Assembly (NCBI GenBank): GCA_021555105.2
Contig: CP134604.1
Coordinates: 1,488,001-1,552,000, forward strand
Source: Thalassospiraceae bacterium LMO-JJ14
GTDB taxonomy: Bacteria > Pseudomonadota > Alphaproteobacteria > Rhodospirillales > Casp-alpha2
DNA length: 64,000 nt
Direction: 5' to 3'
Below, piece by piece: positions 1 through 64,000 of the stretch (the first letter of the stretch is position 1; every line of letters starts with the position of its first letter). Below the pieces are notes generated by a model. The model saw only the letters and a list, made by a program, of their open reading frames with translations. It was not told the origin of the DNA and did not search any database. A program made the translations under genes and the position numbers.

Positions 1-485
1 GGGCGGGCGATGGTGTATGAAATCACGCCGCCGGTGATGCGCGCCAGATCGTTGAACGAGACCGCGAACACGCAGTGCGGATGCCCGGCGGCGGCATACA
101 CCGTCTCGAAACGCTTCAGCGATGCATCGATGACCAGCGGCAGCGGGTGCGACAGGCCGACCGGTGCGACGCCGCCGATGGTGAAGCCGGTGACGCCTTT
201 GACCTCGGAAGCCTGCGGCCGGCGCACCGCGCCTCTGAGCTTGAACGCGGTTGGAAGATTATCCTCGATACAGCTGTGATCGCCGGCGACCAGCGCCATG
301 ACGAAGCGGTTGCCGACGCTGAACGCCAGCGATTTGACGATGGCGCCCAATTCGCAGCCGACGGCGGCGGCGGCGTCTTCGGCGGTGCGAGCGGTATCGG
401 ACAGTTCGACCACTGTATCCGCAAGCCCGGCATCAAGCAGGGCATCGCGGACCCGTTTAACAGCCGGACGGTCGAGATTGCTCAT
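1..485 (-). CDS. YbaK/ProX-type aminoacyl-tRNA deacylase (3' end cut by window edge)
   Basis: Editing-domain protein of the YbaK/EbsC family, which hydrolyses mischarged aminoacyl-tRNAs such as Cys-tRNA(Pro) in the cytosol. Reading starts at the ATG at 485 (MSNLDRPAVKRV) and stays open to the window edge, giving about 161 residues, close to full family length. The conserved lysine lies in GAIVKSLAF at residue 51, followed by a VMALVAGDH strand and the glycine-rich TIGGVAPVG segment typical of the fold. It lies upstream-facing next to a GST on the same strand. The substrate amino acid cannot be told from the sequence. Confidence 0.85.
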   Translation of the reverse strand, partial: MSNLDRPAVKRVRDALLDAGLADTVVELSDTARTAEDAAAAVGCELGAIVKSLAFSVGNRFVMALVAGDHSCIEDNLPTAFKLRGAVRRPQASEVKGVTGFTIGGVAPVGLSHPLPLVIDASLKRFETVYAAAGHPHCVFAVSFNDLARITGGVISYTIAR

Positions 486-512
486 ATCGGTATCGCCTTT
501 CTGTCGCTTTGC

Positions 513-1142
513 TCAATTCACGAACGGCACCGCCATACCGCGTTCGACCGCCGGGCGAGCTGACAACTGATCGAACCAGCGTTTGACGTTGGGAAAATCG
601 TTGAGGTCGACCTGATGACGCTCGAACCGCGAAATCCATGGATAGCAGGCAATATCGGCGATCGAATATTCATTGCCGGCGATATATTCGTTGTTCGCGA
701 GCTGGCGGTCCATCACGCCGTAAAGGCGTAGGGTCTCGTCGTGATAACGCTTCTGACCATATGGGACGACTTCCTTCGGGTTGAACAGGAAGTGGTGGGC
801 CTGTCCGACCATCGGGCCAAGACCGCCCATCTGCCACATCAGCCACTGCATGACCTTGGCGCGCTTGACCGGGTCGCTCGGATACAGATCGGAGCCGGTT
901 TTCTCCGCCAGATAAACCATGATGGCGCCGGTCTCGAACAAGCTCAGCGGCTCGCCGCCGGGACCGTCCTCGTCGACGATGGCGGGAATCCGGTTGTTGG
1001 GGGCGATGGCCAGGAAGTCGGGGTTGAACTGTTCGCCCTTGCCGATATTGACCTGATGCGCCTGATATTCGAGGCCCAGTTCCTCAAGCATGATCGACAC
1101 TTTGCGTCCGTTCGGCGTTCCCCATGTATAAAGTTGTATCAT
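513..1142 (-). CDS. Nu-class glutathione S-transferase (YfcG/YghU-like)
   Basis: Cytosolic glutathione-dependent oxidoreductase or transferase of 209 residues. The N-terminal thioredoxin-like domain opens with YTWGTPNGRKV; the Thr9-Pro-Asn11 pattern replaces the usual Tyr/Ser/Cys and marks the Nu/Ure2p-like class that binds two glutathiones and acts as a disulfide-bond reductase. PNNRIPAIVDED and ESGAI-like FETGAIMVYLAEKTG complete the GSH site. The helical C-terminal domain has SIADIACYPW, the usual N-capping motif. It is separated by 27 bases from the YbaK-type gene and may share its transcript. The physiological substrate is unknown. Confidence 0.93.
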   Translation of the reverse strand: MIQLYTWGTPNGRKVSIMLEELGLEYQAHQVNIGKGEQFNPDFLAIAPNNRIPAIVDEDGPGGEPLSLFETGAIMVYLAEKTGSDLYPSDPVKRAKVMQWLMWQMGGLGPMVGQAHHFLFNPKEVVPYGQKRYHDETLRLYGVMDRQLANNEYIAGNEYSIADIACYPWISRFERHQVDLNDFPNVKRWFDQLSARPAVERGMAVPFVN

Positions 1143-1304
1143 TTTTATTTTTCTCCTGCCGCGAAAGTAACGTCAGCGAAGCATAAGTGAATAACAATGG
1201 CGTGCAAGACCCGCGCTCTTGACGCAGAGTTCTGTGCGGCAATACTTAACCGCATATTGCTAATATTTACTGCGTACGCCTTTGACATATGACTGTCTGA
1301 TTTT

Positions 1305-1835
1305 ATGACCGAGTACAATATTGAGCGGCTGAATGTTCTTGTCGTCGATGATAACCGCCACATGCGGTTTCTGGTGCGGATGATTCTGAAATCGCTCGGT
1401 GTGCGCGACATCATGGAAGCGGAAGAAGGCGAATCCGCGCTCAAGACCCTGAGTAACTTCGACGCCGACATCGTGATCTGCGACTGGAACATGCAGCCGA
1501 TGGACGGTATCGAGTTCACCAAGATGATCCGCACCAGCGATGACAGCCCGAATGCGTATGTCCCGATCATCATGCTGACCGGCCATACCGAGGTCAGCCG
1601 GGTCGTGACGGCACGCGACGCCGGGGTGAACGAGTTCCTCGCCAAGCCTGTATCGGCACGGAAAATCTATCAGCGCATCAAGGTCATTCTTGACAATCCG
1701 CGGCAGTATATTCGCACGCCGACCTACTTCGGCCCTGACCGCCGCCGCCGTCATGATCCTGAGTACACGGGTGGGGAGCGCCGCAAACCGGCGACGGGCG
1801 ACGGCAGCGAAGAAAATCCAACCGCCGCGCACTAA
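1305..1835 (+). CDS. Single-domain CheY-like response regulator with basic tail
   Basis: Stand-alone receiver of 176 residues. Acidic pocket residues are D15/D16 in VLVVDDN, the phosphoacceptor is D60 in IVICDWNM, and the switch residues are T92 (IIMLTGH) and K114 (FLAKP). Receiver fold occupies about residues 9-130; the rest is a basic tail with YFGPDRRRRH and a second GGERR patch, seen in many alphaproteobacterial receivers, probably an interaction site. No output domain and no kinase gene adjoin it, so it likely works by protein contact in a chemotaxis- or cell-cycle-like phosphorelay. An extended -10-like TGCTAATAT lies at 1258-1266. Confidence 0.92.
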   Translation: MTEYNIERLNVLVVDDNRHMRFLVRMILKSLGVRDIMEAEEGESALKTLSNFDADIVICDWNMQPMDGIEFTKMIRTSDDSPNAYVPIIMLTGHTEVSRVVTARDAGVNEFLAKPVSARKIYQRIKVILDNPRQYIRTPTYFGPDRRRRHDPEYTGGERRKPATGDGSEENPTAAH

Positions 1836-1840
1836 CAGGG

Positions 1841-3094
1841 TCAGGACACCCAGAAGCCACGGGTGTCGATGACATCCTTGCCGCTCAGATCTTCATCCCG
1901 GACAGCCGAAAACGCCCTGTGATCCGTCAACAGGACCAGACAGGCGGCCGTTTTCAATGCGGCTTCGATGCTTGAGATACTGACCGCCGGCAGGCCCGCC
2001 AGGCTTTCGGGCAGCGCCTCGATGTGCGGCTCGATGACCAGGATCGGGTTTGCCAGCCGTTTGCGCAGTTCCTCGACCACGTGGATCGACGGACTTTCGC
2101 GCAGATCGTCGATATCCGCTTTGTAGCTCAGACCGAAGCAGGCAATCGTCGCGCCGCCCTGTACGGACGCGAGCGCCGATATCTGTTCGGCGATGGCGGC
2201 AGGGCGGGCATCGTTGACGCGCCGCGCCGTCTGGATCAGCGGTGTGCGGTCCGGCGCCGTCGACGCGATGAACCACGGATCGACGGCAATGCAGTGCCCG
2301 CCGACACCGGGGCCGGGATTGAGGATGTTGACGCGCGGATGATAGTTGGCGAGCTTCACCACTTCGCGGACATTGATCCCCAGCGGACCGGCGACATTGG
2401 CCAGTTCATTGGCGAAGGCAATATTGACGTCGCGGTAGGCGTTTTCGGACAGCTTGACCAGTTCCGCCGTCGCCGCCGTCGTCAGATGCATTTCTCCTTC
2501 GACGGCAATGCTATAGAGCGCCTTGGTGCATGCCGCGCAATCGTGTCCAAGGCCGCCGATGACACGGTCATTGCGGACAAGCTCCAGTAGCACACGCCCG
2601 GGCAGCACGCGTTCGGGGCTATGCGCGATGCAGACATCGTGGGCGTCGTCCGGACGGTCCGGATCGGGAAAGCTCAGATCGCTACGCAGCCCCGCCAGCC
2701 AATTGCGGACCTGAAGCGTGGCGCCGACCGGCACCGTGGACTCGACGACCACGAGGTCATCCTTTTTAAGCCCAGGCGCGATGGCTTCGGTTGCGCTCTG
2801 CAGATAGCTGAGGTCGGGTTTATGGCCGTCGGCGAACGGGGTCGGGACGGCGATGATAAAGGCATCGGCTTCGACCGGTTCGGTGCGCGCCGTCAGTTGC
2901 CCCTTCGAGACGGCGCCGTGCACCACCATGTCGAGGTCCGGTTCGATGATGTGCGGCTTGCCGGCGTTGATGCTGCCGACGGTTTTCGGATTGACGTCGA
3001 CGCCGGTGACGCGAATGCCCCGGCTCGCCAGCACGGCGGCGGTCGGCAAGCCGACATAGCCGAGCCCGATGACACAGACATGTTCAACCGCCAT
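1841..3094 (-). CDS. wecC: UDP-N-acetyl-D-mannosaminuronic acid dehydrogenase
   Basis: NAD-dependent four-electron oxidation of UDP-ManNAc to UDP-ManNAcA, a precursor for surface polysaccharide. The 417-residue protein begins with the Rossmann motif [10 protein letters not shown] (residues 8-17). The catalytic cysteine is C268 in [13 protein letters not shown], the form typical of WecC-type enzymes rather than UDP-glucose dehydrogenases. The ATG at 3094 is chosen because a GGAGGT lies 8 bases upstream; an in-frame ATG at 3142 lacks this. The gene overlaps the end of wecB by 11 bases, so the pair is probably translationally coupled. No glycosyltransferase or polymerase lies beside it. Confidence 0.93.
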
Positions 3095-4202
3095 AACCGA
3101 GAACCTCCGTCGCGATGCGCCGGGCAGCCTTGCCGTCGCCATAGGGATTGTGCGCCCGGCTCATATTCTCATAGGCCGTGCCGCTATCCAACAACGCGCT
3201 TGCTTCGGCGACGATTTTCGCACGGTCCGTGCCGACCAGCTTCACGGTGCCGGCGTCGACGGCTTCCGGGCGTTCGGTGACATCGCGCATGACCAGCACC
3301 GGCTTGCCCAGCGACGGGGCTTCTTCCTGAATGCCGCCAGAATCCGTAATCACCATGTGCGCCTTGCTCATCAGATAGACGAACTTCGGATAATCGACGG
3401 GCTCAAGAAGGTGCACATTGTCCATGCCGCCGAGAATATCGTTGACCGGTTGCTGCACGTTCGGGTTCAGGTGCACGGGGTAAACGATGTCGACGTCGCC
3501 GCGGCCGGCCAGTTCGCCAAGGGCCAGGCAGATGTTTTTGAAGCCATCGCCGAAATTTTCGCGCCGGTGGCCGGTCACCAGGACCATGCGCCGGCCCGGT
3601 GTCGGAAAAGGCAGGGCGCTGGCGATCGATTCCCCAAGGGCCGTATCGGTGCTCAGGCGATCGCGGATCATGAACAGCGCATCGATGACGGTGTTTCCGG
3701 TGACGTGTATCCCTGCGTTGTCGATACCTTCGCCCAGCAGGTTGTTCCTGGCGTTTTCAGTCGGGGCGAAATGCAGGCTCGAAATGCCGTCGGTCAGCCG
3801 CCGGTTCACTTCTTCGGGGAACGGCGCATAAATATCGCCGGTCCGTAAACCGGCTTCGACGTGGCCGACCGGAATGCGTTTATAGAATGCCGCCAGCGCA
3901 GCGCAGAAGGTCGTCGTGGTATCGCCGTGCACCAGCACCATGTCGGGCCTGGATTCGTCGAGAACGCGGCTTACCCCTTCAATGACAGCCGCCGTCAGGC
4001 CTTCCAGGGTCTGGTTCGGGCGCATCAGATCAAGGTCGAAATCCGGCTGGACATCGAAGAGCGCCAACACCTGATCGAGCATGCCGCGATGTTGCGCACT
4101 GACGCAGACGCGGCTTTCTGCCCCGGCATCCTTGAGCGCATGTAGCACCGGCGCCATCTTGATTGCCTCGGGTCGTGTGCCGAATATGGACAGGACGTGC
4201 AC
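3084..4202 (-). CDS. wecB: UDP-N-acetylglucosamine 2-epimerase (non-hydrolysing)
   Basis: Converts UDP-GlcNAc to UDP-ManNAc, the substrate of the next gene. The 372-residue GT-B fold protein starts with [12 protein letters not shown], the family signature. Catalytic acids appear as D94 in HGDTTTT, E116 in HVEAGLRT and E131 in PFPEEVNR, and the histidine as H212 in [30 protein letters not shown] is the nucleotide-binding segment. It is the first gene of a two-gene operon with wecC. Whether the product feeds a capsule, exopolysaccharide or lipopolysaccharide cannot be judged here. Confidence 0.96.
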
Positions 4203-4367
4203 GGTTAACCTTTCAGGTTACGCAGGTTTTCAATTTGCATTGGCCGGACGATCGGCCATTCAAGCGCCTTTGGATATATCCTGGCCCGGTTGATGGCAAG
4301 TTTGCCTTTAACAGTTTCAACGCTTTTCATAAGCTTCTACAGGTCCAAACACATGGCGGAGAATTTC

Positions 4368-5183
4368 ATGAAACGGCATACATGCCTGACAGCCCGCATT
4401 GCTTTTCTTGGTGCGTGCACATTCATATGGCTTGCCGTTGCCGTGCCGGTCCAGGCCAACATTACGCCGCATCAGGCGATATACAAAATGTCGTTGTCGT
4501 CAAGCAGCCCGGCGTCACGCTTCAACGGCGCCTCGGGGGCGGCGGTGTCGCTGATCGAGCGCACCTGCGAGGGGTGGGTCATCAACGAACAGACCGTGAT
4601 GACCATGCTGACGGTCGCCGGCGGCGAGATACAGCGGGAAATGAACTTCAAGGCACGGGAAAGCCTGAACGGACGCAATTATGTCTTCGAAAGCCATAGC
4701 GTTACCAATGGCGTGCCGGAAAAGTTTTCAGGAACCGCACGCTACAAAAAAGACGGCAGTGTCGAAGCAGAGTTCGTAACGCCGCAGCCATTTGAAATGC
4801 CGCTGCCCAATGGAACGCGGTTTTATATCGCCACGACGCGCTGGCTATTGGAACTGGCGGCATCGAACAAGCGCACCGGCGAGACGTATGCTTTTGACGG
4901 CACCGATGACGAAGGGGCGAAGAAAGTCTCGGCCTTCATCCTGCCCGACAACATCGGCGGCAAGGGAATATCCGGTGACGAGACGCTGCTGGACAAGAAG
5001 GCATGGCAGGTGCGTCTGGCTTTTTTCAAGACCGGCACCCAGGTTGCCGTGCCTGAATTCGAGGTATCTCTCAGGCTTTTGGAAAACGGCATCATCACGC
5101 ACTTCGAACTGATCTTCGACGATCTGGTTGTCGACCAGATTTTGCAAGATGTATTGCCGGCCAAGAACGAACGCTGCAGTTAA
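4368..5183 (+). CDS. eipB: EipB-like cell-envelope integrity protein (DUF1849)
   Basis: Predicted periplasmic protein of 271 residues. Residues 1-30 form a signal peptide ending in VPVQA, followed by the conserved opening NITPHQAIYKMSL. EipB of Brucella is a spiral beta-sheet protein needed for envelope integrity, with a conserved disulfide; here C67 (RTCEGW) and C270 near the C-terminus could form it. Start at 4368 is preferred over upstream ATG (4353) and TTG (4290) codons because GGAG stands about 10 bases ahead and the signal peptide then starts with basic residues. It is followed by a separate PDZ gene. Family assignment is from remembered motifs. Confidence 0.8.
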   Translation: MKRHTCLTARIAFLGACTFIWLAVAVPVQANITPHQAIYKMSLSSSSPASRFNGASGAAVSLIERTCEGWVINEQTVMTMLTVAGGEIQREMNFKARESLNGRNYVFESHSVTNGVPEKFSGTARYKKDGSVEAEFVTPQPFEMPLPNGTRFYIATTRWLLELAASNKRTGETYAFDGTDDEGAKKVSAFILPDNIGGKGISGDETLLDKKAWQVRLAFFKTGTQVAVPEFEVSLRLLENGIITHFELIFDDLVVDQILQDVLPAKNERCS

Positions 5184-5278
5184 CCATGTTGGCATATCTT
5201 TGTTGTGGCAAATCATTGGAATCGTTAGATTATATATGGTGATTTTCACCGTGGGAGGCGACAAGGGAGGCGACGTCC

Positions 5279-6046
5279 ATGACTGAAACAGCAACGAACC
5301 GTCGTGCCTGCGGGGTTTTCTTTGCGCTGAGCGTCGTCATTTTCTTTTTCGTGAGCGAGCGCGCGTTCAGTGCCGAGCGTGGCTTTCTCGGCATGCAGGT
5401 GCAGGGCAATTCACCGAAAATTGCCGCCGCACTGGGCATCGACATCGCCAATGGTGTTCTGGTGCGCGACATCAGCGTCGACGGCCCCGCGTCCAATGCC
5501 GGCATCGCGCGCGGCGACATCATCATGACCATGCACGGAACCGCGATCGACACCTTCGAACGGCTGGTGCAGGTTGCGGGCAGCCTGAAGCCCGGCGACA
5601 AAATCGATGTCGAAGTTTACCGCCTCGGCAAGAAGATCAACCTCAAGATGGATGTGGCGGGATGGCCTGACGGTTGGGAAATCACCCAATCAGCGTTCGC
5701 GGCGCAGCCGGACCTTGGCGTCACCTTCGCCGCGCTGACCCCGAAATTGCGCAGCCACATGGGGGTCCGCTGGGGCTCGACGGGGATCGTCGTCTCGGTC
5801 TTCAATGACATGTTCGCCGGCGTTACGTCGCTCCGGCGCGGCGATGTGGTCACGCAGATCAATCAAAAACCGGTCTGGGAGCCGCAGCAGTTTCTGCAAG
5901 CTTATGCCAAGGCAAAGGAAGACGGCAGGCCAGCCCTGCTGCTGCTGGTCGAGCGGGCGGACGGCTACAAGTATATCCTGCAGCCGATCGTGCAGCCGAA
6001 GGAAAATGCTTTACCGCCGCTTTTGAAGCTTCCGGGTCAGAAATAG
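5279..6046 (+). CDS. Periplasmic protein with two PDZ domains
   Basis: Secreted 255-residue protein with an N-terminal hydrophobic segment (residues 11-31, cleavage likely near AFSAE). Two PDZ folds follow without a protease domain: the first at about 34-125, with GFLGMQV and GPASNAGIARGDIIMTM, the second at about 144-240, with LGVTFA and TSLRRGDVVTQINQKPV. It resembles the PDZ half of DegP/DegQ-like proteases but has no Ser-His-Asp unit, so it should be an adaptor or sensor of exposed C-termini. A GGGAGG Shine-Dalgarno precedes the ATG. It follows the EipB gene by 95 bases, suggesting a shared envelope role. Confidence 0.82.
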   Translation: MTETATNRRACGVFFALSVVIFFFVSERAFSAERGFLGMQVQGNSPKIAAALGIDIANGVLVRDISVDGPASNAGIARGDIIMTMHGTAIDTFERLVQVAGSLKPGDKIDVEVYRLGKKINLKMDVAGWPDGWEITQSAFAAQPDLGVTFAALTPKLRSHMGVRWGSTGIVVSVFNDMFAGVTSLRRGDVVTQINQKPVWEPQQFLQAYAKAKEDGRPALLLLVERADGYKYILQPIVQPKENALPPLLKLPGQK

Positions 6047-6064
6047 GCCGCCGGGCTGTAAGCC

Positions 6065-6823
6065 TCAGCCGCCGCGGGCGTCCTTGATCAATCTTTGCAG
6101 CGTATCGCGGTCCAGTGCGCCCGGCACCAACGTGTTGTTGACGACGAAGGCCGGTGTGCCGTTGATGCCGAGGGCTTCCGCCAGTGCCATGTTGTGGCGC
6201 AGTTCGGTGTCGATGCGCGGATCGGACATGTGCTTTTTGACGGCATCCTTGTCGAGCCCGATGGAGCCGGCGATATCGAGGATCTTTTCTTCGTTCAGAC
6301 CGCCCTTGGCGCGCATCAGCGCATCGTTGAAGGGGACGTATTTTTCGCGGATGTTTAAAAACACGCCGAGCGCGGCACGCGACGCGATCAGGGATTCCGG
6401 TCCGAGGATTGGAAATTCCTTGTACACCAGGCGCACGTTGCCGTCGCTGCCGACGGTATCCATGACGGTATCGTGGACCCGCTTGCAGTAACCGCAACGG
6501 TAATCGAAAAACTCGACGACGGTGACATCGCCCTTGGCATTGCCGCCGACCGGCGAGTGTTTCGCATTCTCGAGCTGTTCGCGCATATCGATAAGGCGTT
6601 TCTGCTGGGCGACCTTTTCCGCTTCCGCCTGGGCTTCCTGATGCATGCGCACGGAATCCAGGATGACCTGCGGGTTCTTCATGATGTAGTCGTGGATGAG
6701 CTTGTTTATTTCCGATTTCTGCAGGTCGGAAAATGCCTTGTCTTCGGCCAGAACCGGCGCCGAAAGTACAAGTGCCGCAAGCACGGCCGGAACGCAGAAA
6801 GCTAAGGCAAGTCGTCGGAACAT
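6065..6823 (-). CDS. DsbA-family periplasmic thiol-disulfide oxidoreductase
   Basis: Exported thioredoxin-fold protein of 252 residues. The signal peptide (1-26) ends SAPVLA. An unusually long helical, Gln/Glu-rich stretch (about 27-90) precedes the thioredoxin core, as in Com1/BcsDbsA-like proteins, where this region drives oligomerisation. The active site is C110-G-Y-C113 in FFDYRCGYCKRV, and the cis-proline loop is NGTPAFVV. Start 6823 is chosen for a proper signal peptide; the ATG at 6835 is also possible. It probably oxidises or isomerises disulfides in envelope proteins such as the nearby EipB-like protein; that link is inference. Confidence 0.9.
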   Translation of the reverse strand: MFRRLALAFCVPAVLAALVLSAPVLAEDKAFSDLQKSEINKLIHDYIMKNPQVILDSVRMHQEAQAEAEKVAQQKRLIDMREQLENAKHSPVGGNAKGDVTVVEFFDYRCGYCKRVHDTVMDTVGSDGNVRLVYKEFPILGPESLIASRAALGVFLNIREKYVPFNDALMRAKGGLNEEKILDIAGSIGLDKDAVKKHMSDPRIDTELRHNMALAEALGINGTPAFVVNNTLVPGALDRDTLQRLIKDARGG

Positions 6824-6963
6824 AGGTACATCCATCCACTGTTTGAGAACGCCCGATGATGGGCGAGCAGGGCGTTGAGGGCAAGCCATTGTGCTCGGCT
6901 ACAGTGGATGTTCACGGTGTTGTGACGCATTGCTGGCCCATCAGGCCGTCAGGGCCCCGGGAC

Positions 6964-7761
6964 TCAGCGCGTCAGGCGGATTGCGGCGATGTTCATTTCC
7001 CCCGGCAACTGCCCGCCGCGGCTTTTCGCCGCCGCCTGCACGGCGACACCGATATAGCGGATGTCCATCTTCGCGGGGTCGTCTTCGGGCCACACCTGGC
7101 GGTGGATGAGCGACAGATCGACGGTATCGACCCACCAGCGGTTGGCCTGCTCAGGGCCGCCGCGAGCGATATAACGCGCACTTTCCGGACGGTCCTCGTC
7201 GATCCTTGGGCCGACGACGCTGCCGCGCCCGAGCGCGGTTCCGTTCCAGACCATCTGGATAATGCGCGTCACCTTGCCGTCGCCGCCGAAGGACCACCAT
7301 GATTTGCCGGCTTTCTTACCGGGACCGACGAGGCCGACAATGATGCGCACCGGGTGTGCGCTCCCCCCTGCGATATGCCCGGGGGGCTGCATGTGCCATG
7401 CCCAGCTCAGATACGGTGTCGCCAGCAACGAGGCGTTGGTATGGCGCAGTAAGGCAAACGGCGTGCTGGCGGGTTTGACGCCGAGGGCGCGGAAGCGATC
7501 GATCTGATGAATGGCCAGCGCGCCCGGCGGCATTTCGCCGGATATTTCCCAGCCGGGCGGGATTTCGCCCTGGCTGACGGCTTCGATAAAGCGCTGATCC
7601 GGGCCAAGGACGCTCAACGTGCCGCCGAGTGGCACGGCGTCGCGGGGCGGTGTGCAGCCGGCGGCGGACAATATCACCAGCAACAAAACAAGCATAAAGG
7701 ATCGCCACGTGTGAACCGGCGTGGCCCGGCGACCGCCGGCGCGGGCTTTCACGGCGGACAT
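6964..7761 (-). CDS. Putative lipoprotein, DUF3047-like
   Basis: A 265-residue envelope protein with no known activity. A hydrophobic segment ending in LSAAGC (C36) looks like a lipoprotein signal with a lipobox. The body has WAWHMQ, a possible VRIIVGL strand, IIQMVWNG and a late IRYIGVAVQ segment, a pattern I associate with DUF3047, a beta-rich family of unknown function. Its ATG overlaps the stop codon of the M48 protease gene (TAATG, one shared base), which fixes the start and suggests translational coupling and a shared function at the outer membrane. An internal ATG at 7695 is the only alternative start. Confidence 0.62.
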   Translation of the reverse strand: MSAVKARAGGRRATPVHTWRSFMLVLLLVILSAAGCTPPRDAVPLGGTLSVLGPDQRFIEAVSQGEIPPGWEISGEMPPGALAIHQIDRFRALGVKPASTPFALLRHTNASLLATPYLSWAWHMQPPGHIAGGSAHPVRIIVGLVGPGKKAGKSWWSFGGDGKVTRIIQMVWNGTALGRGSVVGPRIDEDRPESARYIARGGPEQANRWWVDTVDLSLIHRQVWPEDDPAKMDIRYIGVAVQAAAKSRGGQLPGEMNIAAIRLTR

Positions 7762-9125
7762 TATTTCCGGTTCTTCAGGGCCAGAAGCAGGTCTTCAGCC
7801 TGCAGCCATTCCGGCGATCCGCGCGGGAACATTTCGGCGGCACGCCCGGCATGAAACCGAACTTCCGATTCCTCGCCCCGGCGGATGGCGGATTCCGCCA
7901 GCGCCAGCGAACTGCGGCCGATATCGCCGAGTTTGCCATAGGCAATGCCGAGATACCGCCATGCGGCAGCTGATTCCTTGTTCCGCGACAGGCCGAATTT
8001 AAGATGCTCGACGGCTTCTTCCAGGTCTTCCTTGCGCTGGCTTTCGATCAGGATCTGGGCAAATTCTGTGCGCAGCAAAGGTTCTTCGGGAAGAAGTTCC
8101 ACAGCGCGGCGAAAGGGCGGCAGGGCTTCTTCGATCTTGCCGTCGCCAAATAGGATTTGCCCTTTGAATTCGAGGAAATACGGATCGTCGGGGATGGTCT
8201 GCAGAAGCGAATCCAGTTCGGCAACGGCTTTTGCCGTTTCCGCAGAGCGCGAATAGGCGAAGGCCCGCGCGTAGCGTGCCGGGACGGACGTGTCTTGCAC
8301 CGGGTAGCGGCGAAGCGTCAGGGCCGGTTGCTCGAAATATCCGACCAGCTTCGCCTGGGTGCGGGCAAAGGCAGCATCCAGTGACGGTTCGGTGGCTTTG
8401 TCACTGTTGGACGAGCGGGCGACATGCGCACGCATGGCCTGGATACGGTCTTCGGAAAGCGGGTGGGTGCGCGCATACGGATCCTGGCTGGCGCTGGTCA
8501 GGAGTTCCTGACCCTCTAGTATTTCCATGAATTCAAGCAGGCCGCGTGCCGACTGGCCTGTATTGTCGAGGGCCGTCAGGGCCGCCTGGTCGGCGGAGTT
8601 TTCCTGCGTTCTCGAGAACGACAGAAAGCCCCGGGTCGCCGCTTGCTGGCCGCCGGCGACGATCGCCCCGCCGATATCGCCCCGGCCTGTGCCGATCCCG
8701 GCGGCAACGCCGATGATGGTCGCTATCAGGGCGGTTGCAGAGCCTTGCTGCTGTGCCTTGCCGAGGCGGCTCAGGTGCCCGCCCGCGATGTGGCCGGTTT
8801 CGTGTGCGATAACGCCGATCACCTGTGCGGCGTTATCGGCGCGCATCAGCAAGCCCGTATTCATGAACAAACGCTGGCCATCGGCAACAAAAGCGTTAAG
8901 TGTCTTGTCGTTAACGAGATGGATCGAAACAGATGCCGGTGTAAGTCCGGCTGCGCGGAAAAGTGGCGTTGCCATCTTGCGAATGGTATCTTCGATTTCG
9001 GCATCCCTGATGAGCGGCAAACCTTGAGCCCGCGCGGGCGGAGAAACCGACGCAGAAAGAATGACGACAATGAAAATACTAAAAAAGAAGCCTGATTTCA
9101 GCACGCGCTTCACCCTGGGAAACAT
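7761..9125 (-). CDS. bepA: BepA-like periplasmic M48 metalloprotease with TPR domain
   Basis: Exported zinc protease of 454 residues. A signal peptide (1-33) ends PPARAQ. The zinc site is H108-E109-T-G-H112 (VIAHETGHIAGGH) with the third ligand E175 in the TQENSADQAAL motif. A glycine/alanine-rich segment about 128-160 is the family's membrane-associated region. Residues about 270-450 form TPR-like helices (PDDPYFLEFKGQ, WRYLGIAYGKLGD). E. coli BepA degrades or assists stalled LptD/BAM substrates at the outer membrane. It begins divergently from the following GGT-like gene and is coupled to the DUF3047-like gene. Confidence 0.9.
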   Translation of the reverse strand: MFPRVKRVLKSGFFFSIFIVVILSASVSPPARAQGLPLIRDAEIEDTIRKMATPLFRAAGLTPASVSIHLVNDKTLNAFVADGQRLFMNTGLLMRADNAAQVIGVIAHETGHIAGGHLSRLGKAQQQGSATALIATIIGVAAGIGTGRGDIGGAIVAGGQQAATRGFLSFSRTQENSADQAALTALDNTGQSARGLLEFMEILEGQELLTSASQDPYARTHPLSEDRIQAMRAHVARSSNSDKATEPSLDAAFARTQAKLVGYFEQPALTLRRYPVQDTSVPARYARAFAYSRSAETAKAVAELDSLLQTIPDDPYFLEFKGQILFGDGKIEEALPPFRRAVELLPEEPLLRTEFAQILIESQRKEDLEEAVEHLKFGLSRNKESAAAWRYLGIAYGKLGDIGRSSLALAESAIRRGEESEVRFHAGRAAEMFPRGSPEWLQAEDLLLALKNRK

Positions 9126-9159
9126 AATAGAACGTAGTCACGCAACAGTTTGTCGTCAA

Positions 9160-10806
9160 ATGACGGATATGTCATTTGCGCTGAACGCACGCAGGATCAT
9201 CCCCTTATGCCTGTCAGCGGCGGTTCTCGCCGCGTGCGGGAGTTCGGACGAGGAAGTGGTGACCCGGGGGACACTCGGGTACGTATCCGGGTCCCTGGGC
9301 GTGGTCTCCGTCGAAGAACCGCAGGCGGCTTTGGTGGCGCGCGACATACTGTCGGCGGGGGGCACCGCGGCGGATGCGGCGGCGGCCATCGGCTTTACGC
9401 TGGCGGTGACCATGCCGTCTTCGGCCAGTCTTGGCGGTGGCGGGGTCTGCATTGCCCGCGATGACCGCGGCGAGAAACCCAAAGTCATCGATTTCCTGCC
9501 GCGTGGACCGAAGCTGGCGTCCAGAAATACCGAACGCCCGAGCGCCGTTCCCGGCATGCCGCGCGGACTTTTCCTGCTGCATTCCAGATACGGTGCCTTG
9601 AAATGGGGGCAGGTGATCGCGCCGGCGGAAAATCTGGCGCGCTTCGGCTATAATATGCCGCGCGCCTTCGCGGCCGAGTTTTCAAAGGTTTCCGATGTTC
9701 TTCTGCGCGACCCGGTAATGGCCCGTGTCTTCAGCAACTCGAAAGGCAAGGCGCTTGGCGAAGGGCAATTCATCAAGCAGTCGGAGCTTGCCGCCACGCT
9801 TGGGCGTATGCGCATCCGCGGCATCGGCGAGTTTTATCAGGGTGCCGACGCCAGAAAGTTCACCGAAGCTGTACTTCAGGCAGGCGGTTCACTCAGTTTC
9901 GAGGATATGCGCAATTTCCTGCCGGTCATTCGCGACCCGGTTTCATTCCCGGGTGTCAGAAATACGATGTGGCATTTTGCCGGCCCGCCGGCCGCCGGTG
10001 GCGCCGTTGCCGCCGAGATGATGGCAATTTTAATGACCGGCCAGCTTTTCAAGGGGGCCGACGATGACGAACGCGAGCATCTGCTGGTCGAGGCCGCGAA
10101 ACGCGCCTTTGTCGAACGCATGAAAAACATGCAGGCCGACGGCACGTACCGCCAGGGACCCGAGGCACGTGTCGGCGAGGATTATGTCGATTCCGTCGAC
10201 GATACGATCAGTTTCGATAAGGCGACGCCGCTGAATACCCTGATCCAGACTCCGACCGACTGGCCCGAGACACCGTCAGCGGTCAGTTTCTCGGTCATGG
10301 ATACGCGCGGCGGGGCGGTCGCCTGTACGCTGACCATGAACAATCTGTTCGGCACCGGCCGCATGGCTGACGGCTTCGGCATTATCCTGGCGGCCGCCCC
10401 CGATACGCGCGGGCGGACCTATACACCGCTCGGCCCGGCCCTGTTGACCAGCGAATTGTTCAATGTCAGCTATATGGCCGCTGCCGCTTCCGGCGGCGTG
10501 ACGGCACCGACGTCGCTCAGCAATGTTCTGGCACGAACCGTTTCGGGGCCGCAAACCCTGGGTGAGGCGGTGGCCGCGCCGCGCACCCATTACGCCGCCG
10601 CGCCGGATATCGTGTATGTCGAGCCGGGCATGCCGGCGGAAATCGTCGCGGCGCTTCGTAAGCGCGGCCATGAAGTCGTGGCGACAAAATCCATCGGCAG
10701 GGTAGCCGCCGTGCAATGCCCGCAAGGCATGCCGAACGAGGATACGCCGGTGTGTTTCGGCGCCGCCGACCCGCGTGGCTTCGGCTTGGCCATCGGCGGG
10801 AACTGA
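9160..10806 (+). CDS. Gamma-glutamyltransferase-like lipoprotein, probably non-canonical active site
   Basis: 548-residue exported protein. The N-terminus has a lipoprotein signal ending VLAAC (C25). The GGT fold is clear: EEPQAALVARDILSAGGTAADAAAA and SSASLGGGGVCI match the large-subunit start, and AVACTLTMNNLFGTG matches the small subunit. Canonical GGTs self-cleave before the first Thr of a Thr-Thr-His motif; here the aligned stretch reads P372-S-A-V-S-F-S-V379, with no Thr at that place. It may be inactive, or use Ser373 after a shifted cleavage. ATG 9160 and 9169 are alternative starts; earlier ATGs would overlap the opposite gene. A PLP aminotransferase follows 4 bases later. Confidence 0.8.
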   Translation: MTDMSFALNARRIIPLCLSAAVLAACGSSDEEVVTRGTLGYVSGSLGVVSVEEPQAALVARDILSAGGTAADAAAAIGFTLAVTMPSSASLGGGGVCIARDDRGEKPKVIDFLPRGPKLASRNTERPSAVPGMPRGLFLLHSRYGALKWGQVIAPAENLARFGYNMPRAFAAEFSKVSDVLLRDPVMARVFSNSKGKALGEGQFIKQSELAATLGRMRIRGIGEFYQGADARKFTEAVLQAGGSLSFEDMRNFLPVIRDPVSFPGVRNTMWHFAGPPAAGGAVAAEMMAILMTGQLFKGADDDEREHLLVEAAKRAFVERMKNMQADGTYRQGPEARVGEDYVDSVDDTISFDKATPLNTLIQTPTDWPETPSAVSFSVMDTRGGAVACTLTMNNLFGTGRMADGFGIILAAAPDTRGRTYTPLGPALLTSELFNVSYMAAAASGGVTAPTSLSNVLARTVSGPQTLGEAVAAPRTHYAAAPDIVYVEPGMPAEIVAALRKRGHEVVATKSIGRVAAVQCPQGMPNEDTPVCFGAADPRGFGLAIGGN

Positions 10807-10810
10807 AGCC

Positions 10811-11962
10811 ATGCCTTTGAAAGTCGCCAAGCGCGGACAGGTCGCGCCGTTCATCGTCATGGATGTCATGCGTGCCGCCAACGAGCGCGAGCAGCAAGGC
10901 GAAAATATCGTGCACATGGAAGTCGGTCAGCCCGGCACCGGCGCGCCGAAGGGCGTGATCGAGGCGGCGACGCGGGCTTTGCAGACGGAACGGCTCGGCT
11001 ACACGGATGCATTCGGCATCCCGCAGTTGCGCGAGGCCATCCGGGGCCACTATGCGCGGGTGCACGGTCTCGATGTGCCGGTTGACAGAATTGCCGTCAC
11101 CACGGGGTCCAGCGGCGCATTCATCCTGAGCTTTCTTTCCGCCTTCGACGAGGGCGACCGCGTCGCGCTGGCGGCGCCCGGATATCCGGCGTACCGCAAC
11201 ATCCTGATTTCACTCGGCATCGAGGTGGTGGAAATTCCGGTCGGCCCGGAAACCAATTTCCAGCCGACACCGGCGCTGCTGGACGCGTGCCAGGGCCGCC
11301 TGGATGGTCTGATTATCGCCTCTCCGTCCAATCCGACAGGCACCATGATCGACAAGGCGGGCCTCGACGCGCTGTATGCGTATTGCGCAAACGCGGGCAT
11401 CCGGTTGATTTCCGACGAGATCTATCACGGCATTACCTATGACGCGCCGGCGGAAACCGTGCTGCGCTTCGGCGACGAGGCCATCGTCGTCAACAGTTTC
11501 TCGAAGTACTTCTCGATGACCGGGTGGCGGCTGGGCTGGATGATCGTCCCCCGGGATCTGCTTCGCGCCGTCGAATGCCTGGCGCAGAACCTGTTCATTT
11601 CGCCGCCAGCGATATCGCAATATGCGGCGGTCGCGGTCTTTGAGTGCGATGACGAGCTGCAGGAAAATCTCAAACGCTACGCGGAAAACCGGAAGCTGCT
11701 GCTCAGCGAACTTCCGAAGGCCGGGTTCGACAAGCTGGCGTCCGCCGACGGCGCTTTTTACATCTATGCCGACGTTTCGGACATGACCAACGACAGTGAA
11801 GCGTTCTGTCAGGCGATGCTGGCGGAAACCGGGGTCGCTGCAACGCCGGGCGCCGATTTCGATCCGGAACGCGGGCATCTGTATGTCCGGTTTTCGTTCG
11901 CCCGCGATCCGGAAGACATGGCGGAAGCCGCCGCACGCTTAATTCGGTGGCGTAAAAACTAG
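10811..11962 (+). CDS. Class I/II PLP-dependent aminotransferase
   Basis: 383-residue fold-type I enzyme. The PLP-binding lysine is K232 in NSFSKYFSMTGWRLGW, with SPSNPTGT (residues 171-178) and SDEIYHGITY carrying the Asn and Asp/Tyr that hold the cofactor, and the C-terminal arginine in YVRFSFAR. Sequence style resembles the aspartate/alanine-type subgroup I enzymes of alphaproteobacteria, but the amino-acid substrate cannot be fixed. The ATG at 10811 lies four bases after the GGT-like gene's stop, so the two are surely co-transcribed; an amino-acid salvage link is possible if the GGT-like protein handles glutamyl compounds. Confidence 0.9.
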   Translation: MPLKVAKRGQVAPFIVMDVMRAANEREQQGENIVHMEVGQPGTGAPKGVIEAATRALQTERLGYTDAFGIPQLREAIRGHYARVHGLDVPVDRIAVTTGSSGAFILSFLSAFDEGDRVALAAPGYPAYRNILISLGIEVVEIPVGPETNFQPTPALLDACQGRLDGLIIASPSNPTGTMIDKAGLDALYAYCANAGIRLISDEIYHGITYDAPAETVLRFGDEAIVVNSFSKYFSMTGWRLGWMIVPRDLLRAVECLAQNLFISPPAISQYAAVAVFECDDELQENLKRYAENRKLLLSELPKAGFDKLASADGAFYIYADVSDMTNDSEAFCQAMLAETGVAATPGADFDPERGHLYVRFSFARDPEDMAEAAARLIRWRKN

Positions 11963-11975
11963 TCTGAAATCTCAA

Positions 11976-12080
11976 TACTTCGAGACGGGTGCTTCGCACC
12001 CTCTTCAGCATGAGAAAACATCGCTACCTTCATTGAGTCATCCTCATCGTGAGGAGCGCAAAGCGCGTCTTGAAGGATGA
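11976..12080. repeat. Dispersed intergenic inverted repeat, family A copy 1
   Basis: About 105 bases opening with CTTCGAGACG and closing with CTTGAAGGATGA, containing internal stems (GGGTGCTTCGCACCC; TCATCCTCATCGTGAGGA). The same outer sequence and layout recur at 21281 and 48511. It sits between convergent genes after the aminotransferase. Such elements are frequent between alphaproteobacterial genes and can fold in RNA. Confidence 0.75.
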
Positions 12081-12096
12081 GGCGGGACCTGTATTC

Positions 12097-12124
12097 AAAA
12101 GAAAGGGCGGCCCGAAGACCGCCC
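12097..12124 (-). terminator. Rho-independent terminator of rne
   Basis: On the minus strand, GGGCGG-TCTTCGGG-CCGCCC forms a six-pair GC stem followed at once by TTTCTTTT. It starts 29 bases beyond the rne stop codon and is correctly placed to end that transcript. Confidence 0.85.
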
Positions 12125-12152
12125 TTAATTTCAGGAATGCGTTGGCGAACGC

Positions 12153-14717
12153 TCAGTCGCCGCGACGCCACCAGCCGCGCTTGGCCGGTTTTTCTTCCGC
12201 ATTGAGTTGCGCGACGTCGATGATGGTCGTCTTCGCCATCGGCGACGGCACCGGCTCGGCCTCGGCTACAGGCTCGGCCTCGGCTGCAGGCTCGGCGGCG
12301 ATTTCGATCACCGGTGCCGCAGCCTCGCCGTCATCATGGCTGGCGCCATTGCCGGGCTTGGCGTCTGCGGCTTTCGCCGGTTTGTCATCGTCAGCGGTTT
12401 CCACGACTTCCGGGGCGACTTCGGCCTTGTCTTCGGATGCGGTGTCGTCGGCAGCCTTGGTGTCGGCCTTTTTACTGCGGCGTGCCCGTGGGCGGCGCTT
12501 CGGCTTCTCGTCAGCGGCTTTTTCCGCGTCTGCTTTTCCGTCGTCCGTTTGTTCCTGGGCGGCAACATCGTCAGAAGCCGCGGCAGTTTCATCCGCGTCC
12601 GGCTGGGCGGCGGCATCCTTGGCCTCGCTGTCCCCGGTTTCGGCGCTCGCCTCAGCTTCGCTGCTGTCGTCACCGGTGCCGGTCTGCCCGTCGTCTGCAG
12701 AGGCATCGGCGGCTTCGCCTTCAGGTGTTTCGTTTTCGTTGGCGCCGTCCTCGGCACTGCGATTGCGGCGGCGTCCGGCACGGCGGCCCCGGCGGCGGCG
12801 GCGCGGACGTTTCGGCTGTTCTTCGCCATCGTCGTCGCCTTCGGCGCGCTGCTGGTCCTGATCTGCTTCCTGTGCCTCGGTTTCCTCGGCACCGTCTGCA
12901 TCTTCAGCGGACACGGCGGTCTGCTGTTCGTTCTGGTCCTCGTCCTTGCGGCCTTTGCGGCGGCCCCGGCGGCGGCGGCGTTTGCGTCCGCCTTCCTCGC
13001 TGTCGCCATCGTCGTCGCCCGAAGACGGCGACGCAGCCGGCGGTGCGCCCGGGCTTTCAGGGGCCTGCGCTTCGACGGTTTTGCCGTCGGTGCGGACACG
13101 GTCCATGCGATAGTCAGGCGGGATCAGGGTGTCGTCGTTTTCCAGGAAGACCCGGAGTTCGTACTCTTCCTCGATCCGGGCCAGCATCTCGCGCTTGTGG
13201 TTGAGGATGAAAAGCGCGACCTGGGTCGGGATCCACATGGTGATTTCGGTCGAGCGCTTACGCATCGCTTCTTCTTCGATGATGCGCAGGATCGCCAGCG
13301 CCGTGGTATCGGCGGAGCGGCGGATGCCGGTGCCGGCACAGTGCGGGCAGGGCTCGGAATGGATTTCCTGAATGCTCGGACGCAGCCGCTGGCGCGACAT
13401 TTCCAAAAGGCCGAACGGCGATATGCGGCCGATCTGGATGCGCGCGCGGTCGGTGCGCATGGCATCTTTCAGGACGCGCTCGACCTTGCTCTGGTTGCGG
13501 TGGTTCTCCATGTCGATGAAATCGATGACGATCAGACCGGCAAGGTCGCGCAGGCGCAATTGGCGGGCGACTTCCTCGGCCGCTTCGAGGTTGGTCTTGA
13601 AGGCCGTTTCCTCGATGTTGCGTTCGCGCGTCGAACGGCCCGAGTTGACGTCGATGGCGACCAGCGCCTCGGTCGAATTGATGACGATGTAGCCGCCCGA
13701 TTTCAGCTGCACTTCGGGCTGATGCATGCTTTCGATCTGCGCTTCGACACCATAGCGCTGCAGCATCGGCGTGTTGGTTTCCTTGTAGGGCTGCACACGC
13801 TTGGCGTGGCTCGGCATCATCAGCTTCATGAAGTCCTTGGCCGTGCGGTAGCCTTCTTCACCGGCGACCACCACGTCCTCGATATCCTTGGTATAGATAT
13901 CGCGGATCGAACGCTTGATCAGGTTGCCTTCCTCGTGAATCAGCGAGGGCGCGATGGATTCCAGCGTCGTCTGGCGGATCTGCTCCCACAGGCGGATCAG
14001 ATATTCGTAATCGCGTTTGATTTCCGCCTTGGTGCGCTTGTCGCCGGCGGTCCTGACGATGACGGCCATGCCATCGGGAATGCCGAGATCGGAAAGAATC
14101 GATTTCAGCCGCTTGCGGTCCTGCCCGGATGCGATCTTGCGCGAAATGCCGCCACCGCGCGCGGTGTTCGGCATCAGAACGCAATAGCGGCCGGCCAGCG
14201 ACAGGTACGTGGTCAGCGCCGCGCCCTTGTTGCCGCGTTCTTCCTTGACCACCTGGATCAGCAGAATCTGGCGGCGCTTGATGACTTCCTGAATTTTGTA
14301 ACGGCGCCGGTCGACAACCGGACGGCGGGCTTTTTCAGCCTCGTCGATTTCGTCCTCGCCGCCGCCGAGTTCTTCGACGCCAGCGTCCTGTTCTTCGTCC
14401 TCGAGCGCCTGTTCAGCCGCGCGCTGCGCGTCTTCTTCCTCGGCGATGAGGGCTTCGCGGTCGGCAACCGGAATCTGATAGTAATCGGGATGAATTTCGC
14501 TGAAAGCCAGGAACCCGTGACGGTTGCCGCCGTATTCGACGAATGCCGCCTGAAGCGACGGTTCAACCCTGGTTACTTTTGCGAGATAAACATTCCCTTT
14601 GAGTTGACGGCGGGATTCGACTTCGACATCAAAGTCTTCGACCCGGTTCCCCGACAGCACAACCACCCGTGTCTCTTCCGGGTGGGAGGCGTCGATTAGC
14701 ATGCGTTTGGTAGCCAT
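12153..14717 (-). CDS. rne: Ribonuclease E
   Basis: Endoribonuclease that starts mRNA decay and processes rRNA and tRNA; scaffold of the degradosome. In 854 residues the catalytic half (about 1-510) contains the S1 domain (GNVYLAKVTRVEPSLQAAFVEYG) with an acidic insertion (about 90-130), VDVNSGR with the Mg-binding Asp, IDFIDM, and the zinc-link CPHCAGTG. The C-terminal half is disordered, alternating acidic tracts with arginine-rich RNA-binding blocks (KRRRRRRGRR), and ends in EEKPAKRGWWRRGD, probably a short protein-binding motif. GGAG lies upstream of the ATG. The long leader (see 14718-15109) suggests post-transcriptional self-control, as in E. coli; that is inference. Confidence 0.96.
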   Translation of the reverse strand: MATKRMLIDASHPEETRVVVLSGNRVEDFDVEVESRRQLKGNVYLAKVTRVEPSLQAAFVEYGGNRHGFLAFSEIHPDYYQIPVADREALIAEEEDAQRAAEQALEDEEQDAGVEELGGGEDEIDEAEKARRPVVDRRRYKIQEVIKRRQILLIQVVKEERGNKGAALTTYLSLAGRYCVLMPNTARGGGISRKIASGQDRKRLKSILSDLGIPDGMAVIVRTAGDKRTKAEIKRDYEYLIRLWEQIRQTTLESIAPSLIHEEGNLIKRSIRDIYTKDIEDVVVAGEEGYRTAKDFMKLMMPSHAKRVQPYKETNTPMLQRYGVEAQIESMHQPEVQLKSGGYIVINSTEALVAIDVNSGRSTRERNIEETAFKTNLEAAEEVARQLRLRDLAGLIVIDFIDMENHRNQSKVERVLKDAMRTDRARIQIGRISPFGLLEMSRQRLRPSIQEIHSEPCPHCAGTGIRRSADTTALAILRIIEEEAMRKRSTEITMWIPTQVALFILNHKREMLARIEEEYELRVFLENDDTLIPPDYRMDRVRTDGKTVEAQAPESPGAPPAASPSSGDDDGDSEEGGRKRRRRRGRRKGRKDEDQNEQQTAVSAEDADGAEETEAQEADQDQQRAEGDDDGEEQPKRPRRRRRGRRAGRRRNRSAEDGANENETPEGEAADASADDGQTGTGDDSSEAEASAETGDSEAKDAAAQPDADETAAASDDVAAQEQTDDGKADAEKAADEKPKRRPRARRSKKADTKAADDTASEDKAEVAPEVVETADDDKPAKAADAKPGNGASHDDGEAAAPVIEIAAEPAAEAEPVAEAEPVPSPMAKTTIIDVAQLNAEEKPAKRGWWRRGD
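12253..12297. repeat. 18-base tandem repeat inside rne
   Basis: Two and a half copies of an 18-base unit starting GGCTCGGCCTCGGCT. It encodes the repeated Ala-Glu-Pro residues near the RNase E C-terminus. Low-complexity slippage product in a disordered region; copy number may differ between strains. Confidence 0.8.
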
Positions 14718-15109
14718 TGAAAAGGTAACTCCGGGGCACGCTGTCGCTTGGCGTCTTGCTAAACCTCTGAACGGTCAAGGGGTGTGCGTGCCGGTAAGTG
14801 TGATGAAAACCGGCGGCGCCTCGGGATTCGACAGCGACATGCCACCGGGCGCTTTCGGGCGTCCGGATGTCTCTCGTGTCGATCTTGCGGGCGGCTTGCA
14901 CCGGCATGTGAAAAAAAACCTCAAATCGGGTGGTGCCGGGATCTAGGCCGACACACAAAAATCTTGGCCCATTGGGAACACGGCACATGGTGCAGTGCAC
15001 AGGGCGGTCGATCAGAAACTGAATCGCGTATTGCGATACGCTGTTAACATAACCGTAGGATTTCAATTCCACAATGTCATAATGATATGGCCGGACACGC
15101 CGAGAATGC
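14718..15109. other. Divergent intergenic region, rne leader
   Basis: No convincing gene. A perfect dyad GCGTAT-TGCG-ATACGC lies at 15026-15041. On the minus strand, TTGTGG and TATGTT are separated by 17 bases just upstream of the dyad (about 15040-15075) and could be the rne promoter, which would give a leader of over 300 bases. Nothing else could be assigned. Confidence 0.4.
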
Positions 15110-15139
15110 TTGAGATCAAGCCTTCCGGGCGTTTATAAC
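15110..15139 (+). promoter_or_regulatory. Sigma70-type promoter for amidase gene
   Basis: TTGAGA at 15110-15115 and TATAAC at 15134-15139, spaced 18 bases. Transcription would start near 15146, which leaves almost no leader for the ATG at 15148 and so favours the ATG at 15181. Confidence 0.5.
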
Positions 15140-15180
15140 GGCTATATATGGTGAATTTTTTGGATCGGCGGACGCAAAAT

Positions 15181-16608
15181 ATGGGCAGTAGCGGTCTGCG
15201 CCTGTTTTTATTCAGGGGATTCCTCGGCGTATTCCTCTGTGGAATCCTCTGGGGATTCGCGATCGCGCTTGCCCCGTCGGCGGCTTTTGCCGCGGATGCG
15301 GAGGTGACCGATATCCGCGTCGGCAAGCATGGGCTCTCGACACGGATCGTCGTAGACCTCGACCGCCCGGTCGAAGCCAAGGTCTTTACGCTGGCGGGTC
15401 CGGCCAGGCTGGTCATCGATCTGCCCGAAGTCGGCTGGCGCTTGCCCCCGCGGCCGCTGCCGTCCAACACCGGTTTGTTGTCGAAGCTCAGATACGGTCT
15501 GTTCCAGCCCGGCAATTCGCGCATCGTCGTCGACCTTAGCGAGCCGTCGCGCGTCCACGAAGCCATATCCCTGCCGGGGGCGGGCGGGCAGCCTGACCGC
15601 CTGGTCATCGATCTGGCCCGGGCAACGGGTAAGGTCTTCCTGCAGAGCGTCGCCGCCCCGCCGATGGTGGTGCGCGGCTCGGAAACCCGGATTGTCACGG
15701 CCCAGCCGCAGCTGACACCAAAAGCAAGCCCGATGGCCAAGTCCGTCAAAGTGCCGGTGAAGCCGCAGCCGCCCGCGATCGCACAACCCCAGGCACAACC
15801 ACAGGCACAACCCCAGGCGCAACCAACGGTGACGGCCAGCGCCAATGTCGGCGTGGGCAATCCAAAACTGGCTTCGCTTCGCGTGCCGAAGAAGCCGCCG
15901 GTACCCGGCACATCGCATAAGCGCATTATCGTCATCGATCCCGGTCACGGCGGGGTCGACCCGGGCGCGATCAGCGTCAGCGGTATTTACGAAAAGCACA
16001 TTACCCTTGCGGCGGCGCGCGCGCTCAAGGAACATCTGGAAGCCACCGGCCGTTTCAAGGTAAAGCTGACCCGCGACCGCGACATCTTCATCCGGCTGCG
16101 CGGCCGTATCGAGCGGGCGCGCGAGATGAAAGCGGATCTGTTTATCTCGCTGCATGCCGACACCATCCGCAACAGCGGAGTCCGGGGATTGTCGCTCTAT
16201 ACGTTGTCCGAACGGGCCTCGGATAAGGAAGCGGCGGCGCTGGCGGAACGTGAAAACAAGGCCGATCTGATCGCCGGGATCGACCTGACCCATGAAAGCG
16301 CCGAGGTTACCAATATCCTCATCGATCTGGCGCAACGCGAAACCATGAACCAGTCGGCGAAGCTGGCGGCGCTGTTGGTCGATGAATTGGAGAGCCGGGT
16401 CAAGATTTTGCAGAATCCGCACCGTTTCGCGGGTTTCGCCGTGCTCAAGGCGCCGGATATCCCGTCGGTGCTGATCGAGCTTGGCTTCCTGTCCAACAAG
16501 CACGACGAGCGCGCGCTCAGGTCCAAGTCGCACCGCCGCAAACTGGCACAGTCCATCGCCGGCGCCGTGGATCGCTATTTCACGAAAATCGAGTCCGCCA
16601 GCCGCTGA
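15181..16608 (+). CDS. amiC: N-acetylmuramoyl-L-alanine amidase with AMIN domain (AmiC-like)
   Basis: Periplasmic zinc amidase that cleaves the stem peptide from peptidoglycan, usually in daughter-cell separation. From the ATG at 15181 (475 residues; an upstream ATG at 15148 is less likely) there is a signal peptide ending PSAAFA (residue 37), an AMIN domain (about 40-150) that binds septal peptidoglycan, a Pro/Gln-rich linker of tandem AQPQ units, and an Amidase_3 domain. Zinc ligands are H256 (IDPGHGG), E271 (YEKHITL) and the His of SLHAD; IELGFLSN carries the catalytic Glu. PBP1A follows in the same direction, a common pairing for wall remodelling. Confidence 0.94.
   Translation: MGSSGLRLFLFRGFLGVFLCGILWGFAIALAPSAAFAADAEVTDIRVGKHGLSTRIVVDLDRPVEAKVFTLAGPARLVIDLPEVGWRLPPRPLPSNTGLLSKLRYGLFQPGNSRIVVDLSEPSRVHEAISLPGAGGQPDRLVIDLARATGKVFLQSVAAPPMVVRGSETRIVTAQPQLTPKASPMAKSVKVPVKPQPPAIAQPQAQPQAQPQAQPTVTASANVGVGNPKLASLRVPKKPPVPGTSHKRIIVIDPGHGGVDPGAISVSGIYEKHITLAAARALKEHLEATGRFKVKLTRDRDIFIRLRGRIERAREMKADLFISLHADTIRNSGVRGLSLYTLSERASDKEAAALAERENKADLIAGIDLTHESAEVTNILIDLAQRETMNQSAKLAALLVDELESRVKILQNPHRFAGFAVLKAPDIPSVLIELGFLSNKHDERALRSKSHRRKLAQSIAGAVDRYFTKIESASR
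15782..15829. repeat. 12-base tandem repeat in amidase linker
   Basis: Four near-identical 12-base units of type CACAACCCCAGG encode the Ala-Gln-Pro-Gln repeats that link the AMIN and amidase domains. Length variation here would only alter linker length. Confidence 0.8.
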
Positions 16609-16774
16609 TGCGGCGCGTTTTCAAGCGGCCAACAAATCTCTGGAAATATTCGATATTTGCCCTATTTGCCACGGATTGGTCACAATCTTGCGATACGGGA
16701 TCGTACGGACTCTGCTAATGCCTTCGGTCATGCTAAATAATATCGGCACTGAATAACGGAACCCGCACCGGATT

Positions 16775-19246
16775 ATGAAGTTTCTTCTGCGTTTTACACT
16801 GATCACCTTTTCGCTGCTGATTCTTGCCGTGGCCGGCGTCGGCGGCGGGACGCTGTGGGTCCTGCACAAATTCGGCCGCGACCTGCCCGATTACCGTCAG
16901 CTTGCGACCTACGATCCACAGGTGATGACCCGCGTGCATGCCGGCGACGGCCGCCTTTTAGCCGAATTCGCCATCGAAAAGCGGGCCTTCGTGCCGATCG
17001 AGGCCATGCCCAGGCGCATCATCGACGCGTTTCTGTCGGCCGAGGACAAGTCGTTCTATCTGCATTCCGGGATCGATTTCACCGGCGTGGCGCGCGCCGT
17101 CGTCACCAACCTGCAGCACATCGCCACCGGGCGGCGTCTGGTCGGTGCCTCGACCATCACCCAGCAGGTCGCCAAAAACTTCCTGCTGACCAACGAAGTG
17201 TCGTTCGACCGGAAGATCAAGGAAGCGATTCTGGCGGTCCGCATCGAGCGCGCCTTTACCAAGGACAAAATCCTCGAGCTGTATCTGAACGAGATTTACC
17301 TCGGCTACGGCTCTTACGGTGTCGCGGCGGCGGCGCTGAACTACTTCAACAAATCCCTGAACGAGCTGACGGTCGCCGAGGCGGCGTATCTGGCGGCACT
17401 GCCGAAAGCCCCCAACAACTATAACCCGCTCACCAAGCATGCCGCCGCCAAGGGCCGGCGCAACTGGGTCATCGGCCGGATGAAGGAAGACGGCCGCATC
17501 TCGGGCGACGAAGCGCGCCTGGCAACGCAGGAACCGCTTTTGGTCGCCAGCCGCGAGGAAACGGAATTCGTCCAGGCCGATTACTTCACCGAGGAAGTGC
17601 GCCGTGAACTGGTCGAGCGCTTCGGCGAAGACCAGCTCTATCAGGGCGGGCTTTCGGTGCGCACGACGCTGGACCCGAAACTGCAGACGATTGCCCGCAA
17701 CGTGCTCAGGCGTGGTGTCGAAGCCTATGACCGGCGGCATGGCTACCGCGGCCCGGTGACAACGGCGCCGGCCGGCCAGCGGCTCGATACGCCGCTCGAC
17801 TGGCGCACCTATCTCGGTTCCATCGCCAGGCCCAAGGGGACCGGCGAGAAACAGCTCGCGGTCGTCATCGGTGTCGACGATGCCAAGGGCTATGCCAGTA
17901 TCGGTGTCGAGGACGGCCTGCTCGGCGAAATTCCCCTCGAAGAACTGAAATGGGCGCGCGAGGCGCTTGAGCATCAAAAGCGCGGCGGCGCGGTCAAGAA
18001 ACCGTCCGACGTTTTGACCGCCGGCGACGTCGTCCTGGTCGAACCGGTGCCGCTCGGCGAAAAGGACAAGAAACCGCAACAGCCCGCCTATAGCCTGCAG
18101 CAGATTCCCGCCGTCAACGGCGGCATCATTGCCATCGATCCGCATACCGGCCGTGTGCTGGCGATGGTCGGCGGCTATTCGTTCGAGCGCAGCCAGTTCA
18201 ACCGCGCCACACAGGCGGCGCGCCAGCCGGGGTCGGCGTTCAAGCCGTTCGTGTATCTGGCCGGGCTGGATATGGGCTTCACGCCGTCGACACGTATTCT
18301 CGATGCACCGTTCGTCATCGATCAGGGGCCGGGGCTGCCGAAATGGCGGCCGGCCAACTACGGCAAGAAGTTCTATGGCGCGTCGACGATGCGGCTCGGC
18401 ATCGAAAAATCCAGAAACCTGATGACGGTCCGCCTCGCGCAGACCATCGGCATGGAACGTATCGCCGAATACGCCAAACGTTTCGGCGTCGTCGATGATC
18501 TGCCGCAGACCCTGGCGATGTCGCTGGGTGCGGGGGAGACGACGCTGATCCGCCTGACCACGGCCTATGCGATGCTGGTCAACGGCGGCAAGAAAATCAC
18601 GCCGACGCTGATCGACCGGATACAGGACCGGCTCGGGCGTTCGGTCTACCGCCACGACGGCCGCGCCTGCCCGGACTGCCGTGCCGATGGCTGGAACAAT
18701 CAGCGCGTACCGGAAATTCCCGACAACCGGCCGCAGATCACCGACCCGGCGAGCGCCTATCAGATGGTGAGCATGCTGCAGGGCGTTGTCCAGCGCGGCA
18801 CCGGGCGGCGTATCTCCGAGATCGACAAGCCGCTCGCCGGCAAAACCGGTACCACCAACGAGGAACGCGATACCTGGTTCATCGGCTTTTCACCGGATCT
18901 GGCGGTCGGTGTGTTCATCGGCTTCGACGAACCGACGCCGCTCGGCCGCCATGAAACCGGCTCCTCCGTGTCCGCGCCGGTGTTCCGCGATTTCATGCAG
19001 GATGCATTGGCCGGACATCCGGCGATCCCGTTCCGCACGCCGCCCGGCATTCGTCTGGTGCGGGTCAACGCGCGCACCGGCCTGCCGATCAGGCCGGGCG
19101 AAACGAATGTCATCCTCGAAGCGTTCAAGGAAGGCACGACGCCCAGCGCCGACGCCGGGGTTATCGAGGGGCAGGGATGGTCGGATACCAATTCCGGCAC
19201 CAGCCTGTCGGGGGCGCCGTCGACCGGAACCGGCGGTCTGTATTAG
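16775..19246 (+). CDS. mrcA: Penicillin-binding protein 1A (bifunctional class A PBP)
   Basis: Polymerises lipid II and cross-links glycan strands in the periplasm. 823 residues: membrane anchor (about 5-30), glycosyltransferase-51 domain with catalytic E90 in FLSAEDKSFY and the GASTITQQ motif, an OB-like insert, then the transpeptidase with the acyl-enzyme serine S487 (GSAFK, K490), S546-R-N548 and the K690-TGT box. A CPDC motif lies between SxN and KTGT (around residue 630), a likely structural disulfide or metal pair. It follows the amidase gene by 166 bases, possibly on a shared transcript. Confidence 0.96.
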   Translation: MKFLLRFTLITFSLLILAVAGVGGGTLWVLHKFGRDLPDYRQLATYDPQVMTRVHAGDGRLLAEFAIEKRAFVPIEAMPRRIIDAFLSAEDKSFYLHSGIDFTGVARAVVTNLQHIATGRRLVGASTITQQVAKNFLLTNEVSFDRKIKEAILAVRIERAFTKDKILELYLNEIYLGYGSYGVAAAALNYFNKSLNELTVAEAAYLAALPKAPNNYNPLTKHAAAKGRRNWVIGRMKEDGRISGDEARLATQEPLLVASREETEFVQADYFTEEVRRELVERFGEDQLYQGGLSVRTTLDPKLQTIARNVLRRGVEAYDRRHGYRGPVTTAPAGQRLDTPLDWRTYLGSIARPKGTGEKQLAVVIGVDDAKGYASIGVEDGLLGEIPLEELKWAREALEHQKRGGAVKKPSDVLTAGDVVLVEPVPLGEKDKKPQQPAYSLQQIPAVNGGIIAIDPHTGRVLAMVGGYSFERSQFNRATQAARQPGSAFKPFVYLAGLDMGFTPSTRILDAPFVIDQGPGLPKWRPANYGKKFYGASTMRLGIEKSRNLMTVRLAQTIGMERIAEYAKRFGVVDDLPQTLAMSLGAGETTLIRLTTAYAMLVNGGKKITPTLIDRIQDRLGRSVYRHDGRACPDCRADGWNNQRVPEIPDNRPQITDPASAYQMVSMLQGVVQRGTGRRISEIDKPLAGKTGTTNEERDTWFIGFSPDLAVGVFIGFDEPTPLGRHETGSSVSAPVFRDFMQDALAGHPAIPFRTPPGIRLVRVNARTGLPIRPGETNVILEAFKEGTTPSADAGVIEGQGWSDTNSGTSLSGAPSTGTGGLY

Positions 19247-19253
19247 GGACTAC

Positions 19254-19297
19254 GCGCCCTCGTCCAGGGCGTGACTTATGCGCCCTCGTCCAGGGCG
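19254..19297. repeat. Tandem 18-base hairpin unit at the lysE 3' end
   Basis: GCGCCCTCGTCCAGGGCG occurs at 19254-19271 and 19280-19297. Each copy folds as CGCCCT-CGTCC-AGGGCG. The second copy encodes the last residues of the LysE protein, the first lies in the gap to mrcA, so the gene's 3' end appears duplicated. The hairpins could help end the two convergent transcripts. Confidence 0.7.
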
Positions 19298-19911
19298 ACA
19301 AACAACGCCAGCCCCAGCATGGAAGAGCCGGTGATCCATTTCTGAAATTTCAGCGCGCCGGGATGGCGGGCGAACCAGTTGCCGGCCGAGCCGAAGGCGT
19401 AAGCGATGAAAAGAATCCAGACCAATCCGCCGGATGCGAACACGGCGCCGTAAAACAGCATCTGCAGGCTGACGTCGCCCAACGCGGCGTCGGTGAACTG
19501 CGGCAGGAAGGCGAGAAAGAAGATCGCGATCTTCGGATTCAGAATGTTACAGAAGAACCCCTGACGGTAGAGCCGCCAGTCGTTCCGCGCCGTGCGTGCC
19601 GGTTGCAGGTCGATGCTTTCGGCCTTGCTCAACAGGACGCGGAGCCCGAGATAGACCAGATACGCGATCCCCACCCATTTGATGAGAATGAATGCTGCCG
19701 GCCACACCTTGAGCAGCGCCGCGAGCCCGAAGGCGGCGGCGAACATGTGCACCAGGATGCCGCTCGAAACACCCAGCGCCGACAGCACGCCGGCGCGCTT
19801 TCCCTGGCCCATGGCGCGCGTCGCGACATAGATCATGTCCGGCCCCGGCGCGATATAGAGTGCGAACGAAGCGGCAATGAAGATGCCGAGGGTTGAGAAA
19901 TCGATTTCCAT
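19276..19911 (-). CDS. LysE/RhtB-family amino-acid exporter
   Basis: Inner-membrane exporter of 211 residues with about six hydrophobic helices. The N-terminal segment carries the signature ALYIAPGPDMIYVATRAMGQG, with the conserved APGPD, followed by G..SALGVSSG and the LGLRVLLSKA loop. The second half has ILNPKIAIFFLAFLPQF, the repeat with NPK. Members export amino acids or their derivatives such as homoserine lactone, lysine or threonine; the substrate cannot be told. Converges on mrcA. No regulator adjoins it. The C-terminus is encoded by one copy of a duplicated hairpin unit. Confidence 0.92.
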   Translation of the reverse strand: MEIDFSTLGIFIAASFALYIAPGPDMIYVATRAMGQGKRAGVLSALGVSSGILVHMFAAAFGLAALLKVWPAAFILIKWVGIAYLVYLGLRVLLSKAESIDLQPARTARNDWRLYRQGFFCNILNPKIAIFFLAFLPQFTDAALGDVSLQMLFYGAVFASGGLVWILFIAYAFGSAGNWFARHPGALKFQKWITGSSMLGLALFVALDEGA

Positions 19912-19964
19912 GCCGGAAGTCTATGCCTGAGGTCGTGCTTATGAAACCCGATTTCTTTTATGAC

Positions 19965-20080
19965 ACCCCCCTCACCTAACCTCTCCCCCTTTTCAGGGGG
20001 AGAGGGATTAGCGGAACTGTGCCGATATACGTGAGTCCCTCTCCACCACAATTGTGGGGGAGAGGACAGGTGAGGGGGAA
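19965..20080. repeat. Dispersed intergenic inverted repeat, family B copy 1
   Basis: CCCCCCTCACCTAACCTCTCCCCC-type sequence on one side and its approximate complement (GGGGGAGAGGACAGGTGAGGGGG) on the other, with an inner CTCCCCC/GGGGGAG stem. The same arrangement is at 55181-55292 and a fragment at 39557. It lies between divergent lysE and prfB. Confidence 0.75.
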
Positions 20081-20148
20081 TGGTAAGGCTTGAGCACAGA
20101 CGTTCCTACAGGTAAAAACAGCACGAACGAATTAAAGGAACCGCCCGC

Positions 20149-21268
20149 ATGCGCGCAGAATTTCAATCCATGGCCGACGAGATCGAGCAGTCCGCAGGAC
20201 TGCTAAGGAGGCATCTTTGACTACGATCAGGCCGTCCTCCGTCTTGAAGAACTGAACGCGCTCGCCGAAAGCCCCGATCTCTGGAACGATCCCGACAAGG
20301 CCCAGGCCCTGATGCGCGAGCGCACCAAGGTCGAATCCGGGATCAAGGAAGTCGACAGCCTTTACGGCGATCTGCGCGATATCTCCGATCTTCTGGAACT
20401 CGCTGAAGCGGAAGCCGACGCCGATGTCATGAGCGAAGCCGAAGCGGCCATGAAGGAGCTGCTCGGGCGCGCCCAGAAAGCACAGCTCAAGACCCTGCTG
20501 TCGGGCGAAGCGGACGAGAACGACTGCTTCCTTCAGGTGCAGGCGGGTGCCGGCGGGACGGAAGCGCAGGACTGGGCGGAAATGCTGCTCCGCATGTACA
20601 CCCGCTGGGCCGACAAACACGGCTACGGTGTCGAGTGGCTTGAAGAAAGCCCCGGCGAGGAAGCCGGCATCAAGTCGGCGACGCTGAAGATTTCCGGCGA
20701 AAATGCCTATGGCTGGCTGAAGACGGAAAGCGGCGTGCACCGCCTGGTGCGAATCTCGCCCTATGATTCGTCGGCCCGGCGTCATACCAGTTTCTCGTCG
20801 GCGTGGGTGTCGCCGGTTATCGACGACAACATCGATATCGAGGTCGACGACAAGGACCTGCGCATCGATACCTACCGCGCATCCGGCGCCGGCGGACAGC
20901 ACGTCAACAAGACGGAAAGCGCGATTCGCATCACGCACCAGCCGTCGGGCATCGTCGTGCAGTGCCAGAACGACCGCTCGCAGCACAAGAACCGCGCCCA
21001 GGCGATGTCGATGCTGCGCGCGCGCCTGTACGAGATGGAACTGAAAAAACGCGAGGACGCGGCGCAGGCGACCGAGGATACGAAGACGGAAATCGGCTGG
21101 GGCCGGCAGATCCGTTCCTACGTCCTGCAGCCCTATCAGATGGTCAAGGACCTGCGCACCGAGGTCGAGACCTCGAACACCGGTGCGGTGCTCGACGGCG
21201 ACATCGACATGTTTCTGGAAGCCGCGCTGGCGTCGAAGATCAAGGATTCCGAAGAAAACGTGGCCTGA
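20149..21268 (+). CDS. prfB: Peptide chain release factor 2 with programmed +1 frameshift
   Basis: Recognises UGA and UAA stop codons and triggers peptide release. The first frame begins at ATG 20149 (AAAGGAA 8 bases upstream), reads 23 codons and meets TGA at 20218-20220. Ribosomes shift +1 at CTT (20215-20217), then read GAC (20219) onward for 349 codons, giving 372 residues. The anticodon-like motif is S203-P-Y205 (RF2 usually SPF), and the catalytic GGQ is 248-250 in [13 protein letters not shown]. The frameshift makes synthesis self-limiting: abundant RF2 terminates at the in-frame TGA. Annotate as join(20149..20217,20219..21268). Confidence 0.97.
20206..20221 (+). promoter_or_regulatory. 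prfB programmed +1 frameshift signal
   Basis: AGGAGG (20206-20211), a three-base spacer CAT, the slippery CTT, the stop TGA and a following C. The internal Shine-Dalgarno at exactly this spacing, CTT before TGA, and C after it match the E. coli RF2 site feature by feature. Confidence 0.96.
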
Positions 21269-21280
21269 GCGCGGGTCTCA

Positions 21281-21380
21281 TACTTCGAGACGCCCCATAA
21301 GTTTCGGGGTTCCTCGGCATGAGGGAACTTTCCAATCCACCTCATCCTGAGGAGGGCCATAGGCCCGTCACGAAGGATAG
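21281..21380. repeat. Dispersed intergenic inverted repeat, family A copy 2
   Basis: Starts TACTTCGAGACGCCCC and ends CACGAAGGATAG with internal CCTCGGCATGAGG and CTCATCCTGAGGAG stems, as in the copies at 11976 and 48511. It lies between convergent prfB and fliL. Confidence 0.75.
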
Positions 21381-21390
21381 GTATGTCGAC

Positions 21391-21891
21391 TTACTGAACC
21401 ACCAGTTCCTTGAACAGCACCGTATGCACCTTTGCCGGGCGGATGATGTTCTGAATGATCTGCACCAGTTCGAAGCGCAAGCGCTCGGACCCTTCCTTGC
21501 CGACCACATGCTGGCGTTCCTGGCCGCGGAGGTGCGTCAGGATCGCATCCATCACCTGCATTTCCGCATCCTGCAGACGGGCCACGTCCTCGGGCATCAA
21601 CTGCACATGGATTACGGCGCGCATGAACGGCGCGCGGCATTCGCCGGTCTTCAGATCGGTTCTGATTTCCGGCAGCGGATGAAACACCGGTTTGCCGAGT
21701 TCGAGCTGGGCGTGAAGCTGCGGGCGTTCCCAGCCCATGACGGCATGAACCCAGCCCATGTAAAAGGACAGGCCACCACCGACGACGAGGAAAACGAACA
21801 CCCCGCCGAGGATCGGAATCAGCAGCTTGGGTTTCGATTTCTTTTTCGAACCCTTGCCTTTTTTGCGTTTCGGATCGTCTTCGTCGGCCAT
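21391..21891 (-). CDS. fliL: Flagellar basal-body protein FliL
   Basis: Membrane protein that surrounds the flagellar stator and influences torque. The 166-residue protein has a Lys-rich cytoplasmic N-terminus (residues 8-22), one membrane helix (about 23-44, LLIPILGGVFVFLVVGGGL), and a periplasmic stomatin-like domain with RAVIHVQLM, the DAILTHLRGQ segment and the conserved C-terminal IIRPAKVHTVLFKELVVQ. A strong GGAGGG lies upstream of the ATG at 21891. No other flagellar gene is nearby, which is unusual because fliL normally sits with fliM or motility genes; the organism is likely motile. Confidence 0.92.
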   Translation of the reverse strand: MADEDDPKRKKGKGSKKKSKPKLLIPILGGVFVFLVVGGGLSFYMGWVHAVMGWERPQLHAQLELGKPVFHPLPEIRTDLKTGECRAPFMRAVIHVQLMPEDVARLQDAEMQVMDAILTHLRGQERQHVVGKEGSERLRFELVQIIQNIIRPAKVHTVLFKELVVQ

Positions 21892-21988
21892 GCCTCGGCC
21901 CTCCTGAAATGGCGGAATTTGAATGTGGAAAAGAGAGGTTAGCTCCTCTCCGGTGCTTGGGGAAGGCTGTCGGGATTAATGGCGTAAG

Positions 21989-22897
21989 TCAGGAAACGAT
22001 GACCCGGTCACGGCCTTGCGATTTTGCCTTGTAGAGATTCGCATCCGCGTCGCTGATCAGATCGCCGATATCGTTCGATTGATCGGGCTTGATGGCGGCG
22101 CCGCCGACGCTGATCGTCACATGACCGCAGACACTGGATGATTTGTGCGGAATTTTCAGGAAGTTGACGGCATCGCGCAAGGTTGCCCCGATCATTTCCG
22201 CGCCTTCAATGTTGGTCGACGGCAACACGCAGACGAATTCCTCGCCGCCGTATCGCGCGACCTGGTCGCCCGGGCGATGCACGGACGACGACAGTGCCTT
22301 GGCGACCAGCGTCAGACAGGCATCGCCGGCCTGGTGGCCGTAAGTGTCGTTGTATTGCTTGAAATGATCGATATCGACCAGCAGCAGGGAAAGCTCCGAG
22401 CCGCTACGGATCGCACGCTGCCATTCGGACCGGATATGCTGGTCGAAGCTGCGCCGGTTGGGAATGCCCGTCAGGCCGTCGACAAAGGCAATGGTCTCGA
22501 GATAATCACGGTAGCGTTTGAGCTGCAGGTGGTTTTTGACACGCGCAACGACGACCGGGGCGACGATCGGCTTGGTGACGAAATCGACGGCGCCGATTTC
22601 GAATCCCTTGGCTTCATCGGTGTGATCGGAAAGGGCGGTTGCGAAAATGACGGGGATGTTTTCCGCCCCCGGCGTTTCCTTGAGCTTGCGGCAGACCTCG
22701 TACCCGTCCATCCCCGGCATCATGATGTCGAGGATGATGATGTCCGGGTTCTCGCGGGCGGCCAGTTCTATGGCTTCTTCTCCGCTGGATGCGAACAGGA
22801 TATCGCCGAGCTCCTCGAGCGTGCCGCTCATCACCTCGATATTCAGAGGCTCGTCGTCGACAATCAGGATTTTTGCATTGGTAGCAGGTATGTTCAC
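21989..22897 (-). CDS. Response regulator with diguanylate cyclase output (REC-GGDEF)
   Basis: Makes cyclic di-GMP on phosphorylation. 302 residues: receiver domain (about 8-125) with D14/D15 and phosphoacceptor D57 ([13 protein letters not shown]), then a GGDEF domain (about 130-300) with [12 protein letters not shown] and the active loop G217-G-E-E-F221. The inhibitory I-site RxxD is present as R208-P-G-D211, so product feedback is expected. Its ATG overlaps the TGA of the hybrid kinase gene by four bases (ATGA), so kinase and cyclase are translationally coupled and likely partners. One receiver rather than the two of PleD. Confidence 0.95.
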
Positions 22898-25800
22898 GCC
22901 GTACCGCCTTCGTGTCCGCTGAGTTCTTCACTCAGTTTATGCAGGATACTCCGGGCTTTATCAAAGTCGAGCCTTTCAGCGGCTTTTTTCAAATCCCGGA
23001 ACGTCGGTGCCGAAGACCCGCCAAGCGCACTTTCCAGCTCGTCCAGCCGCTTGCGTGCCGACATCCGCTTCGATGCAAAGGCGGCATCAAGCTCGCCGAT
23101 CAGCTGGCTGATATCGATGTTTTCGGTTTGCGGTTTTGCGGCGGGCGCAGCGCCTTGCCCGGAACCCGATTCCAGTTGGTCCAGTATTTCCCTGACCCGG
23201 ATATGCGCCGCGATGACCTTACTGGTGTCGACGTCGGCATCCGGGTTTTCCTTGAAGCTGTCTTCGACAGCGCGGCATTCGCGCTGCAGCTCTTCCGCGC
23301 CGATGGTCGCGGCCAGGCCGCCGACCGTGTGGACCAGTCTTGTTGCAAGTTCTGTATCCCCGGCCTCGATGGCGTTGCCAAGCTGGGATTCGAAATCCTC
23401 GTACTTCTTGTTGAAGTCACCCAGCAGCCGGTTGAAGAAATCGTTGTCGAGGCCAAGCCGTTTTCGGGCATCCGCAAAGTTGAAGATACCGTCTGTATTG
23501 CGGGCGGCCTCGGCATCCGCAACCGGCGGCGCCTTGGGTGGAATTGGCGCTTCGGCTTGCGGCTTCGCTTGCGCTACATCCGATTGTTTGCTTTGCGGCG
23601 CCCAGCGGGCAAGGGTCGCGAAAAGGCTCGCCGCATCGATCGGTTTCGACACATGATCGTTCATGCCCGCCGCGAAACAGGCATCGCGTTCCTCGGCCAT
23701 GGCATGCGCCGTCATGGCGATGATCGGTATTTCGCCCATGCCGGGCAGGGCGCGGATTTGCCGGGTTGCTTCATAGCCGTCCATGACCGGCATCTGCACG
23801 TCCATCAGGATAAGGTCGATCCCTTCGGGGTTGTTTTTCATGCGCTCGACGGCGGCCTGACCGTTGTTGACGATGCTGACGTGGACGTCGGCTTCGGCAA
23901 GGATTCCGCTAGCCACCTGCTGGTTGATCGCATTGTCCTCGACCAGCAGAATGCGCATGCCCTTGATGGCACGGATCGTTTTCCGGTCGCCCATGCGCTC
24001 ATGCGTGCTTACGGATCTTGTTGACGCGCCGCCCGCGAAATGGTCGGCAAGGATGTCGATCAGAAGCGAGGTGTTCAGCGGTTTGCTCAGGAACCCTGCA
24101 AACCCATGCTGGTCGACCTGATGCATGACATCAATGCGGTTATGCGCCGATATCAAAAATATGGCGGGGATATCGTCCGACGGGCAGGTCGCCATGATTT
24201 CCTGTGCCGTATCGATGCCGTTCAGTTCCGGCATCCGCCAGTCGATGATGACGAGGTCATATGCCGCGTCGTTTTCCCTGCTTTCCGCGAACATACGGAT
24301 GGCCTTGCGGGGGCTTCTTTCGCAATCGATATGGGTGAAATTCAGGCTCCGCAACGTATCGCTGAGGATATCCAGCGCCGTGGCATTGTCGTCGATTATA
24401 AGGACGCGCATCTTCGAGGGATCGATGGATGACGGAAGCCTGTCGCTGTCCTCGGTTTCCCGCAGTCCGAACGGCACTTCGACAATGAACGTGCTGCCTT
24501 TGCCCGGGGTGCTTTCCACATCGATATGGCCCCCCATGATTTCCGAGAGCTCCTTGCAGATGGTCAGGCCCAGACCCGTGCCGCCGAATTGCCGTGTGGT
24601 CGAGGCATCGGCCTGGGTAAAGGGCCGGAAGAGCTTCTCGATCTGTTCCGTCGTCATGCCGATCCCGGTATCGGAAACCGAGAAACGGAACAGGCCGCGG
24701 TTGTTGGTTTTCTCGACCAGTTCGGCACGGACAACGACTTCGCCGGATTGGGTGAACTTGACCGCATTGCTGGCCAGATTGGTCAGGATCTGCCCAAGCC
24801 GGAGCGGGTCGCCGACGAGCGCGCGGGGCATGTCGGCGTCAATACCGAACAGGAATTCGATGTCCTTGTCCTGGATCGACTCGCTGACAAGCGTCGAGAC
24901 GTTCTGCATAACGTCGTCGATATGGAAAGGCACGTTTTCAAGTTCGATGCGCCCGGCTTCCAGTTTCGAGAAATCGAGGATGTCGTTGATGATGCCGAGC
25001 AGGGCGTGTGCCGAGCTGTGCACTTTTTCCAGATAGTCGCGGGTGCGGGCCGGGATCTCCGTTTTCAGCGCAAGCTGGCTGAGACCGATGATGGCGTTCA
25101 TCGGCGTGCGGATTTCATGGCTCATGTTGGCCAGGAAGGAGGACTTGGCGACGTTGGCGGCTTCGGCTTTTTCCTGCGCTTCCTTGAGCGCCGTGATATC
25201 GACGCGGAATCCAACAATGCCGCCATCAGGCGTTCTGCGTTCGGCTATTTTTAGCCAACGCCCGGATTTAAGTTTTTGTTCTATTGTCATATCGGCCTTG
25301 CGGTGGGAAGCAAGCCGGTCAGCGACCCATTCTTCCGGATTCAAGTCCCCAAGATCGTATTCACCGCGCTTGATGCCTTCTCGAATGATATATTCGAAAG
25401 TGTTCCCGGGAATTTGTAAGTCGGCGGATTTTGGATAGTACTCGTGGTACTTTTCATTGCACAGGACAAGCTTGTCATCGGCATCGTAATAGACGAATCC
25501 TTCGTCCATAACCGAGATGGCATCGAGAAGTCGTGCCTGTGCCTCGTGGGCTTCCTTCTCGGCGCGGACCCGGCGGGTGATATCGGCATAGGTGGTCACG
25601 AACCCGCCGCCGGGAATGGGCGTGCCGCGGATTTCAAGGATCTTGCCGTTCGGCCGTTCGCGATTGAATTCGTGCGGCTCGAATTTGCGCGCCAGTTCCA
25701 GGCGTTCCTTGATCTGCGCCTCAATGTCGCCCGGCCCGTATTCGCCGCGTTCGGCATTGATGCGGAACGCGACCTCAAGCGGCGTGCCGGGGGGCATTTT

Positions 25801-26592
25801 TTCCTTGGGAAAATCCAGAAGCTCGTAAAAGCGGTCGTTCATGACGACAAGGTTCAGATTCTCGTCAACCATGGAAATCCCCTGATTGACGGTTTCCAGG
25901 GTCAGCGTCAGCAAGTCGCTCTGACGTTTGTTTTCTGTCTGCATCTCATCGATGCGGTACATGTAGCGAATGATGACAATCGCGCCGATGACGATGACCG
26001 GCAGCATCGCCAGGCCGGCAATCAGGAATTTCAGGGTGTCCTCGATGGCGCTGTTCGTCGCCCTGAGGGTTTCCTCACTTTGCCTGATGGCAATGTCCTG
26101 CAGTCTTTGCATGGCCGCGGATGCCAGCGTGTCGTCGACACGAACGATCTGGTCCACTTCCCTGACCGTCAAGCCGTTTTCGAATGCCAGAACGGCGTCG
26201 GCCAGGCGGTCGCGGTATTCCTCGACGACGGCGCGAACCTTGTTTAATTCCTCGATTTCGTTTTGTTCAGGGCCCAGGTCCAGAAGCTGCTGGATCGCGT
26301 CCATGGCAAGGGCGACATCGATTTCGGCTTTCGCGCGATAGGTATCGTTCTGGCGCAGCACGTAGTTCTTGAAGTTGTGAATCAGGCCGTCATAGCCCAT
26401 GCGGTGGTTCAGATCCGTCAATGCCTCGGCTTTGATGGCCTGCTTCACTTGCTGCGTGTGCCAGGCATCGTTGATTTGGCGAACGCGTTCGTAACTGCCG
26501 TATATGAAGCCGGAAAACGCTATCGCCAGCATTACGGCGATCCCGATGACCAATCGCGATTCGGTCGACAGGGTTTTGCTGTTATCTCTCAT
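22894..26592 (-). CDS. Hybrid sensor histidine kinase (2 TM, 2 PAS, HisKA, HATPase, 2 REC, Hpt)
   Basis: Large inner-membrane kinase of 1232 residues. Membrane helices at about 14-32 and 188-208 flank a 150-residue helical periplasmic sensor. Two PAS-like domains follow (about 225-340 and 350-470), then the phosphorylated H492 in [14 protein letters not shown], the ATPase with DTGIGM and GTGLGL (to about 710), receiver 1 (D784), receiver 2 (D931), and a C-terminal Hpt domain with H1088. The Hpt motif reads HTVGG, lacking the usual Lys at +3. The coupled REC-GGDEF protein is the obvious target of the relay. Signal unknown. Confidence 0.94.
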
Positions 26593-26816
26593 CGATTGAG
26601 GGCTCCAGACGCCAAATGCCGGTCATCATAGTGTAACCCGGGGCCTTCCGGGGAAATATGACCGTAGACAAAAGGGCGGCCAAAGTAATTTGGATCGATG
26701 ATTTACAACAGTCTGCATGCCGCGAGGCATAGCAAAAAGCGGCTATCGGGACTATCGTGGTAAGCCACATGAGGCCGGCCCGGCTAATAGGCGCGCAATC
26801 GGCGTCCGCGCGGCGT

Positions 26817-27278
26817 TTACAGCCCTTTGAGCGTCTCCAGGACGTCTGCGGCGTGGCCCTTGACCTTGACCTTCGGCCAGACATGACGGATCACGCCCTT
26901 GGCGTCGAGCACGAAGGTCGAGCGCTGGATGCCCATGTATTTACGCCCGTACATGTTTTTTTCCACCCAGACGCCGAAATCCTCGCACAAGGCGCCGTTT
27001 TCGTCGGAAATCAACTTGAACGGCAGAGATTGCTTTTCGACAAAGTTGTCGTGCCGTTTGACGCTGTCTTTGGAAACGCCGACGACAACGGCGCCTGCCT
27101 TGTCGAATTCCTTGATGTGATCGCGGAAATCCTGCGCTTCGGTCGTGCACCCCGGCGTCATGTCCTTGGGATAGAAATAGATCACGGCCTTCTTGCCCTT
27201 GAGGTCCTTCAGCGATAGAGAACCGCCGCCGTTGACGGGCAGGTTGAAATCTGGGGCCTTGTCGCCGGTATCGAGCAT
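26817..27278 (-). CDS. bcp: Peroxiredoxin Q / bacterioferritin comigratory protein
   Basis: Thiol peroxidase of 153 residues reducing H2O2 and organic hydroperoxides. The peroxidatic cysteine is C44 in FYPKDMTPGCTTE. The partner cysteine five residues on, usual in E. coli-type Bcp, is a glutamine here (Q49), so the enzyme is 1-Cys or resolves through C98 (NGALCEDFG). The fold motifs DFNLP, VVGVSKDSV and RSTFVLD are intact. GGAG precedes the ATG. Lies 66 bases downstream of glnE on the same strand. Confidence 0.93.
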   Translation of the reverse strand: MLDTGDKAPDFNLPVNGGGSLSLKDLKGKKAVIYFYPKDMTPGCTTEAQDFRDHIKEFDKAGAVVVGVSKDSVKRHDNFVEKQSLPFKLISDENGALCEDFGVWVEKNMYGRKYMGIQRSTFVLDAKGVIRHVWPKVKVKGHAADVLETLKGL

Positions 27279-27344
27279 CTGTCGTTCTCCACTTCTGCAG
27301 TTATTCAGGTCTTGTCGTTATTACGCCTTAAATTCCGGACTGGT

Positions 27345-30300
27345 TCAAATATCCGGTGGCGCGGCTTCGCTGTCGGCATTCGGCTCGCCCAGAAGGCCCA
27401 CGAAGATCGCCCGCACCGCGTCTTCGGTGTTTTTCAGTTTCTCCGACAATGCATCGAATGATGCACTGCCGGTAATTTCGCACAGGTCTTCACGAAGCGG
27501 TTCCGAGAAAGCGGCAACCTTGGCATCGGTCATGTCGCCTTCGATGGTCAGCGCCAGAAACGTTTGCAGATCGCGATACAACGATTTGGCCGCACGCAAT
27601 GCCGTGGCGTCACCGGCATTGATCAGACCCAGATCGCCGGCCACGCGGAAGACTTCGGCCGCATCCGCGCTGATGATCTCGGGATGCGCCGCGGCATGGA
27701 TCAGGACCAGATACTGGGCCAGAAAATCCACGTCGACCTGACCGCCGGCAACCTGCTTGATGGACCAGATGCACGGCGTTGCATACTGTTTTTCAATGCG
27801 CCCGCGCATGTTCGAAACCTCGGCCGCGGTTTTCGCCGCATCGCGGCTGCCGGTGAGGGTGCCTCTGATCATCCCCTGTACCTTGTCGCCGATGACGCCG
27901 GTATCGAAGATGATGCGGGCGCGGACCAGGGCCATGTGTTCCCACGTCCAGGCGGTTTCCGCATAGTACCGCTCGAAACCGTCCAGCACGGTCGCCACCG
28001 GTCCCTTGTTGCCGCTCGGTCTGAGCCGCATGTCGATCTCGTAAAGCGTGCCTTCCGCGGTCATCGACATGACGGCGTTGATAATGCGCTGGCCCAGGCG
28101 GCTGTAATATTGCGAGACGGCGAGCGGGCGCGCACCATCGGAATGGCTGTCCGCCTCATCGGCGCTGTAGATGAAAATCAGGTCGAGGTCGCTCGACGGC
28201 GTCAGTTCGCGCGAACCCAGCTTGCCGAGTGCCAGAACGCAGAACATGCCGCCGGCAATCTGGCCGTGCGCTTTTTCGAACTCGCGGATGACCTCGGGGA
28301 TCAGGGTCTGCAGGACGGCATCGGCAATGTTGCTGAAACTCAGCGCCGCATCGCCCGCGCCGGTGACGCCGCGCAGCATTTGCACGCCGAGCTGAAAGCG
28401 CCGGTCGCTGTTCCAGCGCCGGGTGGCGTCGAGAATATCTTCGAAGAACATGGCGTCGGTCAGCGCTTCGGCGCAGTCCGTGCGGAGCTCCCCGAGATCC
28501 GGCAGGGGGTCGTAGAAATCGGCGCTCAGCACGCTGTCCAGCAGGTTCGGGCGGCGGCTCAGGTGGGCTGCCAGACGCGGCGCTTCGCCCATGATTTCCG
28601 ACAGCAGCCGCAACAGATCGGGGTAGGCCTGAAACATGGTGAAAAGCTGCACGCCGGCGGGCAGGCTCGCCAGAAAGGCATCGAAGCGGAGGAACGTGGC
28701 GTCCGGATCGGGCTGTTTGCCGATGGCTTCGAGCAGAGCCGGCGTCAGTTCCGTCAGCAATTCGCGCGCCCGCGTCGAGCGGGTGGCGCGGATGCGGCCG
28801 TGATGCCAGGCGCGGATTGATTTGTCGACCAGGGCCGGATCGGTAAAGCCGAAACGGGCAAGGGTCTTCAGGGTCTCGGGATCGCTGTCGGCGCCGGTGA
28901 AGGCAAGATTGCCGGCATGGCCGTCTTCCGCGGTCAAAGCCGGGGAGTCTTCGAACAGGGCGCCGTATTGGGCTTCAACGGCTTCGAGGTGTCCCAGCAA
29001 TGCGGCGCGAAACCCGGCGGCGTCGGCATAACCGCAGAAGGCGGCCAACTGTGCGATGCCGGCATCATCGTCGGGCAGCTTCTGGGTCTGCTCGTCCGAC
29101 TGCATCTGCAGGCGGTGTTCGACGCGGCGCAGGAATTCGTAGGCGTCGTTCAGGATATCCGCGGCGTCGGCGTCGACCATGCCGAGATCGACCAGATGGC
29201 GGATCGCCGCGATGGTGCGGCTGATCCGCACCGACGGTTCGCGCCCGCCCCAGATCAACTGCTGGGTCTGGGCGAAAAATTCGATCTCGCGGATGCCGCC
29301 GCGCCCGGTCTTGATGTCGTGCCCGTTGATCGCGACCTTGCCGCCGCCCTTGTGCGCATGGATTTGCCGCTTGATCGAGTGGATGTCCTGGATGGCCGCG
29401 AAATCGAGGCTCTTGCGCCAGACGAACGGGCGCAGGTGATGCAGGAAGGTCTCGGCGGCGGCGATATCCCCGGCGATCGGTCGCGCTTTGATCATTGCCG
29501 CGCGTTCCCAGTTCTGCCCCAGGCTTTCATAATACGTTTCCGCCGCCAGCACCGAGATCGCCAGCGGCGTCGAGCCGGGGTCGGGCCGCAATCTGAGATC
29601 GACACGGAAGACGTAGCCGTCGCCCGTGCGTTCATCGAGGATCTTGGCAAGGGTCCGGGTCATGCGGATGACATGCTGCTGAAGCCCGTCGGGGTTGTCG
29701 GTGTCGATGACGTCATTGTCGTACAGGCAGATCAGGTCGATATCGCTGGAATAGTTCAGTTCCCGTGCGCCGAGCTTGCCCATGCCGATAACGATGAAGC
29801 CGGAATCGCGTTCGGGATCGTCGGGATTTTTCAGGCGGAATGCGCCGCGCTCCGCGGCCCTGCGGATGACGAACCCGCTTGCCGCGCTTGCCGCCGCGTC
29901 GGCGAAATCGGAAAGCGCTTCGGTGACCTGATAAAGTGTCCATTGCCCGGCGATGTCGGCCAGCGCCGCCGTCAGGGCGAGACGGCGTTTGGCGATCCTG
30001 AGCGCGCGCATGATCCGCGCCTCGTCGGTGAGCGCCGATGTTTGCGTTCTGGTTTCGGATAAAATGCTGCGGGCGAGTGCGTCAGCACCTTCCCGGGCGA
30101 GCTGGCCCAGCCATGCGGGTTCGCGCAGCAGCGATTGCGTTAGGTACGGACTGTTGGAAAAAACACCTTCCAGAAGGCGTTTGCCGTCTTCGCGGGCGGC
30201 CAGGGCGAGGGCGCTCTCGATATCTTCCGGGGCATCGTCGCGGGCCTCTTCGCAGGCAGCGTAAAAGTCTGCGAGCCCGCGCTGCGCCGCTTCGCTGTCG

Positions 30301-30347
30301 GCCGCAACCGCCAGCCCGGCCGTATCGATGACAAAATCGTTGCTCAT
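27345..30347 (-). CDS. glnE: Bifunctional glutamine synthetase adenylyltransferase/deadenylase
   Basis: Adds and removes AMP on glutamine synthetase in response to PII and glutamine. The 1000-residue protein has two nucleotidyltransferase domains: the N-terminal adenylyl-removase site GARELNYSSDIDL (about 193-205) and the C-terminal adenylyl-transferase site GSRELTPSSDLDL (about 712). The linker holds GRGGIREIEFFAQ, the family signature. Length is in the usual range (about 945-1000). No glutamine synthetase or PII gene is nearby. Together with bcp it forms a minus-strand pair. Confidence 0.96.
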   Translation of the reverse strand: MSNDFVIDTAGLAVAADSEAAQRGLADFYAACEEARDDAPEDIESALALAAREDGKRLLEGVFSNSPYLTQSLLREPAWLGQLAREGADALARSILSETRTQTSALTDEARIMRALRIAKRRLALTAALADIAGQWTLYQVTEALSDFADAAASAASGFVIRRAAERGAFRLKNPDDPERDSGFIVIGMGKLGARELNYSSDIDLICLYDNDVIDTDNPDGLQQHVIRMTRTLAKILDERTGDGYVFRVDLRLRPDPGSTPLAISVLAAETYYESLGQNWERAAMIKARPIAGDIAAAETFLHHLRPFVWRKSLDFAAIQDIHSIKRQIHAHKGGGKVAINGHDIKTGRGGIREIEFFAQTQQLIWGGREPSVRISRTIAAIRHLVDLGMVDADAADILNDAYEFLRRVEHRLQMQSDEQTQKLPDDDAGIAQLAAFCGYADAAGFRAALLGHLEAVEAQYGALFEDSPALTAEDGHAGNLAFTGADSDPETLKTLARFGFTDPALVDKSIRAWHHGRIRATRSTRARELLTELTPALLEAIGKQPDPDATFLRFDAFLASLPAGVQLFTMFQAYPDLLRLLSEIMGEAPRLAAHLSRRPNLLDSVLSADFYDPLPDLGELRTDCAEALTDAMFFEDILDATRRWNSDRRFQLGVQMLRGVTGAGDAALSFSNIADAVLQTLIPEVIREFEKAHGQIAGGMFCVLALGKLGSRELTPSSDLDLIFIYSADEADSHSDGARPLAVSQYYSRLGQRIINAVMSMTAEGTLYEIDMRLRPSGNKGPVATVLDGFERYYAETAWTWEHMALVRARIIFDTGVIGDKVQGMIRGTLTGSRDAAKTAAEVSNMRGRIEKQYATPCIWSIKQVAGGQVDVDFLAQYLVLIHAAAHPEIISADAAEVFRVAGDLGLINAGDATALRAAKSLYRDLQTFLALTIEGDMTDAKVAAFSEPLREDLCEITGSASFDALSEKLKNTEDAVRAIFVGLLGEPNADSEAAPPDI

Positions 30348-30534
30348 GGTTATTGCAATATGTCATCCATGCGGATCACGCAAAAAGTCTTTGCTGAAGT
30401 GTTACCGAAAAACAGGCTTAGCCCTGTACTTATAGACGGTTTACTCTGCGTTAAGTGACGGTTATGCATACTAATGCCACCATTTCGCCCGGATCGCCCG
30501 GCGCGTTTGGTGTGCTGACGGAATTTTACATACG

Positions 30535-33500
30535 TTGTTGATCAAACGGACATTTATCGGTGTAGTGCAGTTGGTCGGCGGTCTCGGCGCCGGGCTGGCG
30601 ATTATTACGCTTTTGATTGCCTGGCAGTTGCAGAAAGGACCGGTCTCGCTGTCATTTCTGACGCCGTATGTGGAACGCGCGCTGAACAGCGGCCACCGCA
30701 GCTTTCGCCTCGCCATTGACGACACCACGCTAACCTGGGCCGGCTGGGACCGGGCGATCGAGCTTCGCGTCAAGAACGTCCGCGCCATCGGCGAAACGGG
30801 CGCGGCGCAGGCGCGGATTCCCGAACTTTCCTTGTCGTTGAGCGGACGGGCGCTGGTCCGCGGCAAGCTGGCGCCGAAATTCATCGAATTGCTGGGGCCC
30901 GAAATTCGGGTGCGCCGTGATGCGGACGGCGGGCTGGGTATCGAGGTTGCCGCTGAAAGCGGACCTTCCGGCGAACGCTTTGCGACCGGCCTTCTGAGCT
31001 GGCTGATCAAGAAACCGGACCCGGGCTCGCCGATGAGCTATCTGGAAACGGTCCGCATCAGCGGCGCGAACATGACTTTCGACGACCGTATGACGGGCAA
31101 GGTCTGGCAGGTGCCGGTCGGTTATCTGAAGCTGGTGCGCGCACCGCACGGCCTGCTCGCCGAAGGAAGCCTGCAAATCGATATCGAGAACCGGATCGCC
31201 GACATTTCCTTGCACGGCTCGTTTCATGCAGAGGCGGGCCGTCTCGACCTGACGGCGTCGTTCGCCGACATATCGCCGGCGTCGTTCGCCTCGCTGGATC
31301 CGAAATTTACCGTGTTCGAAGCCGTCAACATGCCGCTCAGCGGCAAACTCGTCATCGGCACGTCGCTGCACGAGGGTATCAACAGCATCGGTTTTCACGT
31401 CACCGGCGATGACGGCACGCTGATGTTGCCGGCGCCGTTTGCACAGGAACTGAGCGTTGAGAACATTACGCTCAACGGAATTTATAACGGCCGCATCGGC
31501 TCGGTGACGCTGGACGGCGCCGAAGTAACGCTGATGGAAGGCTCGACCCTCGCCATCCCGTCGCCCATCGATCATGCCATGCCGCTGGTCAGCATGTCCG
31601 GTTCGGGGAAATTCGACATGAAATCGGGCATTGCCGATATTCAGCGTCTCAGCCTGAACCTGAACGGCCCGGTCTTCGATCTGAAAGCCCAGGCGAGCGG
31701 CATCGGCGGCCCGGAAGTCGTGATCAAGGCCGAAACGACACTGGCCGACGTGCCGGTGGAACAGCTCAAGACTTACTGGCCGGCGACAATGGGGCCGGAC
31801 CCTTATGCCTGGGTGACATCGCATCTCAGCGGCGGGCGGATGACCCGCGCCGATGCCGTCTTTTCCGTCCGCGTGCAGCAGGACGGCAGTTTTGCCATCG
31901 ATACCATCGACGGCACCATGAGCGCCGAAGGCGTCGATGTGACCTATCTAGAAGGCATGCCGGCGGTGAAGAACGTGAAGGCGTTGATGTCGTTCGATGC
32001 GGACAGCTTCGACGTTGCCGTCGAACAGGGCACCAGCGGGCGGATCAAGCTGGACGGCGCGACGATCCATATTACCGGTCTCAGGGAAATCGATCAGTAC
32101 ATCGATATCGACCTGAAGGCGAAATCGCCGGTGCGCGACGCGCTCGAGCTGATCGACCGCAAACCGTTCGAGTTCGCCAGCGCCATGAAGATCGATCCGA
32201 AAAGCACGCTGGGCGATGCGGATGTCGATCTCAATCTGTATTTCATGCTCGCCAAGGATCTGGCCGTCGAAGATGTCGATGTAAAGGCCGCAGCCAGACT
32301 GACGAATGTGCAGATGAAGGATGTCGTGCTGGGCCGGGGCATCCGCGACGGCACGCTCAAGCTCGCCGTCGATACGAAAAAAATGGAAGTCGACGGAAAC
32401 GTGATGATGGGGCCGGTGCCGGTGGCCCTGGTATGGAACCAGAATTTCGGCACCAAGGTGCCTTACCGTTCGCAATATCTGCTGGCGGCCAGGATCGACG
32501 ACCTGTCGAACGTCCGCGATCTCGGGGTCGATCCGGGTCCGGCGGGGGACTTCGTTTCCGGCGGTGTCGACGCCACGGTGCGCTATACGGTTTTCGATAA
32601 CCGCAGCGGCCGCGTCGAGGTCAACGCCAACCTGGAACGTGCGGAACTCAGGGTGCCGGTGATGGAATGGCGCAAGGCGGCCGGCGACGCCGGCTGGGTC
32701 GATGTCACGATCCTGCTCGAGAACGGCCTCGTCAAAAGCGTACCGAGCTTCAATGTCATCGCCGGCGACCTGTCGGTGAAGGGCGATGTCAAATACGCAC
32801 CGGCCGGTCTCGGCCTGGAGCGCGTCAATCTGAAGCAGGTCCTGTTCGGGCGCACCGATGTCTCGGGTGCCGTCATATCGCGTCCCGACGGCGGCTGGGA
32901 AATCGGCCTGCAGGGATCCGAGCTTGAATTCTCGCCGTTGTGGGAACGTCTGATCGGGGACCGTCCGGGCCAGGACGACCTGACCCTGCCGGACCTGACG
33001 ATTGCCGTCGAGCTGGACAAGATGTGGGTCGAGCCGCAGAAGTTCCTGTCCGCCGTTTCCGGAACCTTCGTGCACAAGCGCGGCATCTGGCGCACGGCGC
33101 TGCTCGACAGCAAGCTCAACGGGGGGCCGCTGCTCAGTGTGAACATGGCGCCGGACTCCGACGGCAACCGGGTGCTGAGCGTCAAGGCCGAGAACGCCGG
33201 CGATACGCTGCGCTTTTTCGATCTGTTCGATAACATGCACGGCGGCCAGCTTGAAATGCGCGGCCGCTATGACGACGCGGCGGCGCTGCGGCCGTTGCGC
33301 GGCAAACTGCGTGTCGTCAATTACCGGGTTCGCAACGCACCGCTGATGACCCGTGTTCTCTCGATCATGGCGCTGACCGGCATTGTCGATGCGCTGACCG
33401 GCGAAGGCCTGAATTTCGCCGAGCTTGATGTGCCGTTTACATATACCGACGGTGAAGTGCAGATCGCCGACGCCAAGGCGACAGGGGCATCGATCGGCTT

Positions 33501-33816
33501 TACCGCGTCGGGCACCGTCTATACGCACGCCGATGTACTGAACATCGAGGGCACGGTGGTCCCGGCCTATGCCATCAACTCGCTGCTCGGCAAAATTCCG
33601 TTGCTCGGCAATATCCTGACGGGGAGCGAAGACGGCGGCGGCGTTTTTGCCGCCAACTTCTCGATCTCCGGTCCGATCGAGGATCCGAACACCACCGTCA
33701 ATCCGCTGTCGGCGTTGACGCCGGGTATCCTCAGGAACCTGTTCGGCGCCTTCAAGCCCGACGATCAGCAAGTGCCGCTGCTCGGCACATCTTCGCTACC
33801 CGTCGAATCCCAATAA
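30535..33816 (+). CDS. AsmA/YhdP-like giant envelope protein (DUF3971)
   Basis: 1093-residue inner-membrane-anchored protein with one N-terminal helix (about 7-30) and a very long periplasmic part made of repeated beta-strand stretches. AsmA-like proteins such as YhdP and TamB form hydrophobic grooves that carry phospholipids toward the outer membrane; the C-terminal region with VPAYAINSLLGKIPLLGNIL and the preceding GTVYTHADVLNIEG is characteristic of the YhdP-type end. Start is a TTG at 30535 or 30538, since no ATG lies near; this is weak. Divergent from glnE. No neighbour clarifies its role. Confidence 0.85.
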   Translation: MLIKRTFIGVVQLVGGLGAGLAIITLLIAWQLQKGPVSLSFLTPYVERALNSGHRSFRLAIDDTTLTWAGWDRAIELRVKNVRAIGETGAAQARIPELSLSLSGRALVRGKLAPKFIELLGPEIRVRRDADGGLGIEVAAESGPSGERFATGLLSWLIKKPDPGSPMSYLETVRISGANMTFDDRMTGKVWQVPVGYLKLVRAPHGLLAEGSLQIDIENRIADISLHGSFHAEAGRLDLTASFADISPASFASLDPKFTVFEAVNMPLSGKLVIGTSLHEGINSIGFHVTGDDGTLMLPAPFAQELSVENITLNGIYNGRIGSVTLDGAEVTLMEGSTLAIPSPIDHAMPLVSMSGSGKFDMKSGIADIQRLSLNLNGPVFDLKAQASGIGGPEVVIKAETTLADVPVEQLKTYWPATMGPDPYAWVTSHLSGGRMTRADAVFSVRVQQDGSFAIDTIDGTMSAEGVDVTYLEGMPAVKNVKALMSFDADSFDVAVEQGTSGRIKLDGATIHITGLREIDQYIDIDLKAKSPVRDALELIDRKPFEFASAMKIDPKSTLGDADVDLNLYFMLAKDLAVEDVDVKAAARLTNVQMKDVVLGRGIRDGTLKLAVDTKKMEVDGNVMMGPVPVALVWNQNFGTKVPYRSQYLLAARIDDLSNVRDLGVDPGPAGDFVSGGVDATVRYTVFDNRSGRVEVNANLERAELRVPVMEWRKAAGDAGWVDVTILLENGLVKSVPSFNVIAGDLSVKGDVKYAPAGLGLERVNLKQVLFGRTDVSGAVISRPDGGWEIGLQGSELEFSPLWERLIGDRPGQDDLTLPDLTIAVELDKMWVEPQKFLSAVSGTFVHKRGIWRTALLDSKLNGGPLLSVNMAPDSDGNRVLSVKAENAGDTLRFFDLFDNMHGGQLEMRGRYDDAAALRPLRGKLRVVNYRVRNAPLMTRVLSIMALTGIVDALTGEGLNFAELDVPFTYTDGEVQIADAKATGASIGFTASGTVYTHADVLNIEGTVVPAYAINSLLGKIPLLGNILTGSEDGGGVFAANFSISGPIEDPNTTVNPLSALTPGILRNLFGAFKPDDQQVPLLGTSSLPVESQ

Positions 33817-33914
33817 CCTGGTCCAGTCATCGGCCCTGGACTTAACGCCAGTGCCCTGAGGCGCGCGCGTGCCGACGCGGCGGGCAGCCATGCGTTCGCC
33901 TTAACCCCGTCGGA

Positions 33915-34151
33915 TCATGCGGAAAGCCAGTCTTCGAGTTTTGCCGCGCCGGGCAGGCCGCCGGCGTGAACAAGCTTGCCGTCGACCGCGATGCCCGGCG
34001 TTGACATCACACCCGCCATGGCGATGGATTTCGGATCCGTGACCTTTTCAACATCGACCTCGATCCCGAGTTTGGCCGCAGCCTCGTTGACCATCGTCTC
34101 GGTGGTTTCGCAGCGTTTGCACCCGGACCCGTAAATCTTGACGGTTTTCAT
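33915..34151 (-). CDS. Small thioredoxin-like protein (CxxC)
   Basis: 78-residue redox protein of the MTH895/TM0996-like 'redox-active disulfide 2' family. Active site C11-K-R-C14 in GSGCKRCETT, cis-proline loop STPGIAVDG, and a short helix ending. Such proteins are commonly encoded with the ArsP/YraQ-type permeases. Here it is the last gene of an arsR-permease-thioredoxin operon, 12 bases after the permease. It may reduce or chaperone the metal or metalloid substrate, or the permease cysteines; that role is inference. Confidence 0.9.
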   Translation of the reverse strand: MKTVKIYGSGCKRCETTETMVNEAAAKLGIEVDVEKVTDPKSIAMAGVMSTPGIAVDGKLVHAGGLPGAAKLEDWLSA

Positions 34152-34163
34152 GAATGGTTCCCT

Positions 34164-35237
34164 TCAAAGAATGATGTTGAACAGAAAGCCGGTGGCGAGA
34201 ATGCCCATCGACACCACGGCGATGAAGATCGCAATCAGACGGAGGGTCAGCACCTGCTTGAGGATGATCATCTCGGGCAGGCTGAGCGCGATCACCGACA
34301 TCATGAACGCGAGGGTCGTGCCGAGCGCCGCGCCCTTGCCCAGAAGCGCCTCGACGATGGGGACGACGCCGGCCGCGTTGGTGTACATCGGCACCCCCAT
34401 GATGACGGCTGCCGGCACGGACCACCACGCCTCGCGACCCATGATCCGCAGCATCGTCTCTTCGGGGACATAGCCGTGGATCGCCGCGCCGATGGCAATG
34501 CCGATCAGCACCCAAATCCAGACCTTTCCGACGATCTCGCGAACCTGCTCAACACCGATTTTAAGCCGATCGACCAGCGTCAGCCGCTCATCCGCCAATT
34601 CGCCCACAGTGCCGGCATTCAATTCGCGAACCCAGTCCTGCAGATACCGTTCCAGCCCCATGCGGCCCATAACGAACCCCGCGATCGTGGCGATGGTGAA
34701 GCCGAAGACGAGGTAGATCGAGGCGATCTCCCAGCCGACCAGACCGTAAAGCAGTCCTAGCCCGACCGGTCCCACCATCGGACCGGCGATCAGGAAGGAA
34801 AAAGTCACGCCGAGCGGGATGCCCGCTGAAACGAACCCGATGAAAAGCGGCACCGACGAGCATGAACAGAACGGCGTCAGCACGCCCAAGAGCGCCGCCA
34901 GGGGATAGCCGAGGATCTCATTCTTGCCGGCAAGGATCGCCCGTGTCTTCTCGGGGCTGAACCAACTGCGCAGGACGCCGGTCACAAAGACAATGCCGCC
35001 GAGCAACAGCAACACCTTCGGTACGTCGTAGAAAAAGAAAGCAATGGCGGCGCCGGTGTGGCTGTCGCGCTGTACGGGAAACAGCGACGTCACCCACTCA
35101 GCAAACGGGACCAATTGCCCATAAACCAGCCACCACGCCAGCATGGCCAGCGGCAAGCCCACATACCAAGGCCATGTCGTTGTTTCAGGGGGCGCTGATT
35201 CAGGGTAAGGGCCGGTGTCATGTGTTTTGGCGGTCAT
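34164..35237 (-). CDS. Permease of the YraQ/ArsP family (DUF318)
   Basis: Inner-membrane permease of 357 residues with about eight hydrophobic helices in two halves. The signature is LLGVLTPFCSCSSVPLFIGF (cysteines in residues 121-130), a metal(loid)-binding pattern, with a matching VIMGVPMYTNAAGVVPI in the second half. ArsP relatives export trivalent organoarsenicals; other members have unknown cargo. The ATG overlaps the TGA of the ArsR regulator by four bases, so expression should follow the metal-sensing repressor. Confidence 0.9.
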   Translation of the reverse strand: MTAKTHDTGPYPESAPPETTTWPWYVGLPLAMLAWWLVYGQLVPFAEWVTSLFPVQRDSHTGAAIAFFFYDVPKVLLLLGGIVFVTGVLRSWFSPEKTRAILAGKNEILGYPLAALLGVLTPFCSCSSVPLFIGFVSAGIPLGVTFSFLIAGPMVGPVGLGLLYGLVGWEIASIYLVFGFTIATIAGFVMGRMGLERYLQDWVRELNAGTVGELADERLTLVDRLKIGVEQVREIVGKVWIWVLIGIAIGAAIHGYVPEETMLRIMGREAWWSVPAAVIMGVPMYTNAAGVVPIVEALLGKGAALGTTLAFMMSVIALSLPEMIILKQVLTLRLIAIFIAVVSMGILATGFLFNIIL

Positions 35238-35533
35238 GCGGCATTCCTTTTAGGCGGCCTTCCAGAGGCGCGCTCGGCGACCAGGACCGCATCGATCACA
35301 GCGGCCAATTCGGGCGCGAGGGTCATGTCGCGCCGATAACGGACCCATTGCGCATCGCGTCTGTCGAGCACGAGACCGGCGTCGCGCAGCACCTTCATGT
35401 GCCGGGACATCCGGCTTTGCGTTGCGTCAAGCCGCTGCATCAGTTCGCAGACACAATACTCTTTCCCGCTCCACAGCAGCGTAAGCGCGGCGCGGCGGGT
35501 CGGATCGGCAATGGCGTTCAATATTTCCTGCAT
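35234..35533 (-). CDS. ArsR/SmtB-family metal-sensing repressor
   Basis: 99-residue winged-helix repressor. The recognition region reads TQSRMSRHMKVLRDAGLV, and the N-terminal DNA-binding fold starts LNAIADPTRRAALTLL. The metal site is C27-V-C29 in EYCVCELM, matching the ELCVCDL motif of arsenite-sensing ArsR. The third thiol of the E. coli type site is not visible. First gene of a three-gene operon with the permease and thioredoxin-like gene; autoregulation through the dyads just upstream is expected. Confidence 0.93.
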   Translation of the reverse strand: MQEILNAIADPTRRAALTLLWSGKEYCVCELMQRLDATQSRMSRHMKVLRDAGLVLDRRDAQWVRYRRDMTLAPELAAVIDAVLVAERASGRPPKRNAA

Positions 35534-35542
35534 GGTTCATGT

Positions 35543-35580
35543 ATATGCGGGTGAGAGCATATGCGCATTGATCTATATCA
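35543..35580. promoter_or_regulatory. Candidate ArsR operator dyads
   Basis: Two inverted repeats lie immediately upstream of arsR: ATATGC-N8-GCATAT (35543-35562) and TGAT-CTAT-ATCA (35569-35580). ArsR repressors bind AT-rich dyads of this kind over their own promoters. The start codon has no clear Shine-Dalgarno, so the operator region may also overlap the initiation site. Confidence 0.4.
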
Positions 35581-35671
35581 GATGCTCATAAAGCGCCAAC
35601 GCGGGGCACGCCTGGCTTGCAGGTGTCGAGGATTCCCGGCCGGACAAGGGGGGTGATTTAAGAAGCCGCGA

Positions 35672-36925
35672 TCAGACAGGCTTGATCAGGGCGTGGCGCT
35701 TCTTGCCCGCCGACAGCTTGATCACGCCTTCGGCGTTGAGATCACCGAGCGAGGCGCTCGCGTTGACGTCGCTGATGGCTTCGTCGTTGATCTTGGCGCC
35801 GCCGCCCTTGATCAGGCGCCGTGCGTCACCGTTGGATGACGCCAGACCGGCCTGCGTGAACAGCGTCAGGATACCGACGCCGGCCTCGATCTCGGCGCGC
35901 GGCACGTCGACGCTGGGCAGCGTCTCGCCCATGCCGCCCTGCTCGAAGGTGGTCTCCGCCGTCTTGCGGGCTTCCGCCGCGGCGTCGGCGCCCCGGCATA
36001 GCTTGGTGGCTTCGTCGGCGAGTATTTTCTTGGCGTCGTTGATCTCCGCACCCTCAAGTGCTTCGAGGCGGGCGATCTCGTCCATCGGCAGTTCGGTGAA
36101 CAGGCGCAGGAACTTGCCGACGTCGGCGTCCTCGGTGTTGCGCCAGTACTGCCAGTAATCGTAGTGGCTGAGCGCGTCTTCGTTGAGCCACACCGCGCCG
36201 TCGGCGGTCTTGCCCATCTTCGCGCCCGACGCGGTCGTCAAAAGCGGCGTGGTCAGGCCGAACAGGTGTTTATCGGCAACGCGGCGGCCCAACTCAACGC
36301 CGTTGACGATGTTGCCCCACTGATCCGAGCCGCCCATCTGCAACGCGCAACCGTTGCGCTTGGCAAGCTCGACGAAGTCGTAGGCCTGCAGGATCATGTA
36401 GTTGAACTCAAGGAACGTCAGCGGCTGCTCGCGCTCGAGGCGCAGCTTGACGCTGTCGAAGCTGAGCATGCGGTTGATGGTGAAGTGCGGGCCGATATCG
36501 CGCAGGAATTCGACATAATTGAGGCTGTCCAGCCAGTCGGCATTGTTGACCATGATGGCGTCGGTCGGGCCGTCGCCGAAGCTCAGGTATTTCTGAAACA
36601 CCGATTTGATGCCGGCCATGTTGGCGGCAATGGCGGCGTCATCCAGCAGCTTGCGGCTTTCGTCCTTGCCGGACGGGTCGCCGACCCGTGTCGTGCCGCC
36701 GCCCATGAGGACGATCGGCTTGTGCCCGGTCTGCTGCAACAGCCTGAGCAGCATGATCGACACCAGCGAGCCCACGTGCAGGCTCGGCGCCGTGCAGTCG
36801 AAGCCGATATACGCCGTGACCGGGCCCGCGGCGCATTTTTCGTCCAGCGCATCCAGGTCCGTGCATTGATGCATGAACTGGCGTTCGGTCAGGCGAGTGA
36901 TAAAATCGGACTTGTAGTGGGCCAT
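35672..36925 (-). CDS. tyrS: Tyrosyl-tRNA synthetase
   Basis: Charges tRNA-Tyr. 417 residues of the bacterial TyrRS type. Class I motifs are H50-V-G52 in [11 protein letters not shown] and the KMSKS-equivalent KMGKT in [24 protein letters not shown] binds tyrosine. The C-terminal S4 RNA-binding domain includes [19 protein letters not shown]. Length matches the family. It faces away from anmK, which starts 80 bases beyond its start codon. Confidence 0.97.
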
Positions 36926-37005
36926 GTTCGGGTCTTGCTGTTATTATGAAGAGCGCGGATGATTAACACATGCAAGCCGTACCGCACAACGATCTAGAGG
37001 AAAGC

Positions 37006-38100
37006 ATGTTGCCCGAAAAAGGACAGGTCCTGACCGCCATTGGCCTGATGAGCGGTACGTCCATGGATGGGATCGACGTCGCCGTGATCGACAGCGACGG
37101 CGAGACGGTCAAGCGGCGGGGTGCCTTTGCATCCTATCCATATGAACAGGGGCTCAGAGAACGCGTGCAGGCGGTCGCCGGCCACAAGCCCGAACCCGGC
37201 GATGCGCTCGGTGCCGTGGTGCGCGATATCACCGATGCCCACGCCGAGGCGGTCGAGGATTTCATGGGCCGCGCGGGGCTTAGTGCACATGACGTCGACG
37301 TCGTCGGCTTTCACGGCCAGACGGTGTTTCACGACCCACAGAACGGCGTGACGGTGCAATTGGGCGACGGCGCCCGGCTGGCGTCGCGATTGAACATTGC
37401 CGTCGTCAACGATTTCCGCGCCGCCGACGTGGCCGCCGGGGGCGAGGGGGCGCCGTTCGCGCCGCTCTATCACGCCGCGCTGGCGAAGCCGCTGGCGCCG
37501 CCGATTAGTGTGCTCAATCTGGGCGGTGTCGGCAACCTGACGTGGATCAGCCCGGACGGCGGCATCGTCGCCTTCGACACCGGCCCGGCGAACGCACTGG
37601 TCGATGACTGGGTGTTGGCCCAGACCGGCAAGCCGATGGACGAGGACGGTCAAATCGCGCGGCAGGGCCGCATCGACGAGGATGTGTTGGCGGAACTGCT
37701 GGCCAACGATTATTTCGACCAGCCGTACCCGAAGTCGCTGGACCGCGATCACTTCGATCCGTCGCCGGTGATGGGGCTGTCGCTGGAAGACGGCGCGGCG
37801 ACGCTGGTCGCGTTCTCGGCCTATGCCGTGGCGCGCGCACAGGACATGCTGCCCGCACTCCCCGAACGCTGGCTGGTGACCGGCGGCGGGCGGCACAATC
37901 CGGTGATGATGGCGGACCTCCGCCGCGCACTGGACCGCCCGGTGGAACCGGTCGAGGGCGTCGGCTGGTCCGGCGATGCCATGGAGGCGCAGGCGTTCGC
38001 CTACCTCGCCGTCAGATCGATGTACGGCCTGCCGCTCAGCCTGCCGTCGACGACCGGCGTCTCTGAGCCGATGCCGGGCGGTGTGCTGCACAGGCCTTAA
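37006..38100 (+). CDS. anmK: Anhydro-N-acetylmuramic acid kinase
   Basis: Phosphorylates 1,6-anhydro-MurNAc to MurNAc-6-P in cell-wall recycling, in the cytosol. 364 residues of the ASKHA fold. The ATP motif GLMSGTSMDGID opens the protein, with FHGQTVFHDP, VVNDFRAADVAAGGEGAPFAP and LNLGGVGNLTWI further on, and a late VTGGGRHNPVMM. The ATG at 37006 has TAGAGGA just upstream and is preferred to an ATG at 36970. Complements the amidase and PBP genes earlier in the window. Confidence 0.95.
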   Translation: MLPEKGQVLTAIGLMSGTSMDGIDVAVIDSDGETVKRRGAFASYPYEQGLRERVQAVAGHKPEPGDALGAVVRDITDAHAEAVEDFMGRAGLSAHDVDVVGFHGQTVFHDPQNGVTVQLGDGARLASRLNIAVVNDFRAADVAAGGEGAPFAPLYHAALAKPLAPPISVLNLGGVGNLTWISPDGGIVAFDTGPANALVDDWVLAQTGKPMDEDGQIARQGRIDEDVLAELLANDYFDQPYPKSLDRDHFDPSPVMGLSLEDGAATLVAFSAYAVARAQDMLPALPERWLVTGGGRHNPVMMADLRRALDRPVEPVEGVGWSGDAMEAQAFAYLAVRSMYGLPLSLPSTTGVSEPMPGGVLHRP

Positions 38101-38107
38101 CATTAAT

Positions 38108-38273
38108 CGTCATCCCGGGCGTTAGGCATCGCCTGAACGCGATCTGCGTTCAGATGCGATCCTTGCGACCCGGGACCCATCGATGGGCTTGGCGCGGTGT
38201 CGGGATGGGTCCCGGATCGCTGGCTTTCCCGACCTCGCCTGCGCTCGGGGGAAATCCGTGTCCGGGATGACGG
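38108..38273. repeat. Dispersed intergenic inverted repeat, family C copy 1
   Basis: Begins CGTCATCCCGGGC and ends TCCGGGATGACGG, forming a long imperfect hairpin with inner stems (ATCGCCTGAACGCGATCTGCGTTCAGATGCGAT). The CGTCATCC/GGATGACG ends are shared with the copy at 44449. It lies after anmK and could act as a transcript end. Confidence 0.75.
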
Positions 38274-38330
38274 TATTAATAACATCCCGCCGATTGACTC
38301 TCCCGCCCGGTGCGGGTTCGATCACGCCCC

Positions 38331-39551
38331 ATGACGACGCCTCTCGACATCTCCGCTTCTGACGCGCGCCGGCTGGTCCTTGATCTGCAGGGGTTGGCGG
38401 AAAGCCCGCGCCGGCGCTTGGGCCGCGACGGCTTGCTGGAATTGATCCGCAGGCTCGGCTTCGTTCAGGTCGATTCCATACAGTGGGTCGAGCGCGCGCA
38501 TCACATGATTCTGGCGAGCCGCTGGGACGGCTACCGGCAAAAGGATTTGCACCGGCTGATCGAAACCGACCGCATGCTGTTCGAGAACTGGACCCATGAC
38601 GCAGCGATCCTGCCGGTCGAGTTTTTCCCGGTCTGGAAGGGCCGCTTTGAACGCGAACGCTCCCGTCTGGCCAGGCGCTGGGCCGGTCGGCAGGGTGCCG
38701 ATCATCAAAGCGAACTGGACCATGTGCTGGCGCACGCGGCGGCGGGCGGGCCGATTACGTCGCGCGAAATGGCGGACAGCCGCGATCCTTCGGGTGCGGC
38801 GGAAGGCGGCGCATGGTGGAACTGGAAGCCGTCGAAGACGGCGCTGGAATATCATTGGCGCACGGGGAGCCTGTGCATCTGTCACCGGCGCGGGTTTCAG
38901 AAAGCCTATGACCTGACCGAACGTGTGATCCCCGACGCCTATCGCGGGCCCGAACCCTCGGCGGACGCCTTTATCGACTGGTCCTGCCGCGAGGCGCTGA
39001 GCCGCCTCGGCTTCGGCACGGCGGGCGAGATCGCCGGTTATTGGGGCAATATCACGGCCGCCGAAGCCAAGGCGTGGTGCGACGCGCGGCTTGGCGGGGA
39101 CATCGTCGAGGTTCGTGTGCACGGTGCCGGTGACGGCGCGCCGCGCAAACTCTATGCATTCGCCGATATTGAAATGCACCTCGCCGACGCAGGGCAACCG
39201 GCCGAGCGCCTGCGGATTCTCAACCCGTTCGATCCCGTCATCCGCGACCGCAAACGCCTGAAGCACCTGTTCGATTTCGACTACCGGATCGAGATATTCG
39301 TCCCGGCGCCCGAGCGCACATATGGCTATTACGTTTTTCCGCTGCTGGACGGGGAACGGATGATCGGCCGTATGGAGATGAAGGCGGAACGCGCCGAAGA
39401 TGCGCTTGTGGTCAGTTCCGTCTGGCCCGAGCCGGGCGTCCAATTCGGTAAAGGCCGCATGGCGCGCATGAACGGCGCGCTCGAGCGTATGCGCAAGCTG
39501 GTCGGGTTATCTGAAGTCCGGTTTCAAGGCGGCTGGCTGCGGCCGTCTTAA
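38331..39551 (+). CDS. YcaQ/AlkX-like winged-helix DNA glycosylase
   Basis: 406-residue HTH_42 family protein. E. coli YcaQ excises interstrand cross-link and alkylated bases. The catalytic QxD motif is visible as Q46-V-D48 in LGFVQVDSIQWVERAHHMI, followed by the family blocks FENWTHDAAILP, WWNWKPSKTALEYHWRTG and LNPFDPVIRDRKR. The ATG at 38331 is preferred to a GTG at 38310. Flanked by repeat elements on both sides, so probably transcribed alone. Confidence 0.9.
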   Translation: MTTPLDISASDARRLVLDLQGLAESPRRRLGRDGLLELIRRLGFVQVDSIQWVERAHHMILASRWDGYRQKDLHRLIETDRMLFENWTHDAAILPVEFFPVWKGRFERERSRLARRWAGRQGADHQSELDHVLAHAAAGGPITSREMADSRDPSGAAEGGAWWNWKPSKTALEYHWRTGSLCICHRRGFQKAYDLTERVIPDAYRGPEPSADAFIDWSCREALSRLGFGTAGEIAGYWGNITAAEAKAWCDARLGGDIVEVRVHGAGDGAPRKLYAFADIEMHLADAGQPAERLRILNPFDPVIRDRKRLKHLFDFDYRIEIFVPAPERTYGYYVFPLLDGERMIGRMEMKAERAEDALVVSSVWPEPGVQFGKGRMARMNGALERMRKLVGLSEVRFQGGWLRPS

Positions 39552-39556
39552 CCGGC

Positions 39557-39608
39557 ATCCCCTCACCCGGCACGCAAGCGCGCCACCCTCTCCCCAGGGA
39601 GCGGGGGC
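39557..39608. repeat. Family B repeat fragment
   Basis: CATCCCCTCACCC...CACCCTCTCCCCAGGGAGCGGGGGC resembles half of the family B element at 19965 and 55181. It lies between the convergent YcaQ-like and hydrolase genes, ending in the hydrolase stop codon region. Confidence 0.5.
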
Positions 39609-40256
39609 TTACTCGGCCGGAACCAGATTCGTGTCGAGATACTTTTCGACGTGCTTTTCCAGCGTATCCATGTGCTCGCGGAAGAAATGGTCGCAGCCCT
39701 TCACCACATTATAGTCGATGGTGATGTTCTTCTGCTTGCCGAGCTTGTCGGCGAGCTTGGCCACGGAATCTTCGGGAATGATGTCGTCGCTGTCGCCGTG
39801 CACCATCAGCCCGGATGCCGGGCAGGGGGCCAGGAACGAGAAATCGTGGATGCTGGCGGGCGGGGCAATGGCGATGAAGCCGTTGATTTCCGGGCGGCGC
39901 ATCATCAACTGCATGGCGATCCAGGCGCCAAACGAGAATCCGGCGATCCAGCAGCCGGTGGCGTTCGGGTTGTGACCCTGCATCCAGTCGAGCGCGGCGG
40001 CGGCGTCGGAAAGCTCACCCAGACCGCTGTCGAATTCGCCCTGGCTGCGTCCGACACCGCGAAAATTGAAGCGCAGCGTCGAGAAACCGCGCCTCGAAAA
40101 GGCGTGATAAAGCGAATACACGACCTTGTTGTTCATGGTGCCGCCATGTTGCGGATGGGGGTGCAAAATCAGCGCGACCGGCGCATCATCGCGCTTCGCA
40201 TGCTGGTAGCGGCCTTCCAGGCGGCCTTCCGGTCCGTTGAATATCACGTCGGGCAT
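39609..40256 (-). CDS. Alpha/beta hydrolase
   Basis: 215-residue serine hydrolase of the small alpha/beta fold group annotated as YheT/dienelactone-like. The nucleophile is S108 in IAGFSFGAWIAM; the oxyanion region is LILHPHPQHGGTMNN, the acid lies in VHGDSDDIIP and the histidine in KGCDHFF. RFNFRGVGRSQG matches strand beta-4. The ATG at 40256 follows GAGGT; a GTG at 40271 is less likely. Substrate unknown; it starts 245 bases from the divergent cysE. Confidence 0.9.
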   Translation of the reverse strand: MPDVIFNGPEGRLEGRYQHAKRDDAPVALILHPHPQHGGTMNNKVVYSLYHAFSRRGFSTLRFNFRGVGRSQGEFDSGLGELSDAAAALDWMQGHNPNATGCWIAGFSFGAWIAMQLMMRRPEINGFIAIAPPASIHDFSFLAPCPASGLMVHGDSDDIIPEDSVAKLADKLGKQKNITIDYNVVKGCDHFFREHMDTLEKHVEKYLDTNLVPAE

Positions 40257-40355
40257 GGGTGGGAACCTCACTTAGAACGAATTAAAAAAGTCGACCGCAA
40301 TTGTCGGTTAATTACAAAAGAAGCCTTGATTTGTGCCTGTTCGGCATCGGTAAAA

Positions 40356-40398
40356 TTACGCGTAAATACTTGACCGCGTTACTCAGCTTTCTTATATA
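40356..40398 (+). promoter_or_regulatory. Sigma70-type promoter for cysE with upstream palindrome
   Basis: TTGACC (40370-40375) and TATATA (40393-40398) are separated by 17 bases. The perfect palindrome TTACGCGTAA at 40356-40365 sits just upstream and may be an activator or repressor site. The leader to the cysE ATG would be about 95 bases. Confidence 0.55.
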
Positions 40399-40500
40399 AC
40401 CCCTAAGAAATTGCGCTTATCCACCATGACATCGTCGTGTCCGGGCGATAGCGCAACCCCATGTAATCGCCAAGGGCGAAGAGAAGATAAAGATCATGCC

Positions 40501-41271
40501 ATGCTTTTCAAGAGATTAAAGGCCGACCTGGACGCCTTTCTTGAGCGCGACCCCGCTGCGCGTTCGAGACTGGAAGTGGTCATTTTGTATCAGGGCTTCC
40601 ATGCCGTGGTGTTTTATCGCATCGCACATTGGCTGTGGGGCATGAACCTGCGCTTTCTCGGGCGCCTGGTTTCGCAGTTCGGGCGCCTGTTCACGGGCAT
40701 CGAAATACACCCCGGTGCGACCATCGGCTGCTGCTTTGTGATCGACCATGGCGCCGGTGTCGTGGTCGGTGAAACCGCCGAGATCGGCGATAACGTAACG
40801 CTGTATCACGACGTCACGCTGGGCGGTGTAGCGCCGAGCGTCGACAGCCATACGCAGGTCGGCGTCAAACGCCATCCGACGCTTGGCAATAATGTCATCG
40901 TCGGTTCGGGCGCACAGATCCTGGGTCCCATCACGGTCGGCGACTGCGCGCGCGTCGGCGCCAACGCGGTGGTGACGTCGGATGTGCCGGCGAACGTCAC
41001 GGCGGTCGGCATCCCGGCCCGGATCATCATGCCGAAGGACAAGTCGAAGGCCGCTGAGTTCCGCGCCTATGCGACGATGCCGGAAGGTGTCCCCGATCCG
41101 GTGCAACAGGTTCTCGACCAGATGCGCCAGAGCCTGAGCGAATTGAAAGGCCGGGTCGACGAACTGGAATCCGAACGCGACGCGCTGCGTAAGGAACTCG
41201 ATGGCAAGGACGAAGACAAAGACAATGGCCAAGATGACGGTAAGGGCAGCCGTAAATCCTCTGTCGCCTGA
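40501..41271 (+). CDS. cysE: Serine O-acetyltransferase
   Basis: Makes O-acetylserine, the first step of cysteine synthesis, from serine and acetyl-CoA. 256 residues: helical N-terminal part (about 1-70) and left-handed beta-helix of hexapeptide repeats (about 75-180) with [25 protein letters not shown] and [15 protein letters not shown]. The C-terminal tail from about 210 is a charged coiled coil rich in Glu, Asp and Lys, longer than in the E. coli enzyme. Start at 40501 gives the canonical N-terminus. It lies upstream of the Fe-S operon, whose desulfurases use cysteine. Confidence 0.95.
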
Positions 41272-41276
41272 TCAAG

Positions 41277-41297
41277 TCTGTATCAGATCTGTATCAG
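41277..41297. promoter_or_regulatory. Tandem direct repeat upstream of iscR
   Basis: TCTGTATCAG occurs at 41277-41286 and 41288-41297, an 11-base period, i.e. about one helical turn apart. It lies between cysE and iscR. It could be an operator bound on one DNA face, perhaps by IscR itself; the repeat is seen, the binding is guessed. Confidence 0.4.
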
Positions 41298-41324
41298 GGG
41301 CATGAAACGCAAAGGAGCGAAACC

Positions 41325-41798
41325 GTGAAACTCTCAACCAAGGGACGTTATGCCGTGATGGCGATGGTCGATCTCGCGACCCATGCCGATGGCAAGCCGA
41401 TTGCGCTGGCCGATGTGGCGGAGCGTCAGGAAATCTCGCTGTCATATCTCGAGCAACTGTTCGGACGGCTGCGCCGCGGCCACCTCGTCAAAAGCGTTCG
41501 TGGACCCGGTGGCGGTTATCTGCTGGCCCGTGCGCCGTCGGAAATCCGTGTCGCCGACGTCATCATGGCCGTCGACGAGCCGATCAAGGCGACGCGTTGT
41601 ACACCGGGCAGCCCGTCGGGCTGTCAGGGGCGCCAGCAACGCTGTCTGACGCATGACCTGTGGGAAGAACTCGGCAACCAGATCTATCTGTTCCTGAGCA
41701 CGGTCTCGCTTGAGGATGTTGCAACGCGCCGCGTGCTCGGTTCCAGCGGCGTTTTGTTTGCCGAAGGCCGCGAACAGCACATCGCCGCCGGCGAATAA
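41325..41798 (+). CDS. iscR: Rrf2-family Fe-S-sensing regulator IscR
   Basis: Transcription factor of 157 residues controlling Fe-S cluster assembly. The winged helix spans about 1-65 (KGRYAVMAMVDLA, ISLSYLEQLFGRLRR, VRGPGGGY). Cluster ligands are C92, C100 and C107 with H110 (CLTHDLW); the spacing is three residues longer in total than in E. coli IscR (C92, C98, C104, H107), so the ligand loop is slightly enlarged. Start is GTG with AAAGGAG upstream. First gene of the suf cluster, so it probably represses it when holo. Confidence 0.95.
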   Translation: MKLSTKGRYAVMAMVDLATHADGKPIALADVAERQEISLSYLEQLFGRLRRGHLVKSVRGPGGGYLLARAPSEIRVADVIMAVDEPIKATRCTPGSPSGCQGRQQRCLTHDLWEELGNQIYLFLSTVSLEDVATRRVLGSSGVLFAEGREQHIAAGE

Positions 41799-41815
41799 GT
41801 TAAAGAGCTGCACCG

Positions 41816-42934
41816 ATGACCGCCTGTTACCTCGATCATAACGCGACGACGCCGCTGGGCCATGCTGCCCGCGACGCCATGGCGCGTGCCATGGGGGTTG
41901 CTGGGGAGCTGACAGGCAATGCATCGTCGGTACACGGCTTCGGCCGCGAAGCCCGCAGGATCATCGAGGATGCGCGCGCCAGTGTCGGCGAACTGGCCGG
42001 GGTCGCGCCGCAGAACGTGATCTTCACGTCCGGCGGGTCCGAAGCGAACAACACGATTCTCAGGGGTATTCCGGCAGCATTTGTCGCGACCAGCGCGATC
42101 GAGCATGCCTCGGTTCTGGATGCCGCACCGGATGCGCGCCGCGTGCCGGTCGACGCCAGCGGCGTGCTCAGGCTGGATGCCTTGTCGGAGATGCTTGAAG
42201 GCGCAGAGGGCCGGGTGCTGGTTTCCGTTATGGCGGCGAACAACGAAACCGGCGTCGTACAGCCGATCGCCGAGATCGCCGCGATTACCAAGGCCCACGA
42301 TGCCCTGTTGCATGTCGATGCCATTCAATGGGCAGCAAAGCGGCCGTTGTTCGAAATCACCGCCTATTGCGATGCGCTTTCGCTCAGCGCGCATAAGTTC
42401 GGCGGTCCGCAGGGCGTGGGCGCAATCGTCGTCAAGGACGGCGTCGCCTTCGAACCGCTGATCCGGGGCGGAGGGCAGGAACGCCGCCGCCGCGCCGGAA
42501 CGGAAAACCTCATCGGGATTTCAGGGTTCGGCGCCGCCTGTGCCGCCGCCCTCGACAGCGTCGCCGGCTTTTCCAAACTGGCCGGGCTGAGGGACGGTAT
42601 CGAAAGCGCGCTCGGCGGTGACGCCCGCGTTTACGGGGCCGGTGCCGAGCGGCTTGCCAATACGACCTGCATCGCCATGCCGGGTGTCAGCGCGGAAACC
42701 CAGGTCATGGCTTTCGATCTGGCGGGCATCGCCGTCAGCGCCGGATCGGCGTGCTCATCGGGCAAGGTCGAGCCGAGCCACGTCCTTCTGGCCATGGGGG
42801 CGACGAAGACGGAAGCCGCCGAGGCGGTGCGTGTCTCGCTGGGTCTGTCGAACACCGCCGACGATGTGCAGAAATTCATCAATGCGTGGCGCTCGCTACG
42901 CACCCGCGCTGCCTCGAAAGAGGCCGCGGCATGA
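41816..42934 (+). CDS. Class I cysteine desulfurase (IscS/NifS-like)
   Basis: PLP enzyme releasing sulfur from cysteine to a persulfide. 372 residues. PLP lysine K194 in [12 protein letters not shown], and the active-site cysteine C313 in [15 protein letters not shown], the flexible-loop pattern of class I desulfurases. YLDHNATTP opens the protein. It lies 17 bases after iscR and 31 bases before sufB, so the operon carries a class I and a class II (SufS) enzyme. No dedicated IscU follows, so the class I enzyme may feed other acceptors, or be partly redundant. Confidence 0.94.
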
Positions 42935-42965
42935 GACGACAAAGACTTTAAAGGAAAAGACGAAC

Positions 42966-44432
<1,467 letters not shown>

Positions 44433-44448
44433 CGATGAATTACACCCC

Positions 44449-44519
44449 GTCGCCCTGAACTCGATTCAGGGCCCATGGGCGCAATGAAATATGGATCCTG
44501 AATCAAGTTCAGGATGACG
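44449..44519. repeat. Dispersed intergenic inverted repeat, family C copy 2, inside suf operon
   Basis: GTCGCCCTGAACTCGATTCAGGGC and GATCCTGAATCAAGTTCAGGATGAC form paired hairpins between sufB and sufC. The GGATGACG end resembles the element at 38108. Because the operon is otherwise tight, the hairpins could affect relative sufB/sufC levels or mRNA stability. Confidence 0.7.
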
Positions 44520-44547
44520 AATAGAGAGCAAACAAGGACGAATACGC

Positions 44548-45296
<749 letters not shown>

Positions 45297-45297
<1 letters not shown>

Positions 45298-46627
45298 TGA
45301 CGGCTGTTTCGTTCCTCGATGGCGGGTTGAGCGGCAACCGGGTGCTGCCCGGTGACGACCTCGCCTGGTTGAAGGCCCGGCGGCTGGCCGGGGCCGAGCG
45401 GTTCGCCGAACTCGGGTTGCCGACGCCGAAGCTGGAAAGCTGGAAGTATACGCGGCTCAGGCCGCTGGACGACACCTGCTATTCGCCGATTTCCGGCGCC
45501 GGCGATGAAACGAAGATCAGCGACCTGCCGAGCATCGGCGATGTTGCCGCGCGCCTCGTTTTCGTCGACGGCAAGCTGCGCGCCGATCTGAGCGACATTG
45601 CCGATCTGCCGGCGGGGGTTCGCTTCGGCGCGCTCGAGGATATCCTGTCCGCGGATCCCGATTGGGTGGAAGCGCATCTGGGCCGCGTTGCCGGCGATAC
45701 CAACCAGGCGATGCTGGCGCTCAACGACGCGATGATGGACAGCGGTTTCGTTCTGCATGTCGCCAAGGGCGTCGTGCTCGGCAAACCGCTCGAAGTGGTT
45801 TACGTCGGCGGTCTGACGAGCGCGCCGATTGCCTATTTCCCGCGCAATCTGATCGTTCTCGAATCTGGCGCGCAGGCAACGCTGGTAAAGCATCACGTCG
45901 GGCGCGGGGTCGGCGCCTATTTCGCCAATTCGGCGACGGAAATCGATGTCGCCGACGGGGCGATCTTCAAGCATTACCGAGTGCAGGCGGAAAACATTCA
46001 AGCGACGCACGTCTCGACCGTGCATGCGCGCGTCGGCCGCGATGCGACCTATGAAAGCTTCGGGCTTGCCATCGGCGGGCTGCTGTCCAGAACCGAGGCA
46101 TGGATCACGTTGGCCGGTGAAGGCGCGCATTCGGGCTATCACGGGGCGTACATGATGCGCGGCAACGAACACTGCGACAACACGTCGTATATCGACATGG
46201 CGGTGCCGCACACCACCTGCAAGCAGGTCTTCAAGGGCGTGCTGGACGACGAGGCGCGGGCCGTCTTCCAGGGCAAGATTCACGTCGCCCGCGATGCGCA
46301 GAAAGCCGACGGCCGCATGCTCAACAAGACACTGCTGCTGTCCAACAGTGCCGAAATAGACATGAAGCCGGAACTGGAAATCTACGCCGACGACGTGCAG
46401 TGCGCGCACGGTGCGACCAGCGGCCAGCTCGACACCACGGCGCTGTTCTATCTGCGGTCCCGCGGTATCCCCGAAGCGCTGGCGCGTAACATGCTGGTGC
46501 AGTCGTTCCTCGGCGATGCGCTTAATGAAATCACCGACGAGACGGTCCGCGAAGCCTTCCTCGACCGGGTCGTGCACTGGCTGCCGGCGCACTGCTATCT
46601 CGCCGGTGAGTGGAAGGAGTCGGCCTG

Positions 46628-46628
<1 letters not shown>
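45297..46628 (+). CDS. sufD: Fe-S scaffold subunit SufD
   Basis: SufB paralogue that completes the SufBC2D scaffold and aids iron entry. 443 residues; N-terminal helical part (RFAELGLPTPKLESWKYTRLRPL) and the C-terminal beta-helix with YHGAYMMRGNEHCDNTSYIDM, FQGKIHVARDAQKADG and the conserved DVQCAHGATSGQLD, where the His is the SufD cluster-binding residue. Stop/start overlaps of one base on both sides (TGATG at 45295 and 46626) show translational coupling with sufC and sufS. Confidence 0.95.
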
Positions 46629-47898
<1,270 letters not shown>

Positions 47899-47899
<1 letters not shown>

Positions 47900-48498
47900 T
47901 GTTCGGACTGTTCAAAAAGAAAGACGCTGAAAAGGAAAATACGGTGGATCACAACGAAACAGAAAAGTCCGCGGAAGAGATAACGGCCGCCGAGCAGAAG
48001 GTCCGCGATTCCCTGCAGCCGCGCACCGCGCCCGAGCGCGACACCTTTGTGCCGCCGTCGTCGATGTCGCACGGGCCGCATGGCATGACGCCGGGCGGGC
48101 CGAGCGGGATTCCGGGGTTTGACTATTCCCCTGTCGATCCGAACGAGGAATTCAAGGCAACCGGCGGCAAGCCGCTCGAAGCGGGGGTCGCACCGGCCAG
48201 CGAAGAAGCCATCGTTGCCGCCCTGCAAACCGTCTACGATCCGGAAATTCCGGTGAATATCTATGACCTCGGCCTGATTTACGGGCTCGACATCGACGAC
48301 AAGGGGTTCATCAAGATCGATATGACCCTGACCGCGCCGGGCTGCCCGGTGGCGGGCGAAATGCCGGGCATGGTGGCGCGCGCCGTCGAGGACGTGGACG
48401 GCGCCGGTGAGATCGAAGTAACTTTGGTGTGGGAGCCGCAATGGACGCCCGAACGCATGAGCGAGGACGCCAAGCTGGCGCTCGGTATGGGGTTCTAG
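47899..48498 (+). CDS. sufT: SufT-like Fe-S assembly protein (DUF59/MIP18 domain)
   Basis: Carrier-type maturation factor of 199 residues. The MIP18/DUF59 domain spans about 95-199 (EEAIVAALQTVYDPEIPVNIYDLGLIYG, with the conserved DPE and a later TAPGCPVAGEMP Cys region). About 85 N-terminal residues are low-complexity and charged or Pro/Gly-rich, longer than usual. ATG at 47899 overlaps the sufS stop; a GTG at 47896 is less likely. SufT acts in transfer of clusters to late targets under high demand. Confidence 0.92.
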
Positions 48499-48510
48499 GC
48501 GCTCGCCTGA

Positions 48511-48612
48511 TGCTTCGAGACGCCCCGGATAGGGTCCGGGGCTCATCAGCATGAGGATGAATTTACAAACCGCATCCTGATGAGCGAACAAAGCGAGTGT
48601 CTCGAAGGATGA
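48511..48612. repeat. Dispersed intergenic inverted repeat, family A copy 3
   Basis: Starts TGCTTCGAGACGCCCCGG and ends GTCTCGAAGGATGA, with internal CATCAGCATGAGGATG and CATCCTGATGAG stems, like the copies at 11976 and 21281. It lies between sufT and sufA. Confidence 0.75.
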
Positions 48613-48673
48613 ACGGGTTGAACTCGGAATCAGAACGGATTACCTCTAGGGTAATCAAATTGGAGCGATAAAC

Positions 48674-49021
48674 ATGACCGAACAGAGCAAACCGCAGTTG
48701 ATCAGCCTCACCGACACCGCCGCCGAGCATGTGCGCGCGTTGATGAGCAAGAGCGAGACCCCGGTCGCCGGGCTGCGTGTCAGCGTCTCCACCAAGGGCT
48801 GCTCAGGTCTTTCCTATGTCTTCGAATACGCGGATGAAAAGCGCCCGTTCGAGGAAGAAGTCGATGCCGACGGGGCGCGTATCTTCATCGACCCGATGGC
48901 CACCATGTTTCTGGTCGGCGCCGAAATGGATTACGAGGAAGGCGCGCTGCGCTCGGGCTTCACCTTCAACAATCCGAATGAAAAAAACCGCTGCGGCTGT
49001 GGCGAGAGCTTCTCGGTCTAA
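48674..49021 (+). CDS. sufA: A-type Fe-S carrier (SufA/IscA/HesB)
   Basis: 115-residue carrier that passes 2Fe-2S or 4Fe-4S clusters to apoproteins. The three conserved cysteines appear in KGCSGLSYVF and in NRCGCGESFSV at the C-terminus. The usual A-type fold opens LTDTAAEHVRALM. TTGGAGCG Shine-Dalgarno 8 bases upstream. It follows sufT after a repeat element and precedes a ferredoxin by 9 bases. Confidence 0.95.
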   Translation: MTEQSKPQLISLTDTAAEHVRALMSKSETPVAGLRVSVSTKGCSGLSYVFEYADEKRPFEEEVDADGARIFIDPMATMFLVGAEMDYEEGALRSGFTFNNPNEKNRCGCGESFSV

Positions 49022-49030
49022 GAGTTTTTC

Positions 49031-49363
49031 ATGAGCACTTACAAAATGACTTTCGTCCATCCCGATGGACGCCGTCAGGAATGCGACGCGCCGGAAGGGC
49101 TGTCCGTGCTCGAAGTCGCGCACCGCAGCATGATCGATATCGAAGGGGCGTGCGAAGGCTCGATGGCATGTTCGACCTGCCACGTCATCGTCGACGATGC
49201 CTGGTTCGACAAGCTCGAACCCGCCGTCGAGGAGGAAGAGGACATGCTCGACCTGACCTTCGGCCTGAAAAAGACCTCGCGCCTCGGCTGCCAGATCAGG
49301 ATGACGGCGGACCTCGACGGGCTGGTCGTCACGCTGCCGAAAGAACACCGCAATCTGATGTGA
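49031..49363 (+). CDS. 2Fe-2S ferredoxin (adrenodoxin/ISC type)
   Basis: 110-residue electron carrier. Cluster ligands C41, C47, C50 and C87 (GACEGSMACSTCHV...LGCQIRM), with the acidic EEEEDMLDL interaction segment of the adrenodoxin group. As last gene of the suf operon it probably supplies electrons to cluster building or to the apoprotein targets. The Shine-Dalgarno is poor. The base composition changes right after its stop, where the restriction-modification island begins. Confidence 0.94.
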   Translation: MSTYKMTFVHPDGRRQECDAPEGLSVLEVAHRSMIDIEGACEGSMACSTCHVIVDDAWFDKLEPAVEEEEDMLDLTFGLKKTSRLGCQIRMTADLDGLVVTLPKEHRNLM

Positions 49364-49440
49364 CGTCTTTTCCTACGGAAAAATCTTCATCCCAAATTCA
49401 TTACTGGAAACTGAAACTAGAAAAATGTTTCAATTCCTTT

Positions 49441-49875
49441 ATGGCTGATACACTTACACCAAAACAGCGTTCTGAACGTATGGCCCGAATCAGGGCGCAA
49501 GATACAAAGCCGGAGATGGTAGTTCGAAGGATTATTCATTCCCATGGGTATAGATTTCGATTACATGCAAAAGAACTGCCAGGAAAGCCAGATATTGTAC
49601 TTCGCCCCCGAAAAAAGGCTATATTTGTGCATGGATGCTTCTGGCATCGGCATCCCAATTGCTCGTTAGCGCGTCTTCCAAAGTCTCGTCTTGATTTTTG
49701 GGAGCCGAAGTTGGAGCAAAATAGAAAGCGAGATTTAAAAAATCAATGTGAGCTTAAGATATTAGGATGGGATTTCTTGGTGGTTTGGGAATGTGAGTTA
49801 GGAGATATGAACGCGCTCAAATCGCGTTTATTGGATTTTCTTAAAGCCGATATTGGAGACCTTAAAAGTTGTTAA
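49441..49875 (+). CDS. vsr: Vsr-type very-short-patch mismatch endonuclease
   Basis: Nicks beside T:G mismatches left when 5-methylcytosine deaminates. 144 residues. Catalytic D51 in GKPDIVLRPR, C66-F-W-H69 and R-H71-P-N-C74 zinc-type cluster, and the Arg-rich early helix SERMARIRAQDTKPEM. AT-richer and with different codon use from the genes before it. Its stop overlaps the TTG start of the methyltransferase by seven bases, so the two are expressed together. A paired C5-methyltransferase supplies the very lesions Vsr repairs. Confidence 0.95.
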   Translation: MADTLTPKQRSERMARIRAQDTKPEMVVRRIIHSHGYRFRLHAKELPGKPDIVLRPRKKAIFVHGCFWHRHPNCSLARLPKSRLDFWEPKLEQNRKRDLKNQCELKILGWDFLVVWECELGDMNALKSRLLDFLKADIGDLKSC

Positions 49876-51086
49876 GCTCGGTGGAATTGTTTGCGGGTGC
49901 TGGTGGCTTGGCTATGGGAGCGAGCTTGGCGGGGTTTTCTTCTAAAGCTGTTGTCGAATGGGACCGTTGGGCTGCGGACACTATCCGCGAAAACGCGAAT
50001 GAAGGTTTCCCAATGGTATCTGATTGGCCGCTTTTTGAGGGCGATGTTAGAGATTACGATTATGACTCGATCGCAGAAAAAATTGATTTGGTTGCAGGAG
50101 GCCCGCCTTGTCAGCCGTTCTCTATGGGGGGGAAACATCGTGCTCACTTAGATGAGCGTGATATGTTTCCTGCTGCAGTTGGTGTCGTTCGCGAACTTCG
50201 ACCTAGGGCGTTTCTGTTCGAGAATGTTAAAGGCTTAACACGATCTACGTTCTCAAACTATTTTCAGTATATCATTCTTCAGCTTACTTTCCCGGAGATC
50301 ATTCGAAGAGCGAGTGAGAGTGCTCTAGATCATTTTGCTCGGCTTGAAAAAGAAAAGACGTCAGGCAAGCGAAGGGGATTAACTTATGAAGTGGTCTTTC
50401 GAGTTGTTAATGCTGCCAATTATGGAGTCCCGCAAAAAAGGGAACGTGTGTTTATTGTCGGTTTTCGCCACGATATAGGAGTTAACTGGTCATTTCCCGA
50501 CGAAACCCATAGCTATGATGCTTTGTTGGAGGACCAATGGATCTCAGAAGCCTACTGGGATCGGCACGCTGTCTCGAAGCGCATGCGACCAAAACTGGAC
50601 CAAAAACTAATCAAGCGCGTCGAACAAATAAAGAAATCAAACGATAGACCACTAGCATCTTATAAGCCTTGGAGGACAGTAAGAGACGCGTTAGTTGATA
50701 TGCCTGATCCCCGCCGTAATGCAGCAGGCTTCCACAATCACAAATTCCAGCCAGGAGCGAGAGCTTATCCGGGGCATACAGGTAGCCCAATTGATTTGCC
50801 ATCCAAAGCGCTTAAGGCGGGTGTTCACGGGGTTCCTGGTGGAGAAAATATGATGGTTTTACCGGAAGGCGCCGTCAGATATTTCACCGTTCGCGAAGCA
50901 GCACGCTTACAAACATTTCCCGATGGATACAAATTTCATGGCTCTTGGAGCGAGACAATGCGGCAGTTGGGGAATGCTGTTCCTGTGCGTTTGGGGCAAA
51001 TTATGGCCTCTAGCGTAGCGCAAGAATTGGCACTGCATTCTGAAAATGAACTTAAAAGAACAATCATGCAGTTAGCAAAAGCATGA
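49869..51086 (+). CDS. C5-cytosine DNA methyltransferase
   Basis: Modification enzyme of 405 residues. Motif I ELFAGAGGLAMG, motif IV GGPPCQPFS with catalytic C81, motif VI ENV (119-121), motif VIII QKRERVFIVG, and motif X RQLGNAVPV are in order; the target-recognition region between motifs VIII and IX fixes the sequence methylated but cannot be read from it directly. TTG at 49869 gives the overlap with vsr; GTG at 49881 is an alternative. Its stop overlaps the nuclease start by four bases. As partner of an Eco29kI-like enzyme it should methylate CCGCGG. Confidence 0.94.
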   Translation: MLSSVELFAGAGGLAMGASLAGFSSKAVVEWDRWAADTIRENANEGFPMVSDWPLFEGDVRDYDYDSIAEKIDLVAGGPPCQPFSMGGKHRAHLDERDMFPAAVGVVRELRPRAFLFENVKGLTRSTFSNYFQYIILQLTFPEIIRRASESALDHFARLEKEKTSGKRRGLTYEVVFRVVNAANYGVPQKRERVFIVGFRHDIGVNWSFPDETHSYDALLEDQWISEAYWDRHAVSKRMRPKLDQKLIKRVEQIKKSNDRPLASYKPWRTVRDALVDMPDPRRNAAGFHNHKFQPGARAYPGHTGSPIDLPSKALKAGVHGVPGGENMMVLPEGAVRYFTVREAARLQTFPDGYKFHGSWSETMRQLGNAVPVRLGQIMASSVAQELALHSENELKRTIMQLAKA

Positions 51087-51697
51087 ATGAAATTGAACCA
51101 TATAATCCTCTAGACAAACGTCATCTGGGCGAGAGCGTTGCAGACGCATTGCTTCGAAGCGCACCGGAACGGATAGGCAAGATTCAGAAATTTCGCGGTG
51201 CAGGAATTTACGCTATTTATTACGTGGGAAATTTTGAACTCTATTCACCGATTGTTATTAGGAATCGAAAAAACCGATTTGATTGTCCGATATATGTTGG
51301 AAAGGCAGTTCCCGCCGGTGCTCGGAAAGGAGATTTCGGGCTAGGCCTTGATCCCGGCACGGCGCTGTTTAACCGCTTGAATGAGCACGGCAAAAGTATT
51401 GAACAGGCAGACGATCTCGCGTTGGATGATTTCTTTTGTAGGTATTTAGTAGTTGATGATATTTGGATTCCGTTGGGGGAGAGCCTTCTGATCTCAAAAT
51501 TTCAGCCGCTATGGAATAATTGGGTAGATGGCTTCGGAAATCACGACCCCGGTAGGGGGCGATATAACCAAGAGCGGTCAAGATGGGATGTCCTGCATCC
51601 GGGGCGCCCGTTCGCAGCAAAGTGTGCGGATCGAAAAGAGTCACTTGAACAAATTAGAGCTGATGTTCGTGCTCGGCTTCGGGACGCTCACGATTAA
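51083..51697 (+). CDS. Eco29kI-like type II restriction endonuclease (GIY-YIG)
   Basis: 204-residue nuclease with the GIY-YIG fold. Aligned with Eco29kI from memory, catalytic residues fall at Y43 (GAGIYAIYYVG), Y71 (PIYVGKAVPAG), R98 and H102 (NRLNEHG), E133 and N145 (PLWNNWVDGFGNH), with the same spacing, and WDVLHPGR near the end. Eco29kI and relatives cut CCGC^GG. The ATG lies in the methyltransferase stop (ATGA). Together with the two genes before it forms a complete type II system; protecting against phage is the expected role. Confidence 0.93.
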   Translation: MNEIEPYNPLDKRHLGESVADALLRSAPERIGKIQKFRGAGIYAIYYVGNFELYSPIVIRNRKNRFDCPIYVGKAVPAGARKGDFGLGLDPGTALFNRLNEHGKSIEQADDLALDDFFCRYLVVDDIWIPLGESLLISKFQPLWNNWVDGFGNHDPGRGRYNQERSRWDVLHPGRPFAAKCADRKESLEQIRADVRARLRDAHD

Positions 51698-51730
51698 TCT
51701 GGTTTCCAAGCACGTGTTGCTTCGAGGGGC

Positions 51731-52327
51731 TTAGCGCACGCTCTCGAAATAAACCGCCAGCGCGACGACCATCAGCATGGCGAGGGCCATGGCGATGTTG
51801 ACGCGGCGGTGCCCCTTGGCGCCCAGCGGCAGGCGTTTCAGCGATGCGCCCATGTAGTTCCACAGCAGGTGGATCGGAAACGACATCGACGAGAAGATGA
51901 CGAACTTCATGGCGATCTCTACCGCATAGCTTTCGGGATAGAAATTGAAGCCGCCGACGATGGTGGTAAACACCGCATAGGCCTTGGGATTGATCAGCGA
52001 CAGGGTGGCGCCGTTCACGAACCCGAGCGGCTTGTCGGTTTCGATGATGGCTATGCCGCCGCCCGACGATGCAATCCGCCACGCGAGATACAACAGATAG
52101 CAGAGCGATGCGCCCAGCATTACTTCGCGCACATAGGGGATCTGGAACACCAGCGCGGTCAGGCCGCTGGCGACCATGCCCATGACCACCAGCGATCCGA
52201 CGACGACGCCCACCAGATACGGCACCCCGGCACGAAAGCCGTAGGCCGCTGCATTCCCGGCAACGGTCAGGACGCCCGGCCCCGGCGTGATGATCAGAAA
52301 GAAAACGGCGGTGATGAAGGTCAGCAC
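51731..52327 (-). CDS. LysE-family exporter
   Basis: Inner-membrane amino-acid exporter of 198 residues, about six helices. It opens TAVFFLIITPGPGVLTVAGNAAAYGFRAG, with the TPGPG signature, and has the second-half NPKAYAVFTTIVGGF. Distinct from the LysE protein at 19276 (different loops). It lies four bases after the stop of the CurA-like reductase on the same strand and is probably co-transcribed. Substrate unknown. It closes the boundary of the restriction-modification island. Confidence 0.9.
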   Translation of the reverse strand: MLTFITAVFFLIITPGPGVLTVAGNAAAYGFRAGVPYLVGVVVGSLVVMGMVASGLTALVFQIPYVREVMLGASLCYLLYLAWRIASSGGGIAIIETDKPLGFVNGATLSLINPKAYAVFTTIVGGFNFYPESYAVEIAMKFVIFSSMSFPIHLLWNYMGASLKRLPLGAKGHRRVNIAMALAMLMVVALAVYFESVR

Positions 52328-52331
52328 CCGG

Positions 52332-53339
52332 TCAGGCCAGCTTTACCAGTTGTTTGCCGACATTCTTGCCTTCGAGCATGCCGATGAAGGCATTGGGGGC
52401 ATTTTCGATCCCCGCCGCGATGGTTTCGAGCGACACCAGCTTGCCGGCGGCGATCAGATCGGCGATCTCGTTCCGTGCATCGGGCCAGACTTCCTTGTGC
52501 GCGTTCAGCACGAAGCCTTCCATCTTCAAGGACTTGTCGAAAAACAGGTGCAGGTTCTTGACGCCGTAATGCGCACCCTGCTCGTTGTACGCCGACAACA
52601 CGCCGCACACCGGGATGCGGCCGAACTTGTTCATGTTGGCGAGCGACGCTTCGAGCACCTGGCCGCCGACATTGTCGAAATAGATATCGACGCCGTCCGG
52701 CGCGGCGGTGCGGATCTGGCCTTCCAGATCGGGCGCCTTGTAATCGACGCAGGCATCGAAGCCGAAGGTGTCCTCGACCAGTTTGCATTTGTCCGGCCCG
52801 CCGGCGATGCCGACGGCGGTGCAGCCCCAGGCCTTGGCCAACTGGCCGACGACGCTGCCGACCGACCCGGCGGCAGCGGAAACCAGCACGGTCTCGCCCG
52901 GCTTCGGCTGGCCGGTGATCTTGAGGCCGACCCACGCCGTGGTCCCGGTCGAGCCGCAGGCGCCGAGATACGCGCTCAACGGTACGCCGTCCTTGGGTGC
53001 GACGACGAAATCGAGGTCCGTGCCGTCGGAGGTCACGAACTGCTGCCAGCCGAGCCTGCCGACGACATGCGTGCCGACCGGGAAGTCCGGGTTCTTGCTT
53101 TCGATGATCTCGCCCAGCACACGGCCGATCATCAGGTCGCCCGGCTGCAAAAAGCGCGGCGCATAGGTCCAGCCGCCGCCCATCAGCATGCGTTGATAGG
53201 GATCGAGCGAAAGATACAGGTTCTTCAGCAAAAACTGGCCGTCGGCGACTTCCGGCATCGGTGTCTCGACGATGTCGAAGTTGTCCGCCACCGGCATGCC
53301 GTTGGGTGTGCTCTTGAACAGAACCTGTGTGTTGGACAT
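52332..53339 (-). CDS. NADPH-dependent medium-chain oxidoreductase (CurA-like)
   Basis: 335-residue MDR/leukotriene-B4-dehydrogenase-type reductase that saturates alpha,beta-unsaturated ketones. GRVLGEIIESKN, the Rossmann motif VSAAAGSVGSVVGQLAKAWG, and the family-typical YFDNVGGQVLEASL, FVLNAHKEVWPDARNEI and AFIGMLEGKNVGKQLVKL are present. No zinc ligands of classical ADH. Co-transcribed with the exporter. Its start faces the RraA-like gene about 97 bases away, so the divergent gap may be a shared control region. Confidence 0.92.
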   Translation of the reverse strand: MSNTQVLFKSTPNGMPVADNFDIVETPMPEVADGQFLLKNLYLSLDPYQRMLMGGGWTYAPRFLQPGDLMIGRVLGEIIESKNPDFPVGTHVVGRLGWQQFVTSDGTDLDFVVAPKDGVPLSAYLGACGSTGTTAWVGLKITGQPKPGETVLVSAAAGSVGSVVGQLAKAWGCTAVGIAGGPDKCKLVEDTFGFDACVDYKAPDLEGQIRTAAPDGVDIYFDNVGGQVLEASLANMNKFGRIPVCGVLSAYNEQGAHYGVKNLHLFFDKSLKMEGFVLNAHKEVWPDARNEIADLIAAGKLVSLETIAAGIENAPNAFIGMLEGKNVGKQLVKLA

Positions 53340-53435
53340 TTTCGTCTCCCGCTATCGTAATTTTCCCGCTGGTTCATTATCTTGTGTCTATGCGCCGGTC
53401 AAACAACCCGAGCGGCCGAATGGGGAGAATTATTC

Positions 53436-54137
53436 ATGGACGCTGAACTGCGCCAAAAGCTGGAAAACGTTGCCGTGGCGACGCTGACCACCGTGATGTT
53501 CAAGAAAGGCATCGCCACGACCTGGATCAAGGGCAGCGCGCCGTATTGCTTTACCGGCAAGCGCGTCGTCGGTCCGGCGTTCACCATGCGCTATGCACCG
53601 GCGCGCGAAGATCTGGCGACGCCCGAGGCGTGGAAATCGCCGACGTCGACCCGCGCCGCGATCGAAGACATGCCCGAGGGCTGCGTCTGCGTGATCGATT
53701 CCCGGGGCGAGGACGCGGCGGGCGTGATGGGCGACATCCTTGCCGCGCGCATGAAGAAACGCGGCGTCGCCGCCATGGTGACCGACGGTGTGATGCGTGA
53801 CAGTGCCGGGGTCAAGGCGGTCGGCCTGCCGATCTGGTGCAACGGCACGGCGGCCCCGGCGGCGGTACATAAAATGGCCTTCGTCGGCTGGCAGGAACCC
53901 ATCGGCTGCGGCGGCACGACGATCTTTCCGGACGATATCATCGTCGCCGACGATGACGGCGCGGTGGTGATTCCGAAAGCGATGGTCGAAGACGTCGCCG
54001 ACGCCGCCGTGGCGCAAGACCATTTGGAAGCCTGGATCGTCACCCAGGTCGAAGAAGGGTATCCGCTGCCCGGCCTTTATCCGCCCAACGACGAAACCAT
54101 GGCGCGCTACGAAGACTTCAAGAAGAACGGGGGCTGA
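53436..54137 (+). CDS. RraA-like aldolase/demethylmenaquinone methyltransferase-fold protein
   Basis: 233-residue RraA/HMG-CHA-aldolase superfamily protein. The metal and active-site motif is G99-D100-x10-G-x6-D117-G-x2-R121-D122, in GDILAARMKKRG and MVTDGVMRD. Class II HMG/CHA aldolases of the family cleave pyruvate-yielding aldols in ring-fission pathways; plain RraA inhibits RNase E, and the two are hard to separate by eye. The Shine-Dalgarno is GGGGAG 8 bases upstream of ATG 53436. It is two bases before a cupin dioxygenase gene, suggesting catabolic rather than regulatory work. Confidence 0.82.
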   Translation: MDAELRQKLENVAVATLTTVMFKKGIATTWIKGSAPYCFTGKRVVGPAFTMRYAPAREDLATPEAWKSPTSTRAAIEDMPEGCVCVIDSRGEDAAGVMGDILAARMKKRGVAAMVTDGVMRDSAGVKAVGLPIWCNGTAAPAAVHKMAFVGWQEPIGCGGTTIFPDDIIVADDDGAVVIPKAMVEDVADAAVAQDHLEAWIVTQVEEGYPLPGLYPPNDETMARYEDFKKNGG

Positions 54138-54139
54138 TT

Positions 54140-54667
54140 ATGGACGACGCGAGAAAACCTGATATTCCGGCACCTTACACCGGCCCCAACGTGACCGACG
54201 GGATCGCCGAGATTTTCATTCAGGACGCCTTCGCGAACGACGACGAGCGGCTCTGGGTGCCGTTGGCGCCGGGGCGCTGGTCGCGGCCGCTGTGCCTCAA
54301 TGTGTCGCAGGGCTATTGGGTGCATCTGACCAAGGTCGTCGGCGGCGGGTTTCTGTCGCGCCACCGCCACCCCGCGCCGGTGCACGGCTTCGTCATCAAG
54401 GGCTCGTGGCGCTATCTGGAAAAGGACTGGGTGGCCGGGCCGGGCTCGTACCTGTACGAGCCGCCGGGCGAGATTCATACGCTTGTCGTCGATGCGGACT
54501 GCGACGAGATGATCACCCTGTTCCACAACACCGGCGCACTGCTGTACTGCGACGAGGCGGGCAAGATCACCGGCTCGACGGATGTGTTCGACCGCCTGGA
54601 TGCGTGTCGCAAGCACTTCATCGAGGTGGGCTTAGGCGCCGATTACGTCGAGAATTTCATTCGCTGA
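54140..54667 (+). CDS. Cupin protein of the 2,4'-dihydroxyacetophenone dioxygenase family
   Basis: 175-residue single-domain cupin. The metal-binding motif is HRHPAPVHGFVIKGSWRYLE (His, His, His with the Glu), closing with PGEIHTLV. The family's founding enzyme cleaves the C-C bond of an aryl ketone using O2 and iron. ATG lies two bases after the RraA-like stop; a cytochrome c gene follows after 15 bases. The actual substrate cannot be inferred, and many members are uncharacterised. Confidence 0.82.
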   Translation: MDDARKPDIPAPYTGPNVTDGIAEIFIQDAFANDDERLWVPLAPGRWSRPLCLNVSQGYWVHLTKVVGGGFLSRHRHPAPVHGFVIKGSWRYLEKDWVAGPGSYLYEPPGEIHTLVVDADCDEMITLFHNTGALLYCDEAGKITGSTDVFDRLDACRKHFIEVGLGADYVENFIR

Positions 54668-54682
54668 CAGGACACGACCGCG

Positions 54683-55165
54683 ATGGCATTTTACGGCCGC
54701 ACACCCATTCCCTTGATCGCCGCGGCGATCCTGCTGGCGACGCTTCTGGTCTACAAGCTGTATGCGCCGAAGATCGATCCCGTCGACATGACGCTTTATC
54801 CCGACGACGTGCAGTTCGTTGCCGAGGGCAAGGCGGTCTATGACGCACGCTGCGCCAGTTGCCACGGTGCCAATCTGGAAGGGCAGGGCAACTGGAAGCA
54901 GCGCAATGCCGAAGGTCTGCTGCCCGCCCCGCCGCACGATGAAAGCGGCCACACCTGGCATCACGCCGATGCGGCGCTGTTCAAGGTGACCAAGCACGGC
55001 CCGCAGTTCGTCGCCGGCCCCGATTACAAGAGCGACATGCCGGCCTTCGAGGGCGTGTTGACGGACCGCGAAATCCTCGCCGCGCTGTCGTACATCAAGT
55101 CGACCTGGCCGGCCGAGGTCCGTGCCACCCATGACGAAATCAACAAAAGAGCCGGGCAGCAGTAA
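54683..55165 (+). CDS. Membrane-anchored c-type cytochrome
   Basis: 160-residue mono-heme protein. One N-terminal membrane helix (about 8-25) with no cleavage motif serves as anchor; the heme site is C57-A-S-C60-H61, and the probable distal ligand is M119 in YKSDMPAFEG. C-terminal helix DREILAALSYIKSTWP is the usual class I end. As third gene of the RraA-cupin cluster it may pass electrons from a periplasmic enzyme, yet the first two proteins look cytosolic, so the link is uncertain. Confidence 0.88.
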   Translation: MAFYGRTPIPLIAAAILLATLLVYKLYAPKIDPVDMTLYPDDVQFVAEGKAVYDARCASCHGANLEGQGNWKQRNAEGLLPAPPHDESGHTWHHADAALFKVTKHGPQFVAGPDYKSDMPAFEGVLTDREILAALSYIKSTWPAEVRATHDEINKRAGQQ

Positions 55166-55180
55166 CCGTTCGTCCGACAT

Positions 55181-55292
55181 GCCCCCCCTCACCTGTCCTC
55201 TCCCCCACTGCGTTGGGGGGAGGGACTCACGGACCGATGCACAGCTTTTCTTATCCCTCTCCCCTTTTAGGGGGAGAGGTTAGGTGAGGGGG
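55181..55292. repeat. Dispersed intergenic inverted repeat, family B copy 2
   Basis: GCCCCCCCTCACCTGTCCTCTCCCCC at one end and CTCTCCCCTTTTAGGGGGAGAGGTTAGGTGAGGGGG at the other, with inner stems, closely like 19965-20080. Lies between cytochrome c and dmdA. Confidence 0.75.
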
Positions 55293-55294
55293 CT

Positions 55295-56404
55295 TCAGAT
55301 AAACGACTGCTCCCTGACCGTCGCCGTGCGCATGCCGTCCGGCGTCTCGACCTCGACGCGGGTTGTGTCCTTCCAGTGTGTCATGCGGATCATGCCGATG
55401 GCGACGTTGGTCTGAAAATCCGGCGACCACACGGCTGACGTCACGCGCCCGACCCGCTCGCCGTCGGCAAAGACGGGCCACTTATCCATGCACGGCGGGA
55501 CTGCGTCGCCGTCGATGGCAAAGCTTCGGATCTGGCGAATGGGGCCTTCCTGTGCAACACGCAGCAGGGCGTCACGGCCGACACAGCCGATGGCGGTGAA
55601 GGTGTCGCAAAACCGCCCAAGCCCGCATTCGTGCGGCGTGTTCCTGCGCGTCATGTCGTTGCCGTAAGACAGCAGGCGCGCTTCGATCCGCTCGATCAGG
55701 TTCGGGCAGCCGGCGCGCACCTCAAGATCGGCACCCGCCGCCATCAGCTTGTCCCAGACGGCTTCGCCGTGCTCGAAGCCATCGACATAGATTTCGAAGC
55801 CACCCTGTTTCGAATAGCCGGACCGGGCAATCGCCATGTCGCGGCCTTCGACGTTGATCATGGCGAAGCGGAAGAATTTGATATCGCGGACCTGATCGCC
55901 GAACACGCGGGCCATCAGCTCTTCCGATTTCGGCCCCTGCACGGCGAGCGGCGAGACGTCGGGTTCAATCACGTCGACATCGAGCCTGAAGCCGTAGGCC
56001 AGCCCCTTGGCCCAATACAGAAGATCGCTGTCGGCGATGGAGATATAGAATTTCTCTTCTGAGAATTTGAGCGCCACCGGATCGTTCATCATGCCGCCGG
56101 TTTCGTCGACGATGGGCACGTAATAACACTGTCCCGGCGTCATGCCGCGCAGGTCGCGGGGCGTCAGCATCTGCATCAGCCGTGCCGCATCGGGGCCGCG
56201 AATTTCGATCTGCCGTTCGCAGGCCACGTCCCAGATCTGCACGTGACGCTTCAGGTGATGATAATCGTCCTCGACGCTTGTAAACATCGTCGGCAAAAGC
56301 ATGTGATTATAGATCGTGTATCCCTTGACCCCTGCCTGCTCGACGCGGGGGGTGAACGGGGTGGAACGCAGGCGGCGCGAGATCGAGAGCATCGGTGCGG
56401 TCAT
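55295..56404 (-). CDS. dmdA: Dimethylsulfoniopropionate demethylase (DmdA-like)
   Basis: Aminomethyltransferase-fold protein of 369 residues, tetrahydrofolate-dependent. DmdA removes a methyl from DMSP, an algal osmolyte, in the sea. Family-specific blocks agree with remembered DmdA: SISRRLRSTPFTPRVE, YTIYNHMLLPTMF, IWDVACERQIEI, LAVQGPKSEELMARVFG, YSKQGGFEIYV, CPNLIERIEARLLSYGNDMTR. The ATG at 56404 (AGGGA upstream) is preferred to 56467. Start faces aspartate aminotransferase. Other GcvT-like roles remain possible, but the SISRRLRSTP and DVACERQ blocks argue against plain GcvT. Confidence 0.83.
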   Translation of the reverse strand: MTAPMLSISRRLRSTPFTPRVEQAGVKGYTIYNHMLLPTMFTSVEDDYHHLKRHVQIWDVACERQIEIRGPDAARLMQMLTPRDLRGMTPGQCYYVPIVDETGGMMNDPVALKFSEEKFYISIADSDLLYWAKGLAYGFRLDVDVIEPDVSPLAVQGPKSEELMARVFGDQVRDIKFFRFAMINVEGRDMAIARSGYSKQGGFEIYVDGFEHGEAVWDKLMAAGADLEVRAGCPNLIERIEARLLSYGNDMTRRNTPHECGLGRFCDTFTAIGCVGRDALLRVAQEGPIRQIRSFAIDGDAVPPCMDKWPVFADGERVGRVTSAVWSPDFQTNVAIGMIRMTHWKDTTRVEVETPDGMRTATVREQSFI

Positions 56405-56539
56405 GGCGTAATCCCTGAACAGCGCGTTATTGTCCTGGCACTCTGGAACAGTTTTATCGTACTGCATATCAGAAAGTTATTTGCTGCACCCTCGGAACAT
56501 CGTAAATCATGCGGTGTCTTTGGAAGAGGAAACGCAGCA

Positions 56540-57748
56540 ATGACCACCATCAAGATCGCCGGCCGCATGTCACGCATCAAACAGTCGGCGAGTTCCATTG
56601 CGTCGCAAAGAGCCCGCGAGATGAAAGCGCAAGGCCGCGATGTTATTGCGCTGAGCGCGGGCGAACCCGATTTCCCGACCCCGGCGCATGTCGTCGAAGC
56701 GGCGTTCGAGGCCGCCAAGCGGGGCGAGACCCGCTACACCAATGCCGCCGGCACGCCGGCACTGAAGCAGGCGGTCGTCGACAAGTTCAAACGCGAAAAC
56801 GGTCTGGAATACGTAATGGACGAAGTAATGGTCGGCTCGGGCGGCAAGCAGTTGCTGTTCGATGCCCTGATCAGCACCGTTGAAGACGGTGACGAGGTGA
56901 TCGTTCCGGCACCGTACTGGGTTTCCTATATCGATCATGTCCGGTTTGCGGGCGGCACGCCGGTGATCGTCACCGGGGCGGCGGAAAACGGTTTCAAGCT
57001 GACGCCGGCGCAACTCGACGCCGCAATCACGCCGAAGACGCGCTGGCTGATCCTCAATTCGCCGAGCAATCCGTCCGGCGCGGTCTATGAGAAGGATGAA
57101 CTGAAAGACCTCGCCGATGTGCTGATGCGCCATCCGCATGTCGCGATCTTCGCCGATGAAATCTATGAGCACATCGTTTTCGACGATCTGGAATTCTGTT
57201 CCATCGCCGCCGTCGAACCGGGTCTCAAGGACCGCACCGTGACCATGAACGGTGCGTCCAAGGTCTATTCCATGACCGGCTGGCGGATCGGCTATTGCGG
57301 CGGCCCGGCACCGCTTCTCAAGGAAATGACCAAGCTGCAGCAGCAGATTACCGGCAGCAATTCATCTGTCAGTCAGGCGGCCGCGTTGGCGGCGTTGACG
57401 GGGCCGCAGGATTTCGTCGCCGAGCACACACAAAGCTTTCAGGACCGCCGCGATCTTGTGGTCTCGATGCTGAACCAGACGACGGGCCTGAAGTGCCCGA
57501 CGCCGAAAGGTGCGTTTTATACGTTTGCGGACTGCAGCGCACTGATCGGCAAGAAGACACCGGACGGCAAGGTTATCGAAAACGATACCGATCTGGTGAT
57601 GTACTTCCTGGAAAGCCACGGCGTCGCCTGCGTGCAGGGGGCGGCCTACGGCATGTCGCCGTATTTCCGGATTTCCTATGCCGCCGCCGAGGACGAGTTG
57701 CGCGACGCCTGCGAACGTATTCAGCGCGCCTGCGCCGAACTGTCGTAA
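56540..57748 (+). CDS. aspC: Aspartate aminotransferase (PLP fold type I)
   Basis: 402-residue subgroup I gamma aspartate aminotransferase. PLP lysine K241 in GASKVYSMTGWRIGYCGG, pocket motifs SAGEPDFPTP, SPSNPSGAVYEKDEL and ADEIYEHIVFDD, and the C-terminal FRISYAAAEDEL with the carboxylate-binding Arg. AGAGGA precedes the ATG by about 10 bases. Its stop is adjacent to the GST gene on the other strand. Distinct from the aminotransferase at 10811 by many differences. Confidence 0.93.
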   Translation: MTTIKIAGRMSRIKQSASSIASQRAREMKAQGRDVIALSAGEPDFPTPAHVVEAAFEAAKRGETRYTNAAGTPALKQAVVDKFKRENGLEYVMDEVMVGSGGKQLLFDALISTVEDGDEVIVPAPYWVSYIDHVRFAGGTPVIVTGAAENGFKLTPAQLDAAITPKTRWLILNSPSNPSGAVYEKDELKDLADVLMRHPHVAIFADEIYEHIVFDDLEFCSIAAVEPGLKDRTVTMNGASKVYSMTGWRIGYCGGPAPLLKEMTKLQQQITGSNSSVSQAAALAALTGPQDFVAEHTQSFQDRRDLVVSMLNQTTGLKCPTPKGAFYTFADCSALIGKKTPDGKVIENDTDLVMYFLESHGVACVQGAAYGMSPYFRISYAAAEDELRDACERIQRACAELS

Positions 57749-58330
57749 TCAGGCGGCATCCGGCGCGGTGAGGCGCACGGAAGGGCGGCTTTGCAGCCCG
57801 TCCATCCATTCGCCCAGGTCAGGCCGCCAGCCGCGCCAGTCGATTTCCGGCAGACGGAAGCTTAGATATCCGAGCGCAGAGGCGAGGGTGATGTCGCCGT
57901 AATCGAAATCCTCACCGACTTCGGCGGCGTTGACCGTGCGTTCGATGACGCTGTTCTGCCGCGCCACCAGATCGTCCCAGCGTTTGCTTTCGGGGCGGCG
58001 TCCTTCGATCACCACTGCATAGGTGGAATCGATGATGCCCTGATGAATGCCGGCGCGTCGCAGGGCATCGGTCGCGTCCCCGCCGCCGAGTTCGGGGCCG
58101 TCGCCGATTTCGTTGAAATACTGGGCGATGACCAGGCTTTCGACCATGGTCCGGCCGTCGTCGAGCACCAGTGTCGGCAGCCGCCCGATGGGGCTGTGTG
58201 CGTGTAGCTCGGCGGGGTCGTCCCAAGGGTTGATTGGCGTGACGTCGAGCCGGTCCAGCAGGTTCTTTTCGTGGGCGGCGATCAGGGCGCGCCGCACGTA
58301 AGGCGACGGCTTGGCGATGAAAATTTTCAT
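57749..58330 (-). CDS. Glutathione S-transferase
   Basis: 193-residue cytosolic GST. The N-terminal fold opens MKIFIAKPSPYVRRALIA with a possible catalytic Ser9, and PIGRLPTLVLDDGRTMVESLVI is the GSH site. The C-terminal helical domain has DYGDITLASALGYLS. Its ATG overlaps the MFS transporter stop by four bases, so it is the third gene of a LysR-MFS-GST unit. Substrate unknown; a detoxification or export role of the pair is plausible. Confidence 0.9.
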   Translation of the reverse strand: MKIFIAKPSPYVRRALIAAHEKNLLDRLDVTPINPWDDPAELHAHSPIGRLPTLVLDDGRTMVESLVIAQYFNEIGDGPELGGGDATDALRRAGIHQGIIDSTYAVVIEGRRPESKRWDDLVARQNSVIERTVNAAEVGEDFDYGDITLASALGYLSFRLPEIDWRGWRPDLGEWMDGLQSRPSVRLTAPDAA

Positions 58331-59538
58331 GGCTGGCTATCCTTTGGGTGGTTTTCCGGTTCACGGGTGAAAAGATCGATGACAAGGGCCAGCGCCACGG
58401 CGCAGGCCCCGGCCTGAAACAACAGGTCGTAGCGCCCGGTCATTTCGAACGCATAGGAAAAGGCATAAGCGGCTCCGGCCTGGCCGACGGAAAATCCGAC
58501 GGTGGCATAGCTCCAGGCGCTGCGCTGCAGAAGCGTGTCGGCACCACTCAGTTGATGTGCGCGGCCGAGCACCAAAGGCACGATCCCAGGCACCATGGCG
58601 CCGACGACGAAACTGGATATGCCGAGGGAGAGGCTTTCGCTGCTCAGGAATGCCAGCGCCACCGCCGAAGCCTGCAGAGCGATGAAAATCCTGAGCGTCA
58701 TCCGGAAGCCCAGCAGATCGGCAATCCGCCCGGCGGCCATCGGCCCCAAGGCCGCGCCGATCCCGAACATGACCCAGTACCCGGCGCCGACGGCAATGCC
58801 CCGTTCGAGGCCGCGGGCCACGTAATCGACGAGGAAGACCATGTGCGCGACGAGGCCGACGGCGACCAGGCCATAGACGACGTAAAGACTGATGAACGGC
58901 CATGAAAACGCCGTAGCGGCGGGCCTGACGGCTGCGGGCTGGGTCTCGGCCGTGGCCGCGGGTGGCCAGTAGCGCCACGAAGCCAGGGTCAACACCAGCG
59001 ACAGCACACCCAGCGCCAGCCACGTTTCCGCCAGTCCGACCCCGATCAGCGCCGGCACCAGGGTGCCGCTGAGCGCGATGCCGACGCCGACGCCGGTAAA
59101 GATAATGCCGCCGGCGGTGCCGCGCCGGTCCGCCGGGACGTGCGGCAGGACGACCGAGGCGGCGAGCACCATCAGCGCGCCGCCGGCGAACCCGGCGGCA
59201 AAGCGCCAGACGAAATACCACGAGAACGAGACCGGCTGGGCGCAGGCGATGAACGAAACGGCGGCCAGCAGCATCATCGACCTGATTACACGGTGCGCGG
59301 GGATGCGCTGGGCGATGCTCTTGCCGCCGAGTGCGCCGGCCAGATAACCGGCGAGGTTCGCAGCGCCGAGATAGATCGCCGTGGTTTCGGCGAACCATTG
59401 CTGCTCGATAAGTGCCGGCAGCAGCGGTGTATAGGCAAAGCGCGCCAAGCCGATGCCGACCAGAGCGGCAGCCAGACCGGCAAGCGCAAAGGGTATCCAG
59501 CCCGCCTGTGTGGCGGTAGGGGCGAGGGGCGATGTCAT
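58327..59538 (-). CDS. MFS transporter (YbfB/YjiJ family)
   Basis: 403-residue inner-membrane transporter with about twelve helices. It opens with LAAALVGIGLARFAYTPLLPALIEQQWF, the YbfB/YjiJ signature, and has an AANLAGYLAGALGG helix 2. Functions are mostly unknown; efflux of small molecules is likely. Its stop overlaps the GST start, and a LysR-type regulator lies 74 bases upstream on the same strand. Confidence 0.92.
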   Translation of the reverse strand: MTSPLAPTATQAGWIPFALAGLAAALVGIGLARFAYTPLLPALIEQQWFAETTAIYLGAANLAGYLAGALGGKSIAQRIPAHRVIRSMMLLAAVSFIACAQPVSFSWYFVWRFAAGFAGGALMVLAASVVLPHVPADRRGTAGGIIFTGVGVGIALSGTLVPALIGVGLAETWLALGVLSLVLTLASWRYWPPAATAETQPAAVRPAATAFSWPFISLYVVYGLVAVGLVAHMVFLVDYVARGLERGIAVGAGYWVMFGIGAALGPMAAGRIADLLGFRMTLRIFIALQASAVALAFLSSESLSLGISSFVVGAMVPGIVPLVLGRAHQLSGADTLLQRSAWSYATVGFSVGQAGAAYAFSYAFEMTGRYDLLFQAGACAVALALVIDLFTREPENHPKDSQP

Positions 59539-59612
59539 GTCCGCACCCTATCTGTTCACGGAATTCACCGAAAATGGTTTATTTTGATATTATATATCTG
59601 AAAAGCAGATAC

Positions 59613-60497
59613 CTACTCGGCGGCGACGGCTGATCTGCCGTGTTGAACCATGTCGCGGAAAGCAATGGCGGCGCTCGACGCGCGAGTATCCTTGCGCTGG
59701 ACATACAACGTTTCAACGGCGGCTTCCTGGCGGGGCAGGGTGTGCATGGCGACGCGGCCATCGTCCCATATGCGGCCGATCAGCGTCTTCGGCAGCATGG
59801 TGATGCCAAGGCCCGCGGCAACGGCGCTGATGATAACTTCCAGGGTGCCGAATTCGAGCAGGCGCGGATTGACGACACCGCGCCGGGTCAGCACTTCTTC
59901 CATGCGCTGGCGGTACGAACACCCGGCGCGCAGCACGATCATGCGCACGTCCGGCTTGTCGAGGATGTCTTCGAGCTGCACGAGCCCCGGGGCGGAAAGG
60001 ATGACAAGTTCCTCATTGAAGACGGTCTCGCTGACCAGATCCGGGTGATCGACCGGGCCGCAGGCAAAGGCGCCCTCGACCTCGCGCTCGAGCACCATGG
60101 CGACCAATTCGGCCGTGGTGCCGGTCCTGAGCGTGAAGTCGACATTCGGATGATGCGCCACGAAATCTGTGAAATGCTGGTTCAGGCGCAAGGCCGCCGT
60201 CGTTTCCAGCGCACCCAGATGCAACGGCCCCTGCGGCGTGCCGTCGTCGATCACGGCGCGGCGGGCGTCTTCGAGCGTATTGCGAATGTCGCGCGCATAC
60301 GGTATCAACCGTTTGCCGGCGGGGGTCAGGCTGACGCCCCGGCTGTGACGGTCGAACAAAACTGTGCCCAGGTCTTCTTCGAGCAGTTTTATGCGTTGTG
60401 TGACATTGGATTGGACGGTATTCAATTCACCAGCGGCACGGTTCATCCCGCCGAGCCGGGCGACAGCTTCGAACACTTTCAGGTCGGATGCATCCAT
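59613..60497 (-). CDS. LysR-type transcriptional regulator
   Basis: 294-residue regulator. The N-terminal helix-turn-helix is LKVFEAVARLGGMNRAAGELNTVQSNVTQRIKLLEEDLGTVLFDRHSRGVSLTPAGK-type (LysR blocks split over residues 5-60), and the effector-binding domain follows. AGGAGG precedes the ATG. It is co-directional with the MFS and GST genes, 74 bases apart, so it may control them, although LysR regulators usually act on divergent genes; the divergent gap to 60694 could also be its target. Confidence 0.93.
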   Translation of the reverse strand: MDASDLKVFEAVARLGGMNRAAGELNTVQSNVTQRIKLLEEDLGTVLFDRHSRGVSLTPAGKRLIPYARDIRNTLEDARRAVIDDGTPQGPLHLGALETTAALRLNQHFTDFVAHHPNVDFTLRTGTTAELVAMVLEREVEGAFACGPVDHPDLVSETVFNEELVILSAPGLVQLEDILDKPDVRMIVLRAGCSYRQRMEEVLTRRGVVNPRLLEFGTLEVIISAVAAGLGITMLPKTLIGRIWDDGRVAMHTLPRQEAAVETLYVQRKDTRASSAAIAFRDMVQHGRSAVAAE

Positions 60498-60693
60498 GGT
60501 GCCCTCCTGCTATCAGTGTAAGCGATAGCGACCTCTCGAAGCTATAATTTATTTGGTTATGTAAGCATATGGTCAGTAAGCTGGTGTAACACAACGTCAC
60601 AAATTGGCTCTGTATATACTCCCGCCAATGTGTATCGTCTATGGAACGCAACGTCAGCGTGCTTCATGATGCTCAACCCAATTTAAAAGCGAG

Positions 60694-61212
60694 ATGCCCT
60701 TGCTTGGTTTTTCAAAAAAAGAACGTGCGGCCAAAGAGCTTCTTTCTGCCTTCGACGTCATCCTGATCGGTAGAAAAGACGACAAGACCAGCATCCTGAA
60801 AAGCCTTCAGGGCAAGATGCCGGCATTGTCAGAAAGCGTCATGAGCGGCATCAATCCCTACGAGCTGGCGGCAAAGTGCGTCCAGGACGATATTCTGGCG
60901 ACCCTCAAGAAAAGCAGCCAGGAAGAACGCGTCGAGATGCTGAAATACATCTCCGACAACAATTTCAAGGATCAGCCGCATATCTTCGAGCTGATCTCGC
61001 ACGTCAATTACTGCCTGATCATTCTTGAAGACGAGACGAAGCCGTTGATCCCCATCGGTTCGGCGGAGGGTTTTCTGGTGACGATCTGCAAATGGTTCGG
61101 CAGCAATGACAAACTGCTGCACCGCGTGGTGACGTACTTCCAGGACAGCACACAAAATCATCGCTATCATCTGCAGCAGAACCGTAAAAGAAACGAGCGC
61201 AAGTTCCGCTGA
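60694..61212 (+). CDS. Protein of unknown function
   Basis: 172-residue soluble protein that I do not recognise. It is helical by composition, with charged ends (MPLLGFSKKERAAKELL at the start, NRKRNERKFR at the end), no signal peptide or membrane helix, and no obvious catalytic motif. Two cysteines (CVQDD, CLIILED) and one more near CKWFG. The HIT-protein gene begins three bases after its stop, so the two form an operon and may act together. Codon use resembles the surrounding chromosome. Confidence 0.75.
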   Translation: MPLLGFSKKERAAKELLSAFDVILIGRKDDKTSILKSLQGKMPALSESVMSGINPYELAAKCVQDDILATLKKSSQEERVEMLKYISDNNFKDQPHIFELISHVNYCLIILEDETKPLIPIGSAEGFLVTICKWFGSNDKLLHRVVTYFQDSTQNHRYHLQQNRKRNERKFR

Positions 61213-61215
61213 ACG

Positions 61216-61623
61216 ATGTTCCAGCTTCACCCTGTTCTTGAAAACGATTCGCTGGCGATACTGGAAACGGACACCCTGCTGGTCCGCCTGATCGACGATG
61301 CACGTTTTCCGTGGGCGCTTATCGTTCCGAAGATCGCCGGTGTCACGGAACTGCACGAATTATCCGATGCGCACTATATTGAAGCCATGGAAATGGCGCG
61401 CAAGCTCGGCGCGGTTCTGAAATCGGCCTTTCATGCCGATAAAATCAACACTGCGGCGATCGGCAACATGGTCGCGCAACTGCATATACATGTCGTCGCC
61501 CGGACCGTGGGCGATCCGGCATGGCCGGGGCCGGTGTGGGGTGCAGGCACCATGATAGCGTACGACGCCGCCGAAGCCGAACGCCGGATCGCCTTGATCC
61601 GCGCGGGCCTGTCCGGAGAGTAG
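61216..61623 (+). CDS. HIT-like nucleotide hydrolase
   Basis: 135-residue histidine-triad protein. The triad motif appears as AQLHIHVVAR (H90, H92), where the first histidine of the family is Q88, as in many diadenosine-polyphosphate-hydrolase-like HIT proteins. FPWALIVPKIAGVTELHEL and the later DPAWPGPVWG are conserved. Members hydrolyse AMP conjugates. It follows the unknown protein by three bases. Confidence 0.9.
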   Translation: MFQLHPVLENDSLAILETDTLLVRLIDDARFPWALIVPKIAGVTELHELSDAHYIEAMEMARKLGAVLKSAFHADKINTAAIGNMVAQLHIHVVARTVGDPAWPGPVWGAGTMIAYDAAEAERRIALIRAGLSGE

Positions 61624-61655
61624 CGGCGAACAGAGCCGTTTCGCCGACATGTTGA

Positions 61656-61690
61656 AACAACATGATTGTGTTGTTGAATATTGCTAATAT
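61656..61690 (+). promoter_or_regulatory. Dyad and extended -10 upstream of phosphatidyltransferase
   Basis: AACAACA-TGATTG-TGTTGTT is a perfect 7-base dyad (61656-61675). It is followed by ATATTGCTAATAT (61678-61690), an extended-minus-10-like TGnTAATAT also found at 1254-1266. The dyad covers where a -35 would sit, so a repressor or activator could act here. The dyad could also be an end structure for the HIT gene, but no T-run follows. Confidence 0.45.
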
Positions 61691-61725
61691 CTATCAGACT
61701 TGACGATCTTTTAAGCGAAGCCGCC

Positions 61726-62421
61726 ATGCACACAACCTCTGAAAGCACCGACAAAGCCCCGCTGTTTCCGTTGATCCGACATGTCTCGGCGTGGGTTTCC
61801 CCGGTTCTGATCCGCTCGCCCTTCAGCGCCAACGCCGTCACCACGCTGTCATTGATCGCCGGGATGTGGGCTTGCTGGTATCTGTCCCAAGGCACGTATG
61901 CCGACGGTGTGATCGCCGCGATCCTGTTCTTCGTTTGTTACATCCTGGATAATTGCGACGGCGAGGTCGCCCGTGCCAAGCAGCAGTGCTCGGTTTTCGG
62001 CGACAAATACGACACCTTCGTCGACTGGATCGTGCATACGGGTTTTTTTATCGCCCTGGGGTGGGGGACTGCCCGGCAGAGCGGTCAGGATATATGGTTA
62101 TGGCTTGGCCTGTTGGGCGGCCTCGGCGGGACCATCAACTATGCAATCGGCTTGTACATGGACGCCCGCGACGGTGCCACTAGTGCCGGCGCACCGGTGG
62201 AGCCGGCGGAAAGTATTGGCGAAGCGGCCATGGCGCCGCAAACCGCGTTGCAGTGGCTGGCCTTTGTACTGCGCGAACTGTCGCGGGCCGATTTCTGTAT
62301 TATCGTTCTCGTCCTGGCGCTCTTCGATCTGACGTGGGTTCTGCTGCCGACGGCAGCGCTTGGTGCACATGCCTACTGGATGATGATGTTCGTGCAAGGG
62401 GCGAGGAAGCAGCATGTTTGA
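61726..62421 (+). CDS. CDP-alcohol phosphatidyltransferase family protein
   Basis: 231-residue inner-membrane enzyme joining a CDP-activated lipid head group to an alcohol. The signature D75-N-C-D78-G79-x2-A-R83-x8-G92-x3-D96-x3-D100 lies in the second membrane region. About six hydrophobic helices. The family includes phosphatidylglycerol, phosphatidylserine and inositol phosphate synthases; the acceptor cannot be told. Start is the ATG at 61726, a TTG at 61681 being unlikely. A cyclopropane fatty acid synthase-like gene follows, suggesting joint membrane-lipid work. Confidence 0.9.
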   Translation: MHTTSESTDKAPLFPLIRHVSAWVSPVLIRSPFSANAVTTLSLIAGMWACWYLSQGTYADGVIAAILFFVCYILDNCDGEVARAKQQCSVFGDKYDTFVDWIVHTGFFIALGWGTARQSGQDIWLWLGLLGGLGGTINYAIGLYMDARDGATSAGAPVEPAESIGEAAMAPQTALQWLAFVLRELSRADFCIIVLVLALFDLTWVLLPTAALGAHAYWMMMFVQGARKQHV

Positions 62422-62590
62422 GCGCGGGGACTGAACGTCCCGGACAGGTTCAATGCCGGTGGTTCCGGGCCATCCCATTGACTCGTTGCATGAAAATGCC
62501 CTTAACTTGGAACCGTTCCACTGTGCTGAATATTTTTGAGGGAAATTACCGCGGTCCCGGCCGCGTTCGGCGGCTGCGGGGAAGGCAAAC

Positions 62591-63835
62591 ATGCTCTTCG
62601 CACGACTGCTACGTTTTGTCGTCAAAAAGGGACGCATCACGGTCATTGATGCGAAAGACCGCAGGCATGTCATATCCGGGACTTCGGGACCGTCGATAAC
62701 CATCCGCCTGCATGATCCGGCGCTGCACTGGAAACTGTTCGTGAACCCGAACCTGTACCTCGGCGAAGCGTACATGAACGGGACCTTTACGGTCGAAGAC
62801 GGCGATATCTACGATTTTCTCGAATTCGCCATGCGCAATATGGAAATTTCCGGCGAACATCCGGTCATGCACTGGATCAGTATGGCCGACAGCCTGTTTC
62901 GCCGTGCCCAGCAATACAATCCTGCATGGCGGGCGCGGCAAAATGTCGCGCACCATTACGACCTGTCCGGACAGTTGTATGACCTGTTTCTGGACAGGGA
63001 CCGGCAATATTCCTGCGCCTATTTCATCAATCCGGACGACGACCTGGAAACGGCGCAAGCCAACAAGAAGCGCCACATCGCCGCCAAGCTTTTGCTGGAG
63101 CCGGGGATGGAGGTTCTCGACATCGGCTGCGGGTGGGGCGGGCTGGCGCTGTATCTTGCCGAGGAAACCGGTGTCCGGGTGACCGGCCTGACGCTGTCGA
63201 CGGAACAGCTTGCCGTGGCCCGCGACCGTGCCCGCAGGCGCGGCCTTGAGGACCGTGTGCAGTTTCACCTGCGCGATTACCGCGCGCAAACCGGGAACTT
63301 CGACCGCATCGTTTCGGTCGGCATGTTCGAGCATGTCGGGCTGAACCATTTCCCCGAGTACTTCGGCGGGCTCAGCCGCTTGCTGAACGATCGCGGGATT
63401 GCCCTGATCCATACCATCGGCCGCACCGAAATCCCCCGCGCGACGAATCCGTGGATCAGAAAATATATCTTCCCCGGCGGCTATATTCCGGCCCTCTCGG
63501 AAATGATGCAGAGCATCGAGCAGAGCCGCCTGGTGACCTGCGATGTGGAAATCCTGCGCTTGCACTATGCCGAGACGATCCTGCACTGGCGTAACCGTTT
63601 CCGCCGCAACAGGGACAAAGCACAGGAACTTTACGATGAAACGTTCTGCCGCATGTGGGATTTCTATCTGGCCGCCAGCGAGGTCTCGTTTCGGCATATG
63701 GACAGCGTCGTGTTCCAGCTTCAACTGGCGAAAAACCGGCTCAGCGTGCCGCTGACCCGCGATTACATCACGGAGTGGGAAGAGCGCCTGGAACCGCGCT
63801 CACGGCCGGCTTCCGGCGATGGCGCCGCGGCCTGA
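62591..63835 (+). CDS. Cyclopropane-fatty-acyl-phospholipid synthase-like methyltransferase
   Basis: 414-residue SAM-dependent enzyme that modifies double bonds of phospholipid acyl chains. N-terminal lipid-binding part (about 1-130), then QYSCAYF with the conserved cysteine, the SAM motif VLDIGCGWGGLALYLAEE (about 174-191), SVGMFEHVG with the Glu and His of the active site, and LIHTIGR. The usual Cfa order is kept. GGGGAAGG precedes the ATG. The product increases membrane stability under acid or stationary stress; co-location with the phosphatidyltransferase supports a lipid role. Confidence 0.92.
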   Translation: MLFARLLRFVVKKGRITVIDAKDRRHVISGTSGPSITIRLHDPALHWKLFVNPNLYLGEAYMNGTFTVEDGDIYDFLEFAMRNMEISGEHPVMHWISMADSLFRRAQQYNPAWRARQNVAHHYDLSGQLYDLFLDRDRQYSCAYFINPDDDLETAQANKKRHIAAKLLLEPGMEVLDIGCGWGGLALYLAEETGVRVTGLTLSTEQLAVARDRARRRGLEDRVQFHLRDYRAQTGNFDRIVSVGMFEHVGLNHFPEYFGGLSRLLNDRGIALIHTIGRTEIPRATNPWIRKYIFPGGYIPALSEMMQSIEQSRLVTCDVEILRLHYAETILHWRNRFRRNRDKAQELYDETFCRMWDFYLAASEVSFRHMDSVVFQLQLAKNRLSVPLTRDYITEWEERLEPRSRPASGDGAAA

Positions 63836-63884
63836 ACAGCCTCCTGAACCGCCGCGCCGGGGCTATGGCAAACCTGAAACCGCT

Positions 63885-63925
63885 TGATCTGCATCAAATC
63901 CCCCACGCTCCGGCTTCGCTATAGT
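63885..63925 (+). promoter_or_regulatory. FNR/FixK-type box and promoter of the final gene
   Basis: TTGAT-CTGC-ATCAA (63885-63898) matches the FNR/FixK consensus exactly. A -10 like TATAGT lies at 63920-63925, giving a start near 63932-63933, so the box is centred near -41.5, the class II activator position. An AAAGGAGG Shine-Dalgarno precedes the ATG at 63950. Confidence 0.82.
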
Positions 63926-63949
63926 AGCGGCGAATAAAGGAGGACCGCG

Positions 63950-64000
63950 ATGCAGGCTTGTGCCGGCGCAACGAACGACCCGGTGGAAGGTGCCGCACTG
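63950..64000 (+). CDS. Start of an unidentified gene (cut by window edge)
   Basis: Only 17 codons are visible, MQACAGATNDPVEGAAL, after an AAAGGAGG Shine-Dalgarno at a good distance. The product cannot be identified. An FNR-type box and -10 sequence upstream suggest induction when oxygen is low, so a respiratory, heme or redox gene is likely. Confidence 0.7.
   Translation, partial: MQACAGATNDPVEGAAL

Follow-up and report, generated by a model that had tools for sequence, protein, structure and literature searches.

Eco29kI, encoded by plasmid pECO29, recognizes CCGCGG, and its methyltransferase places 5-methylcytosine (5mC) at the second C of this site (PMC3039593). The nuclease is a GIY-YIG enzyme with six active-site residues, five of which have been tested by mutation, mutants of the sixth (Y76) not being obtainable (PMC1952068). 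A survey of REBASE listed, across 91 species, 310 putative 5mC CCGCGG systems, of which some are accompanied by V genes (PMC10855626). Caulobacter cells without the methyltransferase ScmA show an SOS response caused by VsrA, and a stabilizing effect of vsr genes on methyltransferase genes was proposed by the authors of that study (PMC12907096). The window, by which we mean the whole analysed stretch of 64,000 nucleotides, contains a cassette that shares with Eco29kI the GIY-YIG nuclease with its six active-site residues, the overlapping genes, and a methyltransferase that is similar over its whole length. In Eco29kI the nuclease gene is first and the methyltransferase gene second with no vsr, whereas the order in the window is vsr-methyltransferase-nuclease, as follows.

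49364..49440, + strand: AT-rich leader of 77 nt from the ferredoxin gene to vsr (sequence)
49441..49875, + strand: vsr, 144 aa, very-short-patch T:G mismatch endonuclease (profile and structure matches)
49869..49875, + strand: overlap of vsr and the methyltransferase gene, 7 nt (sequence)
49869..51086, + strand: C5-cytosine DNA methyltransferase, 405 aa, TTG start (profile matches and motifs)
51083..51086, + strand: overlap of methyltransferase stop and nuclease start, ATGA, 4 nt (sequence)
51083..51697, + strand: Eco29kI-family GIY-YIG restriction endonuclease, 204 aa (profile, structure match and active-site residues)
51720..51733, no strand assigned: right junction GAGGGGCTTAG, abutting the lysE stop, an apparent remnant of a palindromic repeat end

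The initial annotation described three genes in this order with overlaps of 7 and 4 nt, and the sequence confirms it, with all three on one strand: the vsr stop codon TAA (49873-49875) overlaps the methyltransferase TTG start at 49869, and the methyltransferase TGA, ending at 51086, overlaps the nuclease ATG at 51083. The left edge given there, 49365, is instead in the intergenic spacer, and vsr, collinear with E. coli Vsr, has its ATG at 49441 (MADTLTPKQRSERM). For the methyltransferase a TTG start is credible, given that the first alternative in frame, a GTG at codon 5, is only three residues short of motif I (FAGAGG), with later ones falling within or beyond it. All three genes are intact with open frames, and the nuclease gene is single-copy in the genome. 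There is no obvious ribosome-binding site for the nuclease start, no match to a sigma-70-like promoter within the 77-nt leader, and no convincing promoter upstream of the cassette.

Profile searches match Vsr to PF03852 (1.4e-29, 102 bits against a curated cut-off of 27) and TIGR00632 (140 bits against 97.9), and a structure-database search matches it to E. coli Vsr (PDB 1cw0) at 7.5e-26. The methyltransferase matches PF00145 (4.9e-59) and TIGR00675, its relatives of solved structure are the HhaI and HaeIII methyltransferases, and motifs FAGAGG, PPCQP, ENV and GNAVP are all present in this C5 enzyme, whose gene adjoins that of the nuclease. It is 49% identical to the partner of a near-identical Eco29kI nuclease (47% in the target-recognition region). 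The nuclease matches PF09517 (1.2e-68, 230.5 bits against a curated cut-off of 30.8) and Eco29kIR (PDB 3mx4) at 8.1e-41; no better nuclease family was found, and the proposed family assignments and the Eco29kI kinship are supported. Eco29kI residues Y49, Y76, R104, H108, E142 and N154 correspond to Y43, Y71, R98, H102, E133 and N145, such that the catalytic set reported earlier is present in full (6/6); the identical spacing also reported is only partly so, the intervals being 28/27/4/31/12 here versus 27/28/4/34/12 in Eco29kI (two of five the same). Residues 1-34 align with other methyltransferase-first nucleases and not with Eco29kI. From these similarities the nuclease probably cleaves CCGC/GG in the manner of Eco29kI.

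The composition of the cassette is foreign, and measurement bears out the AT-richer block noted at the outset, with 46% GC in a 61% GC region. Its GC fraction is 0.463, whereas 25 blocks of the same size from other parts of the window give 0.611 +/- 0.024 (z = -6.2). The GC3 values of 0.36, 0.42 and 0.42 for vsr, methyltransferase and nuclease are about half those of nine neighbouring genes (0.78-0.85). The nuclease is absent from all seven other genomes of the genus, two of which are under 70% complete, and its occurrence is sporadic more widely, with 3/48 genomes in the family, 6/385 in the class and 13/398 in the phylum when the window's own genome is counted.

Comparison with close relatives, which the initial annotation suggested as a check, identifies three congeners (G003, G004 and G006) with an empty site. 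In these, lysE comes directly after the ferredoxin gene, across a spacer of ~125 bp containing a palindromic repeat of ~110 bp (CCCCTCACCTAACCTCTCCCC...GGGGAGAGGACAGGTGAGGGG). The 2.37-kb cassette is located where these relatives have the repeat, of which only a ~10-bp remnant is present in the window; the right junction beside lysE matches the repeat end, and the relatives read GGTGAGGGGGCTA at that place. The spacer of another congener, G005, is different. The simplest reading is that the cassette inserted into, or replaced, a palindromic intergenic repeat, with loss of most of the repeat. This repeat family is present in all eight genomes of the genus; in the window it is intergenic and occurs twice in paired form, at ~110 bp each (19965-20080 and 55182-55294), and there are 41 half-elements in the window's genome and 8-79 in the congeners. 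The repeat may be a mobile palindromic element.

Insertion beside a tRNA gene is rejected, as there is none in the window, and so is arrival here by way of an integrase, since the neighbouring genes that were examined (suf-operon genes, lysE and an alcohol dehydrogenase gene) include no integrase gene. This agrees with the earlier statement that neither an integrase nor a direct repeat is evident, and no target-site duplication was found; direct and inverted repeats at the junctions are limited to 6- and 7-nt matches, which is chance level. The proposal of horizontal acquisition is upheld by the foreign composition, the empty site and the absence of the genes from close relatives.

We tabulated gene architectures at 32 loci, including the window, from plasmids, phages and whole genomes. 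Ten have the order vsr-methyltransferase-nuclease (V-M-R), among them the window, Burkholderia phage Milagro, one Paraburkholderia plasmid and seven other genomes; ten are M-R, eight R-M, and four are nuclease-only or rearranged. The R-M loci include Eco29kI and the gonococcal system, and all lack vsr. Intact vsr-positive operons are thus all methyltransferase-first (10/20 versus 0/8 R-M; Fisher p = 0.025, with the caveat that the R-M loci form one nuclease-tree group and are not independent), and in the nuclease tree the methyltransferase-first nucleases are set apart from the R-M branch. All 20 methyltransferase-first loci have a possible nuclease start no more than 13 nt from the methyltransferase stop, and at 13 of them stop and start could overlap by 4 nt (ATGA, GTGA or TTGA). 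No close relatives were found in the viral contigs, and the collection of genome contigs yielded a single relative, of the R-M type.

The vsr genes are scattered over the methyltransferase and nuclease trees, with 7-8 changes, barely better than shuffled labels, and have therefore undergone repeated gain and/or loss. The nearest methyltransferase and nuclease relatives (G152, at ~70% identity, and G215) have the operon without vsr, which is thus not an obligatory part of the cassette. Methyltransferase and nuclease distances are correlated (r = 0.49, p = 0.001), those of Vsr and methyltransferase weakly so (0.34, p = 0.02), and those of Vsr and nuclease not (0.12, p = 0.21); strict co-inheritance of the three genes is therefore rejected, vsr being the loosest part of the cassette.

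Several other arrangements were seen. At one locus of a family relative (L035, G039:C1:1323000-1342000, 7588-9795) vsr and the methyltransferase gene converge on a nuclease gene of the opposite strand, with which they are tail to tail in slight overlap; this arrangement suggests exchange of the nuclease partner. At another (L086, G500, 7230-8346) a nuclease gene is followed by a vsr fragment without the central catalytic part, and no methyltransferase was detected nearby; this is possibly a decayed cassette. Two congeners without the Eco29kI cassette (L087 in G003:C4 and L089 in G004:C11) have vsr genes of their own, next to C5 methyltransferase genes that differ between the two; one of these enzymes has an N-terminal helix-turn-helix-like extension. 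The genus thus seems to have acquired V-bearing methylation systems on several occasions. The archaeal Haloarcula virus HJTV-2 (L069) has an Eco29kI-family nuclease whose neighbours are a Trm112-like protein and an N4-cytosine methyltransferase, and the nuclease family therefore occurs with both 5mC and m4C enzymes.

We regard it as highly probable that the window contains a type II restriction-modification cassette that was acquired horizontally and belongs to the methyltransferase-first Eco29kI branch, most likely specific for CCGCGG, with coupled methyltransferase and nuclease expression and with Vsr acting in repair. Gene identity, architecture, foreign composition, the empty site and the wide, scattered occurrence support this; specificity, enzyme activity, coupling and the Vsr substrate we infer from sequence. 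The methyltransferase would generate 5mC in CCGCGG (at the second C in Eco29kI), and the nuclease would cut incoming DNA at CCGCGG sites that are not methylated. Translation of the nuclease probably depends on re-initiation by ribosomes that have finished the methyltransferase, since the nuclease start overlaps the methyltransferase stop and has no obvious ribosome-binding site; such coupling would tie restriction to modification and limit the nuclease to cells already making the methyltransferase, and no C protein would be needed. Deamination of 5mC would give a T:G mismatch, expected in CTGCGG. Vsr is expected to act on this sequence, which is not the E. coli Vsr site, and would nick the mismatch and start very-short-patch repair back to C:G.

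The same cassette could use Vsr mainly as a second stabilizing factor, with Vsr-dependent breaks adding to killing by the nuclease upon loss of methylation and penalizing cells that lose the methyltransferase. The Caulobacter result favours this role, but it concerns a solitary methyltransferase and an unlinked vsr; here the cognate nuclease already supplies that pressure, and no more than 10 of the 20 methyltransferase-first loci have vsr. We think such a role unlikely. A broader version, in which Vsr in methyltransferase-first Eco29kI-type cassettes is an exchangeable second addiction module that rewards retention of the methyltransferase, both by repairing 5mC deamination and by damaging methylation-losing cells, is slightly less probable again; if true, it would explain repeated vsr gain and loss within one cassette lineage.

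Equally doubtful is the recognition of a site other than CCGCGG, through drift of specificity between family branches. The separation of methyltransferase-first nucleases from the R-M branch, the only ~45% identity of the window nuclease to Eco29kI, and the lack of CCGCGG depletion are compatible with it. However, the methyltransferase target-recognition region is about as conserved as the remainder (47% versus 47-53% against the Eco29kI partner, and 45% versus 47-50% against the gonococcal partner), and the distant R.DraR1, 43% identical to the window nuclease over the match, also cuts CCGCGG. Methylation of CCGCGG as 5mC is probably the specificity of the cassette, judging from these alignments. 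The site occurs several times in the window, as claimed, with 36 copies versus 73.5 expected from shuffles and 1,608 in the genome; none is between 47975 and 54719, and the cassette itself has none. All 1,608 sites would have to be protected if the nuclease cuts CCGCGG. We reject this scarcity as evidence of active restriction: the ratio of CCGCGG to GGCGCC is 0.41 here versus 0.31-0.62 in relatives lacking the nuclease, with nuclease-less congeners similar and one lower, and since relatives without the system are similarly scarce it is not a restriction footprint. An inactive, degraded or silent relic, for which the failure to find a promoter and the foreign codon usage could be cited, is very improbable against three open frames, intact catalytic motifs and preserved overlaps.

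The locus is a clean case of acquisition, in which two conserved genes flank a self-contained restriction-modification cassette and relatives preserve the state before insertion. The comparison divides the Eco29kI family into two gene-order branches, with vsr an optional part restricted, within the sample, to the methyltransferase-first branch. V-M-R, M-R and R-M loci form a natural series for testing what Vsr contributes to restriction systems, a point of some interest given its harm to unmethylated Caulobacter cells (PMC12907096).

Among known systems, the cassettes of phage Milagro (OM638609) and a Paraburkholderia aromaticivorans plasmid (NZ_CP051517) have the V-M-R order and the same 4-nt M/R overlap as the window, with a 14-nt V/M overlap and 55-65% protein identity; they are near integrases and other accessory genes, whereas the window cassette stands by itself next to the suf operon. 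M-R cassettes with the ATGA overlap and 59-67% identity but, unlike the window, no vsr are found in Halomonas phage vB_HboP_4908 and Halomonas plasmid pH149-1. E. coli dcm-vsr likewise has a Vsr with the conserved catalytic region in an operon with a 5mC methyltransferase, but dcm precedes vsr, there is no nuclease, and a different site is methylated. The DraI system of Deinococcus radiodurans (R.DraR1/M.DraR1) has an Eco29kI-family nuclease, but its partner makes m4C, is not encoded adjacently, and is without vsr. Because V-M-R cassettes are also present on a phage, a plasmid and other chromosomes, that of the window is not unusual, and is a well-supported addition to a known kind.
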